IMG/VR virus record: IMGVR_UViG_3300022858_000161
Coordinates: 1-43,123 of that record
Direction: 5' to 3' (one strand)
Source: a virus
Length of the DNA: 43,123 nucleotides
In this document: positions 1-43,123 of the stretch, in pieces
Layout: each line of letters opens with the position of its first letter
Position numbering within the stretch: the stretch's first letter is position 1
Notes under the pieces: model-generated
What the model was told of the DNA's origin: nothing
What the model saw: the letters and a program-made list of their open reading frames with translations, nothing else
The model's database searches: none
Translations under genes and position numbers: made by a program

Positions 1-65
1 AGTTTAGTCAACTCTATCTTAACCATTTAATGGATGACAAGATGACTGTTAGTTTTAACGAATAG
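1..65 (+). CDS. 3' end of the small protein encoded at 42806-43045 (partial by contig cut)
   Basis: The first 65 bases continue an open frame that ends in TAG at 63-65 and encodes the last 20 or so residues (ending SFNE) of the 79-aa protein at the right end of the window. It is the same gene seen twice because of the terminal overlap, not a second copy. See the entry at 42806 for its description. Confidence 0.85.
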   Translation, partial: FSQLYLNHLMDDKMTVSFNE

Positions 66-143
66 ATTTTTGATATATTGATGGTGAGTAAAAACAATCA
101 TCTTAATTGATGGTTGGCATCTCTTCACTCATCATCAATAATC
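1..143. repeat. terminal direct repeat, left copy
   Basis: Bases 1-143 match 42981-43123 except at one position (A at 127, C at 43107). This is the usual sign of a circular or terminally redundant phage genome assembled past its own start. The repeat covers the last 65 bases of the gene at 42806-43045 and most of the structured element that follows it. It could be a physical terminal redundancy, but 143 bp is more simply an assembly overlap. Confidence 0.9.
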
Positions 144-144
144 A
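71..144 (+). ncRNA. structured intergenic RNA element, copy 1 (asymmetric-loop stem)
   Basis: An outer stem pairs 77-88 with 128-139 (12 bp, one G-U) and extends through 71-74 with 141-144. Inside it, 95-101 pairs with 110-116 (7 bp, one G-U) around an 8-nt loop. The 5' internal strand is a short A-run and the 3' strand is the conserved GGCATCTCTTCACTCATCATC at 116-136. The same strand and architecture recur at 27141-27218. It sits between the packaging genes and the scaffold-capsid genes. Folded by eye; possible roles are RNase III-type processing, a protein-binding site or regulation of the capsid genes. Confidence 0.6.
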
Positions 145-181
145 GGAATTTATCCTGAGTTAGGCGGACATAAGTCCTAAC
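142..181 (+). promoter_or_regulatory. two small hairpins in the leader of the scaffold gene
   Basis: A 6-bp hairpin pairs 142-147 with 153-158 around a 5-nt loop. Next to it a bulged stem pairs 159-164 plus 167-169 with 174-181 around an ATAA loop. The first hairpin competes for bases 142-144 with the outer stem of the preceding element, so the leader may switch between forms. No T-run follows, so these are not ordinary terminators. Confidence 0.4.
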
Positions 182-203
182 CCTAATAAATTAAAGTAAA
201 AAA

Positions 204-1022
204 ATGTTTGATGAAAACAAAACTGCCCCTGATGTTGATAAGACATTAGATAACGCAGACACAGGCACTCCACTAGGAGATAACCTTGAATCGGAAGAGG
301 GAGACCCATTATTAGACGAATACAATGGTGGTTCTGACATCGACCCTGATTTCGAGCTAGATGAGGACGACGATGAGAGCGATGATGAAGGAGACGATGA
401 CGATGATAATAAGGATTGGAAAAAAGAAGCCAAGACTTTGAAAAAGCGTTATGGTAATTCTACAAAGGAAGCACAACGACTTGTTCGAAAGACTAAAGTC
501 CTTGAAAAACATGCTAAAGATGTAGCTCCTATTATCAAAGCAATCAAAGATAATCCTAGTTTAGCAAAGGAAATTGGCAAGGTTCTGAATACTAAGCCAA
601 CAACCGAGACTACTGAGGGTATCTCAGACGAACGAATTGATAAAATCGAAGCAGAACTTAATGCTCAAAAACGAGAAGGGTTTAAATCCTTTGAGAACAG
701 CCACTCTGATGTAAAGTTTACTGCACCTATTAGAGCCAAGATTGGTAGATATGCCAAAATCTATTTAGATGAAGGTATGAGCCAAGCAGAAGCACTAGAG
801 GAAGCATTAAAGGACACTAAGAGGAGACTAGGTATTAAGGGAAGTAAAGATTCTATTCAAGACGATCAGCGAGGGGTATCAGTAGGTAGTAATAATGCTG
901 GTCAGACAGCCGGTGTAACCCAAGAGAAAGGTTCAGTTTCTGATAGAGAGTTGCAAGAAACTTTCAATAAAGCTGGTAAACCTCATCTCGGACCACTAGG
1001 AAAGAAGTCCAACAAAAAATAA
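204..1022 (+). CDS. putative capsid scaffolding protein
   Basis: A 272-aa protein with a very acidic N-terminal third (runs of Asp and Glu around residues 48-70), followed by charged, helix-forming sequence rich in Lys, Glu and Ala. It lies between portal/accessory genes (across the genome junction) and the major capsid gene, which is the normal place for a scaffold. Acidic, helical, low-complexity composition fits phage scaffolds, which fill the procapsid and leave before packaging. No protease motif was seen. The ATG follows an A-rich leader with no SD. Assignment rests on position and composition, not on a recognised domain. Confidence 0.6.
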   Translation: MFDENKTAPDVDKTLDNADTGTPLGDNLESEEGDPLLDEYNGGSDIDPDFELDEDDDESDDEGDDDDDNKDWKKEAKTLKKRYGNSTKEAQRLVRKTKVLEKHAKDVAPIIKAIKDNPSLAKEIGKVLNTKPTTETTEGISDERIDKIEAELNAQKREGFKSFENSHSDVKFTAPIRAKIGRYAKIYLDEGMSQAEALEEALKDTKRRLGIKGSKDSIQDDQRGVSVGSNNAGQTAGVTQEKGSVSDRELQETFNKAGKPHLGPLGKKSNKK

Positions 1023-1044
1023 TCCACTCAACTTAAAATCTGAT

Positions 1045-1473
1045 ATGCTTATATACAGAAAAGCTAAAGGTGATCAAGACATCGCATTATTAGAGTATGA
1101 ATTAGCTGCTGATGTAGCTGCTGAAAGACATACTGCCTATACTGACAATGGTGTTGGTTACTTAGTACCAGCTAACATTCCTGCAACTTTAACTGGAAGG
1201 CAAATATTAATTGCTCAAGAAGATAAAGAAGAAGAAAAAACAGCTGGACAAAAGGCATTATTCTTTGACGCTAATGACTACGAGTTCGAAGCTGATACTA
1301 ATGCTGATACTGCTGTAACTCAAAGATTCCATAGATATAATCTTTCTGACGAAAGAACTATTGATATTGCATCTGGTGAAGATACAGATGGTGCTGCTAT
1401 GGTAAAAGAAATTATAGGGGCTGCCTCAGACCGAAAAGTAAGAGTGGTAATCAATTCATACGAAACAAACTAG
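1045..1473 (+). CDS. putative head decoration or minor capsid protein
   Basis: A 142-aa protein directly upstream of the major capsid gene, with only 3 bases between them. It is rich in Ala, Asp and Thr and predicted beta-rich, without membrane segments or catalytic motifs. Small proteins in this slot in tailed phages are often capsid-stabilising decoration proteins, and that is the basis of the call. The ATG at 1045 follows an AT-rich leader. It could equally be another small virion protein. Confidence 0.45.
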   Translation: MLIYRKAKGDQDIALLEYELAADVAAERHTAYTDNGVGYLVPANIPATLTGRQILIAQEDKEEEKTAGQKALFFDANDYEFEADTNADTAVTQRFHRYNLSDERTIDIASGEDTDGAAMVKEIIGAASDRKVRVVINSYETN

Positions 1474-1476
1474 ACT

Positions 1477-2469
1477 ATGTTATCCATAAATAATTTTAAA
1501 GACCTTACTAAGGTTGATAATCTTTTACGAGAATGTTGGAGTGAAGCTGAAACTTATGCTTTAGACAACAGCGTTTTTGGAGATGTTTATAGTGTTGGTA
1601 CTGATGATAAAGAAATTACTACTGATAGTGGTATTTCAGGTGTAGAAAAAATCGAGGAAATCGCAGAAGGCGCTCAATTCCCTGATCTAAACTCATCTGA
1701 GCTTTATAATGTCCAATACGAACAAAAGAACAATGGTGGAATGATCAGAGTTACTGATAGAATGATGCGTTTTGAGCAATATGGTAAAATGGCTTCATTG
1801 CCATCTGACCTTATTAAGAAAACTTATAAGAAATTACAGTTAGATTTAGCTGATGTTCTTATTAATGGGTTTTCTGCTGCTGCTTATAATCGCCGTTCTG
1901 ATGGTAAAACTATTACACCTAATTCTCCTGATGGAGTTGCTATGTTTAACATAGCACATCCTTGCGCAAATTCAGCTGGCGATACTTACAATAATATCAT
2001 CACCGATGGTACGACTGTAAATATGGACTTAGATGAAGATTCTTTGAATGCCGTTGAAGAATATATGGCACCAAGAATGCTTGATCATTCTGGTACTCTT
2101 GAAGTACCTGAATTTAAGTATTTAATCGTTCCACGAAGACTAACTTCAACAGCTAGAATTCTCTTGAAATCTACAGGGCGTGTTTCTGCTACATTTAGTT
2201 CTGGCGTTTACAATCCAGTTGAAGATCAATACAAATTGATCGTCTGGGACTGGTTAGACAATGTAACCTATCCTAATTGCTGGTTCGTACTTGACCCTTC
2301 ATTAAATCCTTTGAATTTAATCTGGGCTAAGAAACCTGAGCTAGATCCACAGTATGTTGATTATCACACTAAGAACTTAGAATATACCTCATTCTCATAC
2401 TATGCGTATGGCGATGGTGGTATGACTAAGATCGGCTTAGTAGGTTCTAAAGGTACAAATGTTGCCTAA
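1477..2469 (+). CDS. major capsid protein (HK97-fold type, probable)
   Basis: A 330-aa protein of the length and layout usual for HK97-fold capsid subunits: a helical N-terminal stretch, a central region with an EGAQFP-like segment near residues 65-70 and a long helix around 105-135, and a beta-rich C-terminal half rich in aromatic residues. It follows the scaffold and decoration candidates, as expected. The overall pattern resembles the Mu-gpT-like or P22-like capsid families, but I cannot place it in one by eye. No N-terminal protease-processing region is obvious. It is followed by an intergenic pseudoknot RNA. Confidence 0.7.
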   Translation: MLSINNFKDLTKVDNLLRECWSEAETYALDNSVFGDVYSVGTDDKEITTDSGISGVEKIEEIAEGAQFPDLNSSELYNVQYEQKNNGGMIRVTDRMMRFEQYGKMASLPSDLIKKTYKKLQLDLADVLINGFSAAAYNRRSDGKTITPNSPDGVAMFNIAHPCANSAGDTYNNIITDGTTVNMDLDEDSLNAVEEYMAPRMLDHSGTLEVPEFKYLIVPRRLTSTARILLKSTGRVSATFSSGVYNPVEDQYKLIVWDWLDNVTYPNCWFVLDPSLNPLNLIWAKKPELDPQYVDYHTKNLEYTSFSYYAYGDGGMTKIGLVGSKGTNVA

Positions 2470-2473
2470 ATAC

Positions 2474-2527
2474 TTGAGATTTTATTCTTGATACTAGTCA
2501 ATAAAAGGCTTTCAAGAATAAGCTCAA
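2474..2527 (+). ncRNA. hairpin downstream of the major capsid gene
   Basis: A perfect 9-bp stem pairs 2483-2491 with 2512-2520, and an outer 5-bp stem pairs 2474-2478 with 2523-2527. The loop of about 20 nt contains a short A-run. No T-run follows the 3' side, so termination is not supported. It lies just ahead of the pseudoknot at 2535-2595 and may be part of the same RNA domain. Confidence 0.5.
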
Positions 2528-2534
2528 TGATAAT

Positions 2535-2595
2535 CCTTAAATCTTTTGGGTAGTCAGGTCAGACTCAAACTACCCAAAATGGTCTGACTTTAAGG
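2535..2595 (+). ncRNA. H-type pseudoknot RNA between capsid and glycosyltransferase genes
   Basis: Stem 1 pairs 2544-2554 with 2569-2579 (11 bp, perfect). Its 14-nt loop pairs with downstream sequence: 2558-2564 with 2582-2588 (7 bp perfect, extendable to 10 bp with two G-U pairs), giving an H-type pseudoknot. An outer 7-bp stem, 2535-2541 with 2589-2595, can close the whole domain and partly competes with the extended stem 2. Such stability in an AT-rich intergenic gap is unlikely by chance. It could be a ribosome or RNase barrier, an mRNA 3'-end stabiliser for the capsid transcript, or a ligand-binding leader of the next gene. Confidence 0.65.
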
Positions 2596-2627
2596 AAAGT
2601 TATTTAAAAAATTAAGAATATAAAAAA

Positions 2628-3803
2628 ATGGTTTCTGCGATAATACCTATTTATAAAAACTTTGAGTACACAAAATCACTTGTACAGTATTTGTATAAAC
2701 GAGTTGATGAAATAGTTGTTGTTAATAATAATCCCATTAAGGAAGAGAATGCGTGGCTTAAAAAGTACGAAGTTGTAATAGTAAACAACAAGACTAATGT
2801 TGGTGTAACTAAGGCTTGGAATCAAGGGATTGATAAAGCTAAAGGAGATTATTATTTAATCTTGAATAATGATTTAGAATTTGATGGTGATATAATCAAT
2901 AATTTCTTACGAGGTATGGAACAAGGAATTGGTTGTGTATGTCCATTATTCACTTGTGGTACTGATAGGGAAAGTGTTTATAAACAGAAATTCACCGGCT
3001 TTGCCTTTATGGTAAATAAAGAAGTTGTCAAAAAGATTGGCAAGTTTGATGAATCAATGGAGATTTGGTATTCAGATTGGGATTTCTTTTACAAGATGAA
3101 ACGAGCCAAGATTGGAGTTAATATTATTCCTGATGTAGTTGTTCATCATTTTGAATCACAGACATTAAGTAAAATTAGTGGTAAGAAATTAAACAAACAA
3201 CTTAAAATTGATAAAGCTAAGTTTTTAGATAAATGGGGGTTTTTACCTGATTCAGACGAATTACTAGCTATTTGCATACCTACAGCAACACAGGACTTGC
3301 CCTTAGAGTTCGTACAGAGCCTGCTAGCGCTTAAAAAGCCTAATAAGTGTGTAACCCTATTCATAAGCGATTGTATTACTGATATGGCTCGTAATTTGCT
3401 AGTTGAAAAAGCCTTGAAATTGAAAGCCACAGAGATATTATTCATTGACGCTGATATGGTATTTGATCCTGATTTATATTACAGGCTTAATGCTCATAAC
3501 AAAGATATAGTGTCTGGGTTTGCTTATAATGTAAAACACGAATCATGTGTATTTAAAAAAGTTGGTGATAAGAATATTGCATTAAAACCAAAACAAGGTT
3601 TAAAAAAGATAGACTATACTGGACTTGCCTCAACATTAATAAAGACAGATGTGTTTAAGCTTTTACAAAAACCATACTTTTATATGACAAAAGGTATTTA
3701 CGAAGATAGTAATTTTTATAACGATTTAAAAGATAAGTTTGAAGTTTATTGCGATACCGACCTAGTTGTAGGTCATCTCGCAGAAAGAAAAATAATTAAA
3801 TAA
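2628..3803 (+). CDS. two-domain family 2 glycosyltransferase
   Basis: A 391-aa cytoplasmic protein with two GT-A-like halves. Residues 1-185 show the family 2 pattern: an N-terminal strand of VSAIIPIYKN type, a VVVNNNP nucleotide-sugar loop near residue 30, an NNDLEF metal-binding (DxD-like) motif near 78-83, and WYSDWDFF near 147-154. Residues 210-391 hold a second GT-A-like unit with LFIDADM near 270-276 and a metal motif of the same type. Two catalytic units suggest sequential sugar additions. Its position directly after the capsid gene suggests a virion protein as acceptor, but this is inference. No membrane segment is seen. Confidence 0.8.
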   Translation: MVSAIIPIYKNFEYTKSLVQYLYKRVDEIVVVNNNPIKEENAWLKKYEVVIVNNKTNVGVTKAWNQGIDKAKGDYYLILNNDLEFDGDIINNFLRGMEQGIGCVCPLFTCGTDRESVYKQKFTGFAFMVNKEVVKKIGKFDESMEIWYSDWDFFYKMKRAKIGVNIIPDVVVHHFESQTLSKISGKKLNKQLKIDKAKFLDKWGFLPDSDELLAICIPTATQDLPLEFVQSLLALKKPNKCVTLFISDCITDMARNLLVEKALKLKATEILFIDADMVFDPDLYYRLNAHNKDIVSGFAYNVKHESCVFKKVGDKNIALKPKQGLKKIDYTGLASTLIKTDVFKLLQKPYFYMTKGIYEDSNFYNDLKDKFEVYCDTDLVVGHLAERKIIK

Positions 3804-3812
3804 AAAAATAAT

Positions 3813-4136
3813 ATGTTTTCACAACGAAGTTTAATGGCAGTAACTCATTTGAGAGATGCCGAACAATTAACATTAGTGGCAAATGTTAGACAAGAGATAA
3901 CTGGTCATAGTGATGTTTGTCCAAGAACAAAAGTATTAGAAATCGTAAAACAATTAGCAGACCAAGCTGATATTTATATCGGTATGGTTACAGTTTTAGC
4001 TGATGGTAGTGAGGGTGGTTCACTTTTAATTGATAGAGGTGATAGCCAAGTTTTATCACTTGATAAATCAAGATATACAAGTATATATATTATCTCATCT
4101 GAAAATACTACTGTTTCTGTTAATAGGTGGGTTTAA
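3813..4136 (+). CDS. small virion-region protein of unknown function
   Basis: A 107-aa protein without recognised motifs. The first half is helical and polar, the second half alternates hydrophobic and polar residues as in a beta-sandwich. It sits between the glycosyltransferase and a larger structural candidate, inside the head-tail gene block, so a virion role is plausible. ATG follows an A-rich leader 9 bases after the preceding stop; a second Met occurs at residue 8. Confidence 0.5.
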   Translation: MFSQRSLMAVTHLRDAEQLTLVANVRQEITGHSDVCPRTKVLEIVKQLADQADIYIGMVTVLADGSEGGSLLIDRGDSQVLSLDKSRYTSIYIISSENTTVSVNRWV

Positions 4137-4154
4137 TAATTAAAATATAAAAAT

Positions 4155-5042
4155 ATGAAAAATATAGTTGGTGGAAAAAAAAGCGGAAGTAAGTGGACTG
4201 ACGATGGTACAGATTTAACCCCAAATGGAGCAAGGGGAATAGGTACTGGACATGGATTAACTGAAACTGGTGGGGGAGAAACAGATTGGCATATTAGTTT
4301 AACTTATTTAACTATAGATGGAATTGATTACGCTGACGGTATGTATTTTGCTCCTGGTAGATTTTCTCCAATACAAGAGATAACAGCAACTGATCAAATT
4401 GTAACAGGTGCATTACTTGGAACAGATAGTTATGACTGGGCTACTGCAACTATTACAGGTGGAGCTTATGACGGAGAAAAAATAACTGTTGTCCATAATC
4501 AAGTTAGTTTTATAAATAGTGCTGAATTGGTAACTTATTTGAAAGCACAACTTGGTGCAACATCAGTTATGGTAAGTAATTTTTATAGAAGTGCTAATAT
4601 AGGTGCAAATGGTGCTACAAGTAATTATACTTGGAGTTTGCCTGGTGGTAGTTCTTATGCCACTGGCTCTGATCCTGCTTCTAGTGGGTTTCTTGAATAT
4701 GGAACTGTTGGAATTTTATCGCTTGGAGATGATGAAGTTTATCTCATAAATGATTTAACAACTAATGGAGTTTTAACTGATTTAGATGATGATGAAGAAT
4801 TTTCTTTACCTCCAGGAATTGTAGGAGATGGTCATATTCTAGCTGGTGATAATGAACAAAGTAGTCCATTTACATTTACATCTACTGGTGTGGTTACTTT
4901 AGGAGCTGACGCAACTGCTAATGTTGCCACTACTGATACTGATGGAAATTTATGTATTCATACTGTTGCTGGAATAATGTATGTCAAAAATAGACTTGGT
5001 GGTACTAGAACTATTGGATTAATACTTCATTATGGTTCTTAA
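4155..5042 (+). CDS. putative structural protein, unknown function
   Basis: A 295-aa protein rich in Gly, Thr, Ser and Asp with an all-beta look, typical of virion surface or tail proteins. It has no membrane segment, signal peptide or catalytic motif that I recognise. The N-terminal 40 residues are Gly-rich (GGGETDWH). It lies between the 107-aa protein and the head-tail adaptor candidate. A role as capsid-surface, neck or fibre protein would fit; the sequence does not choose among them. Confidence 0.45.
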   Translation: MKNIVGGKKSGSKWTDDGTDLTPNGARGIGTGHGLTETGGGETDWHISLTYLTIDGIDYADGMYFAPGRFSPIQEITATDQIVTGALLGTDSYDWATATITGGAYDGEKITVVHNQVSFINSAELVTYLKAQLGATSVMVSNFYRSANIGANGATSNYTWSLPGGSSYATGSDPASSGFLEYGTVGILSLGDDEVYLINDLTTNGVLTDLDDDEEFSLPPGIVGDGHILAGDNEQSSPFTFTSTGVVTLGADATANVATTDTDGNLCIHTVAGIMYVKNRLGGTRTIGLILHYGS

Positions 5043-5061
5043 TAAAAAATAATAAAAATAT

Positions 5062-5928
5062 ATGTTATTACCTTATACAGATTTAAAAGCAAGAGCAGAA
5101 GATATGTTAGATGGGGAAACTTTGTCTGATGGATCATTTATTCCAATGGTTAATTTTGCTCAAAAGAGAGTTGAAGAAGAAGCAGATTGGTGGTTTACAG
5201 AAAAGAGATATACTGGTGCTATTGTTGGCGATCAAGCTGAATACGATTATCCAACTGGAACTGATAAGAATGGACTTACTTACGATGATGTAGATAAGTT
5301 TCTTGAAGTTGCAACTAGAGAAACAGCAACAACTGCCAAATTAATATATGACTTTGCAGATTACAGGAATGAGAGTATTTACTATTCAGGTTATAAATAT
5401 TTATTAAGGAGTAGTGAGATTATTCTAAAACCAATACCAGATACAGCTATGACAGGTTGGGAATTTTTAGTTGATTATATTAGAGTTTTACCTGATTTTG
5501 TTCCTGATTATACTACTGGAACAATCACAGTTACTAATGGTTCTGTTGATATAGTTGGAGTTGGTCCAGCGTGGCATTCAGGAATGGAAAATTCATATAT
5601 GCAGATTGGCACAGATACTACTTGGTATAAAATTGCCACAGTTACTGATACTTTAAATATAATATTAGAACAGACTTATAAAGGATTAACCGCAGCTGGA
5701 ACTACTTATATACTTAGTTGTGCATCAGAAATACCTGAAAGATACCACGAGGCTATTTTACAGGGTGCTTGTGCTATTTATAAAGAAAGTCAATCTGAAT
5801 ACCAAGAAGCTATACCTTATTGGAATAACTTTGTTGAACGAATAAGATTGATGAGAAAAGATCAATCCAATAGAGTAGTAGGCCAACAGCGTAGAATAAA
5901 ACCAAGATTAAGAAGATTTATAGTTTAA
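5062..5928 (+). CDS. putative head-tail adaptor (connector) protein
   Basis: A 288-aa protein. The N-terminal 50 residues form helices around a segment of the type DGSFIPMVNFAQKRVEEEADWW, as in podovirus adaptor proteins (P22 gp4 or T7 tail tubular A type) that bind under the portal. The middle is beta-rich and the end is helical (HEAILQGACAIYKE near residues 230-243) with a basic tail. Its position upstream of the large beta-rich tail protein supports this. In the family the protein extends the portal channel and seats the tail hub. Confidence 0.6.
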   Translation: MLLPYTDLKARAEDMLDGETLSDGSFIPMVNFAQKRVEEEADWWFTEKRYTGAIVGDQAEYDYPTGTDKNGLTYDDVDKFLEVATRETATTAKLIYDFADYRNESIYYSGYKYLLRSSEIILKPIPDTAMTGWEFLVDYIRVLPDFVPDYTTGTITVTNGSVDIVGVGPAWHSGMENSYMQIGTDTTWYKIATVTDTLNIILEQTYKGLTAAGTTYILSCASEIPERYHEAILQGACAIYKESQSEYQEAIPYWNNFVERIRLMRKDQSNRVVGQQRRIKPRLRRFIV

Positions 5929-5929
5929 T

Positions 5930-7435
5930 ATGCAAAAGAGAGAAGTATTACCAACTGTACCAAAACAATTTGAGCGACTTGGCTGGGATGGTGGTTTTAA
6001 TTCTAACGATGATTCAACTAAGATATTACAAAATCAGATAACTGGTGATTCACAGAATATAATGTTAGAGAATAATCTATTAAAAAAGGTTACAGGATAT
6101 ACGCAAGAAGGCGTAATATTCCCAGCTGGTGGAACTGCAATTAATGGACTAGATAAGTATTATTCAGAAACAGGTAATAGATATTTAATGACTGTTTCAG
6201 GAGTACAAACATATTATGATATTGGTGCTGGTCATGTTGCCACAGGTGGTGTCTTATCTGGTGAATACAGAATTACATCAGTAACAATGAATAATCTTTG
6301 GATTTTGTGTAATGGAAATGATGTGGCTAGGAAATTTGAGCATGGAGTTGGTACAGGTAATTTAGGAGGAGCGCCACCAGTAGCTTATTTAGTAGAAAAG
6401 TTTGAAGATAGATGTGTAATGGCTAGAACAGATGCTAACCCTAAAAGGTTTTGGTTCTCTAGTCTTAATGATCCTGAAACTTGGGTTGTTGGTGCTGATT
6501 ATTTTGATGTAGATGAAGATATAATTGCAATTTGTCCAACTATAAACTGGTTTGTTATATTTGCTAAAAATTCATTTTACGCTTGGAATGGTGAAGTAGA
6601 TGGTACAACAGCTCAAATAGTAGATCATAAACAAAATGTTGGTTGTGTCGGACCAAATGCGTGTGTTAGCACGAATTATGGAATTGTTTTTGTAGATGAA
6701 GATAATGTTTATTTAACTGATGGCATGGAAGCATTACCTATTGGTGAGAACATCAAAGATATTATTTCAGGAATTGCCTTAAAATCAAATATAGTTGTTA
6801 AGTACAAGGATAATCTTGTTTATATATTTTATACACCAAGTGGCGGTGCTGCTAATAGTGAAATGCTAGTTGGTGAGTTAAATGTAAAAACAAGTAATGT
6901 AAGTATTAGATGGTGGCCACCTATTGAATATCCTGGTAATGTTGCTACATTTTTTTCATATAGTTTTAATGATGATGAGGAATTATACTTTGGAAAACCT
7001 GATGTAGTTGAAATATACAAAGGCTTTGATGGACATGATTTTGATGGAGCAGATATTGATGGTATTGCTGATTTTAAATTATCTGATGTTGATAATGCTC
7101 AATTCAAGAAAAGAGAGAAAAAGATATTTATAGCAGCAGCAGCGGCTTATGTTCCGATTGCATATAATTTACAAGTTGGAATAACTTTTGATGGTGATAC
7201 TGAATTTACTTATGAAGATGTTGTACTTGATCCATCAGTTTGGTATTTTGATTCTGGACTATTTTTTGACGCCGGACTTTTTTTTGACGCTGGATCACTC
7301 ATCTTGGGTAAATATATAAGAACAAGAGGTAAATACAGATGGACACAAATTAGAATAAGAAATGAAAATAAAGATGAACCATTTACAATATACAACCTGG
7401 GAAGAGTATATAGGCCAGTGCCTCGTTTTAAGTAA
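5930..7435 (+). CDS. putative tail hub / tail tubular B-like protein
   Basis: A 501-aa protein, almost all beta structure, with repeated blade-like segments (for example RFWFSSLNDPETW near residues 175-187 and NSFYAWNGEVDG near 213-224). Short-tailed phages place such a beta-propeller-like protein (P22 gp10 or T7 gp12 type) directly after the adaptor, and that order is seen here with a 1-base gap. It would complete the stubby tail and carry the fibres. A near-duplicate dipeptide run FFDAG occurs at residues 440-455. Similarity is by pattern only. Confidence 0.6.
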   Translation: MQKREVLPTVPKQFERLGWDGGFNSNDDSTKILQNQITGDSQNIMLENNLLKKVTGYTQEGVIFPAGGTAINGLDKYYSETGNRYLMTVSGVQTYYDIGAGHVATGGVLSGEYRITSVTMNNLWILCNGNDVARKFEHGVGTGNLGGAPPVAYLVEKFEDRCVMARTDANPKRFWFSSLNDPETWVVGADYFDVDEDIIAICPTINWFVIFAKNSFYAWNGEVDGTTAQIVDHKQNVGCVGPNACVSTNYGIVFVDEDNVYLTDGMEALPIGENIKDIISGIALKSNIVVKYKDNLVYIFYTPSGGAANSEMLVGELNVKTSNVSIRWWPPIEYPGNVATFFSYSFNDDEELYFGKPDVVEIYKGFDGHDFDGADIDGIADFKLSDVDNAQFKKREKKIFIAAAAAYVPIAYNLQVGITFDGDTEFTYEDVVLDPSVWYFDSGLFFDAGLFFDAGSLILGKYIRTRGKYRWTQIRIRNENKDEPFTIYNLGRVYRPVPRFK

Positions 7436-7450
7436 TTAATTTAAAAATAT

Positions 7451-9070
7451 ATGGGATTATATAATAGAACGAATTTTGCAGTAGGAGCAGCAGCTAATAC
7501 CGCGCCATTCAATACAGAATACACAAAAATTGCCAACGCAGTTAATAGTCTTGATAATGCGAATATTGGAACAGCATTAACTGGTGCAGTTTTGAATTTA
7601 ACCGCTCCTGGTGCGATTGGTGGAGTTACACCGAGTACGGGTGCTTTTACAACTTTAACTGCCACATCAGCCATCATAACCACCATAACTGGTAATGGTG
7701 CATTATTAACTAATTTAACTGCTGCAAATCTTGTTGGTGCTTTACCAGCAATTAGTGGTGCTTTATTGACTAATCTAAATGCTGATAACTTAGCAGGTGG
7801 GACAGTCCCAGATGCTAGATTCCCCGCTACACTCCCTGCTGTAAGTGGAGTTAATTTGACAGCTTTAAATGCCACACAATTAACTTCAGGAATAGTTCCT
7901 TTAGCAAGATTAAGTGGAATAACAAATACTCAAATAGCTGCTGGTGCTGCGATTGCTTCAAGTAAACTTGATTTAACTGTTATACACCAACAAGTTATAA
8001 TTGATACTGATTCTGGAAGTGAATCATTTTATGTAAGTAGGCTTGGAAGTACAACTCAAACAGCTAAAATGTATGTTACTGATAATGATTTTATTATTGA
8101 ATCAATACAAGATGAAGTTGGAAATGGTGGATTTATATTTATAGGTAATAGTGATGGAAGTGGTGCTATTAAAGACGCAGCTGTAATGGACGCAAAATTT
8201 TATAATTGTTCTGTTTATTCTTACAATAATGCTTTAGATAAATCTATTAGAATATCAGCTGACGCTAGTTATGCTTATCTATATACAGATACAGCACCAA
8301 TGATAATCAGGAATGGTTTATCTAATGCTGACATATATTTTCAAATTAATGATGGCGGAGTTAGCAATAGAACATTGATTCAATTAGACGCTTCAACATC
8401 TGAAGTTTTATTTAAAAGAGATGCTGGTATAAAAATTGGTGCTGGGGCTGATGGCTATTTATATATTGGTTCAAATAATTTATATATTGCAAACCAAACT
8501 TCTAATGAAAATATAATTTTTAGAATAAACGATGGTGGAGTTAATAAAGATGTTGCCTTTATCGACGGAGCTTCTGCTACTTTTAATATTAAAAATGGTT
8601 ATGAATTTAGATGTTTAAGTGCTGGTAATGATAAAACTCTTTATTTTAAACACAATGATACTAATGGGATAATTGGAACAACATCTGGTTCTTTAATTTT
8701 AGACCCACAATCTGACCAAGTTTTACCAATTAGTAATGGTGGCGTTGATATTGGAAGTTCAACAGTTAGATTTGATGATGGTTACTTTAATAAACTTCAT
8801 TATTTAACTTCTTTAGCTAATAACGATTTATCTTTTACTGAAACTTGGTGTGCTGTTTGTGGTAAAGAATTTAAAGACAACGATACTATTGTTATGAAAG
8901 TAAAGAATATTGAAGCAGTTAAAAAAGAAAAAGGAAACTATTATGGCAAGATGATGAATACCTTACCAGTTCATCAAGAATGTCAAAATAATAAAATACA
9001 ATTTATCAATGAAACTTTAGAAAATGGAGAACATACAGGTAAGAAAATTAAACTAAATTATGGAAAATAA
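7451..9070 (+). CDS. tail fibre protein with C-terminal zinc-knuckle-like domain
   Basis: A 539-aa fibre. Residues 50-70 contain the common fibre motif of type PSTGAFTTLT, followed by Ala/Leu/Asn-rich repeats (NLAGGTVPDARF type) to about residue 175, then beta-helix-like sequence. The last 80 residues are different: WCAVCGKEF near 459 and a later H-x-x-x-C pair form a Cys2-His-Cys metal site. In many fibres this place holds a chaperone or receptor-binding tip. The 3' end overlaps the next gene by 11 bases. Probable role: host recognition on the short tail. Confidence 0.75.
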   Translation: MGLYNRTNFAVGAAANTAPFNTEYTKIANAVNSLDNANIGTALTGAVLNLTAPGAIGGVTPSTGAFTTLTATSAIITTITGNGALLTNLTAANLVGALPAISGALLTNLNADNLAGGTVPDARFPATLPAVSGVNLTALNATQLTSGIVPLARLSGITNTQIAAGAAIASSKLDLTVIHQQVIIDTDSGSESFYVSRLGSTTQTAKMYVTDNDFIIESIQDEVGNGGFIFIGNSDGSGAIKDAAVMDAKFYNCSVYSYNNALDKSIRISADASYAYLYTDTAPMIIRNGLSNADIYFQINDGGVSNRTLIQLDASTSEVLFKRDAGIKIGAGADGYLYIGSNNLYIANQTSNENIIFRINDGGVNKDVAFIDGASATFNIKNGYEFRCLSAGNDKTLYFKHNDTNGIIGTTSGSLILDPQSDQVLPISNGGVDIGSSTVRFDDGYFNKLHYLTSLANNDLSFTETWCAVCGKEFKDNDTIVMKVKNIEAVKKEKGNYYGKMMNTLPVHQECQNNKIQFINETLENGEHTGKKIKLNYGK

Positions 9071-9251
9071 TATTAAATTACACGAGAGATTAGCCACCCT
9101 TGAAACACAGATGAAGTCTATGCTAGAAAATCATTTGCCTCATATTGAAGAAAGAATCAAAAGTCTTAGCACAAAGTTCTGGGCATTGATTATATTATTA
9201 GTAACTAATTTAGCATCAGTAATAGTATTATTATTGAAAAATGTTATTTAA
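9060..9251 (+). CDS. holin-like small membrane protein (XhlA-like layout)
   Basis: A 63-aa protein with a charged amphipathic N-terminal helix (residues 5-38, heptad-like) and one C-terminal membrane segment (about 41-60). This layout resembles the haemolysin XhlA family of lysis proteins. It starts inside the end of the fibre gene (11-base overlap), so it is likely translationally coupled. With the following membrane protein and the M23 peptidase it forms a lysis group. Confidence in coding is good, in function moderate. Confidence 0.55.
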   Translation: MENNIKLHERLATLETQMKSMLENHLPHIEERIKSLSTKFWALIILLVTNLASVIVLLLKNVI

Positions 9252-9267
9252 AAAGTAATTTAGTTAT

Positions 9268-9480
9268 ATGGGATTATTCAGCGAGAAACCTTTACCCCTA
9301 CCTGGAAAGAAACCGCTTAATAGAACCAAAGAAAGATTTGACAAAGAGAAGAAAAAACATCATAGGTTTATGGTAAAGTGGATTGTTGAATCCTTTTATG
9401 CCATACACCTACTGTTATTGCTAAAAATCGCCCTGTTCTTGGCGTTTATATGGCTTGTGTGCCACTTTATACCTAAATAG
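9268..9480 (+). CDS. small membrane protein in the lysis group
   Basis: A 70-aa protein with a basic, Pro-rich N-terminus (residues 5-35) and a strongly hydrophobic C-terminal half (about 42-68) that can form one or a hairpin of two membrane segments. It has a cytoplasmic-in, positive-inside look. It lies between the XhlA-like protein and the peptidase, so a holin, antiholin or spanin-like role is possible but not shown. Confidence 0.5.
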   Translation: MGLFSEKPLPLPGKKPLNRTKERFDKEKKKHHRFMVKWIVESFYAIHLLLLLKIALFLAFIWLVCHFIPK

Positions 9481-9504
9481 ACTAAAAATAACTAAAACAA
9501 CGCT

Positions 9505-10158
9505 ATGTTTCCTTTAAGAGAAAAAATTACTACTGGATATTCATTCCTAGAACCAACTTTCTATAATAATGGACACTTAGGACAAGATTATAGATGTAGC
9601 TATGCTGAATTGGTAGCACCATTTGAAGGAGAGATAATCAAAAGTTTGGTTGGCATACAAGGCGGATTAACACAATGGTTCAGACCTAAAAGCAGAGAAG
9701 AAGTTATCAGATTTTTACACCTTAATGAATTTAAAAAAACAGGCAAAGTATTTGAAAGAGATTTGATAGCAATTACTGGTAACTCTGGTTCAGCAACTAG
9801 GGGAGAACATTTACACATAGACATAGCTCGTTCAGAACAATTACTAATAGACTTTTTAAAAGGTAAAATAAAAAACCCTAAAAAAGTATTTATAGACCCA
9901 GAGAAATACGATTGGGATTTAAACATTAACGATATAATTATGGAATTTGCAAAAGCTGACAAAAGAATTTGCCAAGTAAAAGATGGCTCAATCTATGTTA
10001 AGGATAATAAGATTACTAAATATTATATTATCAATGATAGTAATTCAACTGATATTGAAAGATTATTGCTTTCACTTCATAAAGGAGAGAATAGATTTTA
10101 CGATATTAAAGAGTTTGAAGGATTAGAAAGAGTATATAAATTAAAAGAAGTTTTATAA
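9505..10158 (+). CDS. M23-family peptidoglycan endopeptidase (endolysin)
   Basis: A 217-aa protein with the LytM/M23 zinc peptidase signature: H24-x3-D28 (in NGHLGQDYR), H72 in LHL, and H102-x-H104 in GEHLHID. These are the metal ligands and catalytic His expected of the family, which cuts peptide crosslinks in the cell wall. There is no signal peptide, so release would depend on a holin; candidates flank it at 9060, 9268 and 10172. Residues 145-217 form a charged C-terminal extension, perhaps a wall-binding part. Gly-Asn-Ser-Gly near 92-95 is also typical of M23. Confidence 0.85.
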   Translation: MFPLREKITTGYSFLEPTFYNNGHLGQDYRCSYAELVAPFEGEIIKSLVGIQGGLTQWFRPKSREEVIRFLHLNEFKKTGKVFERDLIAITGNSGSATRGEHLHIDIARSEQLLIDFLKGKIKNPKKVFIDPEKYDWDLNINDIIMEFAKADKRICQVKDGSIYVKDNKITKYYIINDSNSTDIERLLLSLHKGENRFYDIKEFEGLERVYKLKEVL

Positions 10159-10171
10159 TTAAAATAAATTT

Positions 10172-10393
10172 ATGAAGTTTTTAAAAGGATTTTTAAAATT
10201 AATCAATGGTCGTAAAACAACTATTGCAACAATTTTAGGCGCAGTATTAGTATTCTTACTAGGTAGAGAAATTATTGCGTCAGATGTAGCTGAGTTAATT
10301 TCAGGTATATTAGTAGTGTTAGGTTTAGGAGTTAATTATACAAATTATAGATTAGACAAACCTATAAAAGAAGTAGAAGAAGCTAAAAAATAA
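10172..10393 (+). CDS. putative holin
   Basis: A 73-aa protein with two probable membrane segments (about 16-32 and 40-56) separated by a short polar turn, a basic N-terminus and a charged C-terminal tail. Size and topology match class II holins, and it directly follows the M23 endolysin. Holins form lesions that let endolysin reach the wall. Confidence 0.65.
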   Translation: MKFLKGFLKLINGRKTTIATILGAVLVFLLGREIIASDVAELISGILVVLGLGVNYTNYRLDKPIKEVEEAKK

Positions 10394-10405
10394 TAAATAG
10401 GTTAA

Positions 10406-13036
10406 GTGGCAAATGATAAATTCTTTAAACCTAATAATAAAATAACCCCTAGTTCATTTAGTGAACAAAGGAAAGTTTTAAATTCCGTTCATCAAGGATT
10501 TAGAGGCCACGAATTTGATAAATATATTGAAGGATTAGTTCCAACTGGTGTTGATATAAACTGGTTGGAATCTGTCCTTGATTTTTCAATACAAGCAGCT
10601 GGTATTCAGGTGGTTGGAAATAGATATATTGCTTCTGCGGCTGGAGTAGATTGGGTAAAGGATAGAATTTACGAATGGAATGGTCTTGCATGGGATGAAA
10701 CCATACCAAGTACAGATGACGCTATGTTCTGCCAAGATATTGATGTTTCAGGCGACCAAGGTTTATGGGTATGGAATGGAACTGCATGGGTTCAAATAGG
10801 CAATATTACTGAAGCAGGAATAAGCCATCTAAATATATCTAACATAGGAGTAAATACTCATGCACAGATAGATATTCATGTAGCAGACGCTACAATTCAT
10901 TTTACTGAAGCAAATATAAACCATACAGCAATACAAAATATCGGAGTTAATACCCATGTTCAGATTGATAATCATATAGCTGATGGGACTATTCATTTTG
11001 CTAACTTGGCAGGATTTAATACTGATGACTTGGCAGAGGGATTAGCTAATTTATACTTTACCAATGCAAGAGCTATTACTGCTTTAACTGGACAAAATAT
11101 AAGTATTTTTGTTAATGATTCAGCGTATATAACACAGGGAGATATAGATTGGGCTACAAATGTACCTTTAAATGAAACAGACCCAGTTTTTACAGCTTGG
11201 TTAGGAACACCACCTGATATTTCAATATTCACAAATGATTCAGGATATATAACAGCATCAACAGCTTTATGGACTAGAAATGCTGTTAGTGGTTATCTTT
11301 ATCAGACTACGCTTACAGATAATATTGGATTTGGAATTAATGCACCCTTAGCAAGGACTCACGCTTATAAAGATGCTGGAAACCCAACTGCTTTAACTAT
11401 AACCTCACTTTCTGAAATAACAGCTCATTATACAGCTGATAATGCTTTTGGACTAACTGCTGATTTTGCTCAAATAAATAATTTTATAATAGACGCTGGG
11501 AAAACTGTAACAGGTTCAATTCGAGCTTATAATCTTGAAGGGTATAGACATAATGCTGCTGACGCTGGGACACTTGAAAAATTAGGTGGTGTGAGAGTAA
11601 CTGTTGGAAATTTTAATTGTGCTGTAACTGCTCAAACTAACTTAGCTCTTGGGTATGAAGTGTCTGGTGTTTCTGTTAAAGGAAATGTAAAAGAACTTTA
11701 CGGATATAGATATGGTTGGGGCGGTTCAAATCTTGGAACTGTTGATGAAGTAGCAGCTTATGAGATTAATACAATGAACGCCGTTGTTGCTAATAATCAA
11801 AAAAGATTTGGCTTAAAAGTTTGTGGAATGCCAACACCAGGAGCTTATACAGGAACAGAAATTTATGCGATTGAACTTGAAGGAACTAATGGAGAACGAG
11901 ATGGTGTTAGACTTGGCGGAGATGTTATTTTTTATCGTGAACAAGCACAAAGGTTAAGACTATTGGGTCAATTAAAAATAACTCCAGTTTTTACAAATAA
12001 TGATGCTTCTTGGCACGGATTATTAGTTAATCCTGTAAATAATATAACTGTTGATGGCAGTTACAGAACTCACGGATTAGATGTTTCACCTTCTGCACCA
12101 ATAGATGCAGGAATAACAAATACAGGACAAATTATTGGTGTTCTTTACAATGCTGTTAGAGCTACTGCCGCTGATGCTGGGACACTAAATATTCTTGGAG
12201 CTGACTTTATAAGATATGGGCATGACGCAACTGTTAATGCAACTGCAATAACTACAAGTGCCAGAGGTTTATGGATTAAGCCAGATTATTGTGCAGGGAC
12301 TATTACAAATGCAATAGATTTATTATTAGATAGCCCAAACATAGGTGGAACAGTTACTAATTCTACTGGTGTTCAAGTTTTAAGTAGAGCTGCCATAACA
12401 GCTAATGACCAAACTAGATATGGAATAGTTGTTACTGCCAATATGCCTTCTGCTGGGGCTTACACAGGCACAGATGTTCAAGCTATTGATTTAAGGGGAA
12501 CAAGTGGGTCTGTTGACGGTATTAGATTTGGTAGCGATACTAATTTATATAGAAAAACTGAAAATACTTTAGCTACTGATGATAGATTTACAGAGCAAGG
12601 AACATTCGCAGAGATATATGTTGCTGATGGCTCTACTGCACAAACAATAGCTACTGGTGCTTCTTATGTTAAATTGACTGGATTTGCCACAGACGGACAA
12701 TCAAGTAATATGACTTCCGATGTTGCTAACGATAAAATAACAATCACTAAGACAGGAAGATATTTAGTTAATTGTTCTATGAATGGTAGTTCTGCAACGC
12801 CCAATGTAACCTTTATCTTTTCTGCGTTTTTAAATGGAGTGGAGCAAAGTCAAGTTCACGCACATAGAAAGTATGCCGCTGGCGGTGATAATGGCAGTTG
12901 TTCTTTAAGTGGAATAATTGATGTTACGACTGCTAGTTGGGATTTAGATATTAGAGCAAGACACGACGACGGTAGTTCAGTTGATTTTACCCCTACCTAT
13001 ATGAATTTAACTGTAAGTTATCTCGGAGAGACTTAA
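10406..13036 (+). CDS. large tail fibre with internal duplication and C1q/TNF-like tip
   Basis: An 876-aa protein starting with GTG (GTGGCAAATG). Residues 1-40 probably anchor it to the tail. The segments NETDPVFTAWL and the NLAGFNTDDLAEG-type repeats near 200-290 are common in phage fibres. A block of about 140 residues is present twice (about 381-515 and 585-720; compare GAYTGTEIYAIELEGT and GAYTGTDVQAIDLRGT). Residues 735-876 look like a C1q/TNF-like jelly roll, a receptor-binding trimer tip. It lies after the lysis genes and ends the structural fibre set. Confidence 0.75.
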   Translation: MANDKFFKPNNKITPSSFSEQRKVLNSVHQGFRGHEFDKYIEGLVPTGVDINWLESVLDFSIQAAGIQVVGNRYIASAAGVDWVKDRIYEWNGLAWDETIPSTDDAMFCQDIDVSGDQGLWVWNGTAWVQIGNITEAGISHLNISNIGVNTHAQIDIHVADATIHFTEANINHTAIQNIGVNTHVQIDNHIADGTIHFANLAGFNTDDLAEGLANLYFTNARAITALTGQNISIFVNDSAYITQGDIDWATNVPLNETDPVFTAWLGTPPDISIFTNDSGYITASTALWTRNAVSGYLYQTTLTDNIGFGINAPLARTHAYKDAGNPTALTITSLSEITAHYTADNAFGLTADFAQINNFIIDAGKTVTGSIRAYNLEGYRHNAADAGTLEKLGGVRVTVGNFNCAVTAQTNLALGYEVSGVSVKGNVKELYGYRYGWGGSNLGTVDEVAAYEINTMNAVVANNQKRFGLKVCGMPTPGAYTGTEIYAIELEGTNGERDGVRLGGDVIFYREQAQRLRLLGQLKITPVFTNNDASWHGLLVNPVNNITVDGSYRTHGLDVSPSAPIDAGITNTGQIIGVLYNAVRATAADAGTLNILGADFIRYGHDATVNATAITTSARGLWIKPDYCAGTITNAIDLLLDSPNIGGTVTNSTGVQVLSRAAITANDQTRYGIVVTANMPSAGAYTGTDVQAIDLRGTSGSVDGIRFGSDTNLYRKTENTLATDDRFTEQGTFAEIYVADGSTAQTIATGASYVKLTGFATDGQSSNMTSDVANDKITITKTGRYLVNCSMNGSSATPNVTFIFSAFLNGVEQSQVHAHRKYAAGGDNGSCSLSGIIDVTTASWDLDIRARHDDGSSVDFTPTYMNLTVSYLGET

Positions 13037-13068
13037 TCACCATTAAAAATTAAAGATAATAAAAATAC

Positions 13069-13075
13069 AAGGAGG
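13069..13075 (+). promoter_or_regulatory. strong Shine-Dalgarno sequence (AAGGAGG)
   Basis: AAGGAGG ends 5 bases before the ATG at 13081. It is a near-perfect anti-SD complement at standard spacing. Almost every other start in the genome has only an A/T-rich leader, so this site stands out and marks the zinc-ribbon cassette as translated differently or recently acquired. Confidence 0.8.
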
Positions 13076-13080
13076 ACATA

Positions 13081-13233
13081 ATGGAACAGATAATGCAATG
13101 TCCTAAGTGTAAGCACATTAACGAATGGAAAAAGGTTAAAGAAGACGAGGCAGAAATCGTCATTCAATGTAAGATTTGCGGTTTGCAGATGATTATCATC
13201 AAGGGAGCAACTAATGTCAAAACCAAATCATAA
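13081..13233 (+). CDS. zinc-ribbon microprotein 1
   Basis: A 50-aa protein with two CxxC knuckles, CPKC at residues 7-10 and CKIC near 30-33, forming a compact zinc ribbon with a short strand pair between. It resembles the Com/Mom-translation-activator and rubredoxin-like phage ribbons only in general shape. It has the only strong SD of the genome and overlaps the next ribbon gene by 20 bases. Base composition is richer in G than neighbouring genes. Confidence 0.7.
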   Translation: MEQIMQCPKCKHINEWKKVKEDEAEIVIQCKICGLQMIIIKGATNVKTKS

Positions 13234-13351
13234 ATGTAGGAATTGTGGAAGCGTGAAGGGTTATTTCAAAGACCCTCGCCATAAGTTCTGGAGATGTCAA
13301 GTGTGTGGTGGAGTGGTTGCTCTGGTTCACGATAAGGGTAAGAAGAAATGA
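13214..13351 (+). CDS. zinc-ribbon microprotein 2
   Basis: A 45-aa protein with CRNC at residues 8-11 and CQVC near 28-31, so a four-Cys zinc ribbon, and a Lys-rich C-terminal tail. Its start lies inside gene 1 and its stop overlaps the ATG of gene 3 (ATGA). This tight overlap indicates coupled translation of all three ribbons. It may bind nucleic acid or a partner protein; no family was recognised. Confidence 0.65.
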   Translation: MSKPNHKCRNCGSVKGYFKDPRHKFWRCQVCGGVVALVHDKGKKK

Positions 13352-13479
13352 TATATTGTTCAAAATGCGGTTCATATTTCTGGATAAAAATCGGAGAATA
13401 CGAAGATGGCGAAGTCTGGAAATGTGATGTCTGCGGTCAACTTTATCTTTACAGATTCCAGCCAGAACCCTTCCATTAA
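13348..13479 (+). CDS. zinc-ribbon microprotein 3
   Basis: A 43-aa protein with CSKC at residues 4-7 and CDVC near 29-32, again a four-Cys ribbon. The spacing between knuckles (21 residues) is close to that of the two preceding ribbons, suggesting duplication and divergence. It starts in the ATGA overlap with gene 2. A pseudoknot-forming sequence follows its stop. Confidence 0.65.
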   Translation: MIYCSKCGSYFWIKIGEYEDGEVWKCDVCGQLYLYRFQPEPFH

Positions 13480-13484
13480 CCACA

Positions 13485-13528
13485 GCTCGCAACGAGCAAC
13501 TTGTAGGGGGACAAGGATAAAAACCCCC
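13485..13528 (+). ncRNA. hairpin plus compact H-type pseudoknot after the zinc-ribbon cassette
   Basis: A small hairpin pairs 13485-13489 with 13493-13497. Next, 13500-13504 pairs with 13511-13515 (5 bp) and the G5 in that loop (13506-13510) pairs with C5 at 13524-13528, leaving an A-rich 8-nt third loop. This is the architecture of minimal H-type pseudoknots such as the preQ1-I fold, but the preQ1 consensus bases are not present. An alternative reading is a simple G5/C5 hairpin acting as a weak terminator. It lies in the leader of the 580-aa gene. Confidence 0.5.
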
Positions 13529-13573
13529 GCTAACAAAAATTGATAATTAAAATAGTAATAATTATATAAAAAT

Positions 13574-15316
13574 ATGGCAAACAAATTAGAGGAATTATTC
13601 CTACAATATAGAGGAAGAAAACCAAACGCCCAAGAGCATAAGATTTATGATTCAAATTTGGTTGCAGCTGAACATGACCTTATCAATGATGATAAAAATA
13701 TTTTAGGCAATGGTGTAAAATATGGAAGTCTCGAAGATATTATTAGTGGAGAAGTTGCAAACGAAGACCCATTTCCATTTGAAGAAGTAAAGAGTGAAAT
13801 TGACGAGGTTCTTACACCTTATTACGATCAATTAATTTTTGATGCTCAGGGCGATTATAAAACAGCTAGGGTTAGGCTAGATGAAGATTTGAAATTAGCT
13901 CAAAATAGAGGAGAAGAAGATAAAATATCTTATCTTAATAGGCTTAGTGATAACCTTGACAGAAACAAAGACAGACTTGGTGAAGATTATGGGGTTGCTA
14001 AAGACAGAATGCAAGAGAATCGCAAGTTTTTCTTAGATGAAATTACAAAAGAACAAGGTTATAGTAATGAAGATTATTGGCGTGAAGTTGAAAGACAAGG
14101 AACTGAAAGAAACAGATTTTTACAAGACATTGCAACTCAAGAAGGTTACTTATCAAACGATTACAAAACAGCTTTAGGTAGGTCGCAACAAGAAAGAGCA
14201 GATTTTCTTTCTGATATGGCATTAACTAGGGGTTGGAGGTCAGAAGATTTTGACAAAGCTGTTGAATTACAACAAGATGAAAAGGCTCGATTATTAGAAG
14301 ATGTTGCAACTGCAAAAGATTATTCATCTAAAGATTACGAACTTGTTATGGATAGACTTTCTGAGGAAGAAGGTATATTTAAAGCTAGAGACCAAGAAAC
14401 ATTTAACAAATCTACAAAAGCCTTTGGAGAACAAAAGAAGCGTCAGGGCATACTTGATTCAGGCGTGGCTGCTCAAGAGTGGCAAGATATTGAAAGACAA
14501 CACCAATATATGCTTGATGATTATAATAGACAACTTTCAAATACTAGAAATGATTTGGAAACTCAATATGAAAGACAAACTGCTCAACTTGATTTACAAG
14601 AAGGTCGTGGTTTAGAAAACATTGATAAAAATATTGATAGTTTACAAACTCAATTTGATAGAGCTGAACGACTTGGCAATACAGAAGAAGCGCGTGGTCT
14701 TAGAGCTAGACTTGATAATCTAATAGATATGAAAACACAGTTTGAACGACAATCTAGCGGACTTGAAAGACAAGAACAACGAGGAACACAAGATTATGAT
14801 AAGGCTTTAAAAGATTTAGCTATTGCTAAAGAGCGTAGAGATACTGCTTCTGAAACTGAAAAAGCTCAATATGAAATTGCATATCAAAGACAATTAACAG
14901 ATGTTGAAAGCACCTTTGGCAGAAGTAAGGGAGATTTAGAGCGTGATGCTGACCAAACTAGAGAAGATTATTTAGTTGATTATAAAAGACAATATGGTGA
15001 AGAAGGTGATAATTTAAGAACCTTTGGTAGATTAGCTGATGATATGCAGAAAGCACAAGATAAGTTATACAAAGATATTGGACAGCAAAAGCAAGTAGCA
15101 GGTGGCGAAGAATTGCTTGGTCAATATGAAACATTTCAAGAAACTGGAGAAACTTATCCATACACAACTTATAAACCATCTAAAACAGAAATCCCAGATA
15201 CTGGCGTTCCAAATTATCAAGATGTAATAAATCAATATTCAGGTAATCAAGATCAAACTAGCTATAATTCTTCTAATAAAAAGAAGAAGATACATCAATA
15301 TAACCCAGCTTATTAA
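13574..15316 (+). CDS. putative ejection (internal virion) protein, long coiled coil
   Basis: A 580-aa protein that is mostly charged helix (Arg, Glu, Gln and Asp rich) with coiled-coil character. Residues about 150-275 hold four copies of a repeat of about 31 residues with a GYxSxDY core (compare GYSNEDYW, GYLSNDYK, GWRSEDFD, DYSSKDYE). No membrane segment is visible. It opens a set of three large genes (580, 326, 1830 aa) after the fibres, the place and pattern of podovirus ejection proteins (compare T7 gp14-16 or P22 gp7, gp16, gp20), which leave the capsid ahead of the DNA and build a conduit. Confidence 0.55.
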   Translation: MANKLEELFLQYRGRKPNAQEHKIYDSNLVAAEHDLINDDKNILGNGVKYGSLEDIISGEVANEDPFPFEEVKSEIDEVLTPYYDQLIFDAQGDYKTARVRLDEDLKLAQNRGEEDKISYLNRLSDNLDRNKDRLGEDYGVAKDRMQENRKFFLDEITKEQGYSNEDYWREVERQGTERNRFLQDIATQEGYLSNDYKTALGRSQQERADFLSDMALTRGWRSEDFDKAVELQQDEKARLLEDVATAKDYSSKDYELVMDRLSEEEGIFKARDQETFNKSTKAFGEQKKRQGILDSGVAAQEWQDIERQHQYMLDDYNRQLSNTRNDLETQYERQTAQLDLQEGRGLENIDKNIDSLQTQFDRAERLGNTEEARGLRARLDNLIDMKTQFERQSSGLERQEQRGTQDYDKALKDLAIAKERRDTASETEKAQYEIAYQRQLTDVESTFGRSKGDLERDADQTREDYLVDYKRQYGEEGDNLRTFGRLADDMQKAQDKLYKDIGQQKQVAGGEELLGQYETFQETGETYPYTTYKPSKTEIPDTGVPNYQDVINQYSGNQDQTSYNSSNKKKKIHQYNPAY

Positions 15317-15331
15317 TTAATATAAATAAAT

Positions 15332-16312
15332 ATGAGTAGATTATACAAAGTTAAAGATAAACTTTATTATGAGACACCAACAGGTTATGCTTATATACCA
15401 AATGTTAAAGAACTTAATAATTTGGCTAAGAACAAAGTTATAGACCCCCACGAGGAACAAATTAAGGTTAATGAATTACCTATTAGACAAACAAATAATT
15501 CAGGGAGGGATAGCCAATTCAATACTAAAATGCCTACAAGTGAGGCTTTGAAAAATGCTTTGACTAATTATCAGAGTATTGAAGGTGGGCAATATGGGCT
15601 TGAAGATACTTTGAGAGAGACTATTCAGCAAAGGACACAAGAACAAACAGTTGAAGAAACTAATCAGCTCGCCAAATCTTTTGAGGGAATTGAAGACCCT
15701 TTGCTTAGGTCTGGTTTAATGCGACAAAGCCAACAAGCTAAGACTGGCAGAATTGAAGATGTTATTGCCAAAGCAAGTGAGTTATACCAACAAAAGATTG
15801 CACAAGCCAAGAATGAATATGATGCTATTACTCAACAATATGGACTTGAACAGGATATTGTAAGTCAAGCATTTAGTGGGGAAGTATTATCAGGTGGAGT
15901 TGCACCAGAGGGTTTACCAGAAGAATATATAAAATCTTGGGAAGCTGCCTCAACAGAAGCTAGAAAACCATCTGTAAGTAGTGGGGGTGGAAGCAGTGGA
16001 AGTAGTAAATTAACCACGGCTGAAAAGAAAGCTGGATATAATCAACTTGTTGAACAAGTTATAGGAGGTCAAGTAAAACCACAAGACGCATTAGATTTGC
16101 TTTCAGCCGAATTACCAGATTACATTAGTAATTTTAGAAAAGATTATGGCGGTACAATATCAATTCCTGATGTTACAAATGAAACAGGTGGATTTCAGTT
16201 TTATAAGAATTTTAAACCAATTACTAGAGAAGATTATGTTAGTTATGCAGGAATAAAAGAACAAGAAGATCAAGCAAAATGGAAAGAAATATACCCAGAA
16301 TTTAACCAATAA
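15332..16312 (+). CDS. putative ejection / internal virion protein
   Basis: A 326-aa protein with an N-terminal 85 residues of mixed structure, a helical Gln/Glu-rich middle (about 95-200) and a Ser/Gly linker near 216-228 (SSGGGSSGSS), then a smaller C-terminal domain. The middle segment SFEGIEDPLLRSGLMRQSQQAK resembles internal virion proteins in style. It is set between the coiled-coil protein and the 1830-aa protein, 12 bases from the latter, and likely works with them in DNA delivery. Confidence 0.5.
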   Translation: MSRLYKVKDKLYYETPTGYAYIPNVKELNNLAKNKVIDPHEEQIKVNELPIRQTNNSGRDSQFNTKMPTSEALKNALTNYQSIEGGQYGLEDTLRETIQQRTQEQTVEETNQLAKSFEGIEDPLLRSGLMRQSQQAKTGRIEDVIAKASELYQQKIAQAKNEYDAITQQYGLEQDIVSQAFSGEVLSGGVAPEGLPEEYIKSWEAASTEARKPSVSSGGGSSGSSKLTTAEKKAGYNQLVEQVIGGQVKPQDALDLLSAELPDYISNFRKDYGGTISIPDVTNETGGFQFYKNFKPITREDYVSYAGIKEQEDQAKWKEIYPEFNQ

Positions 16313-16324
16313 AGTTTTAAATAT

Positions 16325-19300
16325 ATGGCATTTTCATGGCAAAATGGTGGAGGTACAACTACAAAGACTTCTGGATCTGGTAATTTTTCATGGCAAAGAA
16401 ATAAAATAGAATTACCTGAAATAGAAGAACAAAAACCATCACCAAGCATATTTAGTAGAGGTATTGAAGCTGGTAAAACTGTTACACAACCACAACCACA
16501 AGCACCCAAAATAGATCCAAAGTTTACCACAGTAGATGGTAAACAGGCTTTTACTTTGCCTGGAGGTGAGCAATTCTTTACAGGTAATAAACAAGAAGAA
16601 CTTGTCACAGTTGATAGAGATAAAGATGGAAAACTTATTAGACCACCAAAAAGCGTAATAGACGAAGTTAGGGGTGGTAGTTTTGATGATGTTAATGCAG
16701 AAGTTGATCATGGAGTATCTTTATTTGCAGGTGGTACTAATGAAAGAACTAATTTAAGACCATTGAGCAATGATGTGCCATTTTGGGAGAGATACAAGGC
16801 TGCATTTAATGTTTTTGAATCACAAAAAGATGTAGAGGAGAGATATAGACAAGCTGGTAAAGTGGTTGTTGAAAATGAAGCTAGGAAAAAATTAGATTCA
16901 GGAGAATTGACTTTAGGCCAGGCTAGAAATATGATAGTCAATTGGGAATCACAAAATCCTAAAACTGCTAAAGATTTTTTCTTGACTTCACTTGTCCAAG
17001 AATATAAGAAAGCAATTAGTCCTAGTACACAGATTAAAAATTTAACAGAATCAACTCCATTCCAAATTGGCAAAGGAATTGGTAAAGAAATATTAGCTAC
17101 TGCTGGATCAGTACTAGACTTTTTACATAGAACTGGTTTACAAGTTATAACGGCTGGATCAGCAGTTGTTTCTCCATTAGTTGTTAGTGGTTTTAAAAAA
17201 TTTGGTACTGGATCAATTATCAATCCAAAAGGAGATAAAGATTTACAAAATATTTCATACGATGATATATGGAGTGACTCATTAAAAGAATGGGAAGAAA
17301 GAGCTTTGGCTGTTGGTATGCCAATAGAAGATTTTAAGGCTAGATTATTTGGTAGAGAACCAGAACCAATGAAATTATTTGAAGAACAAGAAAAAAAAGC
17401 TGCTCAGGAGTATATCGAAGCTAAAGGAACTGATGAATCATTAAAAGCTTTTAGTAAAAGTTTTTTAAAGATCGGTTGGTATAAATTTGTAGGCGATTGG
17501 TCCAATCCTTTTTATGTATTTAAAGTTAGAGGACTTTCAAAAGATAGTTTTAAATTACAATCTCAAGAAAAAGTATTAGCTAATTTTGAACTTAATCCGG
17601 CAAAAGAAAATTTTCTTGGTATGAAAGGTCAAAAAGTTAAACCAAGTGAAAAAGTTTATAAAGTAGACTCTGATGCAACTGAAACACTTATTAATATAAA
17701 CAAAAAAGGAAAGGTTAAGATTGGCGAAAAACCAGAACTTAAAATTTATGTTTCACAAAATAAAAGCGGTGTTTTAAATGTTAAAGTTACTAATAGCGGT
17801 GGAGATATACTAAATAAAAATGCAGTTCAATATGTAGCAGATAATATTGTAAATAAATATCAACCATTAATAGGGGAAACTCCTAAAGCCATTACAACAC
17901 CAAGAGTTCCTGGTGGTATTGCCCCTGTAGCACCCCCAATAACGCCAAAAATACCCCCTGTTTCGCCTGTAACAGCTCCAATCGCCCCAGAGCCTACAAT
18001 TACGCCTAAAGCTCCTGTAACGCCTGAAATAACACCAGTAGTACCAGAGGTCAAAATAGAGCCTAAAACGCCTGTAACAGCACCAGAGGTGGCAAAAAAG
18101 GCTATCGTAGAGCCAGTTAAGCCAGAGGTTAAACTATTACCTACTGAATTAAAGCCATTAGTTGAATCTGCTAAAAAAATGGGATTAACAAAAAATCAGT
18201 TTATTGAAGAATTTAACAAGGGTCTTAATGAACAAAACTTAACTAAGAGGGAGACAGCTCAAAAAATAGATAGTTATATAAAATTAAAATTGAGACAAAC
18301 GCCAGAACAATTTTATGATACTTATATAGCCGTAGAAAAACCAGAAGTTCCTAAAATTCCAGAGGCTAAGGTTGAAGTTCCTAAAGTAGAACCTATACCT
18401 AAAGAATTACAACCATTGACAGTAGAAGCCAAGAAGTATAAGAGTGTTGAGGAGTTTATTGAAAATAATATACAACAAGAAAAAGATAATTTAATAAAAC
18501 CCTTAAAAGAAAAAATAAGTGAATTAGAATTAAGAAATACTAGAGATATTAGTCCTAAAATAAGTGAATCTATTATAAGACAAATAAATAAAATAGATAA
18601 AAAAATAATATCTATACAAAATGAAACAAAAGATATAGGTGATTTTATTGTTGATTCTGACAAATTTACAGAAAAAAGACAACAACTAACAGATATATAC
18701 AATAAAGCACAAGCAAAACCTGTTCTTGAAAAAGTAGTTAAGCCTGAAGTGGTTAAGCCAAAGATAGAAACCGAGTTAGCTAAATTTAAAAAACTATCAT
18801 ACGCTGAACAAGAAATAACTTTTGATAAATTATCTAAGTCTGACCAAGAAAAAGTTTATGATGTTGATATTGTAGAAACAGATTTAAAGAAAAAACTTGA
18901 ATCAGACATACTATTACAAGGTGGGGTCAAAATGAGTCCAGCAGAAGAAATTGAATATAAAGAAGTAGTACCAATTCGTGTAAGAAGAAAAAATGGATTA
19001 TTACCAGATGTAATGGCTCAACAATTAAAATCAATGGGATGGAATGTTGAACTAACAAGTAGAAGTTTTTTTGAACTCGTTGATAAACATATTTCAGGCA
19101 TAGAAGCTAAAGAAAAATATGAAAGTGTAAAATTAACCTCTGGGATTGATCCTGGTATTAATAAATTCATAGCAGAAGAAATAAAACCAACTTTAAAGAA
19201 AGCTAAGGAAGCAGGGGTAATGATTGCTAAAGCAGTACAGTATTTAGGTAGTGTTATTGTTAAAACCCTTGAACCTAGTAAATTAGTTGAAATGAAGTTA

Positions 19301-21817
19301 GGTAAAGAACCTTATGCTAAAGTTATAAGAGGAATACATAAACCAGAAGCAAGGTTATTGCAGTTTGATTATAAAAAGTTAGCTACTTTAGATAAAAATA
19401 TAATGAGCCTAGAGATTTGGTTCAATAAATATTCTGATAAAATTTTAGAAAACTTCATGCTTTCAAGAGGTGATCCATCATCTGCAAATGCTTTAATTAT
19501 GCAACAAGAAGCTATTAATAATTTACCATCAGAACTTAAAACTGTAGAAATTAAAAATGCTATTCAAGAAATAGCAGACTTTAACTATGAATTTTTACAA
19601 AGAGTAGTTGGTAAAGATATAAATAAAATTAAAGATTATTTTTATGGTATTTATAAAAATTATAAAAAAGTAGATAAATTTTTAGACCATTGGAAAGAAA
19701 CAAAAAGATTTACAAAGGAAAAAAAGTTCCCTACCTTTGCTGATGCAAAAGAATATGGGCTTGAATTGAGAAATAATAATCCAGTTACTAATCTAAAACA
19801 AGAATTTAAAGCTATAGCTCAATTAGATGCTATGAATTGGTTAAAAGATGAATTATTAAGAACTGGAAATAATAAATATATTTCTAAAAAAGAAGATGCA
19901 CCTATTGAGTGGGATAAAGTTGAAGCCTTAGCTTTTAGAGGTTTAAGAGTAGAACCTAATTTGGCAAAATTAATAAATAATTTAATATCAACTAATAAAA
20001 TTACCAGACAACCAATATTAAATACTTTTAGAAAAATCAATAATGTATTAAGAACTACCAAGTTTATAGGAAGTGCTTTTCATCTTGCTGTTATAGGAAA
20101 ACAGTCGGTAGCTGATAGTGGGTATTTAGGATTTATCCGTAAGAAAACAGCATTAAGTGGCGCAACTATTGGATTTAGAGAAAATGATCTAGTATTTAAA
20201 ACTGTTGAATATGAAGAATATGTTGAATTAGGTGGTGGTCATAAATACAGTATAGAATCAGAAGCCCAGAGAGGATTATCTAATGTTTTTGATAAAATAA
20301 ATCGTGGAAACTATTTAGGTGGTTTAACAAAAATAGGTATGATTCCTATTAAGATACCTACAAAGTTTGTAGAATGGATGTTTAGTAATTACATACCTAA
20401 AGTAAAATATGCAAAATATTTAGAATATGTTAATACCCAAGAAAAAAAACTAGGCAGGGAATTAAAAGACTCTGAAAAAATAGAGATAATTAAAGAGGGT
20501 CAAAACTTCTATGGTGAAATGAATGAAAGATTATTTGGTAGAAGTGGAACAGTAACTACTGCTTTGAGATTTGTCTTTATGGCTCCTGGATTTGCTGAAG
20601 GTAATTATAGAACTATTATAAAGGGTTTATCACAATTTGGTGCTAAGGGAACTTATAGAGCTGGGAGATCAAGATTTAATATTTTAAACTCTTTAATATT
20701 AACTGCTACATTAGCCACTATTGGTACTTTAGCTTTTACAAGAAAAGCTCCAGAGAAACCTGAGAAGTTAGAAGATGTAAGAGATTTATTCAAAATTGAT
20801 ACTGGTTATAAAGACGATAAAGATAGAAGAATAATGATTGATATGCTTACTTATGATAAAGATTATTGGAATATTCTATTTAATGTTATGAAAGGTCGCC
20901 CAGATAAAGTAGTGAGTGAGGCTATAACTAGACTTGGTGGAATGAAAGCTAGCACTTTTGAAATGCTAACTGATATGACTTTATTACTTCAAGGTAGAGC
21001 ATTAGTTGATTGGAAAAATGATGAAGTAGTTGAAACAACAGATCCATTTTTAAAGCAAGTCCAAAAGATAGGAATATATGAATTAAAAAGATTAGAACCT
21101 ATCTCTGTTAGTGTTTATAAACAAATAAGAAATAAGAAAATTGGTATTTTACTATCTGCAATTTCATCTTTAGCTGGCGTTAGACCAACATACACCGAAG
21201 AAGATAAAATGAAACAGAAGATAATATCAAGAGTATATTCATTAAAAGGACAACAAGAAGAACTTTATCAATACTTAAAAACAATAAATAATCCAGAAAA
21301 AGCTATTGAGGATTATAATAAAACTGTTAATAATATTTTAGATAGTGATTTAGTTTCTGATGAAATAAGAAAAGAATGGAAACCAAAACTAGAAATTGAT
21401 ACAGAACAATTCTTAGGTAACAAAATATATAATTTAACTGATCCAACAGTAAGTCAGGATGAATTTGACAAATTACTTAAATATTTAGTAAACTTTGATA
21501 TTGATAATGAAAAAGCATTAGATTATTTAAACAAATCTTTTAAAGATAAGAACACAAGCGATAATGTAATTAAAGAAAGAACTGAAAGATTTAATGATAG
21601 AATATCAGGAGATTATAATTTAGATGAATTTATACAAAATAAGATTTATAATATAACAGCAAATAATGCAAACAAAGAAACTTCAAAAGAATTTTTAGAT
21701 GAATATAATATTGAAACTTGGAATACAGCAAAAGATTTATTACATCAATATTATAAAAATAGTGATAGTGATGTAAAACAATGGAGATTTGATAACCTAG
21801 AACAATATTTTAAATAA
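16325..21817 (+). CDS. giant internal virion / DNA-ejection protein (1830 aa)
   Basis: The largest gene, 1830 aa. In order: an N-terminal low-complexity part; a hydrophobic patch near 260-285; a Pro-rich linker at about 520-605 with many PV, PK and PE steps; a Lys/Glu helical region; a large globular helical part (about 900-1450); a membrane-prone segment near 1455-1472; and a charged C-terminal tail with repeated NKIYN segments. Size, place and mix of helices with isolated hydrophobic patches match the largest ejection protein of short-tailed phages (T7 gp16 type). I saw no lysozyme or transglycosylase motif, protease motif or polymerase motif. It could carry a polyvalent enzymatic domain I cannot recognise. 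Confidence 0.55.
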   Translation: MAFSWQNGGGTTTKTSGSGNFSWQRNKIELPEIEEQKPSPSIFSRGIEAGKTVTQPQPQAPKIDPKFTTVDGKQAFTLPGGEQFFTGNKQEELVTVDRDKDGKLIRPPKSVIDEVRGGSFDDVNAEVDHGVSLFAGGTNERTNLRPLSNDVPFWERYKAAFNVFESQKDVEERYRQAGKVVVENEARKKLDSGELTLGQARNMIVNWESQNPKTAKDFFLTSLVQEYKKAISPSTQIKNLTESTPFQIGKGIGKEILATAGSVLDFLHRTGLQVITAGSAVVSPLVVSGFKKFGTGSIINPKGDKDLQNISYDDIWSDSLKEWEERALAVGMPIEDFKARLFGREPEPMKLFEEQEKKAAQEYIEAKGTDESLKAFSKSFLKIGWYKFVGDWSNPFYVFKVRGLSKDSFKLQSQEKVLANFELNPAKENFLGMKGQKVKPSEKVYKVDSDATETLININKKGKVKIGEKPELKIYVSQNKSGVLNVKVTNSGGDILNKNAVQYVADNIVNKYQPLIGETPKAITTPRVPGGIAPVAPPITPKIPPVSPVTAPIAPEPTITPKAPVTPEITPVVPEVKIEPKTPVTAPEVAKKAIVEPVKPEVKLLPTELKPLVESAKKMGLTKNQFIEEFNKGLNEQNLTKRETAQKIDSYIKLKLRQTPEQFYDTYIAVEKPEVPKIPEAKVEVPKVEPIPKELQPLTVEAKKYKSVEEFIENNIQQEKDNLIKPLKEKISELELRNTRDISPKISESIIRQINKIDKKIISIQNETKDIGDFIVDSDKFTEKRQQLTDIYNKAQAKPVLEKVVKPEVVKPKIETELAKFKKLSYAEQEITFDKLSKSDQEKVYDVDIVETDLKKKLESDILLQGGVKMSPAEEIEYKEVVPIRVRRKNGLLPDVMAQQLKSMGWNVELTSRSFFELVDKHISGIEAKEKYESVKLTSGIDPGINKFIAEEIKPTLKKAKEAGVMIAKAVQYLGSVIVKTLEPSKLVEMKLGKEPYAKVIRGIHKPEARLLQFDYKKLATLDKNIMSLEIWFNKYSDKILENFMLSRGDPSSANALIMQQEAINNLPSELKTVEIKNAIQEIADFNYEFLQRVVGKDINKIKDYFYGIYKNYKKVDKFLDHWKETKRFTKEKKFPTFADAKEYGLELRNNNPVTNLKQEFKAIAQLDAMNWLKDELLRTGNNKYISKKEDAPIEWDKVEALAFRGLRVEPNLAKLINNLISTNKITRQPILNTFRKINNVLRTTKFIGSAFHLAVIGKQSVADSGYLGFIRKKTALSGATIGFRENDLVFKTVEYEEYVELGGGHKYSIESEAQRGLSNVFDKINRGNYLGGLTKIGMIPIKIPTKFVEWMFSNYIPKVKYAKYLEYVNTQEKKLGRELKDSEKIEIIKEGQNFYGEMNERLFGRSGTVTTALRFVFMAPGFAEGNYRTIIKGLSQFGAKGTYRAGRSRFNILNSLILTATLATIGTLAFTRKAPEKPEKLEDVRDLFKIDTGYKDDKDRRIMIDMLTYDKDYWNILFNVMKGRPDKVVSEAITRLGGMKASTFEMLTDMTLLLQGRALVDWKNDEVVETTDPFLKQVQKIGIYELKRLEPISVSVYKQIRNKKIGILLSAISSLAGVRPTYTEEDKMKQKIISRVYSLKGQQEELYQYLKTINNPEKAIEDYNKTVNNILDSDLVSDEIRKEWKPKLEIDTEQFLGNKIYNLTDPTVSQDEFDKLLKYLVNFDIDNEKALDYLNKSFKDKNTSDNVIKERTERFNDRISGDYNLDEFIQNKIYNITANNANKETSKEFLDEYNIETWNTAKDLLHQYYKNSDSDVKQWRFDNLEQYFK

Positions 21818-21830
21818 TTAATATAAACAA

Positions 21831-22004
21831 ATGAAAGCGTTAAAAATTTTGGCGATTATCTCGCTAGTAGTATCAGGAATTGGATTTTTTTATTCTAGTA
21901 GTTATGATGTAGATGTTCTTACAGGAGCAATAGTTTTACTAATCGCAATCAACATCCCTTTGGCAATAATCGGATTGATTCAGGTCAAGAAGTCTATTAA
22001 ATAA
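21831..22004 (+). CDS. small two-span membrane protein
   Basis: A 57-aa protein with two hydrophobic helices (about 4-20 and 32-51) joined by a short polar loop and a basic C-terminal end. It begins 13 bases after the giant ejection gene with an A/T-rich leader and closes the late gene block. A role in lysis, ejection or superinfection exclusion is possible; none is shown. Confidence 0.55.
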   Translation: MKALKILAIISLVVSGIGFFYSSSYDVDVLTGAIVLLIAINIPLAIIGLIQVKKSIK

Positions 22005-22033
22005 ACCTTATTAAGTAGTGAATAAGTAAGCAC

Positions 22034-22062
22034 TTGCGTAGTTCTTTGGGTTGTGTTAGGAT
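22034..22062 (+). promoter_or_regulatory. sigma70-type promoter ahead of the replication genes
   Basis: TTGCGT at 22034-22039 and TAGGAT at 22057-22062 with 17 bases between, and a TGn extension just before the -10. The predicted start is near 22069. A second site with the same pattern (TTGCAT and TGCTAAGAT) lies at 24285-24312. It would drive a leader containing a 12-aa reading frame and a terminator, then the initiator gene. Confidence 0.6.
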
Positions 22063-22071
22063 GTAGTTGTT

Positions 22072-22110
22072 ATGAACAAGACCAAACACAATCTAATTAA
22101 TTGCCAATAA
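22072..22110 (+). CDS. putative 12-aa leader peptide
   Basis: A tiny reading frame, ATG at 22072 to TAA at 22108-22110, encoding MNKTKHNLINCQ. It starts a few bases after the predicted transcript start and stops immediately before the terminator hairpin at 22112. This order (promoter, short peptide, terminator, gene) is that of attenuators. It contains no run of one amino acid and has no SD, so it may be chance. Confidence 0.3.
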   Translation: MNKTKHNLINCQ

Positions 22111-22111
22111 T

Positions 22112-22159
22112 GGATACCTGATAAACCTTTCGGTTTTGTTCAGTCAGGTATCCTTTTTT
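22112..22159 (+). terminator. Rho-independent terminator or attenuator before the initiator gene
   Basis: A perfect 10-bp stem pairs 22112-22121 with 22144-22153, an inner 5-bp hairpin (22123-22127 with 22132-22136, TTTC loop) sits inside, and six T residues follow at 22154-22159. It would end late transcripts coming from the ejection genes. Because a promoter lies upstream at 22034, it would also attenuate the replication transcript. Confidence 0.75.
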
Positions 22160-22182
22160 GGTCGTTAATTTAATAAAATAGT

Positions 22183-22881
22183 ATGTTGGAATTTAAAGGA
22201 TCTGTTATATGGGCAAGACAGACAGTAGAAAGTGATATATTTTTTTGGAAGCCAGACAAATGGTTTAAAATTTGGTTTTATCTAGTATGTAGAGTTAATT
22301 TTAAAGATACTAAGCAATTTAAAAGAGGTTCTTGTTTTACTACTTATAAGGAAATATCTGATAATACTAAAGCTACTAAAGACCAAATTAAGCACTGTCT
22401 ATCATACCTGAAAGACGCCCAAATGATACACACACAAAAAGCCACACGAGGAATGATTGTTTCTGTGCTAAGGTATGCAGAATATCAAGACGCTATAAAA
22501 TCTAAAAGCCACAGTAAAAGCCATAAAGGCGCCACAGAGAAGCCACAGAGAAGCCACACTATAGTAGAAGAATGTAATAATGAGAAGAAGAGTAGCATAA
22601 CTCCTAAAATCTCTAAACGACTTGTTGACTCCTTAATAGGAATGGCGGATTTACAACAGGGACCAGATGGAGATTACCAATTAGGCAATTTATTCCCTGC
22701 TAAGAAACTTGCTAAAAATATTAAACAGGAAATATCCCCTGATAAAGATATGACTGATGATGAGATCATAAAAGGATTTGAAAGGCTTTATGACAAAATG
22801 GATGATTTTCACAGAAATAATGCAACAAGTATTGGTTATATTGTCAAGAACTGGAATAAAATAATAAACACTTTAAAATAA
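22183..22881 (+). CDS. replication initiator / replisome organiser-like protein
   Basis: A 232-aa protein. Residues 1-105 look like the winged-helix domain of phage replisome organisers, with a conserved WFKIWFYLV-like core and a recognition-helix region (SDNTKATKDQIKHCLSYLKD). A basic, Ser/His-rich linker follows (about 107-128), and the C-terminal part (about 145-232) is helical, as in domains that contact a DnaB-type helicase. The next gene encodes such a helicase, 4 bases on. The linker DNA is a phased iteron-like array, so the origin may be inside this gene, as in lambda O. Confidence 0.7.
   Translation: MLEFKGSVIWARQTVESDIFFWKPDKWFKIWFYLVCRVNFKDTKQFKRGSCFTTYKEISDNTKATKDQIKHCLSYLKDAQMIHTQKATRGMIVSVLRYAEYQDAIKSKSHSKSHKGATEKPQRSHTIVEECNNEKKSSITPKISKRLVDSLIGMADLQQGPDGDYQLGNLFPAKKLAKNIKQEISPDKDMTDDEIIKGFERLYDKMDDFHRNNATSIGYIVKNWNKIINTLK
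22508..22559 (+). repeat. iteron-like array, candidate replication origin
   Basis: Five copies of GCCACA-type sites start at 22508, 22520, 22531, 22542 and 22553, so they are 12, 11, 11 and 11 bases apart, about one helical turn. The extended unit is AAGCCACAGAG; the second copy reads GCCATA. A further GCCACA lies at 22441. They fall in the linker of the initiator gene, the same position as the origin iterons in lambdoid O genes. They also encode a KSH/RSH-like linker, so the repeat could be protein-driven instead. Confidence 0.6.
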
Positions 22882-22885
22882 AATT

Positions 22886-23668
22886 ATGATTGAAGAAAAA
22901 TTTGATAAAATAGTATCTATTATGGATATTGCTGATAGTAAAGCATTATCAGATAGGTTCTCAACAGGTTTTAAAGCATTTGATGAAGCTATGAATAATG
23001 GCTTTAAAGTTGGTGATCTGGCTATTATTAGCGGACAGCCTGGCGCTGGTAAAACTACTTTAGCGCAAACACTAACCTATAATTTATGTAAAAACCAAGT
23101 GCCTTGTTTATGGTTTTCTTTTGAAGTAGTTGTGTCTGAGCTTAAAAAGAAATTTATGAATATGGGTATTGATCAGGAATTTATGACTTATGTGCCTAAA
23201 AAAAATATTAGTAGTAGTGTGGATTGGATAAAAGAAAGGATAGAAACAGGTTTAAAAGACTTTATGACTAAGGTTATTTTCATAGATATGATTGATAATG
23301 TTATCCCAAGGGAGAATAAACAGGGCGATTCTAGGGAACAAACCTTGAAAAATATCACTAAAGAACTCAAAGAAATAGCGATTGAACACGAAATAACAGT
23401 TGTTCTAATGGTTCATCTCAAGAAAACAGAACTTAGCAAAGAGCCTGATATGTCAGATATTGGTTATTCAGGTGGTATTGCCCAGTTGGCTGATTATGTT
23501 TTTATGCTTTACAAGGAACAATCAAAGGCATCTAAACTTAGACAAGAAGATACTAGTGGCTTATTTGAAGAAAAACCCCTGATTATTAAAATTGAAAAAA
23601 ACAGGGAGACCGGCAAAAAGGCTTATGTTAAAACTATTTTTGATAAAGGTAGGTTAATAGAATTATAA
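22886..23668 (+). CDS. DnaB-type replicative helicase ATPase domain
   Basis: A 260-aa RecA-fold ATPase. Walker A is GQPGAGKTT near residues 50-58, Walker B is VIFIDMID near 130-137, and the core continues with VVLMVHLKK near 172-180 and the SGGIAQLADYVFML segment typical of DnaB C-terminal domains (around 192-206). The N-terminal primase-binding domain of DnaB is absent, so this is a short, single-domain helicase or a loader-like ATPase. It follows the initiator gene directly. Confidence 0.75.
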   Translation: MIEEKFDKIVSIMDIADSKALSDRFSTGFKAFDEAMNNGFKVGDLAIISGQPGAGKTTLAQTLTYNLCKNQVPCLWFSFEVVVSELKKKFMNMGIDQEFMTYVPKKNISSSVDWIKERIETGLKDFMTKVIFIDMIDNVIPRENKQGDSREQTLKNITKELKEIAIEHEITVVLMVHLKKTELSKEPDMSDIGYSGGIAQLADYVFMLYKEQSKASKLRQEDTSGLFEEKPLIIKIEKNRETGKKAYVKTIFDKGRLIEL

Positions 23669-23686
23669 AATAATTAATATAAAATT

Positions 23687-24115
23687 ATGTCAAAAAGAGG
23701 ATTTTATGGAATAGCATTTTACGAACCAAAATTTACTGAAAATATTGGAACTGCTATTAGAAACGCCCATTGTTTTGATGCTGATTTTATTTGCTTAATT
23801 GGTAAAAGATATAAAAAAACTCCTAGCGATACAACTAAGGCTCAAAAACATATACCGCTTTATGAATATAAAGATTTAAAAGATTTTATCGAACATACGC
23901 CAAAAGATTGTGAAATAGTATCAGTTGAAGTTGATGGAAATGATATAAAGAATTTTGTCCACCCAGAAAGAGCTATTTATCTAATTGGTGGTGAAGATAG
24001 AACTTTGCCAATAATAAAATCAAGAAGAGTTACATTCCCAACTAGGTATTGTGTTAATATGGCAGTTGCTAGTGGATTAATTCTTTATGATAGAGTAATA
24101 AAAAGTAAAATATAA
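23687..24115 (+). CDS. SPOUT-class (SpoU/TrmH-like) RNA 2'-O-methyltransferase
   Basis: A 142-aa protein with the three SpoU motifs: NIGTAIRNAHCF at 19-30, LIGGEDRTLP near 99-108, and CVNMAVASGLILYD near 122-135. These form the knotted S-adenosylmethionine site of enzymes that methylate ribose in tRNA or rRNA. It is about the size of TrmL (157 aa), without an extra RNA-binding domain. It is unusual in a phage replication cluster; it may alter host tRNA or protect phage RNA. Substrate unknown. Confidence 0.8.
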   Translation: MSKRGFYGIAFYEPKFTENIGTAIRNAHCFDADFICLIGKRYKKTPSDTTKAQKHIPLYEYKDLKDFIEHTPKDCEIVSVEVDGNDIKNFVHPERAIYLIGGEDRTLPIIKSRRVTFPTRYCVNMAVASGLILYDRVIKSKI

Positions 24116-24119
24116 AATT

Positions 24120-24281
24120 ATGCAAGTAAAATGCCCCCAATGTGGATCAACAGATATAGATGTCTATACAAAGGATAATCCTGATATGGAGTTTCTATTC
24201 TGTTTCGTATGTCAGAACGATTCGCCTTATAATTATAAGGGTAATGATAAGAAAGAAGATACCAAGCCTGTGGATAAGTAA
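24120..24281 (+). CDS. small zinc-ribbon protein
   Basis: A 53-aa protein with CPQC at residues 5-8 and CFVC near 29-32 and a charged Lys/Asp tail. It is a four-Cys ribbon like those at 13081-13479 but separate from them. ATG follows the usual AAAATT leader. A promoter for the next gene begins just after its stop. Confidence 0.6.
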   Translation: MQVKCPQCGSTDIDVYTKDNPDMEFLFCFVCQNDSPYNYKGNDKKEDTKPVDK

Positions 24282-24284
24282 TAC

Positions 24285-24312
24285 TTGCATTAATATGTCA
24301 GTATGCTAAGAT
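24285..24312 (+). promoter_or_regulatory. sigma70-type promoter with extended -10
   Basis: TTGCAT at 24285-24290 and TAAGAT at 24307-24312, 16 bases apart, with TGC directly before the -10. The predicted start is near 24319, 15 bases before the ribbon-helix-helix gene. The pattern matches the promoter at 22034. Confidence 0.6.
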
Positions 24313-24333
24313 AGAATTAATTAACAATCAAAT

Positions 24334-24528
24334 ATGAAAAACAATTTAGAATTACCGGCCATATTAAGGCGAGAAAGAAAAAACATATTTACTGAAATAA
24401 TTACTTGTAAAGTTGAAAAAGAAACAATGCTTGAATTAAAAGAATTTGAAAAGCAAGGAGTAAATAGATCAGCTCTAATTAGATGGGGATTGCAACTAGC
24501 AATAAAGGAATTAGAAAAATTAAAATAA
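24334..24528 (+). CDS. ribbon-helix-helix (CopG/Arc-like) DNA-binding protein candidate
   Basis: A 64-aa protein. Residues 21-62 fit a ribbon-helix-helix: a strand (TEIITCKVEK), a first helix (ETMLELKEFEKQ), a turn with Asn-Arg-Ser, and a second helix (ALIRWGLQLAIKELEK). Such dimers bind operators with the strand. It is the only transcription-factor candidate in the genome and has its own promoter, so it may autoregulate or control the recombination genes downstream. Confidence 0.6.
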   Translation: MKNNLELPAILRRERKNIFTEIITCKVEKETMLELKEFEKQGVNRSALIRWGLQLAIKELEKLK

Positions 24529-24533
24529 AAATT

Positions 24534-24692
24534 ATGTTAGATGAAGGAACAACAAAAGTAATAATAGAGGAAAGTTACAAAATTGGATTTAAAGATGCTG
24601 TAAAACTAATAAAAATGCACGGACTACAACTTACAGAAAATAAATTTGAAGAAATATTTGAAGAAGCAATAAAAATATCAAGGAAAAAATAA
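24534..24692 (+). CDS. small helical protein, unknown
   Basis: A 52-aa acidic protein that is predicted all helix. The ATG at 24534 follows the common AAAAATT leader, whereas the longer in-frame extension overlaps the preceding gene, so the short form is preferred. No family recognised. It could partner the ribbon-helix-helix protein, since it follows by 5 bases. Confidence 0.45.
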   Translation: MLDEGTTKVIIEESYKIGFKDAVKLIKMHGLQLTENKFEEIFEEAIKISRKK

Positions 24693-24706
24693 ACTAAAAT
24701 AAAATT

Positions 24707-24937
24707 ATGTGGTGGGAAGAATTAAAAGAACTATTATGGACAGCATTATGTGTATTAATTATTGGAATAATAATAACAATTATTGTTGGAGTACCTGGTT
24801 TATTTATAGCTAGATACTCCGCTTGTAAGAAAGCTGAAATATATAATGAAATAAATGGAACTGAATATACTTGTTATGACTTTTTATGGGCTAGCGATCA
24901 AATAAATGAAAAAACACAAACTATAAATGTAAAATAA
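24707..24937 (+). CDS. single-span membrane protein, unknown
   Basis: A 76-aa protein with one long hydrophobic helix (about 11-35), and a C-terminal part with three Cys (SACKKAE, YTCYDF) that would be outside or inside depending on topology. It is within the early recombination operon. A role in superinfection exclusion or membrane attachment of replication is possible but unsupported. Confidence 0.5.
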   Translation: MWWEELKELLWTALCVLIIGIIITIIVGVPGLFIARYSACKKAEIYNEINGTEYTCYDFLWASDQINEKTQTINVK

Positions 24938-24941
24938 AGTT

Positions 24942-25733
24942 ATGCAAAAAAATTATGTAAAAAAGAAAAAGGATAGTGATGATGTAAAAATCATTAAACT
25001 TTACAACGACACAGTTGAGATAAAATTCAACGAAAAAACTCATAGATATTTTGTAGATGGAAAACCAGTAAAAGGAGTTACTAGCTATACTGGAATTATA
25101 AACAAACCTGCATTAATTTATTGGGCAGTTAATAAATGTGTTGATTACTTATATGAAAATATTGATGAGATTATAAATTCAAATGATGAAGGATATATTT
25201 CATCAATTATTGATGAAGCTAAAAAGAAGCATACTGAATTTAAAGAAGAAGCAGCGACAACTGGAAAAAATGTTCATAAATGGTGTGAAAATTATATTAA
25301 GGCATCTCTTAAAAAAGAATTACCAGAATTGCCTACTGACGAACAGGAACTTAATGGAGTTACTGCTTTTTTGAAATGGATTGATGAATACAAAGTTGAG
25401 TTTTTATCTAGTGAGAGATTTTGCTATTCAAAAAAATATAATTACTGTGGAATGATGGATGCCGAAGCAATTATTGATGGCAAGAAATGTGTGATTGATT
25501 TCAAGACTAGCAAGGGTGTTTACAATGAAATGGTTTACCAGGTGTCAGCTTATCAATCAGCAGTTGAAGAAGAAACAGGCGAAAAGTATACAGGTAATAA
25601 ATGGATTGTCCAATTCAATAAGGAAAATGGAGAGTTTCACGCTTACAGTTACAAAGAACAAGAAAAAGATTTTAAAGCATTTTTAGCTTGTATGGAATTA
25701 GTTAATAGAGATAAAGAATTAAAGATTAAATAA
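24942..25733 (+). CDS. Cas4/RecB-like PD-(D/E)XK exonuclease
   Basis: A 263-aa protein with the RecB-type nuclease pattern: a His in HKWCENY near residues 108-114, Asp in GMMDAEAIID near 168-177, DFKTS near 185-189, and QVSAYQ near 199-204. These correspond to the metal-binding Asp, the (D/E)xK pair and the RecB-family Q-x-x-x-Y motif. Such enzymes resect DNA ends for single-strand annealing recombination. The next gene is an annealing-protein candidate, giving a Red-like pair. No Fe-S Cys cluster was seen. Confidence 0.75.
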   Translation: MQKNYVKKKKDSDDVKIIKLYNDTVEIKFNEKTHRYFVDGKPVKGVTSYTGIINKPALIYWAVNKCVDYLYENIDEIINSNDEGYISSIIDEAKKKHTEFKEEAATTGKNVHKWCENYIKASLKKELPELPTDEQELNGVTAFLKWIDEYKVEFLSSERFCYSKKYNYCGMMDAEAIIDGKKCVIDFKTSKGVYNEMVYQVSAYQSAVEEETGEKYTGNKWIVQFNKENGEFHAYSYKEQEKDFKAFLACMELVNRDKELKIK

Positions 25734-25737
25734 AATT

Positions 25738-26313
25738 ATGTCAGAAGAAAAGAAACTAGCTATTAGAAGCTATTCATTAGACAAGCCAGCCGAGATGATC
25801 GAGATGGCAAATGAATTAAAAGGATTTATTGTAAAGCAAAAATTGTTTTCAAACATTAATGGAAAGAATTACGCCCAAGTTGATGGTTGGCAGTTTGCTG
25901 GATTTTTAACAGGACTTACTCCTATTGTTAGAGAAATTGAGAATCAATCAACTGAAAAGGAAATTAAGTATTCAGCCAAGGTGTATTTAAAAGACCAAGC
26001 TGGAAATGTCGTAAGTGTTGGTTATGCTATTTGCTCAAATCTTGAGCCAACAAAAAAAGGCTTTGCAGAATATGCAATTCTCTCAATGGCTCAAACTAGG
26101 GCTATTGGCAAAGCATTCAGAAACAAGCTCGGTTGGGTTATGAAACTAGCAGGTTATGAATCAACTCCAAAAGAAGAAATGGATAATGAAGTTAAGAAAA
26201 AAGAAGCTAAGAAAGAAAACAAAGTTGTTGCTAGTGAATTAAAAGTAGAAAACGATCCGAATGAGCTTTTAAAAAAAGCCGTTGAATTAAAATTTAATAA
26301 AGATAAAAAATAA
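25738..26313 (+). CDS. putative single-strand annealing recombination protein
   Basis: A 191-aa protein. A core at about 42-145 contains YAQVDGWQFAGFLTG near 43-57 and EYAILSMAQTRAIGKAFRN near 111-129, then a variable charged tail of Lys and Glu. This pattern is shared by phage proteins thought to act in recombination alongside a nuclease, though I cannot name the Pfam. It is encoded 4 bases after the RecB-like nuclease, which supports the role of annealing complementary single strands. Confidence 0.55.
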   Translation: MSEEKKLAIRSYSLDKPAEMIEMANELKGFIVKQKLFSNINGKNYAQVDGWQFAGFLTGLTPIVREIENQSTEKEIKYSAKVYLKDQAGNVVSVGYAICSNLEPTKKGFAEYAILSMAQTRAIGKAFRNKLGWVMKLAGYESTPKEEMDNEVKKKEAKKENKVVASELKVENDPNELLKKAVELKFNKDKK

Positions 26314-26315
26314 TT

Positions 26316-26591
26316 ATGACAGAATTTTACAATGTATGTGGTAGAGCAGAAAACCCTAAAACTCAAAAGGTCAGTTGGCCACAAATCGGAACGATTATAA
26401 AAATGGATGATGGCAAAATGTATTTCAAGTTAAATACATCACCAAATGAGTTATTTCATTGTTTTCCAAATGAAAGAGAGAATGATTCTAAACCAGCAAC
26501 AGCTCCTGCTCCTGCAACACAACAAGTAGCACCAGCGCCTACGGAAGCTCCAGCAGAAGAAGAAATCGACATACAAGATATTCCCTTCTGA
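26316..26591 (+). CDS. SSB-like microprotein with SSB-type C-terminal tip
   Basis: A 91-aa protein. The N-terminal 50 residues form a small beta domain (KVSWPQIGTI, GKMYFKLNTS). An Ala/Pro-rich linker (about 58-80) leads to an acidic end, EIDIQDIPF, residues 83-91. This ending matches the C-terminal tip of bacterial SSB (D-D-D-I-P-F), through which SSB recruits repair and replication proteins. It lacks a recognisable full OB fold, so it may be a reduced SSB or a mimic of the tip. It sits between the annealing protein and a nuclease candidate. Confidence 0.55.
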   Translation: MTEFYNVCGRAENPKTQKVSWPQIGTIIKMDDGKMYFKLNTSPNELFHCFPNERENDSKPATAPAPATQQVAPAPTEAPAEEEIDIQDIPF

Positions 26592-26592
26592 T

Positions 26593-27069
26593 ATGAATAA
26601 CAGTTTTGATTATGCTAAAGATGATAGAACTGTTGAGAAATACCAAAAAGACTTCGAGGTCGGAGTATATAATCAAAATGTAGTTTTACAAAATATAAAT
26701 AAGCAATATGTGCTTGTTAAAAGAATAGAGAAGTTTAACGATTTTGTTGATGTTTACGAGCCTGATGTATTTATAAGGTATGGAGATTCTGGTTGGTATC
26801 CCTTTGAAGTTAGAACCACAAACAAACCAAATGTTACTCATGCTTATTTTAAACCGAATCAATTATACAGATTATCAGAATTGGGTGGTTACTGTTTATG
26901 GTCAGACAAGGTTAGATACTTTGTCTTGCCGGCACAAAAGATAATTGATTATGGTAAAACCATTTCAGCAGAAGAATCTAAATTTAATAAGGAAAGTATA
27001 ATCATAGAAATTGGGAAAGTTACAAAAACTTTCTTATGGAAAGAACCATTAAAATTTAAAGACAATTAA
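26593..27069 (+). CDS. putative PD-(D/E)XK nuclease-like protein
   Basis: A 158-aa protein. Pro57-Asp58 (EPDVFIRYG) and Glu72-Val-Arg74 (PFEVRTT) resemble the PD ... ExK core, with Arg where Lys is usual. A later FKPNQLYRLSELGGY (about 88-102) resembles the helix after the core in Hjc-like resolvases. It may be a Holliday-junction resolvase or nickase for the recombination set, or an inactive relative. Moderate confidence because of the E-x-R substitution. Confidence 0.4.
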   Translation: MNNSFDYAKDDRTVEKYQKDFEVGVYNQNVVLQNINKQYVLVKRIEKFNDFVDVYEPDVFIRYGDSGWYPFEVRTTNKPNVTHAYFKPNQLYRLSELGGYCLWSDKVRYFVLPAQKIIDYGKTISAEESKFNKESIIIEIGKVTKTFLWKEPLKFKDN

Positions 27070-27090
27070 GAAGTAAACAGCAACCTTTCT

Positions 27091-27124
27091 CTACCCTTGC
27101 TTTATTACGATAAAGGTGGGATAG
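27091..27124 (+). ncRNA. stem-loop in the gap after the nuclease-like gene
   Basis: A perfect 6-bp stem with a TACG tetraloop pairs 27100-27105 with 27110-27115. It extends below an internal loop through CTACCC at 27091-27096 with GGG and TAG at 27118-27124. The 12-mer ATTACGATAAAG in it recurs at 27868-27879 in another structured gap. No T-run follows. Role unknown. Confidence 0.45.
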
Positions 27125-27140
27125 GGGTTGGGGAGAATAG

Positions 27141-27218
27141 TTCTTTACAAGTAGGTGGTGGGTTAAATATCATTTTATATGGTAGGCGTCTCTTCCCTCA
27201 TCACCTACTTATAGAGAA
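27141..27218 (+). ncRNA. structured intergenic RNA element, copy 2
   Basis: The outer stem pairs 27141-27160 with 27199-27218: 20 positions, with two G-U pairs and one A-C mismatch. An inner 6-bp hairpin pairs 27168-27173 with 27179-27184. The 3' internal strand is GGCGTCTCTTCCCTCATCACC at 27185-27205, matching 116-136 of copy 1 at 18 of 21 bases and the right-end copy at 19 of 21. The outer stems differ in sequence but keep pairing, which supports RNA structure under selection. Confidence 0.65.
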
Positions 27219-27318
27219 TTATTAAGAGTTAATAAATTAAATAAATATGACAAATATCCTTACCACAATAAGTTATGGGTGGGGTAAAGTTAAAAGAATA
27301 ATTAATAATAATAAAATT

Positions 27319-27633
27319 ATGACAAAACAAATCGAAGTAAGTGAAGAAACTTACGAAAAAATCAAAGAGCAATTAGGAGAAGACGAACAAATTAAAGAGA
27401 TTAATAATCTTGATGATTTAATCGGAGAAATTTATTGCTTTCAATGTGCTAGATATATCTATCATGGCAAGATAGAGGCGGTTAATTCTGACTTTATTAC
27501 ATTAAAAAAAGCAAGTGTAATATTTAATACAGGTGATTATAGTAATCCAGAAGCAGAGGATAAACAAGAAATTAAAAAAGGTATTAAAATTATGCGACAG
27601 AGTGTTGAGTCTTTTTATCAATTAAAATGGTAA
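27319..27633 (+). CDS. small phage protein, unknown function
   Basis: A 104-aa protein from the preferred ATG at 27319 (leader AATAAAATT). An in-frame ATG at 27247 would add 24 residues, but these include the AT-rich leader itself (INNNNK-like), so it is less likely. The core FQCARYIYHGKIEAV ... LKKASVIFNTGDY resembles a small beta-barrel domain common in phage genomes whose function is unknown. It follows copy 2 of the structured element. Confidence 0.55.
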   Translation: MTKQIEVSEETYEKIKEQLGEDEQIKEINNLDDLIGEIYCFQCARYIYHGKIEAVNSDFITLKKASVIFNTGDYSNPEAEDKQEIKKGIKIMRQSVESFYQLKW

Positions 27634-27634
27634 G

Positions 27635-27835
27635 ATGTTTCTAATAAATTCTTATAGTTGTTTAATTGGGTCTTGGTCTAAGTCTAGGTCTGGGTCTGAG
27701 TATAGGTCTAGGTCTGGGTCTTGGTCTAGGTCTTGGTCTGAGTCTGGGTCTGGGTCTAGTTCTTGGTCTAGGTCTGGGTCTAGGTCTGAGTCTGGGTCTG
27801 GGTCTGAGTCTTGGTCTTGGTCTAGGTCTAGGTAA
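27635..27835 (+). CDS. possible Ser/Arg/Gly repeat protein encoded by a hexanucleotide repeat
   Basis: A 66-aa frame starting 2 bases after the previous stop, with a normal-looking N-terminus (MFLINSYSCLIGS) and then SG/SR/SW dipeptide repeats that come from the GGTCTN hexamer array at 27668-27834. The other frames and strand read as GL and RP repeats, so the coding status is uncertain; the repeat alone keeps all frames open. No leader of the usual kind precedes the ATG. Confidence 0.3.
   Translation: MFLINSYSCLIGSWSKSRSGSEYRSRSGSWSRSWSESGSGSSSWSRSGSRSESGSGSESWSWSRSR
27668..27834. repeat. hexanucleotide tandem repeat (GGTCTN)
   Basis: About 28 tandem units of GGTCTR and variants (GGTCTG, GGTCTA, AGTCTG, GGTCTT) in 167 bases. 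The unit length, a multiple of three, keeps frames open across copy-number change. The array is strand-biased, G-rich and C-poor in its unit on +, unlike the AT-rich genome. It could be a low-complexity coding stretch, a protein-binding array or a slippage hotspot. Confidence 0.85.
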
Positions 27836-27851
27836 CAGAAAAACCACCTCG

Positions 27852-27936
27852 GTCTATCACTGTCTATATTACGATAAAGCTTTGATAGGCTGAATTAACA
27901 TAACCTCCTCCCAAGCTAACTAATATTTGGTTAGCT
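27852..27936 (+). ncRNA. two hairpins after the hexanucleotide repeat
   Basis: CTATCA at 27854-27859 pairs with TGATAG at 27883-27888, enclosing the shared 12-mer ATTACGATAAAG (27868-27879). A second perfect 7-bp hairpin pairs 27914-27920 with 27930-27936. No T-run is present. The gap 27836-27963 has no other feature. Confidence 0.4.
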
Positions 27937-27963
27937 GAATGAGTAGATTATTAAAATAAGATT

Positions 27964-28122
27964 ATGAAGAAAATAGACCCAATAATTCGTTCAATTACAG
28001 TATCTAAAAAGGTAAAAGATATTTGGATTGCGAGAGAACAAAATATTATAGAAGTTTATAAAAATAAGAGAAAAGTGGCTACTTTTGATATAACAAAGTT
28101 TAATACAATTTTAAAAATATAA
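27964..28122 (+). CDS. small basic protein, unknown
   Basis: A 52-aa protein, Lys-rich and strand-forming (SITVSKKVKDIW, IIEVYKNKRKVATFDI). It follows an AAAATAAGATT leader and is 4 bases before the next gene. The pattern of short alternating strands could be a small SH3-like barrel. No family recognised. Confidence 0.5.
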   Translation: MKKIDPIIRSITVSKKVKDIWIAREQNIIEVYKNKRKVATFDITKFNTILKI

Positions 28123-28126
28123 TATT

Positions 28127-28546
28127 ATGGAAAAAGAAAATCAAGTTGTTAATATCAAGCTAGCTAAGTTAATGGATGAGCTAGGATTTAAGCAAGACAG
28201 CGTATTTTATTGGAATCCTCCAGTTACAACAGAGTTTGATGGTTCAAACGAAGAATACCAAGAGGGTCAGCCATATACTCTTGATAATATAAATAAGGGT
28301 TTTGCATATTTTAAAAGTTACCCAGCCTATACAGTAGCAGAGTTGTGGAACATGTTACCAGCCCTTATATCAATAAAGAAAAGAGTAAGGTATCATGAAT
28401 ATTTTTTAAGAATAGATAAGTTTACACTTGGTCATAAAATCTCATATGAAAATGATAAAGATTTTCTTTGGGCTACAGTAGCTCAAAACATTGTTGATTC
28501 TATGTCAGAAATGCTTATATATTTAAAAGAGAATAAACTAATATAA
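28127..28546 (+). CDS. conserved-looking phage protein, unknown function
   Basis: A 139-aa protein beginning with a helix (IKLAKLMDELGF), then FYWNPP and a central YPAYTVAELWNML segment (about 65-77), and a long C-terminal helix ending in YLKENKL. This pattern (an LGF start, a Pro-aromatic-Thr step followed by an aromatic-rich helix) occurs in many uncharacterised phage proteins of uncultured hosts. No catalytic motif visible. Function unknown. Confidence 0.55.
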   Translation: MEKENQVVNIKLAKLMDELGFKQDSVFYWNPPVTTEFDGSNEEYQEGQPYTLDNINKGFAYFKSYPAYTVAELWNMLPALISIKKRVRYHEYFLRIDKFTLGHKISYENDKDFLWATVAQNIVDSMSEMLIYLKENKLI

Positions 28547-28552
28547 ATACTT

Positions 28553-28651
28553 ATGAAACTAATAAACAAAATATTTCCTTATGCTCTAGCTATATTTATA
28601 TTAGAATTGGTTTTAATATTCGTAGTAGTAATAATTTATAATTTATATTAA
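28553..28651 (+). CDS. tiny single-span membrane protein
   Basis: A 32-aa peptide with one long hydrophobic helix (about 8-29) and a basic start (MKLINK). ATG follows an AT-rich leader and the stop lies 4 bases before the Cys-repeat gene. It is one of five tiny membrane peptides in the accessory region. Confidence 0.5.
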   Translation: MKLINKIFPYALAIFILELVLIFVVVIIYNLY

Positions 28652-28655
28652 AAAA

Positions 28656-29270
28656 ATGAAAGACACAAACAAAAATTCAGAAAATTTAAAAGATTGCGAT
28701 TCCTGCAATTCCTGCGATTCCTGCGATTCCTGCGATTCCTGCGATTACTGCGATTACTGCAATTCCTGCTATTCCTGCTATTCCTGCGATTCCTGCGATT
28801 CCTGCTATTCCTGCAATTCCTGCTATTCCTGCTATTCCTGCGATTACTGCAATTCCTGCGATTACTGCAATTCCTGCTATTCCTGCAATTACTCTAAAGG
28901 ATTAAGAATGTCAGAAAAAATGATATTTTGTCTTGGAGAAGGAAAATATGAAAGAGAAGGAAATGGTTATCAGAAGAACTATATGGCTTTTAATAAAAAA
29001 GTTTCAGAAGAAAGATATTATGAAATTTTAGATAAAGTAAGAAAAATATTAAAAGATTTAAAATTAGAATTAAACAAAAAAGATTGGTCAAATGAGTGGA
29101 AAAAAGTAACCAGAAAACAATGGATTGAAATATCTAAAATACCTAAATTTAATAAAAACATTGTTGAAGAAATAACTGGCATTGAATTAGATTTAGATAA
29201 AACAGAATTCTATTCAAAGGAAACTATTGAAAATGCTAAAAGAATATTAAAAGATGTTGGGGAGTTGTAA
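28656..29270 (+). CDS. Cys-triplet repeat protein (X-S/Y-C repeats)
   Basis: A 204-aa protein. Residues 14-77 are an uninterrupted tripeptide repeat [D/N/Y]-[S/Y]-C with 22 Cys at every third position. A soluble C-terminal domain (about 86-204) is charged and helical with a MIFCLGEGKYE start and KDWSNEWKKVT. Cys on each third residue cannot be a standard zinc ribbon; it could form a metal-thiolate ladder, a disulfide-stacked solenoid or a redox or metal sink. It is in the accessory region after a tiny membrane protein. Family not recognised. Confidence 0.7.
   Translation: MKDTNKNSENLKDCDSCNSCDSCDSCDSCDYCDYCNSCYSCYSCDSCDSCYSCNSCYSCYSCDYCNSCDYCNSCYSCNYSKGLRMSEKMIFCLGEGKYEREGNGYQKNYMAFNKKVSEERYYEILDKVRKILKDLKLELNKKDWSNEWKKVTRKQWIEISKIPKFNKNIVEEITGIELDLDKTEFYSKETIENAKRILKDVGEL
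28695..28886 (+). repeat. nonanucleotide coding repeat (GATTCCTGC type)
   Basis: Twenty-one tandem 9-base units of the form NAT-TMC-TGC (GATTCCTGC, TATTCCTGC, AATTCCTGC, GATTACTGC) encode the Cys-triplet repeat. TGC is used for every Cys, and the units differ only at fixed positions, which suggests recent expansion. Unit length preserves frame on slippage, so copy number may vary in the population. Confidence 0.9.
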
Positions 29271-29287
29271 TTTGGTGGGTTAATTAA

Positions 29288-29335
29288 TATGTAACAAAAC
29301 GGTTATTCTTACATAGTTAGTAACCAAGTATGTAA
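29288..29335 (+). promoter_or_regulatory. alternative hairpin pair (possible switch) before the small zinc protein
   Basis: TATGTAA occurs at 29288-29294 and 29329-29335, and its complement TTACATA at 29309-29315 lies between, so the middle strand can pair with either flank in mutually exclusive 7-bp hairpins. The arrangement resembles a two-state leader, but the stems are AT-rich and may arise by chance. The rest of the gap 29271-29369 shows nothing else. Confidence 0.3.
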
Positions 29336-29369
29336 AACATTGAATAGTTAATAAATTAACAATAAAGGT

Positions 29370-29549
29370 ATGGAAGAAATAACAACTTGTAAAAAATCTC
29401 ATTATGGAATACTTATTTCTCAATTAGCCTCTGGTGAAGATGAGTTATATAGGCAATGCTTTTATTGTGGTAAAAAATGGTATTCAGATGATGATTGGGA
29501 AAAAGACAGTAATGAACCTTGCCCAGCGACACATAATACAAAAGATTAA
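29370..29549 (+). CDS. small zinc-binding protein
   Basis: A 59-aa protein with CKKSH near 7-11, CFYC near 31-34 and CPATH near 51-55, a Cys/His set able to bind one zinc in a treble-clef-like way. It is acidic and probably soluble. ATG follows an AATAAAGGT leader. Function unknown; one of several zinc microproteins of this genome. Confidence 0.5.
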   Translation: MEEITTCKKSHYGILISQLASGEDELYRQCFYCGKKWYSDDDWEKDSNEPCPATHNTKD

Positions 29550-29567
29550 TTAATTTAAAATATAGTT

Positions 29568-29678
29568 ATGGAAAATAAACCACAAAATACTAATCTAGGA
29601 TTTACTTTATTCATTTTTATTCTTGCTGTAGTCCTTGTATTCTTTTCTGTTTATGAACAAATTAATATAACATGCTAA
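29568..29678 (+). CDS. tiny single-span membrane protein
   Basis: A 36-aa peptide with one hydrophobic helix (about 11-29). Its stop overlaps the start of the RlpA-like gene by 7 bases, suggesting coupled expression. It might assist export or membrane anchoring of that product; this is inference. Confidence 0.5.
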   Translation: MENKPQNTNLGFTLFIFILAVVLVFFSVYEQINITC

Positions 29679-30058
29679 TAACTCTATTCATTTTAATATT
29701 CGGCTTAGTTAACACGCAAAACGAAGTTAACCAATTAGACCCAATGATTTGCTCGTTAAGTATGGTGGAGTGTGGGGAAGAAGTAGAATATCAAACAGCC
29801 ATAGCTAGTTATTACACAGTAGCCTCTAGTAGCTCACTAACAGCCTCTGGTGAGGTTTTTAGGGATAATGGCTATACAGTTGCCCATAAGACATTAAAAT
29901 TCAATACAAGGCTTGAAATCTGCCATAATGGTTGTGTTGAAGTAATTGTCAGTGATAGAGGTCCATATATTGAGGGCAGAGATTTTGACCTGTCAAAAAT
30001 AGTTAAAGATTCAATAGGTTGCGGGGATATTTGTAAAATTAAATATAAAATATTATGA
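29672..30058 (+). CDS. exported RlpA-like double-psi beta-barrel protein
   Basis: A 128-aa protein with an N-terminal signal-like hydrophobic segment (residues 1-15) and a double-psi beta-barrel region of RlpA type: ASYYTVAS near 48-55, TASGEVF near 60-66, the HKTLKFNTRLEI strand, and VSDRGPYIEGRDFDLS near 93-108. RlpA family members bind or cleave peptidoglycan, some as lytic transglycosylases. The (N/S)DRGP and DLS motifs are present. There is no lipobox Cys near the start, so it would be secreted, not a lipoprotein. It might act in wall remodelling, lysis or exclusion. Confidence 0.75.
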   Translation: MLITLFILIFGLVNTQNEVNQLDPMICSLSMVECGEEVEYQTAIASYYTVASSSSLTASGEVFRDNGYTVAHKTLKFNTRLEICHNGCVEVIVSDRGPYIEGRDFDLSKIVKDSIGCGDICKIKYKIL

Positions 30059-30381
30059 GAGAAAAATCATTTTTAATCCATAGAGAAAACGGTTTTGCAA
30101 TGAACTTACCTAATGGAATTAGAATATCTACTATTTGGGGTTGGGGTAGCCATTCAGAAACAAGAAATTATAAAGATAATTGTCCAGATTTTCAGGAAAA
30201 ATTTGAAAGAGTTAAAGACGGGAGTATGACTGTTGAAATTATGGTTTCTTGTCCAGATAAAAAATGGCAGAAAAAATTTGATAAAAAATATAGTAATGGT
30301 GATACTGTAATTGATAATGTTGATATTGATAAATGGTTTAAAATATTAAAAGAATGTTTTAGTTATAAGCTAACAAAATAA
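30055..30381 (+). CDS. unknown protein
   Basis: A 108-aa soluble protein with several Trp and Lys, overlapping the RlpA-like gene by 4 bases (ATGA), so translation is likely coupled. Residues 20-35 contain GIRISTIWGWGSHSE. No domain recognised. Confidence 0.5.
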   Translation: MREKSFLIHRENGFAMNLPNGIRISTIWGWGSHSETRNYKDNCPDFQEKFERVKDGSMTVEIMVSCPDKKWQKKFDKKYSNGDTVIDNVDIDKWFKILKECFSYKLTK

Positions 30382-30427
30382 ATATATATATGAGAAAACT
30401 TATAAATAATCAATTAAAAATACAAAA

Positions 30428-30538
30428 ATGATATTTTTAGCAATATTGGGTGGAATAATTTTAGGAATAGTATTAATAATAGCGGTATGGATTTTAATAG
30501 TTTTAATAAGTAATTGGTTTGAAGATGATGGACTCTAA
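30428..30538 (+). CDS. tiny single-span membrane protein
   Basis: A 36-aa peptide that is hydrophobic over residues 2-27 and ends acidic (FEDDGL). Its 3' end overlaps the start of the nuclease-like gene at 30525. A 13-aa frame at 30390-30431 ends in the ATGA overlap with this start and may be a coupling leader or chance. Confidence 0.45.
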   Translation: MIFLAILGGIILGIVLIIAVWILIVLISNWFEDDGL

Positions 30539-30968
30539 AAGTAAAAAGGCTAAGGGTGCAAGACTAGATAATTATGTTGTTGATTATTGTAAGCAAAATC
30601 TTGATATAAAGACTTATGCTACAAAAGGTTCTGGATCAACAAATAGAGATAAAAGTGATGTAAGATGTCCAACTATAAATGTAATGTTTGAGGATAAAAA
30701 CCATCAGCAACTTTCAATTTTAAACTGGATAGACCAATTAGAAAATGAAGAAAATGATTTTAACTTGTCAGTATTGAATTTTAGAAATCCAAGACGATCA
30801 GAAGCTGAGTGGGATGTCTGGTCAGTAATAAGATTTACAGATTTAGTTGATTTACTAGCAAATAAAGAAAGTGAGATAGTAGTTGAAAAAGTAGACAATA
30901 AGCAGTTGCAATGGGCTTTAGGCTCATTAAAACAAGCTATAAATAAAGTGTTAAGTATGATAAAATAA
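30525..30968 (+). CDS. PD-(D/E)XK nuclease-like protein (resolvase-like)
   Basis: A 147-aa protein. Asp45 (RDKSDV) and Glu56-Asp-Lys58 (FEDKNH) form the core of a PD-(D/E)XK fold, preceded by the helix GARLDNYVVDYCKQ and a Gly-Ser-rich GSGSTN loop. The pattern is that of Hjc-like or VRR-like nucleases. An in-frame TTG lies at 30519, but the ATG at 30525 (or 30528) within the overlap with the membrane peptide is preferred. It may resolve junctions for the recombination set upstream. Confidence 0.6.
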   Translation: MMDSKSKKAKGARLDNYVVDYCKQNLDIKTYATKGSGSTNRDKSDVRCPTINVMFEDKNHQQLSILNWIDQLENEENDFNLSVLNFRNPRRSEAEWDVWSVIRFTDLVDLLANKESEIVVEKVDNKQLQWALGSLKQAINKVLSMIK

Positions 30969-30994
30969 AGTTAAATAATAAGTAAATTAAAAAG

Positions 30995-31549
30995 ATGAAA
31001 AAAATCCAAGTAGATCGTAAAGTAGTGTTTATTGTAAATACTATTGAAAGTATGCCCGACAAGGTACAAAAACAATTAAAAGAATTTGGGGAAGAAGGGA
31101 AAAAATTAGAAACAAAATTGTCTGAAACTAAAGACAATGAAAGTAGGTCAAAAATAAATAAAAAAATTGCAGGGTTAAACATTATTGCTAATAAATTAAT
31201 TGAAAATAATGGAAACAAGGAAGCAAATTTACTTGATTTCATAATTGTAATAATAAACGCAACAAATTATTTTCAGAATAAACCATTTACAGAACAAATT
31301 GAGGGTATGAAATTAGCTGATAAAATTGTTTTAGCTGGAAAAGAAAAGAAAGATTTAATTTTATCAGAAGATGAATACAAAAAAGTTATTGAATTATTAG
31401 ACGCAGCTGGAGAGAAAAGTAAAATTCAAACACCTATGGGAATACAAGAAGGACCAACATTTTGGGAAAAGTTTAATTGGAATCCAATCGGAAAACCTTT
31501 TAGAAATTATTTAGAAGCTATTAACACTCCAGAAGAATATAAAGAATAA
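30995..31549 (+). CDS. unknown helical protein
   Basis: A 184-aa, Lys/Glu-rich, mostly helical protein without membrane segments. Residues 125-184 include ILSEDEYKKVIELLDAAGEK and a Trp/Pro-rich end (WEKFNWNPIGKPFRNY). It stands at the head of the glycan/methyl cassette, 2 bases before the first glycosyltransferase, so it may belong to it. No family recognised. Confidence 0.45.
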   Translation: MKKIQVDRKVVFIVNTIESMPDKVQKQLKEFGEEGKKLETKLSETKDNESRSKINKKIAGLNIIANKLIENNGNKEANLLDFIIVIINATNYFQNKPFTEQIEGMKLADKIVLAGKEKKDLILSEDEYKKVIELLDAAGEKSKIQTPMGIQEGPTFWEKFNWNPIGKPFRNYLEAINTPEEYKE

Positions 31550-31551
31550 AT

Positions 31552-32451
31552 ATGAAAGCTATTAGATTCAAAAAAAATAGTAACGACAATTATTCTACAT
31601 ATTATGCAGAGATGATGGTTGATAATGGCTATACAGATAAAACATTATTTAAACAAGTTGGGGGAATATTGTATGAAATCACAGAAAATGGAAAATATAA
31701 TGTAATTGAAGTTGATATAAGAGATATGTTTCAATTTGAATTTAATGACATTTCAATTAAAAAATATGTAGAAAAAAAAGATATTGAAAGTTACAAAGAG
31801 GAAAAGGTTGGAAGTCAGAAAATTGCCGATATAGTAATTCCCCATCACACAAATCATAGCGATTTAAAAATATTATTAGAATGTTTAGATGTATCTTTAT
31901 TCAATATAATCATTGTGTCTGGTAATTCATTTGGAGTTAATTGCAATAAGGGTGCAAAACTTGCTGAAACAGATAAAATTATATTTATGAACGATGATAT
32001 TGAAATAACCACAGAACAAATATTAAGAATAGTTAATAATATAGGTGAATATGATTTTGTAAGTTCAACTCAAATTGCCGGTACTGATGTTATAAAGAAA
32101 TATTGGGGTATTGGATTATTTAAAAATGAAGATGGCAGTATTAGACATCAAATAGCTATCAATGAAAAAAAATCATTATTTCATTCTGGGTTTTGCTTTG
32201 GGGTTAAGAAAGATACTTGGAAAAAGATTGGTGGATTTGACGAGAGATTTATGACAGGAAATGAAGATGTTGATCTTGGATTTAAAGCATTAGAAATGAA
32301 ATGTAAAATTAAAATACTTGATCTTGATATAAGACATAAAGAATGTCAATCAGAGGGAAGATTTGACCATTGTGATGAGAATGAAAAGCTTATCTACAAG
32401 TTATGGGATCAAAAGTATTTAAAAAAGATTTATAAAAAATATTACAAATGA
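31552..32451 (+). CDS. family 2 glycosyltransferase
   Basis: A 299-aa protein. The first 85 residues are an unusual extension. A GT-A domain follows: ADIVIPHHTN near 96-105, MNDDIEI (metal and sugar-nucleotide binding DxD-like site) near 146-152, and GGFDERF with NEDVDLG (acceptor site, catalytic base region) near 226-243. It transfers a sugar from a nucleotide donor. Its stop overlaps the next gene start by 4 bases (ATGA). Acceptor unknown; may be a virion or cell-surface glycan. Confidence 0.75.
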   Translation: MKAIRFKKNSNDNYSTYYAEMMVDNGYTDKTLFKQVGGILYEITENGKYNVIEVDIRDMFQFEFNDISIKKYVEKKDIESYKEEKVGSQKIADIVIPHHTNHSDLKILLECLDVSLFNIIIVSGNSFGVNCNKGAKLAETDKIIFMNDDIEITTEQILRIVNNIGEYDFVSSTQIAGTDVIKKYWGIGLFKNEDGSIRHQIAINEKKSLFHSGFCFGVKKDTWKKIGGFDERFMTGNEDVDLGFKALEMKCKIKILDLDIRHKECQSEGRFDHCDENEKLIYKLWDQKYLKKIYKKYYK

Positions 32452-33308
32452 AAACAAATGAAAAATCTTTAAGAATTTTATTGATTTGTCAGACCATGAC
32501 TTATTTATCTGGTAGTCCTTTATACAATTATACTCTAGCATTAGAATTGAAAAAACGAGGACACGATGTTTCAATATATTCAATGTGGAAAGATAATGAT
32601 ATTAAAAAGAATTTGACCAAAGAAAAAATATTAACTTGGCATGAATATCCAAAAGGAGAATTTGACTTAGTTATAATATCACAAGTGAATAATAAAGATG
32701 TATTAGATATGATTAAGGCAAAGAAAGTAATCAATGTAGTTCATAGTGAATATAAATGTGAAACTCCAATAATTAGCGATAAGATTGACCAATATATAAC
32801 TATAAGACCATCAATAAAAAAGCATTTAGTTGAAGAACACAAAATACCAGAGAATAAAGTTAGTGTTATTTATAATGGAATTGACTTTGAAAGATTTAGT
32901 CCGGATAAAAGGAAAATCCACGATGGAGATTATACAAAAGTTGTTTTACCTTGCACAATGGATATGTTAAGGATTAAGTTTTTAGAATATTATACTAAAC
33001 GAGCAAATAAAAAATTCAGAGTTTATATTTATGGAACAGAATATGATAATTACTTTTATAGGAACGAATGGGTATTTGTAAAAAACGAGAAATTTGATAT
33101 TGAGAATTATATAGCTGACGCTGATTATGTTGCTGGGATACTTTTGGGGAGAATTAATCTCGAGAGCAGGGCAATGGGTATAATTTCATATATACACGAT
33201 CCAGTTGATCCGAATATTCAAGAAACATATTATCCAAATGATAAAGAATTTAAAGAAAGACACGATATAGTCAATGTAGTAGAAAAAATTATTAAATTAG
33301 CAAAATAA
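32448..33308 (+). CDS. GT-B (family 4-like) glycosyltransferase
   Basis: A 286-aa protein with an N-terminal Rossmann half (LRILLICQTMTYLSGSPLYN, then ALELKKRGHDVSIYS near 27-41) and the linker motif VSVIYNGIDFERFSPD near 138-153, which in family 4 precedes the donor-binding half. The C-terminal half is short and lacks the usual E-x7-E motif, though ESRAMG near 240 may replace it. Overlaps the next gene (TAATG). It may act after the family 2 enzyme. Confidence 0.65.
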   Translation: MKTNEKSLRILLICQTMTYLSGSPLYNYTLALELKKRGHDVSIYSMWKDNDIKKNLTKEKILTWHEYPKGEFDLVIISQVNNKDVLDMIKAKKVINVVHSEYKCETPIISDKIDQYITIRPSIKKHLVEEHKIPENKVSVIYNGIDFERFSPDKRKIHDGDYTKVVLPCTMDMLRIKFLEYYTKRANKKFRVYIYGTEYDNYFYRNEWVFVKNEKFDIENYIADADYVAGILLGRINLESRAMGIISYIHDPVDPNIQETYYPNDKEFKERHDIVNVVEKIIKLAK

Positions 33309-34285
33309 TGAAATTAAAAATCGTATTTTGGGTAGTGGGATTACCTTGTTCAGGCAAAAGTTATTATGCCATAAAAATAGCAGAAAAAATGAAAACTAAA
33401 GCTATTCATCTTGATACTGTTATTAATAGAGAAAAGGTAGATAAACTTTCAAAAGAAGAAGGTTATAAAGCCATATTAAAAAACATAGAAGAAACTGCTG
33501 TAATTGATGGCATAGGTCCATTTACTTATGAAAATGAAATGAAAATGGTAAAATCAATTATAAAAGATTATAAAATTATATATATTTTGGTTGAACCTAA
33601 ATATTCTGATTATCTTTTATGGGTAACAAAACGAAAGATAGAAAAACCAGATAGTTCTCCTCTAACAGAAAAAGGATATGAAGAATACTATCAAAAATTG
33701 AAAGATAGAATTAAACTATTTTATTCATTAAAAGACGATAAGAGTTTAGATGGCCTCCATCTAGGTCAAGCAATAGGTTTAAAATATCAACACGATGGTT
33801 TTACTGATGTTAAATTCAAGCAATTAAAAATCAATGCAAAAGGTAAGTCAATTTTAGACTTAGGTTGTAATGCTTGTGCTACTGAAAAATATTTTATGGA
33901 TGACGGAGCCACAAGATATATAGGATTAGATGTTAATCTTAGTTGTTTACTAACTAAAAATGCTAGGTTGTTTGATCTTAATAATTTAGAAGATTGGAAA
34001 GATAATTTTGATATTGTAGTTTGTACTTCTACCCTGCATTATATTCACGATAAAGAAAAGTTGATAAAAGAATCTGCTAGGATAGCAAACGAATTATTTG
34101 TACTAGAAGCACCAGTTGCAGTAGAAGGTGGCAAGAAAATAATTTATGGTTCAAGAGAATTATACTTCCCGACAAAAGATTTACTAGAGCATTGGATTAG
34201 TAATCATTTTACAAGATTTGAATGTTTGGGTAAAAGTATAGTCGAGGACGGATCTCGAAGATTTATCTACCACTGTTTTAAATAA
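33308..34285 (+). CDS. P-loop kinase-methyltransferase fusion
   Basis: A 325-aa fusion. Residues 1-150 hold a P-loop, GLPCSGKS at 11-18, with an IHLDTVI segment, as in small-molecule or nucleotide kinases. Residues 150-325 hold a class I methyltransferase: motif I ILDLGCNACATE near 183-194, acidic D in YIGLDVN, and motif IV-like FDIVVCTSTLHY near 234-245. Kinase plus methylase in one chain suggests modification of a phosphorylated or sugar-like substrate, in line with the two glycosyltransferases before it. Substrate not inferable. Confidence 0.7.
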   Translation: MKLKIVFWVVGLPCSGKSYYAIKIAEKMKTKAIHLDTVINREKVDKLSKEEGYKAILKNIEETAVIDGIGPFTYENEMKMVKSIIKDYKIIYILVEPKYSDYLLWVTKRKIEKPDSSPLTEKGYEEYYQKLKDRIKLFYSLKDDKSLDGLHLGQAIGLKYQHDGFTDVKFKQLKINAKGKSILDLGCNACATEKYFMDDGATRYIGLDVNLSCLLTKNARLFDLNNLEDWKDNFDIVVCTSTLHYIHDKEKLIKESARIANELFVLEAPVAVEGGKKIIYGSRELYFPTKDLLEHWISNHFTRFECLGKSIVEDGSRRFIYHCFK

Positions 34286-34291
34286 AAAATT

Positions 34292-34834
34292 ATGAGCATG
34301 ACATCATTTTCATCTAATATACCAGTTATATTAGACATAATAGCAAAAGTAAATCCAAAGAGTGTGCTTGATATTGGCTCTGGCTTTGGTAAATTCGGAC
34401 TACTTACAAGAGAATTATTACTTTCAATCAAAGCAGAAAAGACAGGAGAGATATATCCAAAAGATGATTTAGAAATAGATAGTGTGGAAGAAGCTGATTA
34501 CTTTTTAGAAAGACAAGCACACAAAGATATTTATAATGATGTTTATCCAGTAAATGTTTTGAACTTAAAAGGAGAGTTCTTTAATACTTATGACTTAGTT
34601 CTATTAATAGATGTCGTTGAGCATTGGGATAAACAGAAAGCTATTGATTGGTTAAATTCTATTAATGCTAATATTTTAATCTCAACTCCAAAAAGAGTCA
34701 GCTATTACAAGCTAAAGTATTATGGTTCAAGAAAGCACGAGTGCCAATTCACAGCACAAGAATTTAAAGATATGGGAATGGTTGATAATCATTCTAACGA
34801 TAGGTCATTTATATATTTAAAAAGAAAAAAATAA
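34292..34834 (+). CDS. SAM-dependent methyltransferase
   Basis: A 180-aa class I methyltransferase with SVLDIGSGFGKFG (motif I) at 24-36 and LVLLIDVVEHWDK (motif IV region) near 107-119. No target-recognition domain for DNA is visible, so a small molecule, sugar or protein substrate is more likely. It lies within the cassette of sugar and methyl enzymes. Confidence 0.7.
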   Translation: MSMTSFSSNIPVILDIIAKVNPKSVLDIGSGFGKFGLLTRELLLSIKAEKTGEIYPKDDLEIDSVEEADYFLERQAHKDIYNDVYPVNVLNLKGEFFNTYDLVLLIDVVEHWDKQKAIDWLNSINANILISTPKRVSYYKLKYYGSRKHECQFTAQEFKDMGMVDNHSNDRSFIYLKRKK

Positions 34835-34838
34835 AACT

Positions 34839-35054
34839 ATGCAATATAAATATAGAATAATAAATTCAAGTTTTAATAAATTGAATGAAAGCTTTATAAC
34901 TGTAGATGGAGTAAGAGTTGAATATACTTTAATTGATTGTTTAGATGAATATGGTAAAAGAGGTTATGAAATAATTGATATTATGCAAGAAAAAAAATCC
35001 TTGATTTATTCAAAAAATTCAATGACTTATACATTAAAAAAATTAAGATATTAA
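34839..35054 (+). CDS. small protein, unknown
   Basis: A 71-aa protein with strand-forming segments (FITVDGVRVEYTLIDC) and a DEYGKRGYEIIDI motif; a compact alpha/beta fold. It is placed between two methyltransferase genes with usual leaders, so it may be a partner of them. No family recognised. Confidence 0.45.
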   Translation: MQYKYRIINSSFNKLNESFITVDGVRVEYTLIDCLDEYGKRGYEIIDIMQEKKSLIYSKNSMTYTLKKLRY

Positions 35055-35058
35055 AACT

Positions 35059-35721
35059 ATGGAAAAAACTTATGACGAACAATGGGAGGAAGTAGCTAAG
35101 ACAGAAGATGCTCATAAAGCTATCGCTACTACCTATTATCAAAATGAAAAGTATTACAATTTGGGTGGTATAACTACCATAAATCAGTTTCTAAAAAAAA
35201 TCTCTGATGTATATGGAGAAGGTTGCAAGGATTTGACAGTTCTTGAAATAGGTTGTGGCACTGGCAGAGAAACAAGGTATTTAGCAGATTGCTTTAAGAG
35301 AGTATTTGCCACAGATACATCAAAATCAATGATTGCGAAAGGAATTGGGAGAGTTCCAGCTAAAAATGTAGCTTGGGTAAATAACGAAAGTGGAAGTCTA
35401 AAAGATATACCAAGCAATTCTATTGATGTAGTATATTCATTTATTGTATTCCAACATTGTAAGGCTGATACAGTCAGGTCTTATTTCAAAGAGGCTAATA
35501 GAGTATTAAAACATAGAGGTAGGTTTTTATTTCAATTAGGAGTATTTGTAGGAGTATTTGAGAGAGATACAGAGCCAATTAGTTATGGTGATGTAGGTAG
35601 AAGAACAGTAAAAACAATTACTAAAGATTTAATAGACGCTGGATTTAATATCGAGAAGTTAGCAGATATACACTTTGGACTTCATTCGTGTATTAAACCC
35701 GATCCTTTAAATGTGGTATAA
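35059..35721 (+). CDS. SAM-dependent methyltransferase
   Basis: A 220-aa class I methyltransferase: VLEIGCGTGRETR (motif I) at 61-73, FATDTSKSMI near 81-90, DVVYSFIVFQHC near 117-128 (motif IV) and RVLKHRGRFLFQLG near 143-156. This is the small-molecule methylase pattern of UbiE/COQ5 type. It ends the cassette and is followed by a structured gap. Confidence 0.75.
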   Translation: MEKTYDEQWEEVAKTEDAHKAIATTYYQNEKYYNLGGITTINQFLKKISDVYGEGCKDLTVLEIGCGTGRETRYLADCFKRVFATDTSKSMIAKGIGRVPAKNVAWVNNESGSLKDIPSNSIDVVYSFIVFQHCKADTVRSYFKEANRVLKHRGRFLFQLGVFVGVFERDTEPISYGDVGRRTVKTITKDLIDAGFNIEKLADIHFGLHSCIKPDPLNVV

Positions 35722-35738
35722 TTAAGTTATTTCTTTAT

Positions 35739-35798
35739 CCCAGATCAAATATGTTTGACTTTAGTCTCAGTGCTAACATCATAAAGATATTATCTGGG
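35739..35798 (+). ncRNA. structured intergenic RNA (three-way-junction-like)
   Basis: CCCAGAT at 35739-35745 pairs with ATCTGGG at 35792-35798 (7 bp). Inside, 35746-35749 pairs with 35754-35757 (CAAA/TTTG, TATG loop) and 35759-35763 with 35782-35786 (CTTTA/TAAAG), the latter enclosing TTAG/CTAA. It sits between the methyltransferase cassette and the next gene group, as do other structured elements of this genome. No T-run follows; a purine-rich GGGTAGGGAGG lies downstream. Confidence 0.5.
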
Positions 35799-35849
35799 TA
35801 GGGAGGTAAAAAAACAACAATTTTAAATATAATTATTAAAGACAAAAAG

Positions 35850-36155
35850 ATGACTGAAGAAAAGAAAACTTGTAAAATGTGTGGTCGTGAAACAAATGGC
35901 GACATATCTTATGAGATTCAATCTGGGGACAAGAAAGGCGAAACAGTATATCTATGTTCTCAGGAGCATTATGATTTACTGGAATACCAAGACCTGCGGA
36001 TTCTAGGTAAAGTTTCAGGTGGTCAAACTTTAGCTCAGTACAAGGGAATGAAAGAGGCAGTTGCTAATGAAAAGAAATTAGCTGAATTGCAAAATGCTGA
36101 GGCTAAAAAAAAACTCTCAACAAAGAAAGTGCCAGATGGGAAAGAAAATGGCTAA
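35850..36155 (+). CDS. zinc-finger protein with a possible frameshifted extension
   Basis: A 101-aa protein with CKMCGR at residues 8-13 and CSQEH near 42-46, a Cys3-His treble-clef-like site, and a Lys-rich tail. A run of nine A (36105-36113) crosses codons 86-88; a shift of -1 there would continue for about 61 more codons to a stop at 36293-36295, giving a second plausible domain. The ATG follows an A-rich leader. Function unknown. Confidence 0.6.
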   Translation: MTEEKKTCKMCGRETNGDISYEIQSGDKKGETVYLCSQEHYDLLEYQDLRILGKVSGGQTLAQYKGMKEAVANEKKLAELQNAEAKKKLSTKKVPDGKENG

Positions 36156-36295
36156 AGAATAGAAATAGAAAACAGCTCAACAACTTTAAACGCTGGTATG
36201 GAGTAGAAAAGGATGGATATATTTGTTATAGGCTCGGTTTTAAATCCATAAACAGCGTTAAAGGTTGGGCTAAGAAGTTTGGGTTAAAGGAATAA
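36105..36295 (+). other. candidate -1 frameshift site and extension
   Basis: In the 0 frame the sequence reads GCT AAA AAA AAA CTC. The -1 frame from the A9 run stays open to TAA at 36293-36295 and encodes a basic, Trp-rich stretch, including KQLNNFKRWYGVEKDG and KGWAKKFGLKE, with no ATG, GTG or TTG start of its own. Options are programmed slippage, an assembly indel in the homopolymer, or a decayed gene. Without homologues this cannot be settled. Confidence 0.45.
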
Positions 36296-36305
36296 TTATA
36301 TCTTG

Positions 36306-36355
36306 TTTAGGGTGATATTGTAGTTTTGCATAATTCTACATCCTATTGCCCTAGA
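36306..36355 (+). ncRNA. structured intergenic RNA (asymmetric-loop stem)
   Basis: An outer stem pairs 36306-36317 with 36344-36355 (12 positions with G-U wobbles), and an inner 5-bp hairpin pairs 36319-36323 with 36336-36340. The 3' internal strand is TCC against one base on the 5' side. This is the same kind of asymmetric-loop architecture as the elements at 71 and 27141 but without the conserved strand. Confidence 0.45.
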
Positions 36356-36376
36356 CGAAATGTAATTATTAAATAT

Positions 36377-36448
36377 ATGGGTTTAACAACAATAATAATA
36401 ACAATAATAATAGTTTTATATATAATAAGAAAGTATTTTATAAGTTAA
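36377..36448 (+). CDS. tiny single-span membrane peptide
   Basis: A 23-aa peptide, hydrophobic and Ile-rich from residue 3 to 17 with a basic end (IIRKYFIS). ATG follows the usual AT-rich leader after the structured element. Small size makes the call weak, though it resembles the other tiny membrane peptides here. Confidence 0.35.
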   Translation: MGLTTIIITIIIVLYIIRKYFIS

Positions 36449-36457
36449 GTAAAAATT

Positions 36458-36844
36458 ATGAAGGAAGAAAAACAGGAGCTATTAAGAGTTCCAGCGATCA
36501 TCAGTAAATTTGGTAGTATGGCTGATGGTGGTTACAAATTAGCAATTGATACTCAGGAGATTGGTCCTGAAGATGTCGCTAGTCTAGCATCTTTAAAAAA
36601 TAAGATTGGTTGGTTTGTATTTAAGATTAACAAAATTGCTATTACAGATATACCAGAGGAGGAAGCACCTGAGTTTAATTCTGATAAAAGTCCGGCTCAA
36701 TCCATTAGAGGTAAGATGTTTGTTTGGTTTACCCATAAGAATAATCCAAAGGGTGGCAAGAAAGAAGATTTTAATGAGTATTACAGGAAACAAAAGGAAA
36801 AGGAATCAGCTATATGGAGTGAGAGAATAGATGAATTAGAATAA
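36458..36844 (+). CDS. unknown protein
   Basis: A 128-aa soluble protein. The N-terminal half has alternating strands (LLRVPAIISKFGSMADGGYKLAID) and an acidic loop, the C-terminal half is basic and helical (KGGKKEDFNEYYRKQKEKE). The pattern of beta-barrel then basic helix could fit nucleic-acid binding, but no family was recognised. Confidence 0.5.
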   Translation: MKEEKQELLRVPAIISKFGSMADGGYKLAIDTQEIGPEDVASLASLKNKIGWFVFKINKIAITDIPEEEAPEFNSDKSPAQSIRGKMFVWFTHKNNPKGGKKEDFNEYYRKQKEKESAIWSERIDELE

Positions 36845-36848
36845 AAAT

Positions 36849-36998
36849 ATGAATATGACATCACAATTATTAGCAACTATGTTAAATAACAATGCCAACG
36901 CCATAGCTAAAGATGTTCCTTTTACAGCACATCATTTAAGGAAATTAGCTAAGGATCTGGCTAAGTATGAGTTAGTTAAGGTTAAAAAGACTAAGTAA
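36849..36998 (+). CDS. small basic protein, unknown
   Basis: A 49-aa protein with an Ala/Asn-rich first half and a basic helical second half (HHLRKLAKDLAKYELVKVKK). It lies 4 bases after the previous gene with an AAAAAT leader. It might bind nucleic acid; no family recognised. Confidence 0.45.
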   Translation: MNMTSQLLATMLNNNANAIAKDVPFTAHHLRKLAKDLAKYELVKVKKTK

Positions 36999-37002
36999 TA
37001 TT

Positions 37003-37314
37003 ATGCAGTTAGTTCATATAGACACAATTAAAAAGATAAAAAATAGAGAAGAATTAGAGTCTATTTGGTTTGATATAGTAAAAAACTATAAAGAGCTTGA
37101 TATAAAAGATGATTTAATGATTGGAGTATATTTAGAGTGGATTTTTTTAAAAACATTATCTCTTGATTGTAATAGAAAAAAAATGAGAGATTCATTAGAT
37201 AATATTTTACCTGAGATAAAAAAAGGATTTAATATTGTATATTTAGGGAGGTATTCAGATATGCCAAAGAAGAGACTTAAAAAGTTTTTAGATTATTTAG
37301 ACACTTGTGGATAA
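37003..37314 (+). CDS. unknown helical protein
   Basis: A 103-aa mostly helical protein, Lys/Leu/Asp-rich, with no motif I recognise. It ends the early/middle operon: a terminator (37363-37385) and a new promoter follow. Confidence 0.5.
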   Translation: MQLVHIDTIKKIKNREELESIWFDIVKNYKELDIKDDLMIGVYLEWIFLKTLSLDCNRKKMRDSLDNILPEIKKGFNIVYLGRYSDMPKKRLKKFLDYLDTCG

Positions 37315-37362
37315 CTAGGCTATTTTTTGACAGTAGCTTTTAGACACTTTAGTCAATGAAAA

Positions 37363-37385
37363 CGGGGTTAACAGCCCTGTTTTTT
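37363..37385 (+). terminator. Rho-independent terminator ending the early/middle transcript
   Basis: CGGGGTT at 37363-37369 pairs with AGCCCTG at 37373-37379 (7 bp, two G-U) around AAC, followed by a T-run at 37380-37385. It comes 49 bases after the last middle gene and just before a strong promoter, so it separates two transcription units. Confidence 0.65.
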
Positions 37386-37396
37386 GATAGCAAAAG

Positions 37397-37424
37397 TTGA
37401 CATTTTGTATCAGTGTTAGATAAT
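37397..37424 (+). promoter_or_regulatory. strong sigma70-type promoter (TTGACA / GATAAT)
   Basis: A consensus -35 TTGACA at 37397-37402 and a -10 GATAAT at 37419-37424 with 16 bases between. The predicted start is near 37431. It is the best promoter match in the genome and would drive the structured region and then the terminase and capsid genes. Confidence 0.7.
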
Positions 37425-37429
37425 TAAGG

Positions 37430-37948
37430 CAGAGATCGGCATTGGTTTAGCCTAGCTAATTCCATTGAGATTTACGCCCGCCAGCCATTATTGAGAATGG
37501 CATTTTGGGCGTTATTGAAAAAATGTTTATTCACACGGGGAATAAAGTAAGACCTCACCTATGTGCCTCATGCCCCGAAAGCAGGATGTAGGGTAAAGTC
37601 GACTTGGCAGGATAGCATGGGAATAATTAACTCTAAGCTAGCCTGCCCATGCGAGTAAATATTAAGTAATGATATATAATTTTACGACACTTGAATCTTG
37701 CTAAGATTAGCAAATATCATTAAAAGGATTGGCACTAGCTTGCCACAGGTAGCTAGCCCGACCAAACGACGCTTTATACCTAAATTCCTAGAATAACGAC
37801 AGTAATGAGGTAAGCATTTTCTCCTTACCCACCGACAAGAGTTAGCACCTAATTAGGGCAATGCGGAGTGAAGGGAAGGGGTGGGGAATATCTATGCGTC
37901 GTAAAATATAATATAAAACGACACATAAATAAAACTAAAATTAGTTAA
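37430..37948 (+). ncRNA. large structured RNA candidate upstream of terminase
   Basis: About 500 bases without a supportable gene, less AT-rich than the surroundings and full of helices: 37474-37479 with 37507-37512, enclosing 37484-37489 with 37496-37501; 37526-37532 with 37540-37546 (7 bp); 37558-37568 with 37583-37592; 37606-37616 with 37637-37647; 37698-37703 with 37708-37713 (AGAT loop); 37735-37740 with 37751-37756; 37809-37814 with 37824-37829; and a long-range 37679-37688 with 37898-37907. Loops at 37536-37539 and 37574-37577 can kiss (CGGG/CCCG). Size and phage context recall large ornate phage RNAs (ROOL, GOLLD), but I cannot match a consensus. It may instead be a late mRNA leader or a packaging locus. 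Confidence 0.6.
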
Positions 37949-38092
37949 ATGATAAAGATAATAAAATTTACTCCAGAAGAGGATAAGAAACTAGCAGAAC
38001 TACATAAAAGTAGAATAAAAGAAATTTTAGAATATATTAAGAGGAAAAACAAGAAAAAGGCTAAGGTTAAATAAAATTAAGCGTCGTAAAAT
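37679..38092. repeat. GYGTCGTAAAAT site family around the terminase start
   Basis: GCGTCGTAAAAT is present at 37896-37907 and 38081-38092, the latter running into the terminase start codon. Inverted relatives lie at 37679-37690 (GTGTCGTAAAAT on the other strand), 37764-37772 (GCGTCGTTT) and 37915-37924 (GTGTCGTTTT). Five related sites in 415 bases, three sharing TCGTAAAAT, next to the small terminase gene fit binding sites for the terminase small subunit (cos or pac type). They also form helices in the RNA reading. Confidence 0.55.
37949..38074 (+). CDS. small basic protein, possibly SANT/Myb-like
   Basis: A 41-aa protein with FTPEEDKKLAELHK near 6-19, which recalls the first helix of Myb/SANT repeats, followed by a very basic tail (IKRKNKKKAKVK). 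It lies between the structured region and terminase. It may bind DNA or RNA there. The AT-rich leader fits the genome norm; the short length leaves doubt. Confidence 0.4.
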   Translation: MIKIIKFTPEEDKKLAELHKSRIKEILEYIKRKNKKKAKVK

Positions 38093-38639
38093 GACAGAAC
38101 AAGAAACACAACTCAAAGAAACCAAAGAACCTGTTATAGTTGATGAAACAAAGCCACCACATGCAGGAGGCAGACCAACAAAGTATAAACTAAAGTATTG
38201 TAAAGATATTGTGGAGTTTTTTGATGTTCCAAAATATAGGATAGCAAAAGACAACAAAGGTAAAGAATATACTATACCTAATGATATTCCTTTTCTCTCT
38301 GAATTTGCTAGAAAAGTGAAAGTTACTGAACCTACCCTATTAGAATGGTGTAAGAAAAATAAGGAGTTCTCTACTGCCTATAAGATAAGTAAGCAATTAC
38401 AAAAGGAGTTTTTAATAGTAAATGGTTTAAATGGTGGTTACAATGCAACTGCGTATATATTCACAGCCAAGAATATTACAGATATGAGAGATGTTCAGGA
38501 AGTAAAAGACATAACAACAGATCCAATATCTAATGAAGATTTTAACAAGTATATAGATTTAAAAATCAAAGAAAGAGAAGATGGCAAAAAAACAGCTGAC
38601 ATCGGAGGAAAAGATAAAAGTTCTAAAGGACTCGTTTAA
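38091..38639 (+). CDS. terS: terminase small subunit
   Basis: A 182-aa protein with an N-terminal acidic region, GRPTKYKLKYCKD near 27-39 (a common start of phage terminase small subunits) and a helix-turn-helix-like part (FLSEFARKVKVTEPTLLEWCKKNKEF near 67-92), then a helical region for oligomer formation. It recognises phage DNA and loads the motor. Its ATG is embedded in a GCGTCGTAAAATG site, so it may regulate itself. It overlaps the large subunit gene by 59 bases. Confidence 0.75.
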   Translation: MTEQETQLKETKEPVIVDETKPPHAGGRPTKYKLKYCKDIVEFFDVPKYRIAKDNKGKEYTIPNDIPFLSEFARKVKVTEPTLLEWCKKNKEFSTAYKISKQLQKEFLIVNGLNGGYNATAYIFTAKNITDMRDVQEVKDITTDPISNEDFNKYIDLKIKEREDGKKTADIGGKDKSSKGLV

Positions 38640-40119
38640 GGTAAATGAAGAAGATTTTATCAGTCTCTGTTTTAGTAGTTATTTAACAAGGAAGCCTGCA
38701 CCATTCCATAGAGACTTATTACAGGACTATAAGAAACACCAATTCATAGTCAGAGCTTGCCCTCGTGGCACAGCTAAGACTACAATGACTGATTTATTTC
38801 ATTTATCTTGGCTAATAGTTACAAAACAAGTTAAGTTTGTGCTATTAGTGTCTGATACTTATGGTCAGGCTAGTCTATTTTTAGAGGATTTAAAGGCTGA
38901 ATTGGAGTTTAACGAGATGATTGTTTGGTTATATGGCAATCTAAAGAGTAAAAAATGGTCAGAAGATGACATTATTACTTCCACAGGGATTAGAATAATG
39001 GCTAAGGGAGCTGGTCAGAAGATTCGTGGATTAAAGTATAGAGATGCCAGACCTGATTTAATCATCATGGATGATTTAGAGAATGAGGAATTAGTCGCAA
39101 ATAAGGACAGGAGAGATAAGCTAGAGAGATGGGTAAATGGTTCAATATTTCCATCGCTATCTAAACCAGATGGCAGAGTGATATTTATAGGAACGATTAT
39201 CCATTTTGACAGCGTATTATCTAGGGTGCTTGAAAGCGACAAGTATGATAATTTTGATAAGAAAATCTATAAGATTATAGATGAAGATGGGCAATCTATT
39301 TGGCCAGAGTACATGACTAATGAAGAGATTGCAGAATTAAAAGCAGATTACAGCAAAAGAGGCAAGATAGATATATTCATGGCTGAGTATATGAATACTC
39401 CGATTGACCCTGAAACAGCCGAGTTTAAGCGTACTGATTTCCAATACTACAAAGCAGAGGATATTATTGATAAGAAATTCAGAAAGTATTTAACAGTTGA
39501 CCCTGCTATTAGTGAGAAGCGAACAAGCGATAACTGCGCTATGGTAGTTGTCGGTATAGATAAAGAGAACAAATGGTATGTGCTTGATAAGATAGTTGGG
39601 ATATTTGACCCCTATGTCTTAATAGAAAACATCTTTAAACTCCACGAGAAGTGGAATTTAGACAAAATAGGCATAGAAACAACAGTATTCCAAAAGGTCT
39701 TGATTTATATGCTACGCAAGGAGATGCGAGAAAGAAATACATTTCTCCCTATTGAAGAGCTAAAGGCTGATAAGGACAAGGAAACAAGGATTAGAAGTCT
39801 TATCTCAGTTTATAGGTCTAAAACCTTATTTCACAGAGCTGATGGAGCTGAAGCTGATATGGAAGAAGAGCTATTAACATTCCCAGTTGGTAAGCGAGAT
39901 GACATTATTGATGCTTTGGCTTATATGACTCAGTTAGCTCGAGTTAATCCAGTTGTTAAGAAAGCAGTTGATATGACCCCTGAAGAGAAAGCTAGTGCCT
40001 TCTTCAAAATGGTTCAGGCAAGACGAAAACAAACAGGACAGCAAACTAGAGGATATGGCAAACCCCTTGATAACAAGATAACAAGCGACAAGATAAAAAA
40101 TGTGTACGATAACTTTTAA
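38581..40119 (+). CDS. terL: terminase large subunit (DNA-packaging ATPase and nuclease)
   Basis: A 512-aa protein with all expected motifs: Walker A CPRGTAKTT at 60-68, Walker B LIIMDDLE near 160-167, and the C-terminal RNase H-like nuclease with VDPA near 305 and a DDIIDALAY motif near 440-448. The ATPase drives DNA into the capsid and the nuclease cuts the concatemer. It is 3 bases from the portal gene. The start within the small subunit gene indicates coupled translation. Confidence 0.9.
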   Translation: MAKKQLTSEEKIKVLKDSFKVNEEDFISLCFSSYLTRKPAPFHRDLLQDYKKHQFIVRACPRGTAKTTMTDLFHLSWLIVTKQVKFVLLVSDTYGQASLFLEDLKAELEFNEMIVWLYGNLKSKKWSEDDIITSTGIRIMAKGAGQKIRGLKYRDARPDLIIMDDLENEELVANKDRRDKLERWVNGSIFPSLSKPDGRVIFIGTIIHFDSVLSRVLESDKYDNFDKKIYKIIDEDGQSIWPEYMTNEEIAELKADYSKRGKIDIFMAEYMNTPIDPETAEFKRTDFQYYKAEDIIDKKFRKYLTVDPAISEKRTSDNCAMVVVGIDKENKWYVLDKIVGIFDPYVLIENIFKLHEKWNLDKIGIETTVFQKVLIYMLRKEMRERNTFLPIEELKADKDKETRIRSLISVYRSKTLFHRADGAEADMEEELLTFPVGKRDDIIDALAYMTQLARVNPVVKKAVDMTPEEKASAFFKMVQARRKQTGQQTRGYGKPLDNKITSDKIKNVYDNF

Positions 40120-40122
40120 AAT

Positions 40123-42147
40123 ATGGCTAAATCAAAACTAATAATAGATGAGGATAAATTCTTAGACTACGACCCAACTCCAGACGATAGCGACTTCTTG
40201 AAGTTTATGAACGATAGGAAAGCACAGATGAGTAATCAGCGTCAGAAGTTTGAGAACAAGTGGAAGCGTTGGGCTAATGTCTATGATGGCTTAATGGGTC
40301 AAATAGACCAAGCTGATATAACTGGTTCTATTTATAACATTCTAGTCTCAGGTGGCACGCTAGCAACTGATGAGGACACTCAGCCTATTTATGTGAGGTT
40401 AGTTACAGCTCAGGTACTTTTAATGCTTTCAGAGATGTCAGAGAAACCACCAGCAGTTGTCTTAACCGCTTTACAGAAGAAGGATAAGGCTAAAGCAGTT
40501 ATTGGTGAGATAATCTATAAATATGTAGAAAGACAAAACGAAGAAGGCTTTAAGATGATTATCAGGACTCTGGGTTCAATCATATTCGGACTCCAATGGA
40601 CTTATGACTTTTACAAATGTGATAAGCGTAAGGTTAAAATCCCGGTTAATTATGATAAAAAGACAAAGAAGTATCAATATGTTGAATTAGAGAAAACAGA
40701 TAAAGAAGGGGTATCTTGGAAAGATATACCTATTGAAGATGTCTGGGCAGATGAAGGTGCTACTGATATTGCTGAAGCTGAAGATGCTTTTATTCGGTTT
40801 AAGTATAGTTACAACAAGTTTATAGCTGAGTTTGATAAGGATTCTGGCTTTAGAAATACCGAGTTTGTCAAACCAAATAGAATGATTGATGTCAATGCTG
40901 ATGATGTTAATTGCAATTTCATATACAGGAACGAGGAAGAAGATATTGTTGATGTTTTCTTATATTACAATCAGTTAAAAGATGTCTTTGCTGTTGTGGC
41001 TAATGGAGTTCTCTTGACCGAGATAGACCGACCAAACCCATTCAGGCATAAGATAATTCCTTTATCTCATATGAGGCATATTCCTAGGTCTAAACCTTGT
41101 CTTTACTGGCAAGGAGTTCCTGAAATTATGGATGGTTTAGCTAAGGAATATAATATCCTTGAGAACCTTAACATAGAAAACCTACATAATTCTATTGACC
41201 AAATGACTATTTGGGATGATGAGGCTTTGATTGATGAAGAGGATTATAGAAATAGACCAGGTGGAATGGCTAAGGTTAATTTGCCACCAAATAAAAGGAT
41301 TAGTGATGTCTATGCTCCATTGATTAAACCACCACCACCACCACAGATTGCTGAAGAGCAGAGTAAACTAAAAGGCGAAGTTGCTAATATTACTGGTATT
41401 GATAATAAGCTCGTGAGTTCTATTGGTGAGCCTAAACAAACTGCTACTGAAACTACTGCTCAAATTGAGAGTTTACTAAAGAGGGTTAGATTGATCTTGA
41501 AACTATCTGAACCATCATTAAAGCGTAGGGCTGGAATGGTTTTATCTAATATCCAACAGTTTATGACAGTTCCACGAGTTGAACAGATAGTTGATGAGGA
41601 CAAGGTTATTGAATACAAAGAAGAGAATAGAACCATTAAGCTAGAAGGCGTAGAGATTAAGCGTATTTCAGCAGAAGACAGGACTAAAAATGCCATTGAG
41701 AAGAAAAAGCTCGCTGGCGATACTCCTGGTATGACACCTGAAGAGCTTGAAGGCGATATATCTACTGGCGATGCTTATGAGGTTAAAGAGATAGACGGCT
41801 ATTCATTCTTTGAGTTTAAACCAGAAGATATTACAGGTAAGTATGATATTGAGATACAGTTTGAACCTAGCTTTGCTTTGAATAAACAAATGAAGATAAA
41901 TAAGTTTATGCAAGTTGTTGATTTCTTATTAGCAAATCCTTTAACAGCTCCATTACTAGACCCACAGGTTATTGCTGATAATGCTATTGAGTTGCTTGAA
42001 GCACCTAAAGGATTGATACGAACCCCAGCAAACCAAGTGCCAGAGGGAGAACAACCTGCACCAGATGGTGGATTACCACCAGGAGGAGGTCAAGGAGCGC
42101 CACCACAAGCTACACCAGCTATACTACCAGAACAACCAGTTAAATAA
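40123..42147 (+). CDS. portal protein
   Basis: A 674-aa protein directly after the large terminase. An acidic N-terminal part leads to a mixed helical core (NRPGGMAKVNLPPNKRISD near 386-404 and a GIDNKLVSSIGEP segment near 423-435) and a Pro/Gly/Gln-rich C-terminal tail (about 632-674). Length is in the range of podovirus portals (P22 gp1 is 725 aa). The dodecameric portal is the DNA gate and binds terminase and the adaptor. The proline-rich tail may line the inside. Confidence 0.8.
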   Translation: MAKSKLIIDEDKFLDYDPTPDDSDFLKFMNDRKAQMSNQRQKFENKWKRWANVYDGLMGQIDQADITGSIYNILVSGGTLATDEDTQPIYVRLVTAQVLLMLSEMSEKPPAVVLTALQKKDKAKAVIGEIIYKYVERQNEEGFKMIIRTLGSIIFGLQWTYDFYKCDKRKVKIPVNYDKKTKKYQYVELEKTDKEGVSWKDIPIEDVWADEGATDIAEAEDAFIRFKYSYNKFIAEFDKDSGFRNTEFVKPNRMIDVNADDVNCNFIYRNEEEDIVDVFLYYNQLKDVFAVVANGVLLTEIDRPNPFRHKIIPLSHMRHIPRSKPCLYWQGVPEIMDGLAKEYNILENLNIENLHNSIDQMTIWDDEALIDEEDYRNRPGGMAKVNLPPNKRISDVYAPLIKPPPPPQIAEEQSKLKGEVANITGIDNKLVSSIGEPKQTATETTAQIESLLKRVRLILKLSEPSLKRRAGMVLSNIQQFMTVPRVEQIVDEDKVIEYKEENRTIKLEGVEIKRISAEDRTKNAIEKKKLAGDTPGMTPEELEGDISTGDAYEVKEIDGYSFFEFKPEDITGKYDIEIQFEPSFALNKQMKINKFMQVVDFLLANPLTAPLLDPQVIADNAIELLEAPKGLIRTPANQVPEGEQPAPDGGLPPGGGQGAPPQATPAILPEQPVK

Positions 42148-42160
42148 TTAACATAAATTT

Positions 42161-42430
42161 ATGAAAACTTATTTAGGAGAAAAAGGTTTAAACAAAACTT
42201 GGCAAAAGAATTTCAAAAAAGATATAAAGTGCAAGAAATGTGGTGGTAATGCAAGGATTATGTTTGTAGCTTATGAGGATAGTGAGGAGTATAAAAATAA
42301 AGAGAAATATGTTTGCAATTTACATAAAAATAAAGGTAAAGGTGGATATTGGCCACATGATGCTATAGCTTGTGCCGTATATTTATGTGAAGATTGCTTT
42401 GAAGCTAATGCGGAAATAAATCAAGCTTAA
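42161..42430 (+). CDS. zinc-finger protein, unknown function
   Basis: An 89-aa protein with CKKCGG near 24-29, CNLHKN near 53-58 and CEDC near 78-81. These could bind one or two zincs. It lies between portal and scaffold genes, where accessory or virion proteins occur. Function unknown. Confidence 0.5.
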   Translation: MKTYLGEKGLNKTWQKNFKKDIKCKKCGGNARIMFVAYEDSEEYKNKEKYVCNLHKNKGKGGYWPHDAIACAVYLCEDCFEANAEINQA

Positions 42431-42447
42431 ATAATTAAATAATATAT

Positions 42448-42804
42448 ATGTTTAAAAAAATCATAGAGAAACTATACTGGAAAACTATATTTAATGATAA
42501 ATTCTGGGGAGAGGAAATACCTGCTAAGTCAGCTAAGGAAACTAGAGACTTTTATACCATTAATAAAATGATGGAGTATGATAGCTTAATAGCTTATTTC
42601 GATAGAACCAAGAGACGCTTAATGGTCAAGTCAGCTAAGACTTCAGTAAACTTTGAAAAGAGAGCTAGATTAGACGCAGCTAAATATATGGGAGCTATTT
42701 GGATGCTAGACACAATCAACGAGAAGTTTAAAAGAAGTTTTGTCAATCACGAAGCCCAAAGAGCAATAGACCAAAAAAAGATTAAATCATTAAATAAGAA
42801 ATAA
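42448..42804 (+). CDS. small helical protein in the head region
   Basis: A 118-aa Lys-rich protein with mainly helical prediction and two or three possible amphipathic helices. It stands in the portal-scaffold interval, 1 base before the next gene. It might be a minor head protein or a packaging accessory factor. No motif recognised. Confidence 0.45.
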   Translation: MFKKIIEKLYWKTIFNDKFWGEEIPAKSAKETRDFYTINKMMEYDSLIAYFDRTKRRLMVKSAKTSVNFEKRARLDAAKYMGAIWMLDTINEKFKRSFVNHEAQRAIDQKKIKSLNKK

Positions 42805-42805
42805 T

Positions 42806-43045
42806 ATGAAAGAAAAGATTATAGGTAGTGATGAAAGCAGGCTTGAAGAGAAAATGAAGTTTGCCGAGAAAGTATCTAATAAGGTTATTGAAACAATGAT
42901 TGATGAAAAGTGTCAAATTGAAGATGTAGGCTTAGTGCTAGATGTAGTAATGAAAAAGATTAATGCTAAGAAGGGTAGTAAGTTTAGTCAACTCTATCTT
43001 AACCATTTAATGGATGACAAGATGACTGTTAGTTTTAACGAATAG
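42806..43045 (+). CDS. small helical protein crossing the genome junction
   Basis: A 79-aa Lys/Glu-rich helical protein ending in SFNE. Its last 65 bases reappear at 1-65, so the gene is complete here and cut at the left end. It precedes structured element copy 1 and the scaffold gene, so it probably closes the packaging operon. No family recognised. Confidence 0.55.
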   Translation: MKEKIIGSDESRLEEKMKFAEKVSNKVIETMIDEKCQIEDVGLVLDVVMKKINAKKGSKFSQLYLNHLMDDKMTVSFNE

Positions 43046-43123
43046 ATTTTTGATATATTGATGGTGAGTAAAAACAATCATCTTAATTGATGGTTGGCAT
43101 CTCTTCCCTCATCATCAATAATC
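42981..43123. repeat. terminal direct repeat, right copy
   Basis: This is the second copy of bases 1-143. It differs at one base, C at 43107 against A at 127, which lies in the conserved 3' internal strand of the structured element. The C version agrees with copy 2 of the element at 27196, so C is likely ancestral and A a variant or an error. Confidence 0.9.

Follow-up and report, generated by a model that had tools for sequence, protein, structure and literature searches.

What kind of protein places a cysteine at every third residue, 22 times in succession, and what use could a phage make of it? The question is raised by the window, i.e. the whole stretch of 43,123 nucleotides analysed here, a 43 kb virus record with tailed-phage genes. 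These include a DnaB-like helicase (starting at position 22886), an exonuclease (24942), a RusA-like resolvase (30519), the terminase large subunit (38581) and a P22-like portal protein (40123); the gene in question sits in the replication/nuclease half. The relevant features are the following:

27635..27835, plus strand: open reading frame of 66 aa with an (S-X)n array, upstream neighbour of the ladder gene (ORF and repeat analysis)
28656..29270, plus strand: gene of the Cys-ladder protein, 204 aa (ORF calling, composition, phrog_15341 match)
28695..28886, plus strand: Cys ladder with 22 Cys codons, residues 14-77 (Tandem Repeats Finder, unit list)
28887..28895, plus strand: 22nd and last unit, N-Y-S, in the same register as the end of the ladder in relatives (alignment)
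28896..29027, plus strand: conserved cap (alignments, hhalign, cap HMM with controls)
29007..29267, plus strand: helical C-terminal region (AlphaFold2 models)

The ladder gene and its relatives in phages

The protein contains 23 cysteines, 22 of them in the ladder, at residues 14, 17, 20 and so on up to 77 with a spacing of exactly three residues, and one, C92, in the downstream domain. The first ladder cysteine is followed by 21 X-X-C units, and in the 22nd unit, N-Y-S, serine replaces cysteine. Every ladder cysteine is encoded by TGC, once per 9 bases, within the unit TGC-[GAT]AT-T[CA]C, and the array (28695-28890, period 9, 21.8 copies, 89% match, score 280) is the top-scoring tandem repeat that Tandem Repeats Finder reports in the window. 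The ladder of 22 regularly spaced cysteines followed by a separate domain, as described in a sequence-only reading of this DNA, is thus confirmed by ORF calling, composition and repeat finding. The pI is ~4.1 for the ladder half and ~9.1 for the domain. The cap reads KGLRMSEKMIFC...GYQKNYMAFNKKVSEERYYEI, with L83, M85, E87, F91, C92, F112 and N113 invariant in the alignments. In the AlphaFold2 models, helices are predicted at residues 118-131, 144-148, 153-160, 167-174 and 188-203, the mean pLDDT of 10-residue blocks in the helical C-terminal region being about 63-91. There is a single cap and, outside the ladder, no CxxC pair.

Pfam and NCBIfam yielded no family match for the ladder protein; in particular, no zinc-finger or metallothionein model matched, in line with the earlier remark that the spacing resembles neither. 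Likewise, tblastn with three queries found no ladder-protein match among cultured-phage records. The PHROG family phrog_15341 does match, covering the ladder and the cap start (E 9.4e-11 against the window protein; E 5.7e-12 in a genome scan, with 0/14 control genomes matched), but, its function being unknown, it explains nothing.

In IMG/VR, a search with a degenerate nucleotide pattern encoding [DNYH]-[SY]-C repeats matched 89 stretches, many of them a ladder followed by the same domain; several matches, such as L013, L025, L040 and L085, were discarded as chance low-complexity DNA devoid of the domain. Searches with the domain only returned 7 and 37 loci. The repeat search combined with a check for the shared C-terminal domain, which the sequence-only reading had proposed, recovered 56 distinct in-frame arrays with the domain, of 7 to 41 cysteines each, from ~50 uncultivated phages that are not otherwise related. 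Wherever a relative has the domain and its upstream DNA can be read, also in those found by the domain alone, the ladder has been kept in frame; among these relatives, no ladder is frameshifted or absent. Hence, the ladder is not a product of chance.

The family comprises a class A form (LRMSExMxFC...QK..R.FNK) and a shorter class B form (C[KE]NLVNGFMC...YWIFNKEVSKEEW), the latter often with a C-terminal CxxC pair. One member, L018, has a minimal, bacterial-like cap (CVNVRDLQYAILNVEFTKEEYE), and in another, L102, serine stands in place of several ladder cysteines. The 50 ladder loci have almost no neighbours in common within 6 kb, which identifies the ladder gene as mobile cargo, that is, a mobile accessory gene of phages. 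Nuclease, SSB-like, RusA, methylase, terminase and capsid genes recur in its vicinity, and it is often found near replication or nuclease genes. Across the 50 phages there is no conserved gene neighbourhood, save an OB-fold/SSB-like gene of about 130-170 aa located directly upstream of the class B ladder in five phages (L014, L024, L034, L038, L056). Six ladder proteins (L010, L016, L047, L058, L060, L139) share the C-terminal tail LxGKxVxVxLDGxxYxAxI; this tail, together with alternative ones, suggests that C-terminal modules can be exchanged. L108 encodes, about 3.2 kb upstream of its ladder, a protein with a low-complexity AAESAW / SAECA repeat of Ala, Ser and Trp, a further type of array in these phages. 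Elsewhere in the window, a SpoU-family RNA methyltransferase homologue (23687-24115) and, judged by eye only, a glycosyltransferase-like protein (32448-33308) were noticed. The ladder family, then, is real, widespread, unnamed and odd.

Patescibacterial relatives and the three-residue register

A scan of GTDB genomes detected two ladder-phage contigs inside metagenome bins, one labelled Candidatus Saccharibacteria (L105) and the other uncultured bacterium (L106). When 287 genomes of the L105 phylum were searched with the phage-model profile, it recovered the phage locus and, in five genomes, six proteins (E 2e-5 to 3e-4) of Patescibacteria, a group of tiny parasitic bacteria. All six are open frames of 238-656 aa with CxxC motifs, Cys-rich repeats and the same ladder-cap order, their cap reading ..C..C.GL..KQYCIFNKQYTKEEYE. 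The cap motif was recognised before the profile search was run, and the searches served as a test. The Patescibacterial cap, C-x-GLxxKQYCIFNKQYTKEEYE, is homologous to the phage cap (hhalign probability 95%, E 2.6e-8), and an HMM of the bacterial cap recognized 36/66 ladder proteins at E<=0.01, versus 1/812 neighbour proteins and 0/66 shuffled domains. In the window protein, the motif C-x-[GN]-L-(n)-[YF]-x-[IVA]-[FL]-N-x3-[ST]-x-E-x-[YW] follows a CxxCxxC run, and the three-residue Cys register upstream of the cap is present there as in the bacterial family. In addition, phrog_15341 weakly matches two bacterial homologues, and the bin that holds the L106 phage contig also encodes a homologue of the Patescibacterial family.

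The bacterial family was found in 15/240 sampled genomes, often as tandem clusters, with more than 20 hits (21 or more) in each of two Patescibacterial genomes, G016 and G137. In G137 (C1:60896-120003), about 20 copies of Cys-triplet proteins of 550-620 aa lie together within 60 kb, which is a remarkable expansion, specific to this lineage, of a family without a name: no Pfam or NCBIfam model matched the Patescibacterial Cys-triplet proteins above cut-off. The likeness to the phage protein consists in the three-residue Cys register and in a cap, C-x-[GN]-L...YC-x-FNK..[ST]KEEY, placed directly after the ladder. However, the Patescibacterial proteins are longer (440-660 aa) and multi-copy; their core residues are mixed, they have two cap repeats, and the CxxC motifs at their N- and C-termini are putative zinc-binding sites, whereas the short phage protein combines an all-Cys ladder with a cap insertion of 13-20 aa and a helical tail of its own. 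The full-length Patescibacterial architecture is lacking in the window protein, with its 204 aa, single cap and no terminal CxxC. We take the phage protein to be a trimmed, all-Cys relative of a Patescibacterial triplet-register family that has expanded in a subset of genomes. The homology, along with the two metagenome bins, suggests that Patescibacteria may be the phage hosts.

The bacterial homologues disclose what the register may stand for. In 24 of them, 2581 of the Cys-Cys distances up to 60 are divisible by three, versus 591 and 437 that fall in the other two phases; the distribution peaks locally at 3, 9 and 12. The in-register residues other than Cys (Ser, Leu, Val, Thr, Ala) are 48% small, 33% aliphatic, 10% charged and 2% aromatic, as opposed to 27-32% charged and 22-26% aromatic, along with Asn/Asp, out of register. 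A buried core that recurs periodically has just this signature; since the register residues are core-like even when they are not cysteines, the phage ladder can be read as the all-Cys core of a solenoid and not as a metallothionein-like sink.

In beetle antifreeze beta-helices, the chain points one residue inward and the next two outward (in-out-out); the inward residues are Cys, Ser, Cys and Ala in a right-handed coil of 12 residues (PMC8038014). By analogy, the phage ladder would be a limiting case of this register, with Cys at every inward position. Both TmAFP of Tenebrio and DhbAFP (TCTxSxNCxxAx) have every third residue inward and a Cys-rich beta-helix core (PMC8038014), but these proteins come from a different kingdom and are secreted and disulfide-bonded, with a TxT ice face; the phage protein has no sequence match to them, no TxT and no evident signal peptide. 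The pentapeptide-repeat beta-helices MfpA and Qnr, also narrow solenoids with an Asp/Asn-rich outside, resemble the ladder in idea only, because their period is 5, with the motif A(D/N)LXX, whereas the ladder has period 3, lacks this motif and shows no Pfam hit.

The structure prediction that the sequence-only reading had called for succeeded for the C-terminal helices but not for the ladder, where AlphaFold pLDDT was ~28 with a poor alignment and ~33 with a register-aligned one, below 35 throughout. The register-aligned model at pLDDT ~33 places beta-bridges exactly on Cys 32/35/38, 47/50/53 and 62/65/68, i.e. with a spacing of 15 residues and not 12, as this low-confidence model has it; the arrays themselves show a weak lag-4 signal (z 2.3-2.8). 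Structure searches of the PDB and of the viral models in BFVD gave no significant match, and a sequence search of the PDB gave no relevant one. Given the low AlphaFold confidence and the lack of a significant structural match, the fold is something that we infer: a narrow beta-solenoid with an all-Cys core, a conclusion that is moderately supported.

The gene product can, accordingly worded as a model, be envisaged as a short cytosolic beta-solenoid that would end in the conserved cap and the helical domain. Each C-X-X triplet would form one side of a narrow coil, in-out-out, with Cys pointing inward and X1-X2 ([D/N/Y][S/Y]) outward; about four triplets, or 12 residues, would make up a coil, which would yield 5-6 coils in the window protein. 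In the reducing cytosol, the thiols would serve mainly for core packing.

Could the cysteines be there for their chemistry instead? The sequence-only reading had proposed a thiolate ladder or sink for metals or redox stress, and a chain of the metallothionein or copper-storage kind, coordinating metal clusters or reacting with oxidants in the course of an infection, does share with the ladder the many cysteines in a short protein. The 22 cysteines, the absolute retention of Cys while X1 and X2 vary, the acidic, Asn and Tyr side chains in many ladders and the frequent C-terminal CxxC pair of class B would all suit such a sink. Nevertheless, it appears unlikely: the homologous register positions of the bacterial proteins, when not Cys, hold Ser, Leu, Val, Thr or Ala, residues that would not bind metal, L102 has replaced several ladder cysteines by serine, and the ladder differs from metallothioneins in its uniform C-x-x spacing as well as in matching no model of theirs or of zinc fingers. 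Disulfide stacking, the other variant put forward at the outset, may conceivably occur in the ladder.

The ladder might also be a disordered, Cys-rich segment of low complexity that cross-links or phase-separates, its expansion being merely tolerated beside a functional domain. The pLDDT values below 35, the variation in array length from 7 to 41 cysteines and the presence of other simple-repeat arrays in the same phages would fit. Yet cysteine hardly drifts over more than 1000 units, each domain-bearing relative with readable upstream DNA has kept its ladder, and the bacterial homologues, being strictly in register, are not low-complexity, so that disorder, too, seems an improbable explanation, and the solenoid remains the preferred one.

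Frozen and variable positions of the array DNA

The arrays show an unusual distribution of variation, as can be judged from 56 distinct arrays with 1034 units and 3038 codons. Within an array, unit positions 3, 6 and 9 are almost invariant, yet they differ between phages, and the bases that determine X1 and X2, those at positions 4 and 8, average 1.22 and 0.98 bits. Minority codons are synonymous in 27/3038 cases versus 850 nonsynonymous ones, and 48/56 arrays contain no synonymous variant whatever. Among the units one base off the array consensus, 4 changes are synonymous and 435 nonsynonymous, the synonymous fraction expected from a simple mutation model with accepted residues being 0.44. 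Codons of the NNY type end in C in 66% of cases in the arrays versus 29% in the adjacent domains. Two phages, L106 and L016, share 84% of the domain residues and use the same codon at 60% of the identical ones, and their array skeletons are identical.

The order of units is nearly random, with no consistent autocorrelation and no lag-1 correlation between neighbours, which led us to reject growth by local unit duplication alone. The recent expansion envisaged in the sequence-only reading is therefore an oversimplification: the missing neighbour correlation and the synonymous positions, which are frozen across phages, argue against fresh duplication. As these positions are frozen even where synonymous change in the adjacent domains is near saturation, the units appear to have been repeatedly homogenised, and diversified at two residues.

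Recombination between arrays is directly evidenced by L116 (9175-10021), which has two tandem ladder genes, and L115 (1463-1735), which has one gene whose array is a chimera of both; mutation was accordingly rejected as the source of the large array difference between these two. Near-identical phage pairs differ by about 48 substitutions, of which 2 lie in arrays, both at unit positions 4 and 8. With so few array changes, or none, diversification is not fast over the time separating such pairs, and real-time hypermutation as a fast process was rejected. Nonsynonymous variation without synonymous variation argues for concerted evolution along with diversification of exposed residues; the simplest account would be that recombination keeps the skeleton uniform and selection keeps X1 and X2 diverse.

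A more specific proposal goes further and views the protein as a modular recognition rod in which the Cys core is fixed and the surface is combinatorial, as in TAL effectors, with X1 and X2 reshuffled or diversified by a dedicated DNA-level process or by strong selection, and the remainder of every 9-base unit staying identical. We consider this doubtful. TAL-effector repeats, an evolutionary analogy only, are likewise near-identical at the DNA level and vary at two residues in each unit, but their units span 34 residues versus three in the ladder.

The charge of the presumed surface is variable as well, the net charge per ladder unit ranging from -0.9 to +0.2 with a median of -0.25; with both charge and composition varying, no single surface chemistry is conserved. 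The median charge, the ladder pI of ~4.1 and the frequent proximity to SSB, RusA or nuclease genes could be reconciled with an acidic solenoid that mimics DNA, as MfpA and Qnr do, and blocks a host DNA-binding enzyme. Such mimicry is quite improbable, given that two ladders are neutral and that of L135 is positive (+0.21 per unit), so that charge is not conserved.

That the frozen wobble merely reflects codon bias or an overlapping reading frame, and not concerted evolution, is hardly tenable, even though the array can be read through without a stop in several alternative frames: codon preference is excluded by the different Tyr codons at X1 and X2 within one array in 13/18 testable arrays and by the use of TCC in the window (10/581 Ser codons outside the array, the only Ser codon inside), whereas an overlapping gene is excluded in forward frame 3 by stops in 20/56 arrays and made unlikely in other frames by a wobble base that differs freely between phages.

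Arrays of other kinds occur in these and other viruses. The 66-aa frame upstream of the ladder gene in the window, in which the Ser codon TCT alternates with GGG, AGG, TGG and GAG (Gly, Arg, Trp, Glu), is a second array gene with uniform codons, only possibly related to the ladder gene. Arrays of the type (TCTNGG)n occur in at least 120 viral stretches, and two close relatives, L128 and L129, carry both the (S-X)n array and the ladder gene. The window (S-X)n array and similar arrays of viral contigs mostly use one codon per residue, although this set, pattern-selected with fixed bases, provides a weaker test; the frozen-wobble effect may thus hold for arrays of this kind in general. In L138 (6260-6380) and L137 (3059-3180), phages that are otherwise about 99.4-99.6% identical, a tandem array with a 12-base unit (TTTACCACACGM) is of unequal length and has different A/C variants.

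A possible role and its significance

What, then, might the ladder do? Cysteine is retained with X1 and X2 left free, the protein is related to a bacterial family present in many copies, and the gene has no fixed context; these features point to a rod for binding or decoy with a changing surface, which is the most likely role that we can hypothesize. The outer surface of the rod would be re-diversified against a changing host partner, possibly the Patescibacterial family itself. Taken as a whole, the reading of this locus as a mobile accessory gene that encodes a Cys-core beta-solenoid related to a Patescibacterial family and acting as a re-diversified binding or decoy rod has, in our judgment, an even chance of being correct.

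The analysis links a widespread phage gene to a multi-copy family of Patescibacteria and presents the ladder protein as a beta-solenoid-type repeat protein, a fold that is moderately supported, with an unusual evolutionary signature. As a candidate solenoid with an all-Cys core, the ladder is very small and easily synthesised. Variation that is nonsynonymous but not synonymous recurs in 56 arrays. This evolutionary anomaly is strong and can be tested; it means either intense diversifying selection on the exposed residues or a process of array evolution that spares specific positions.
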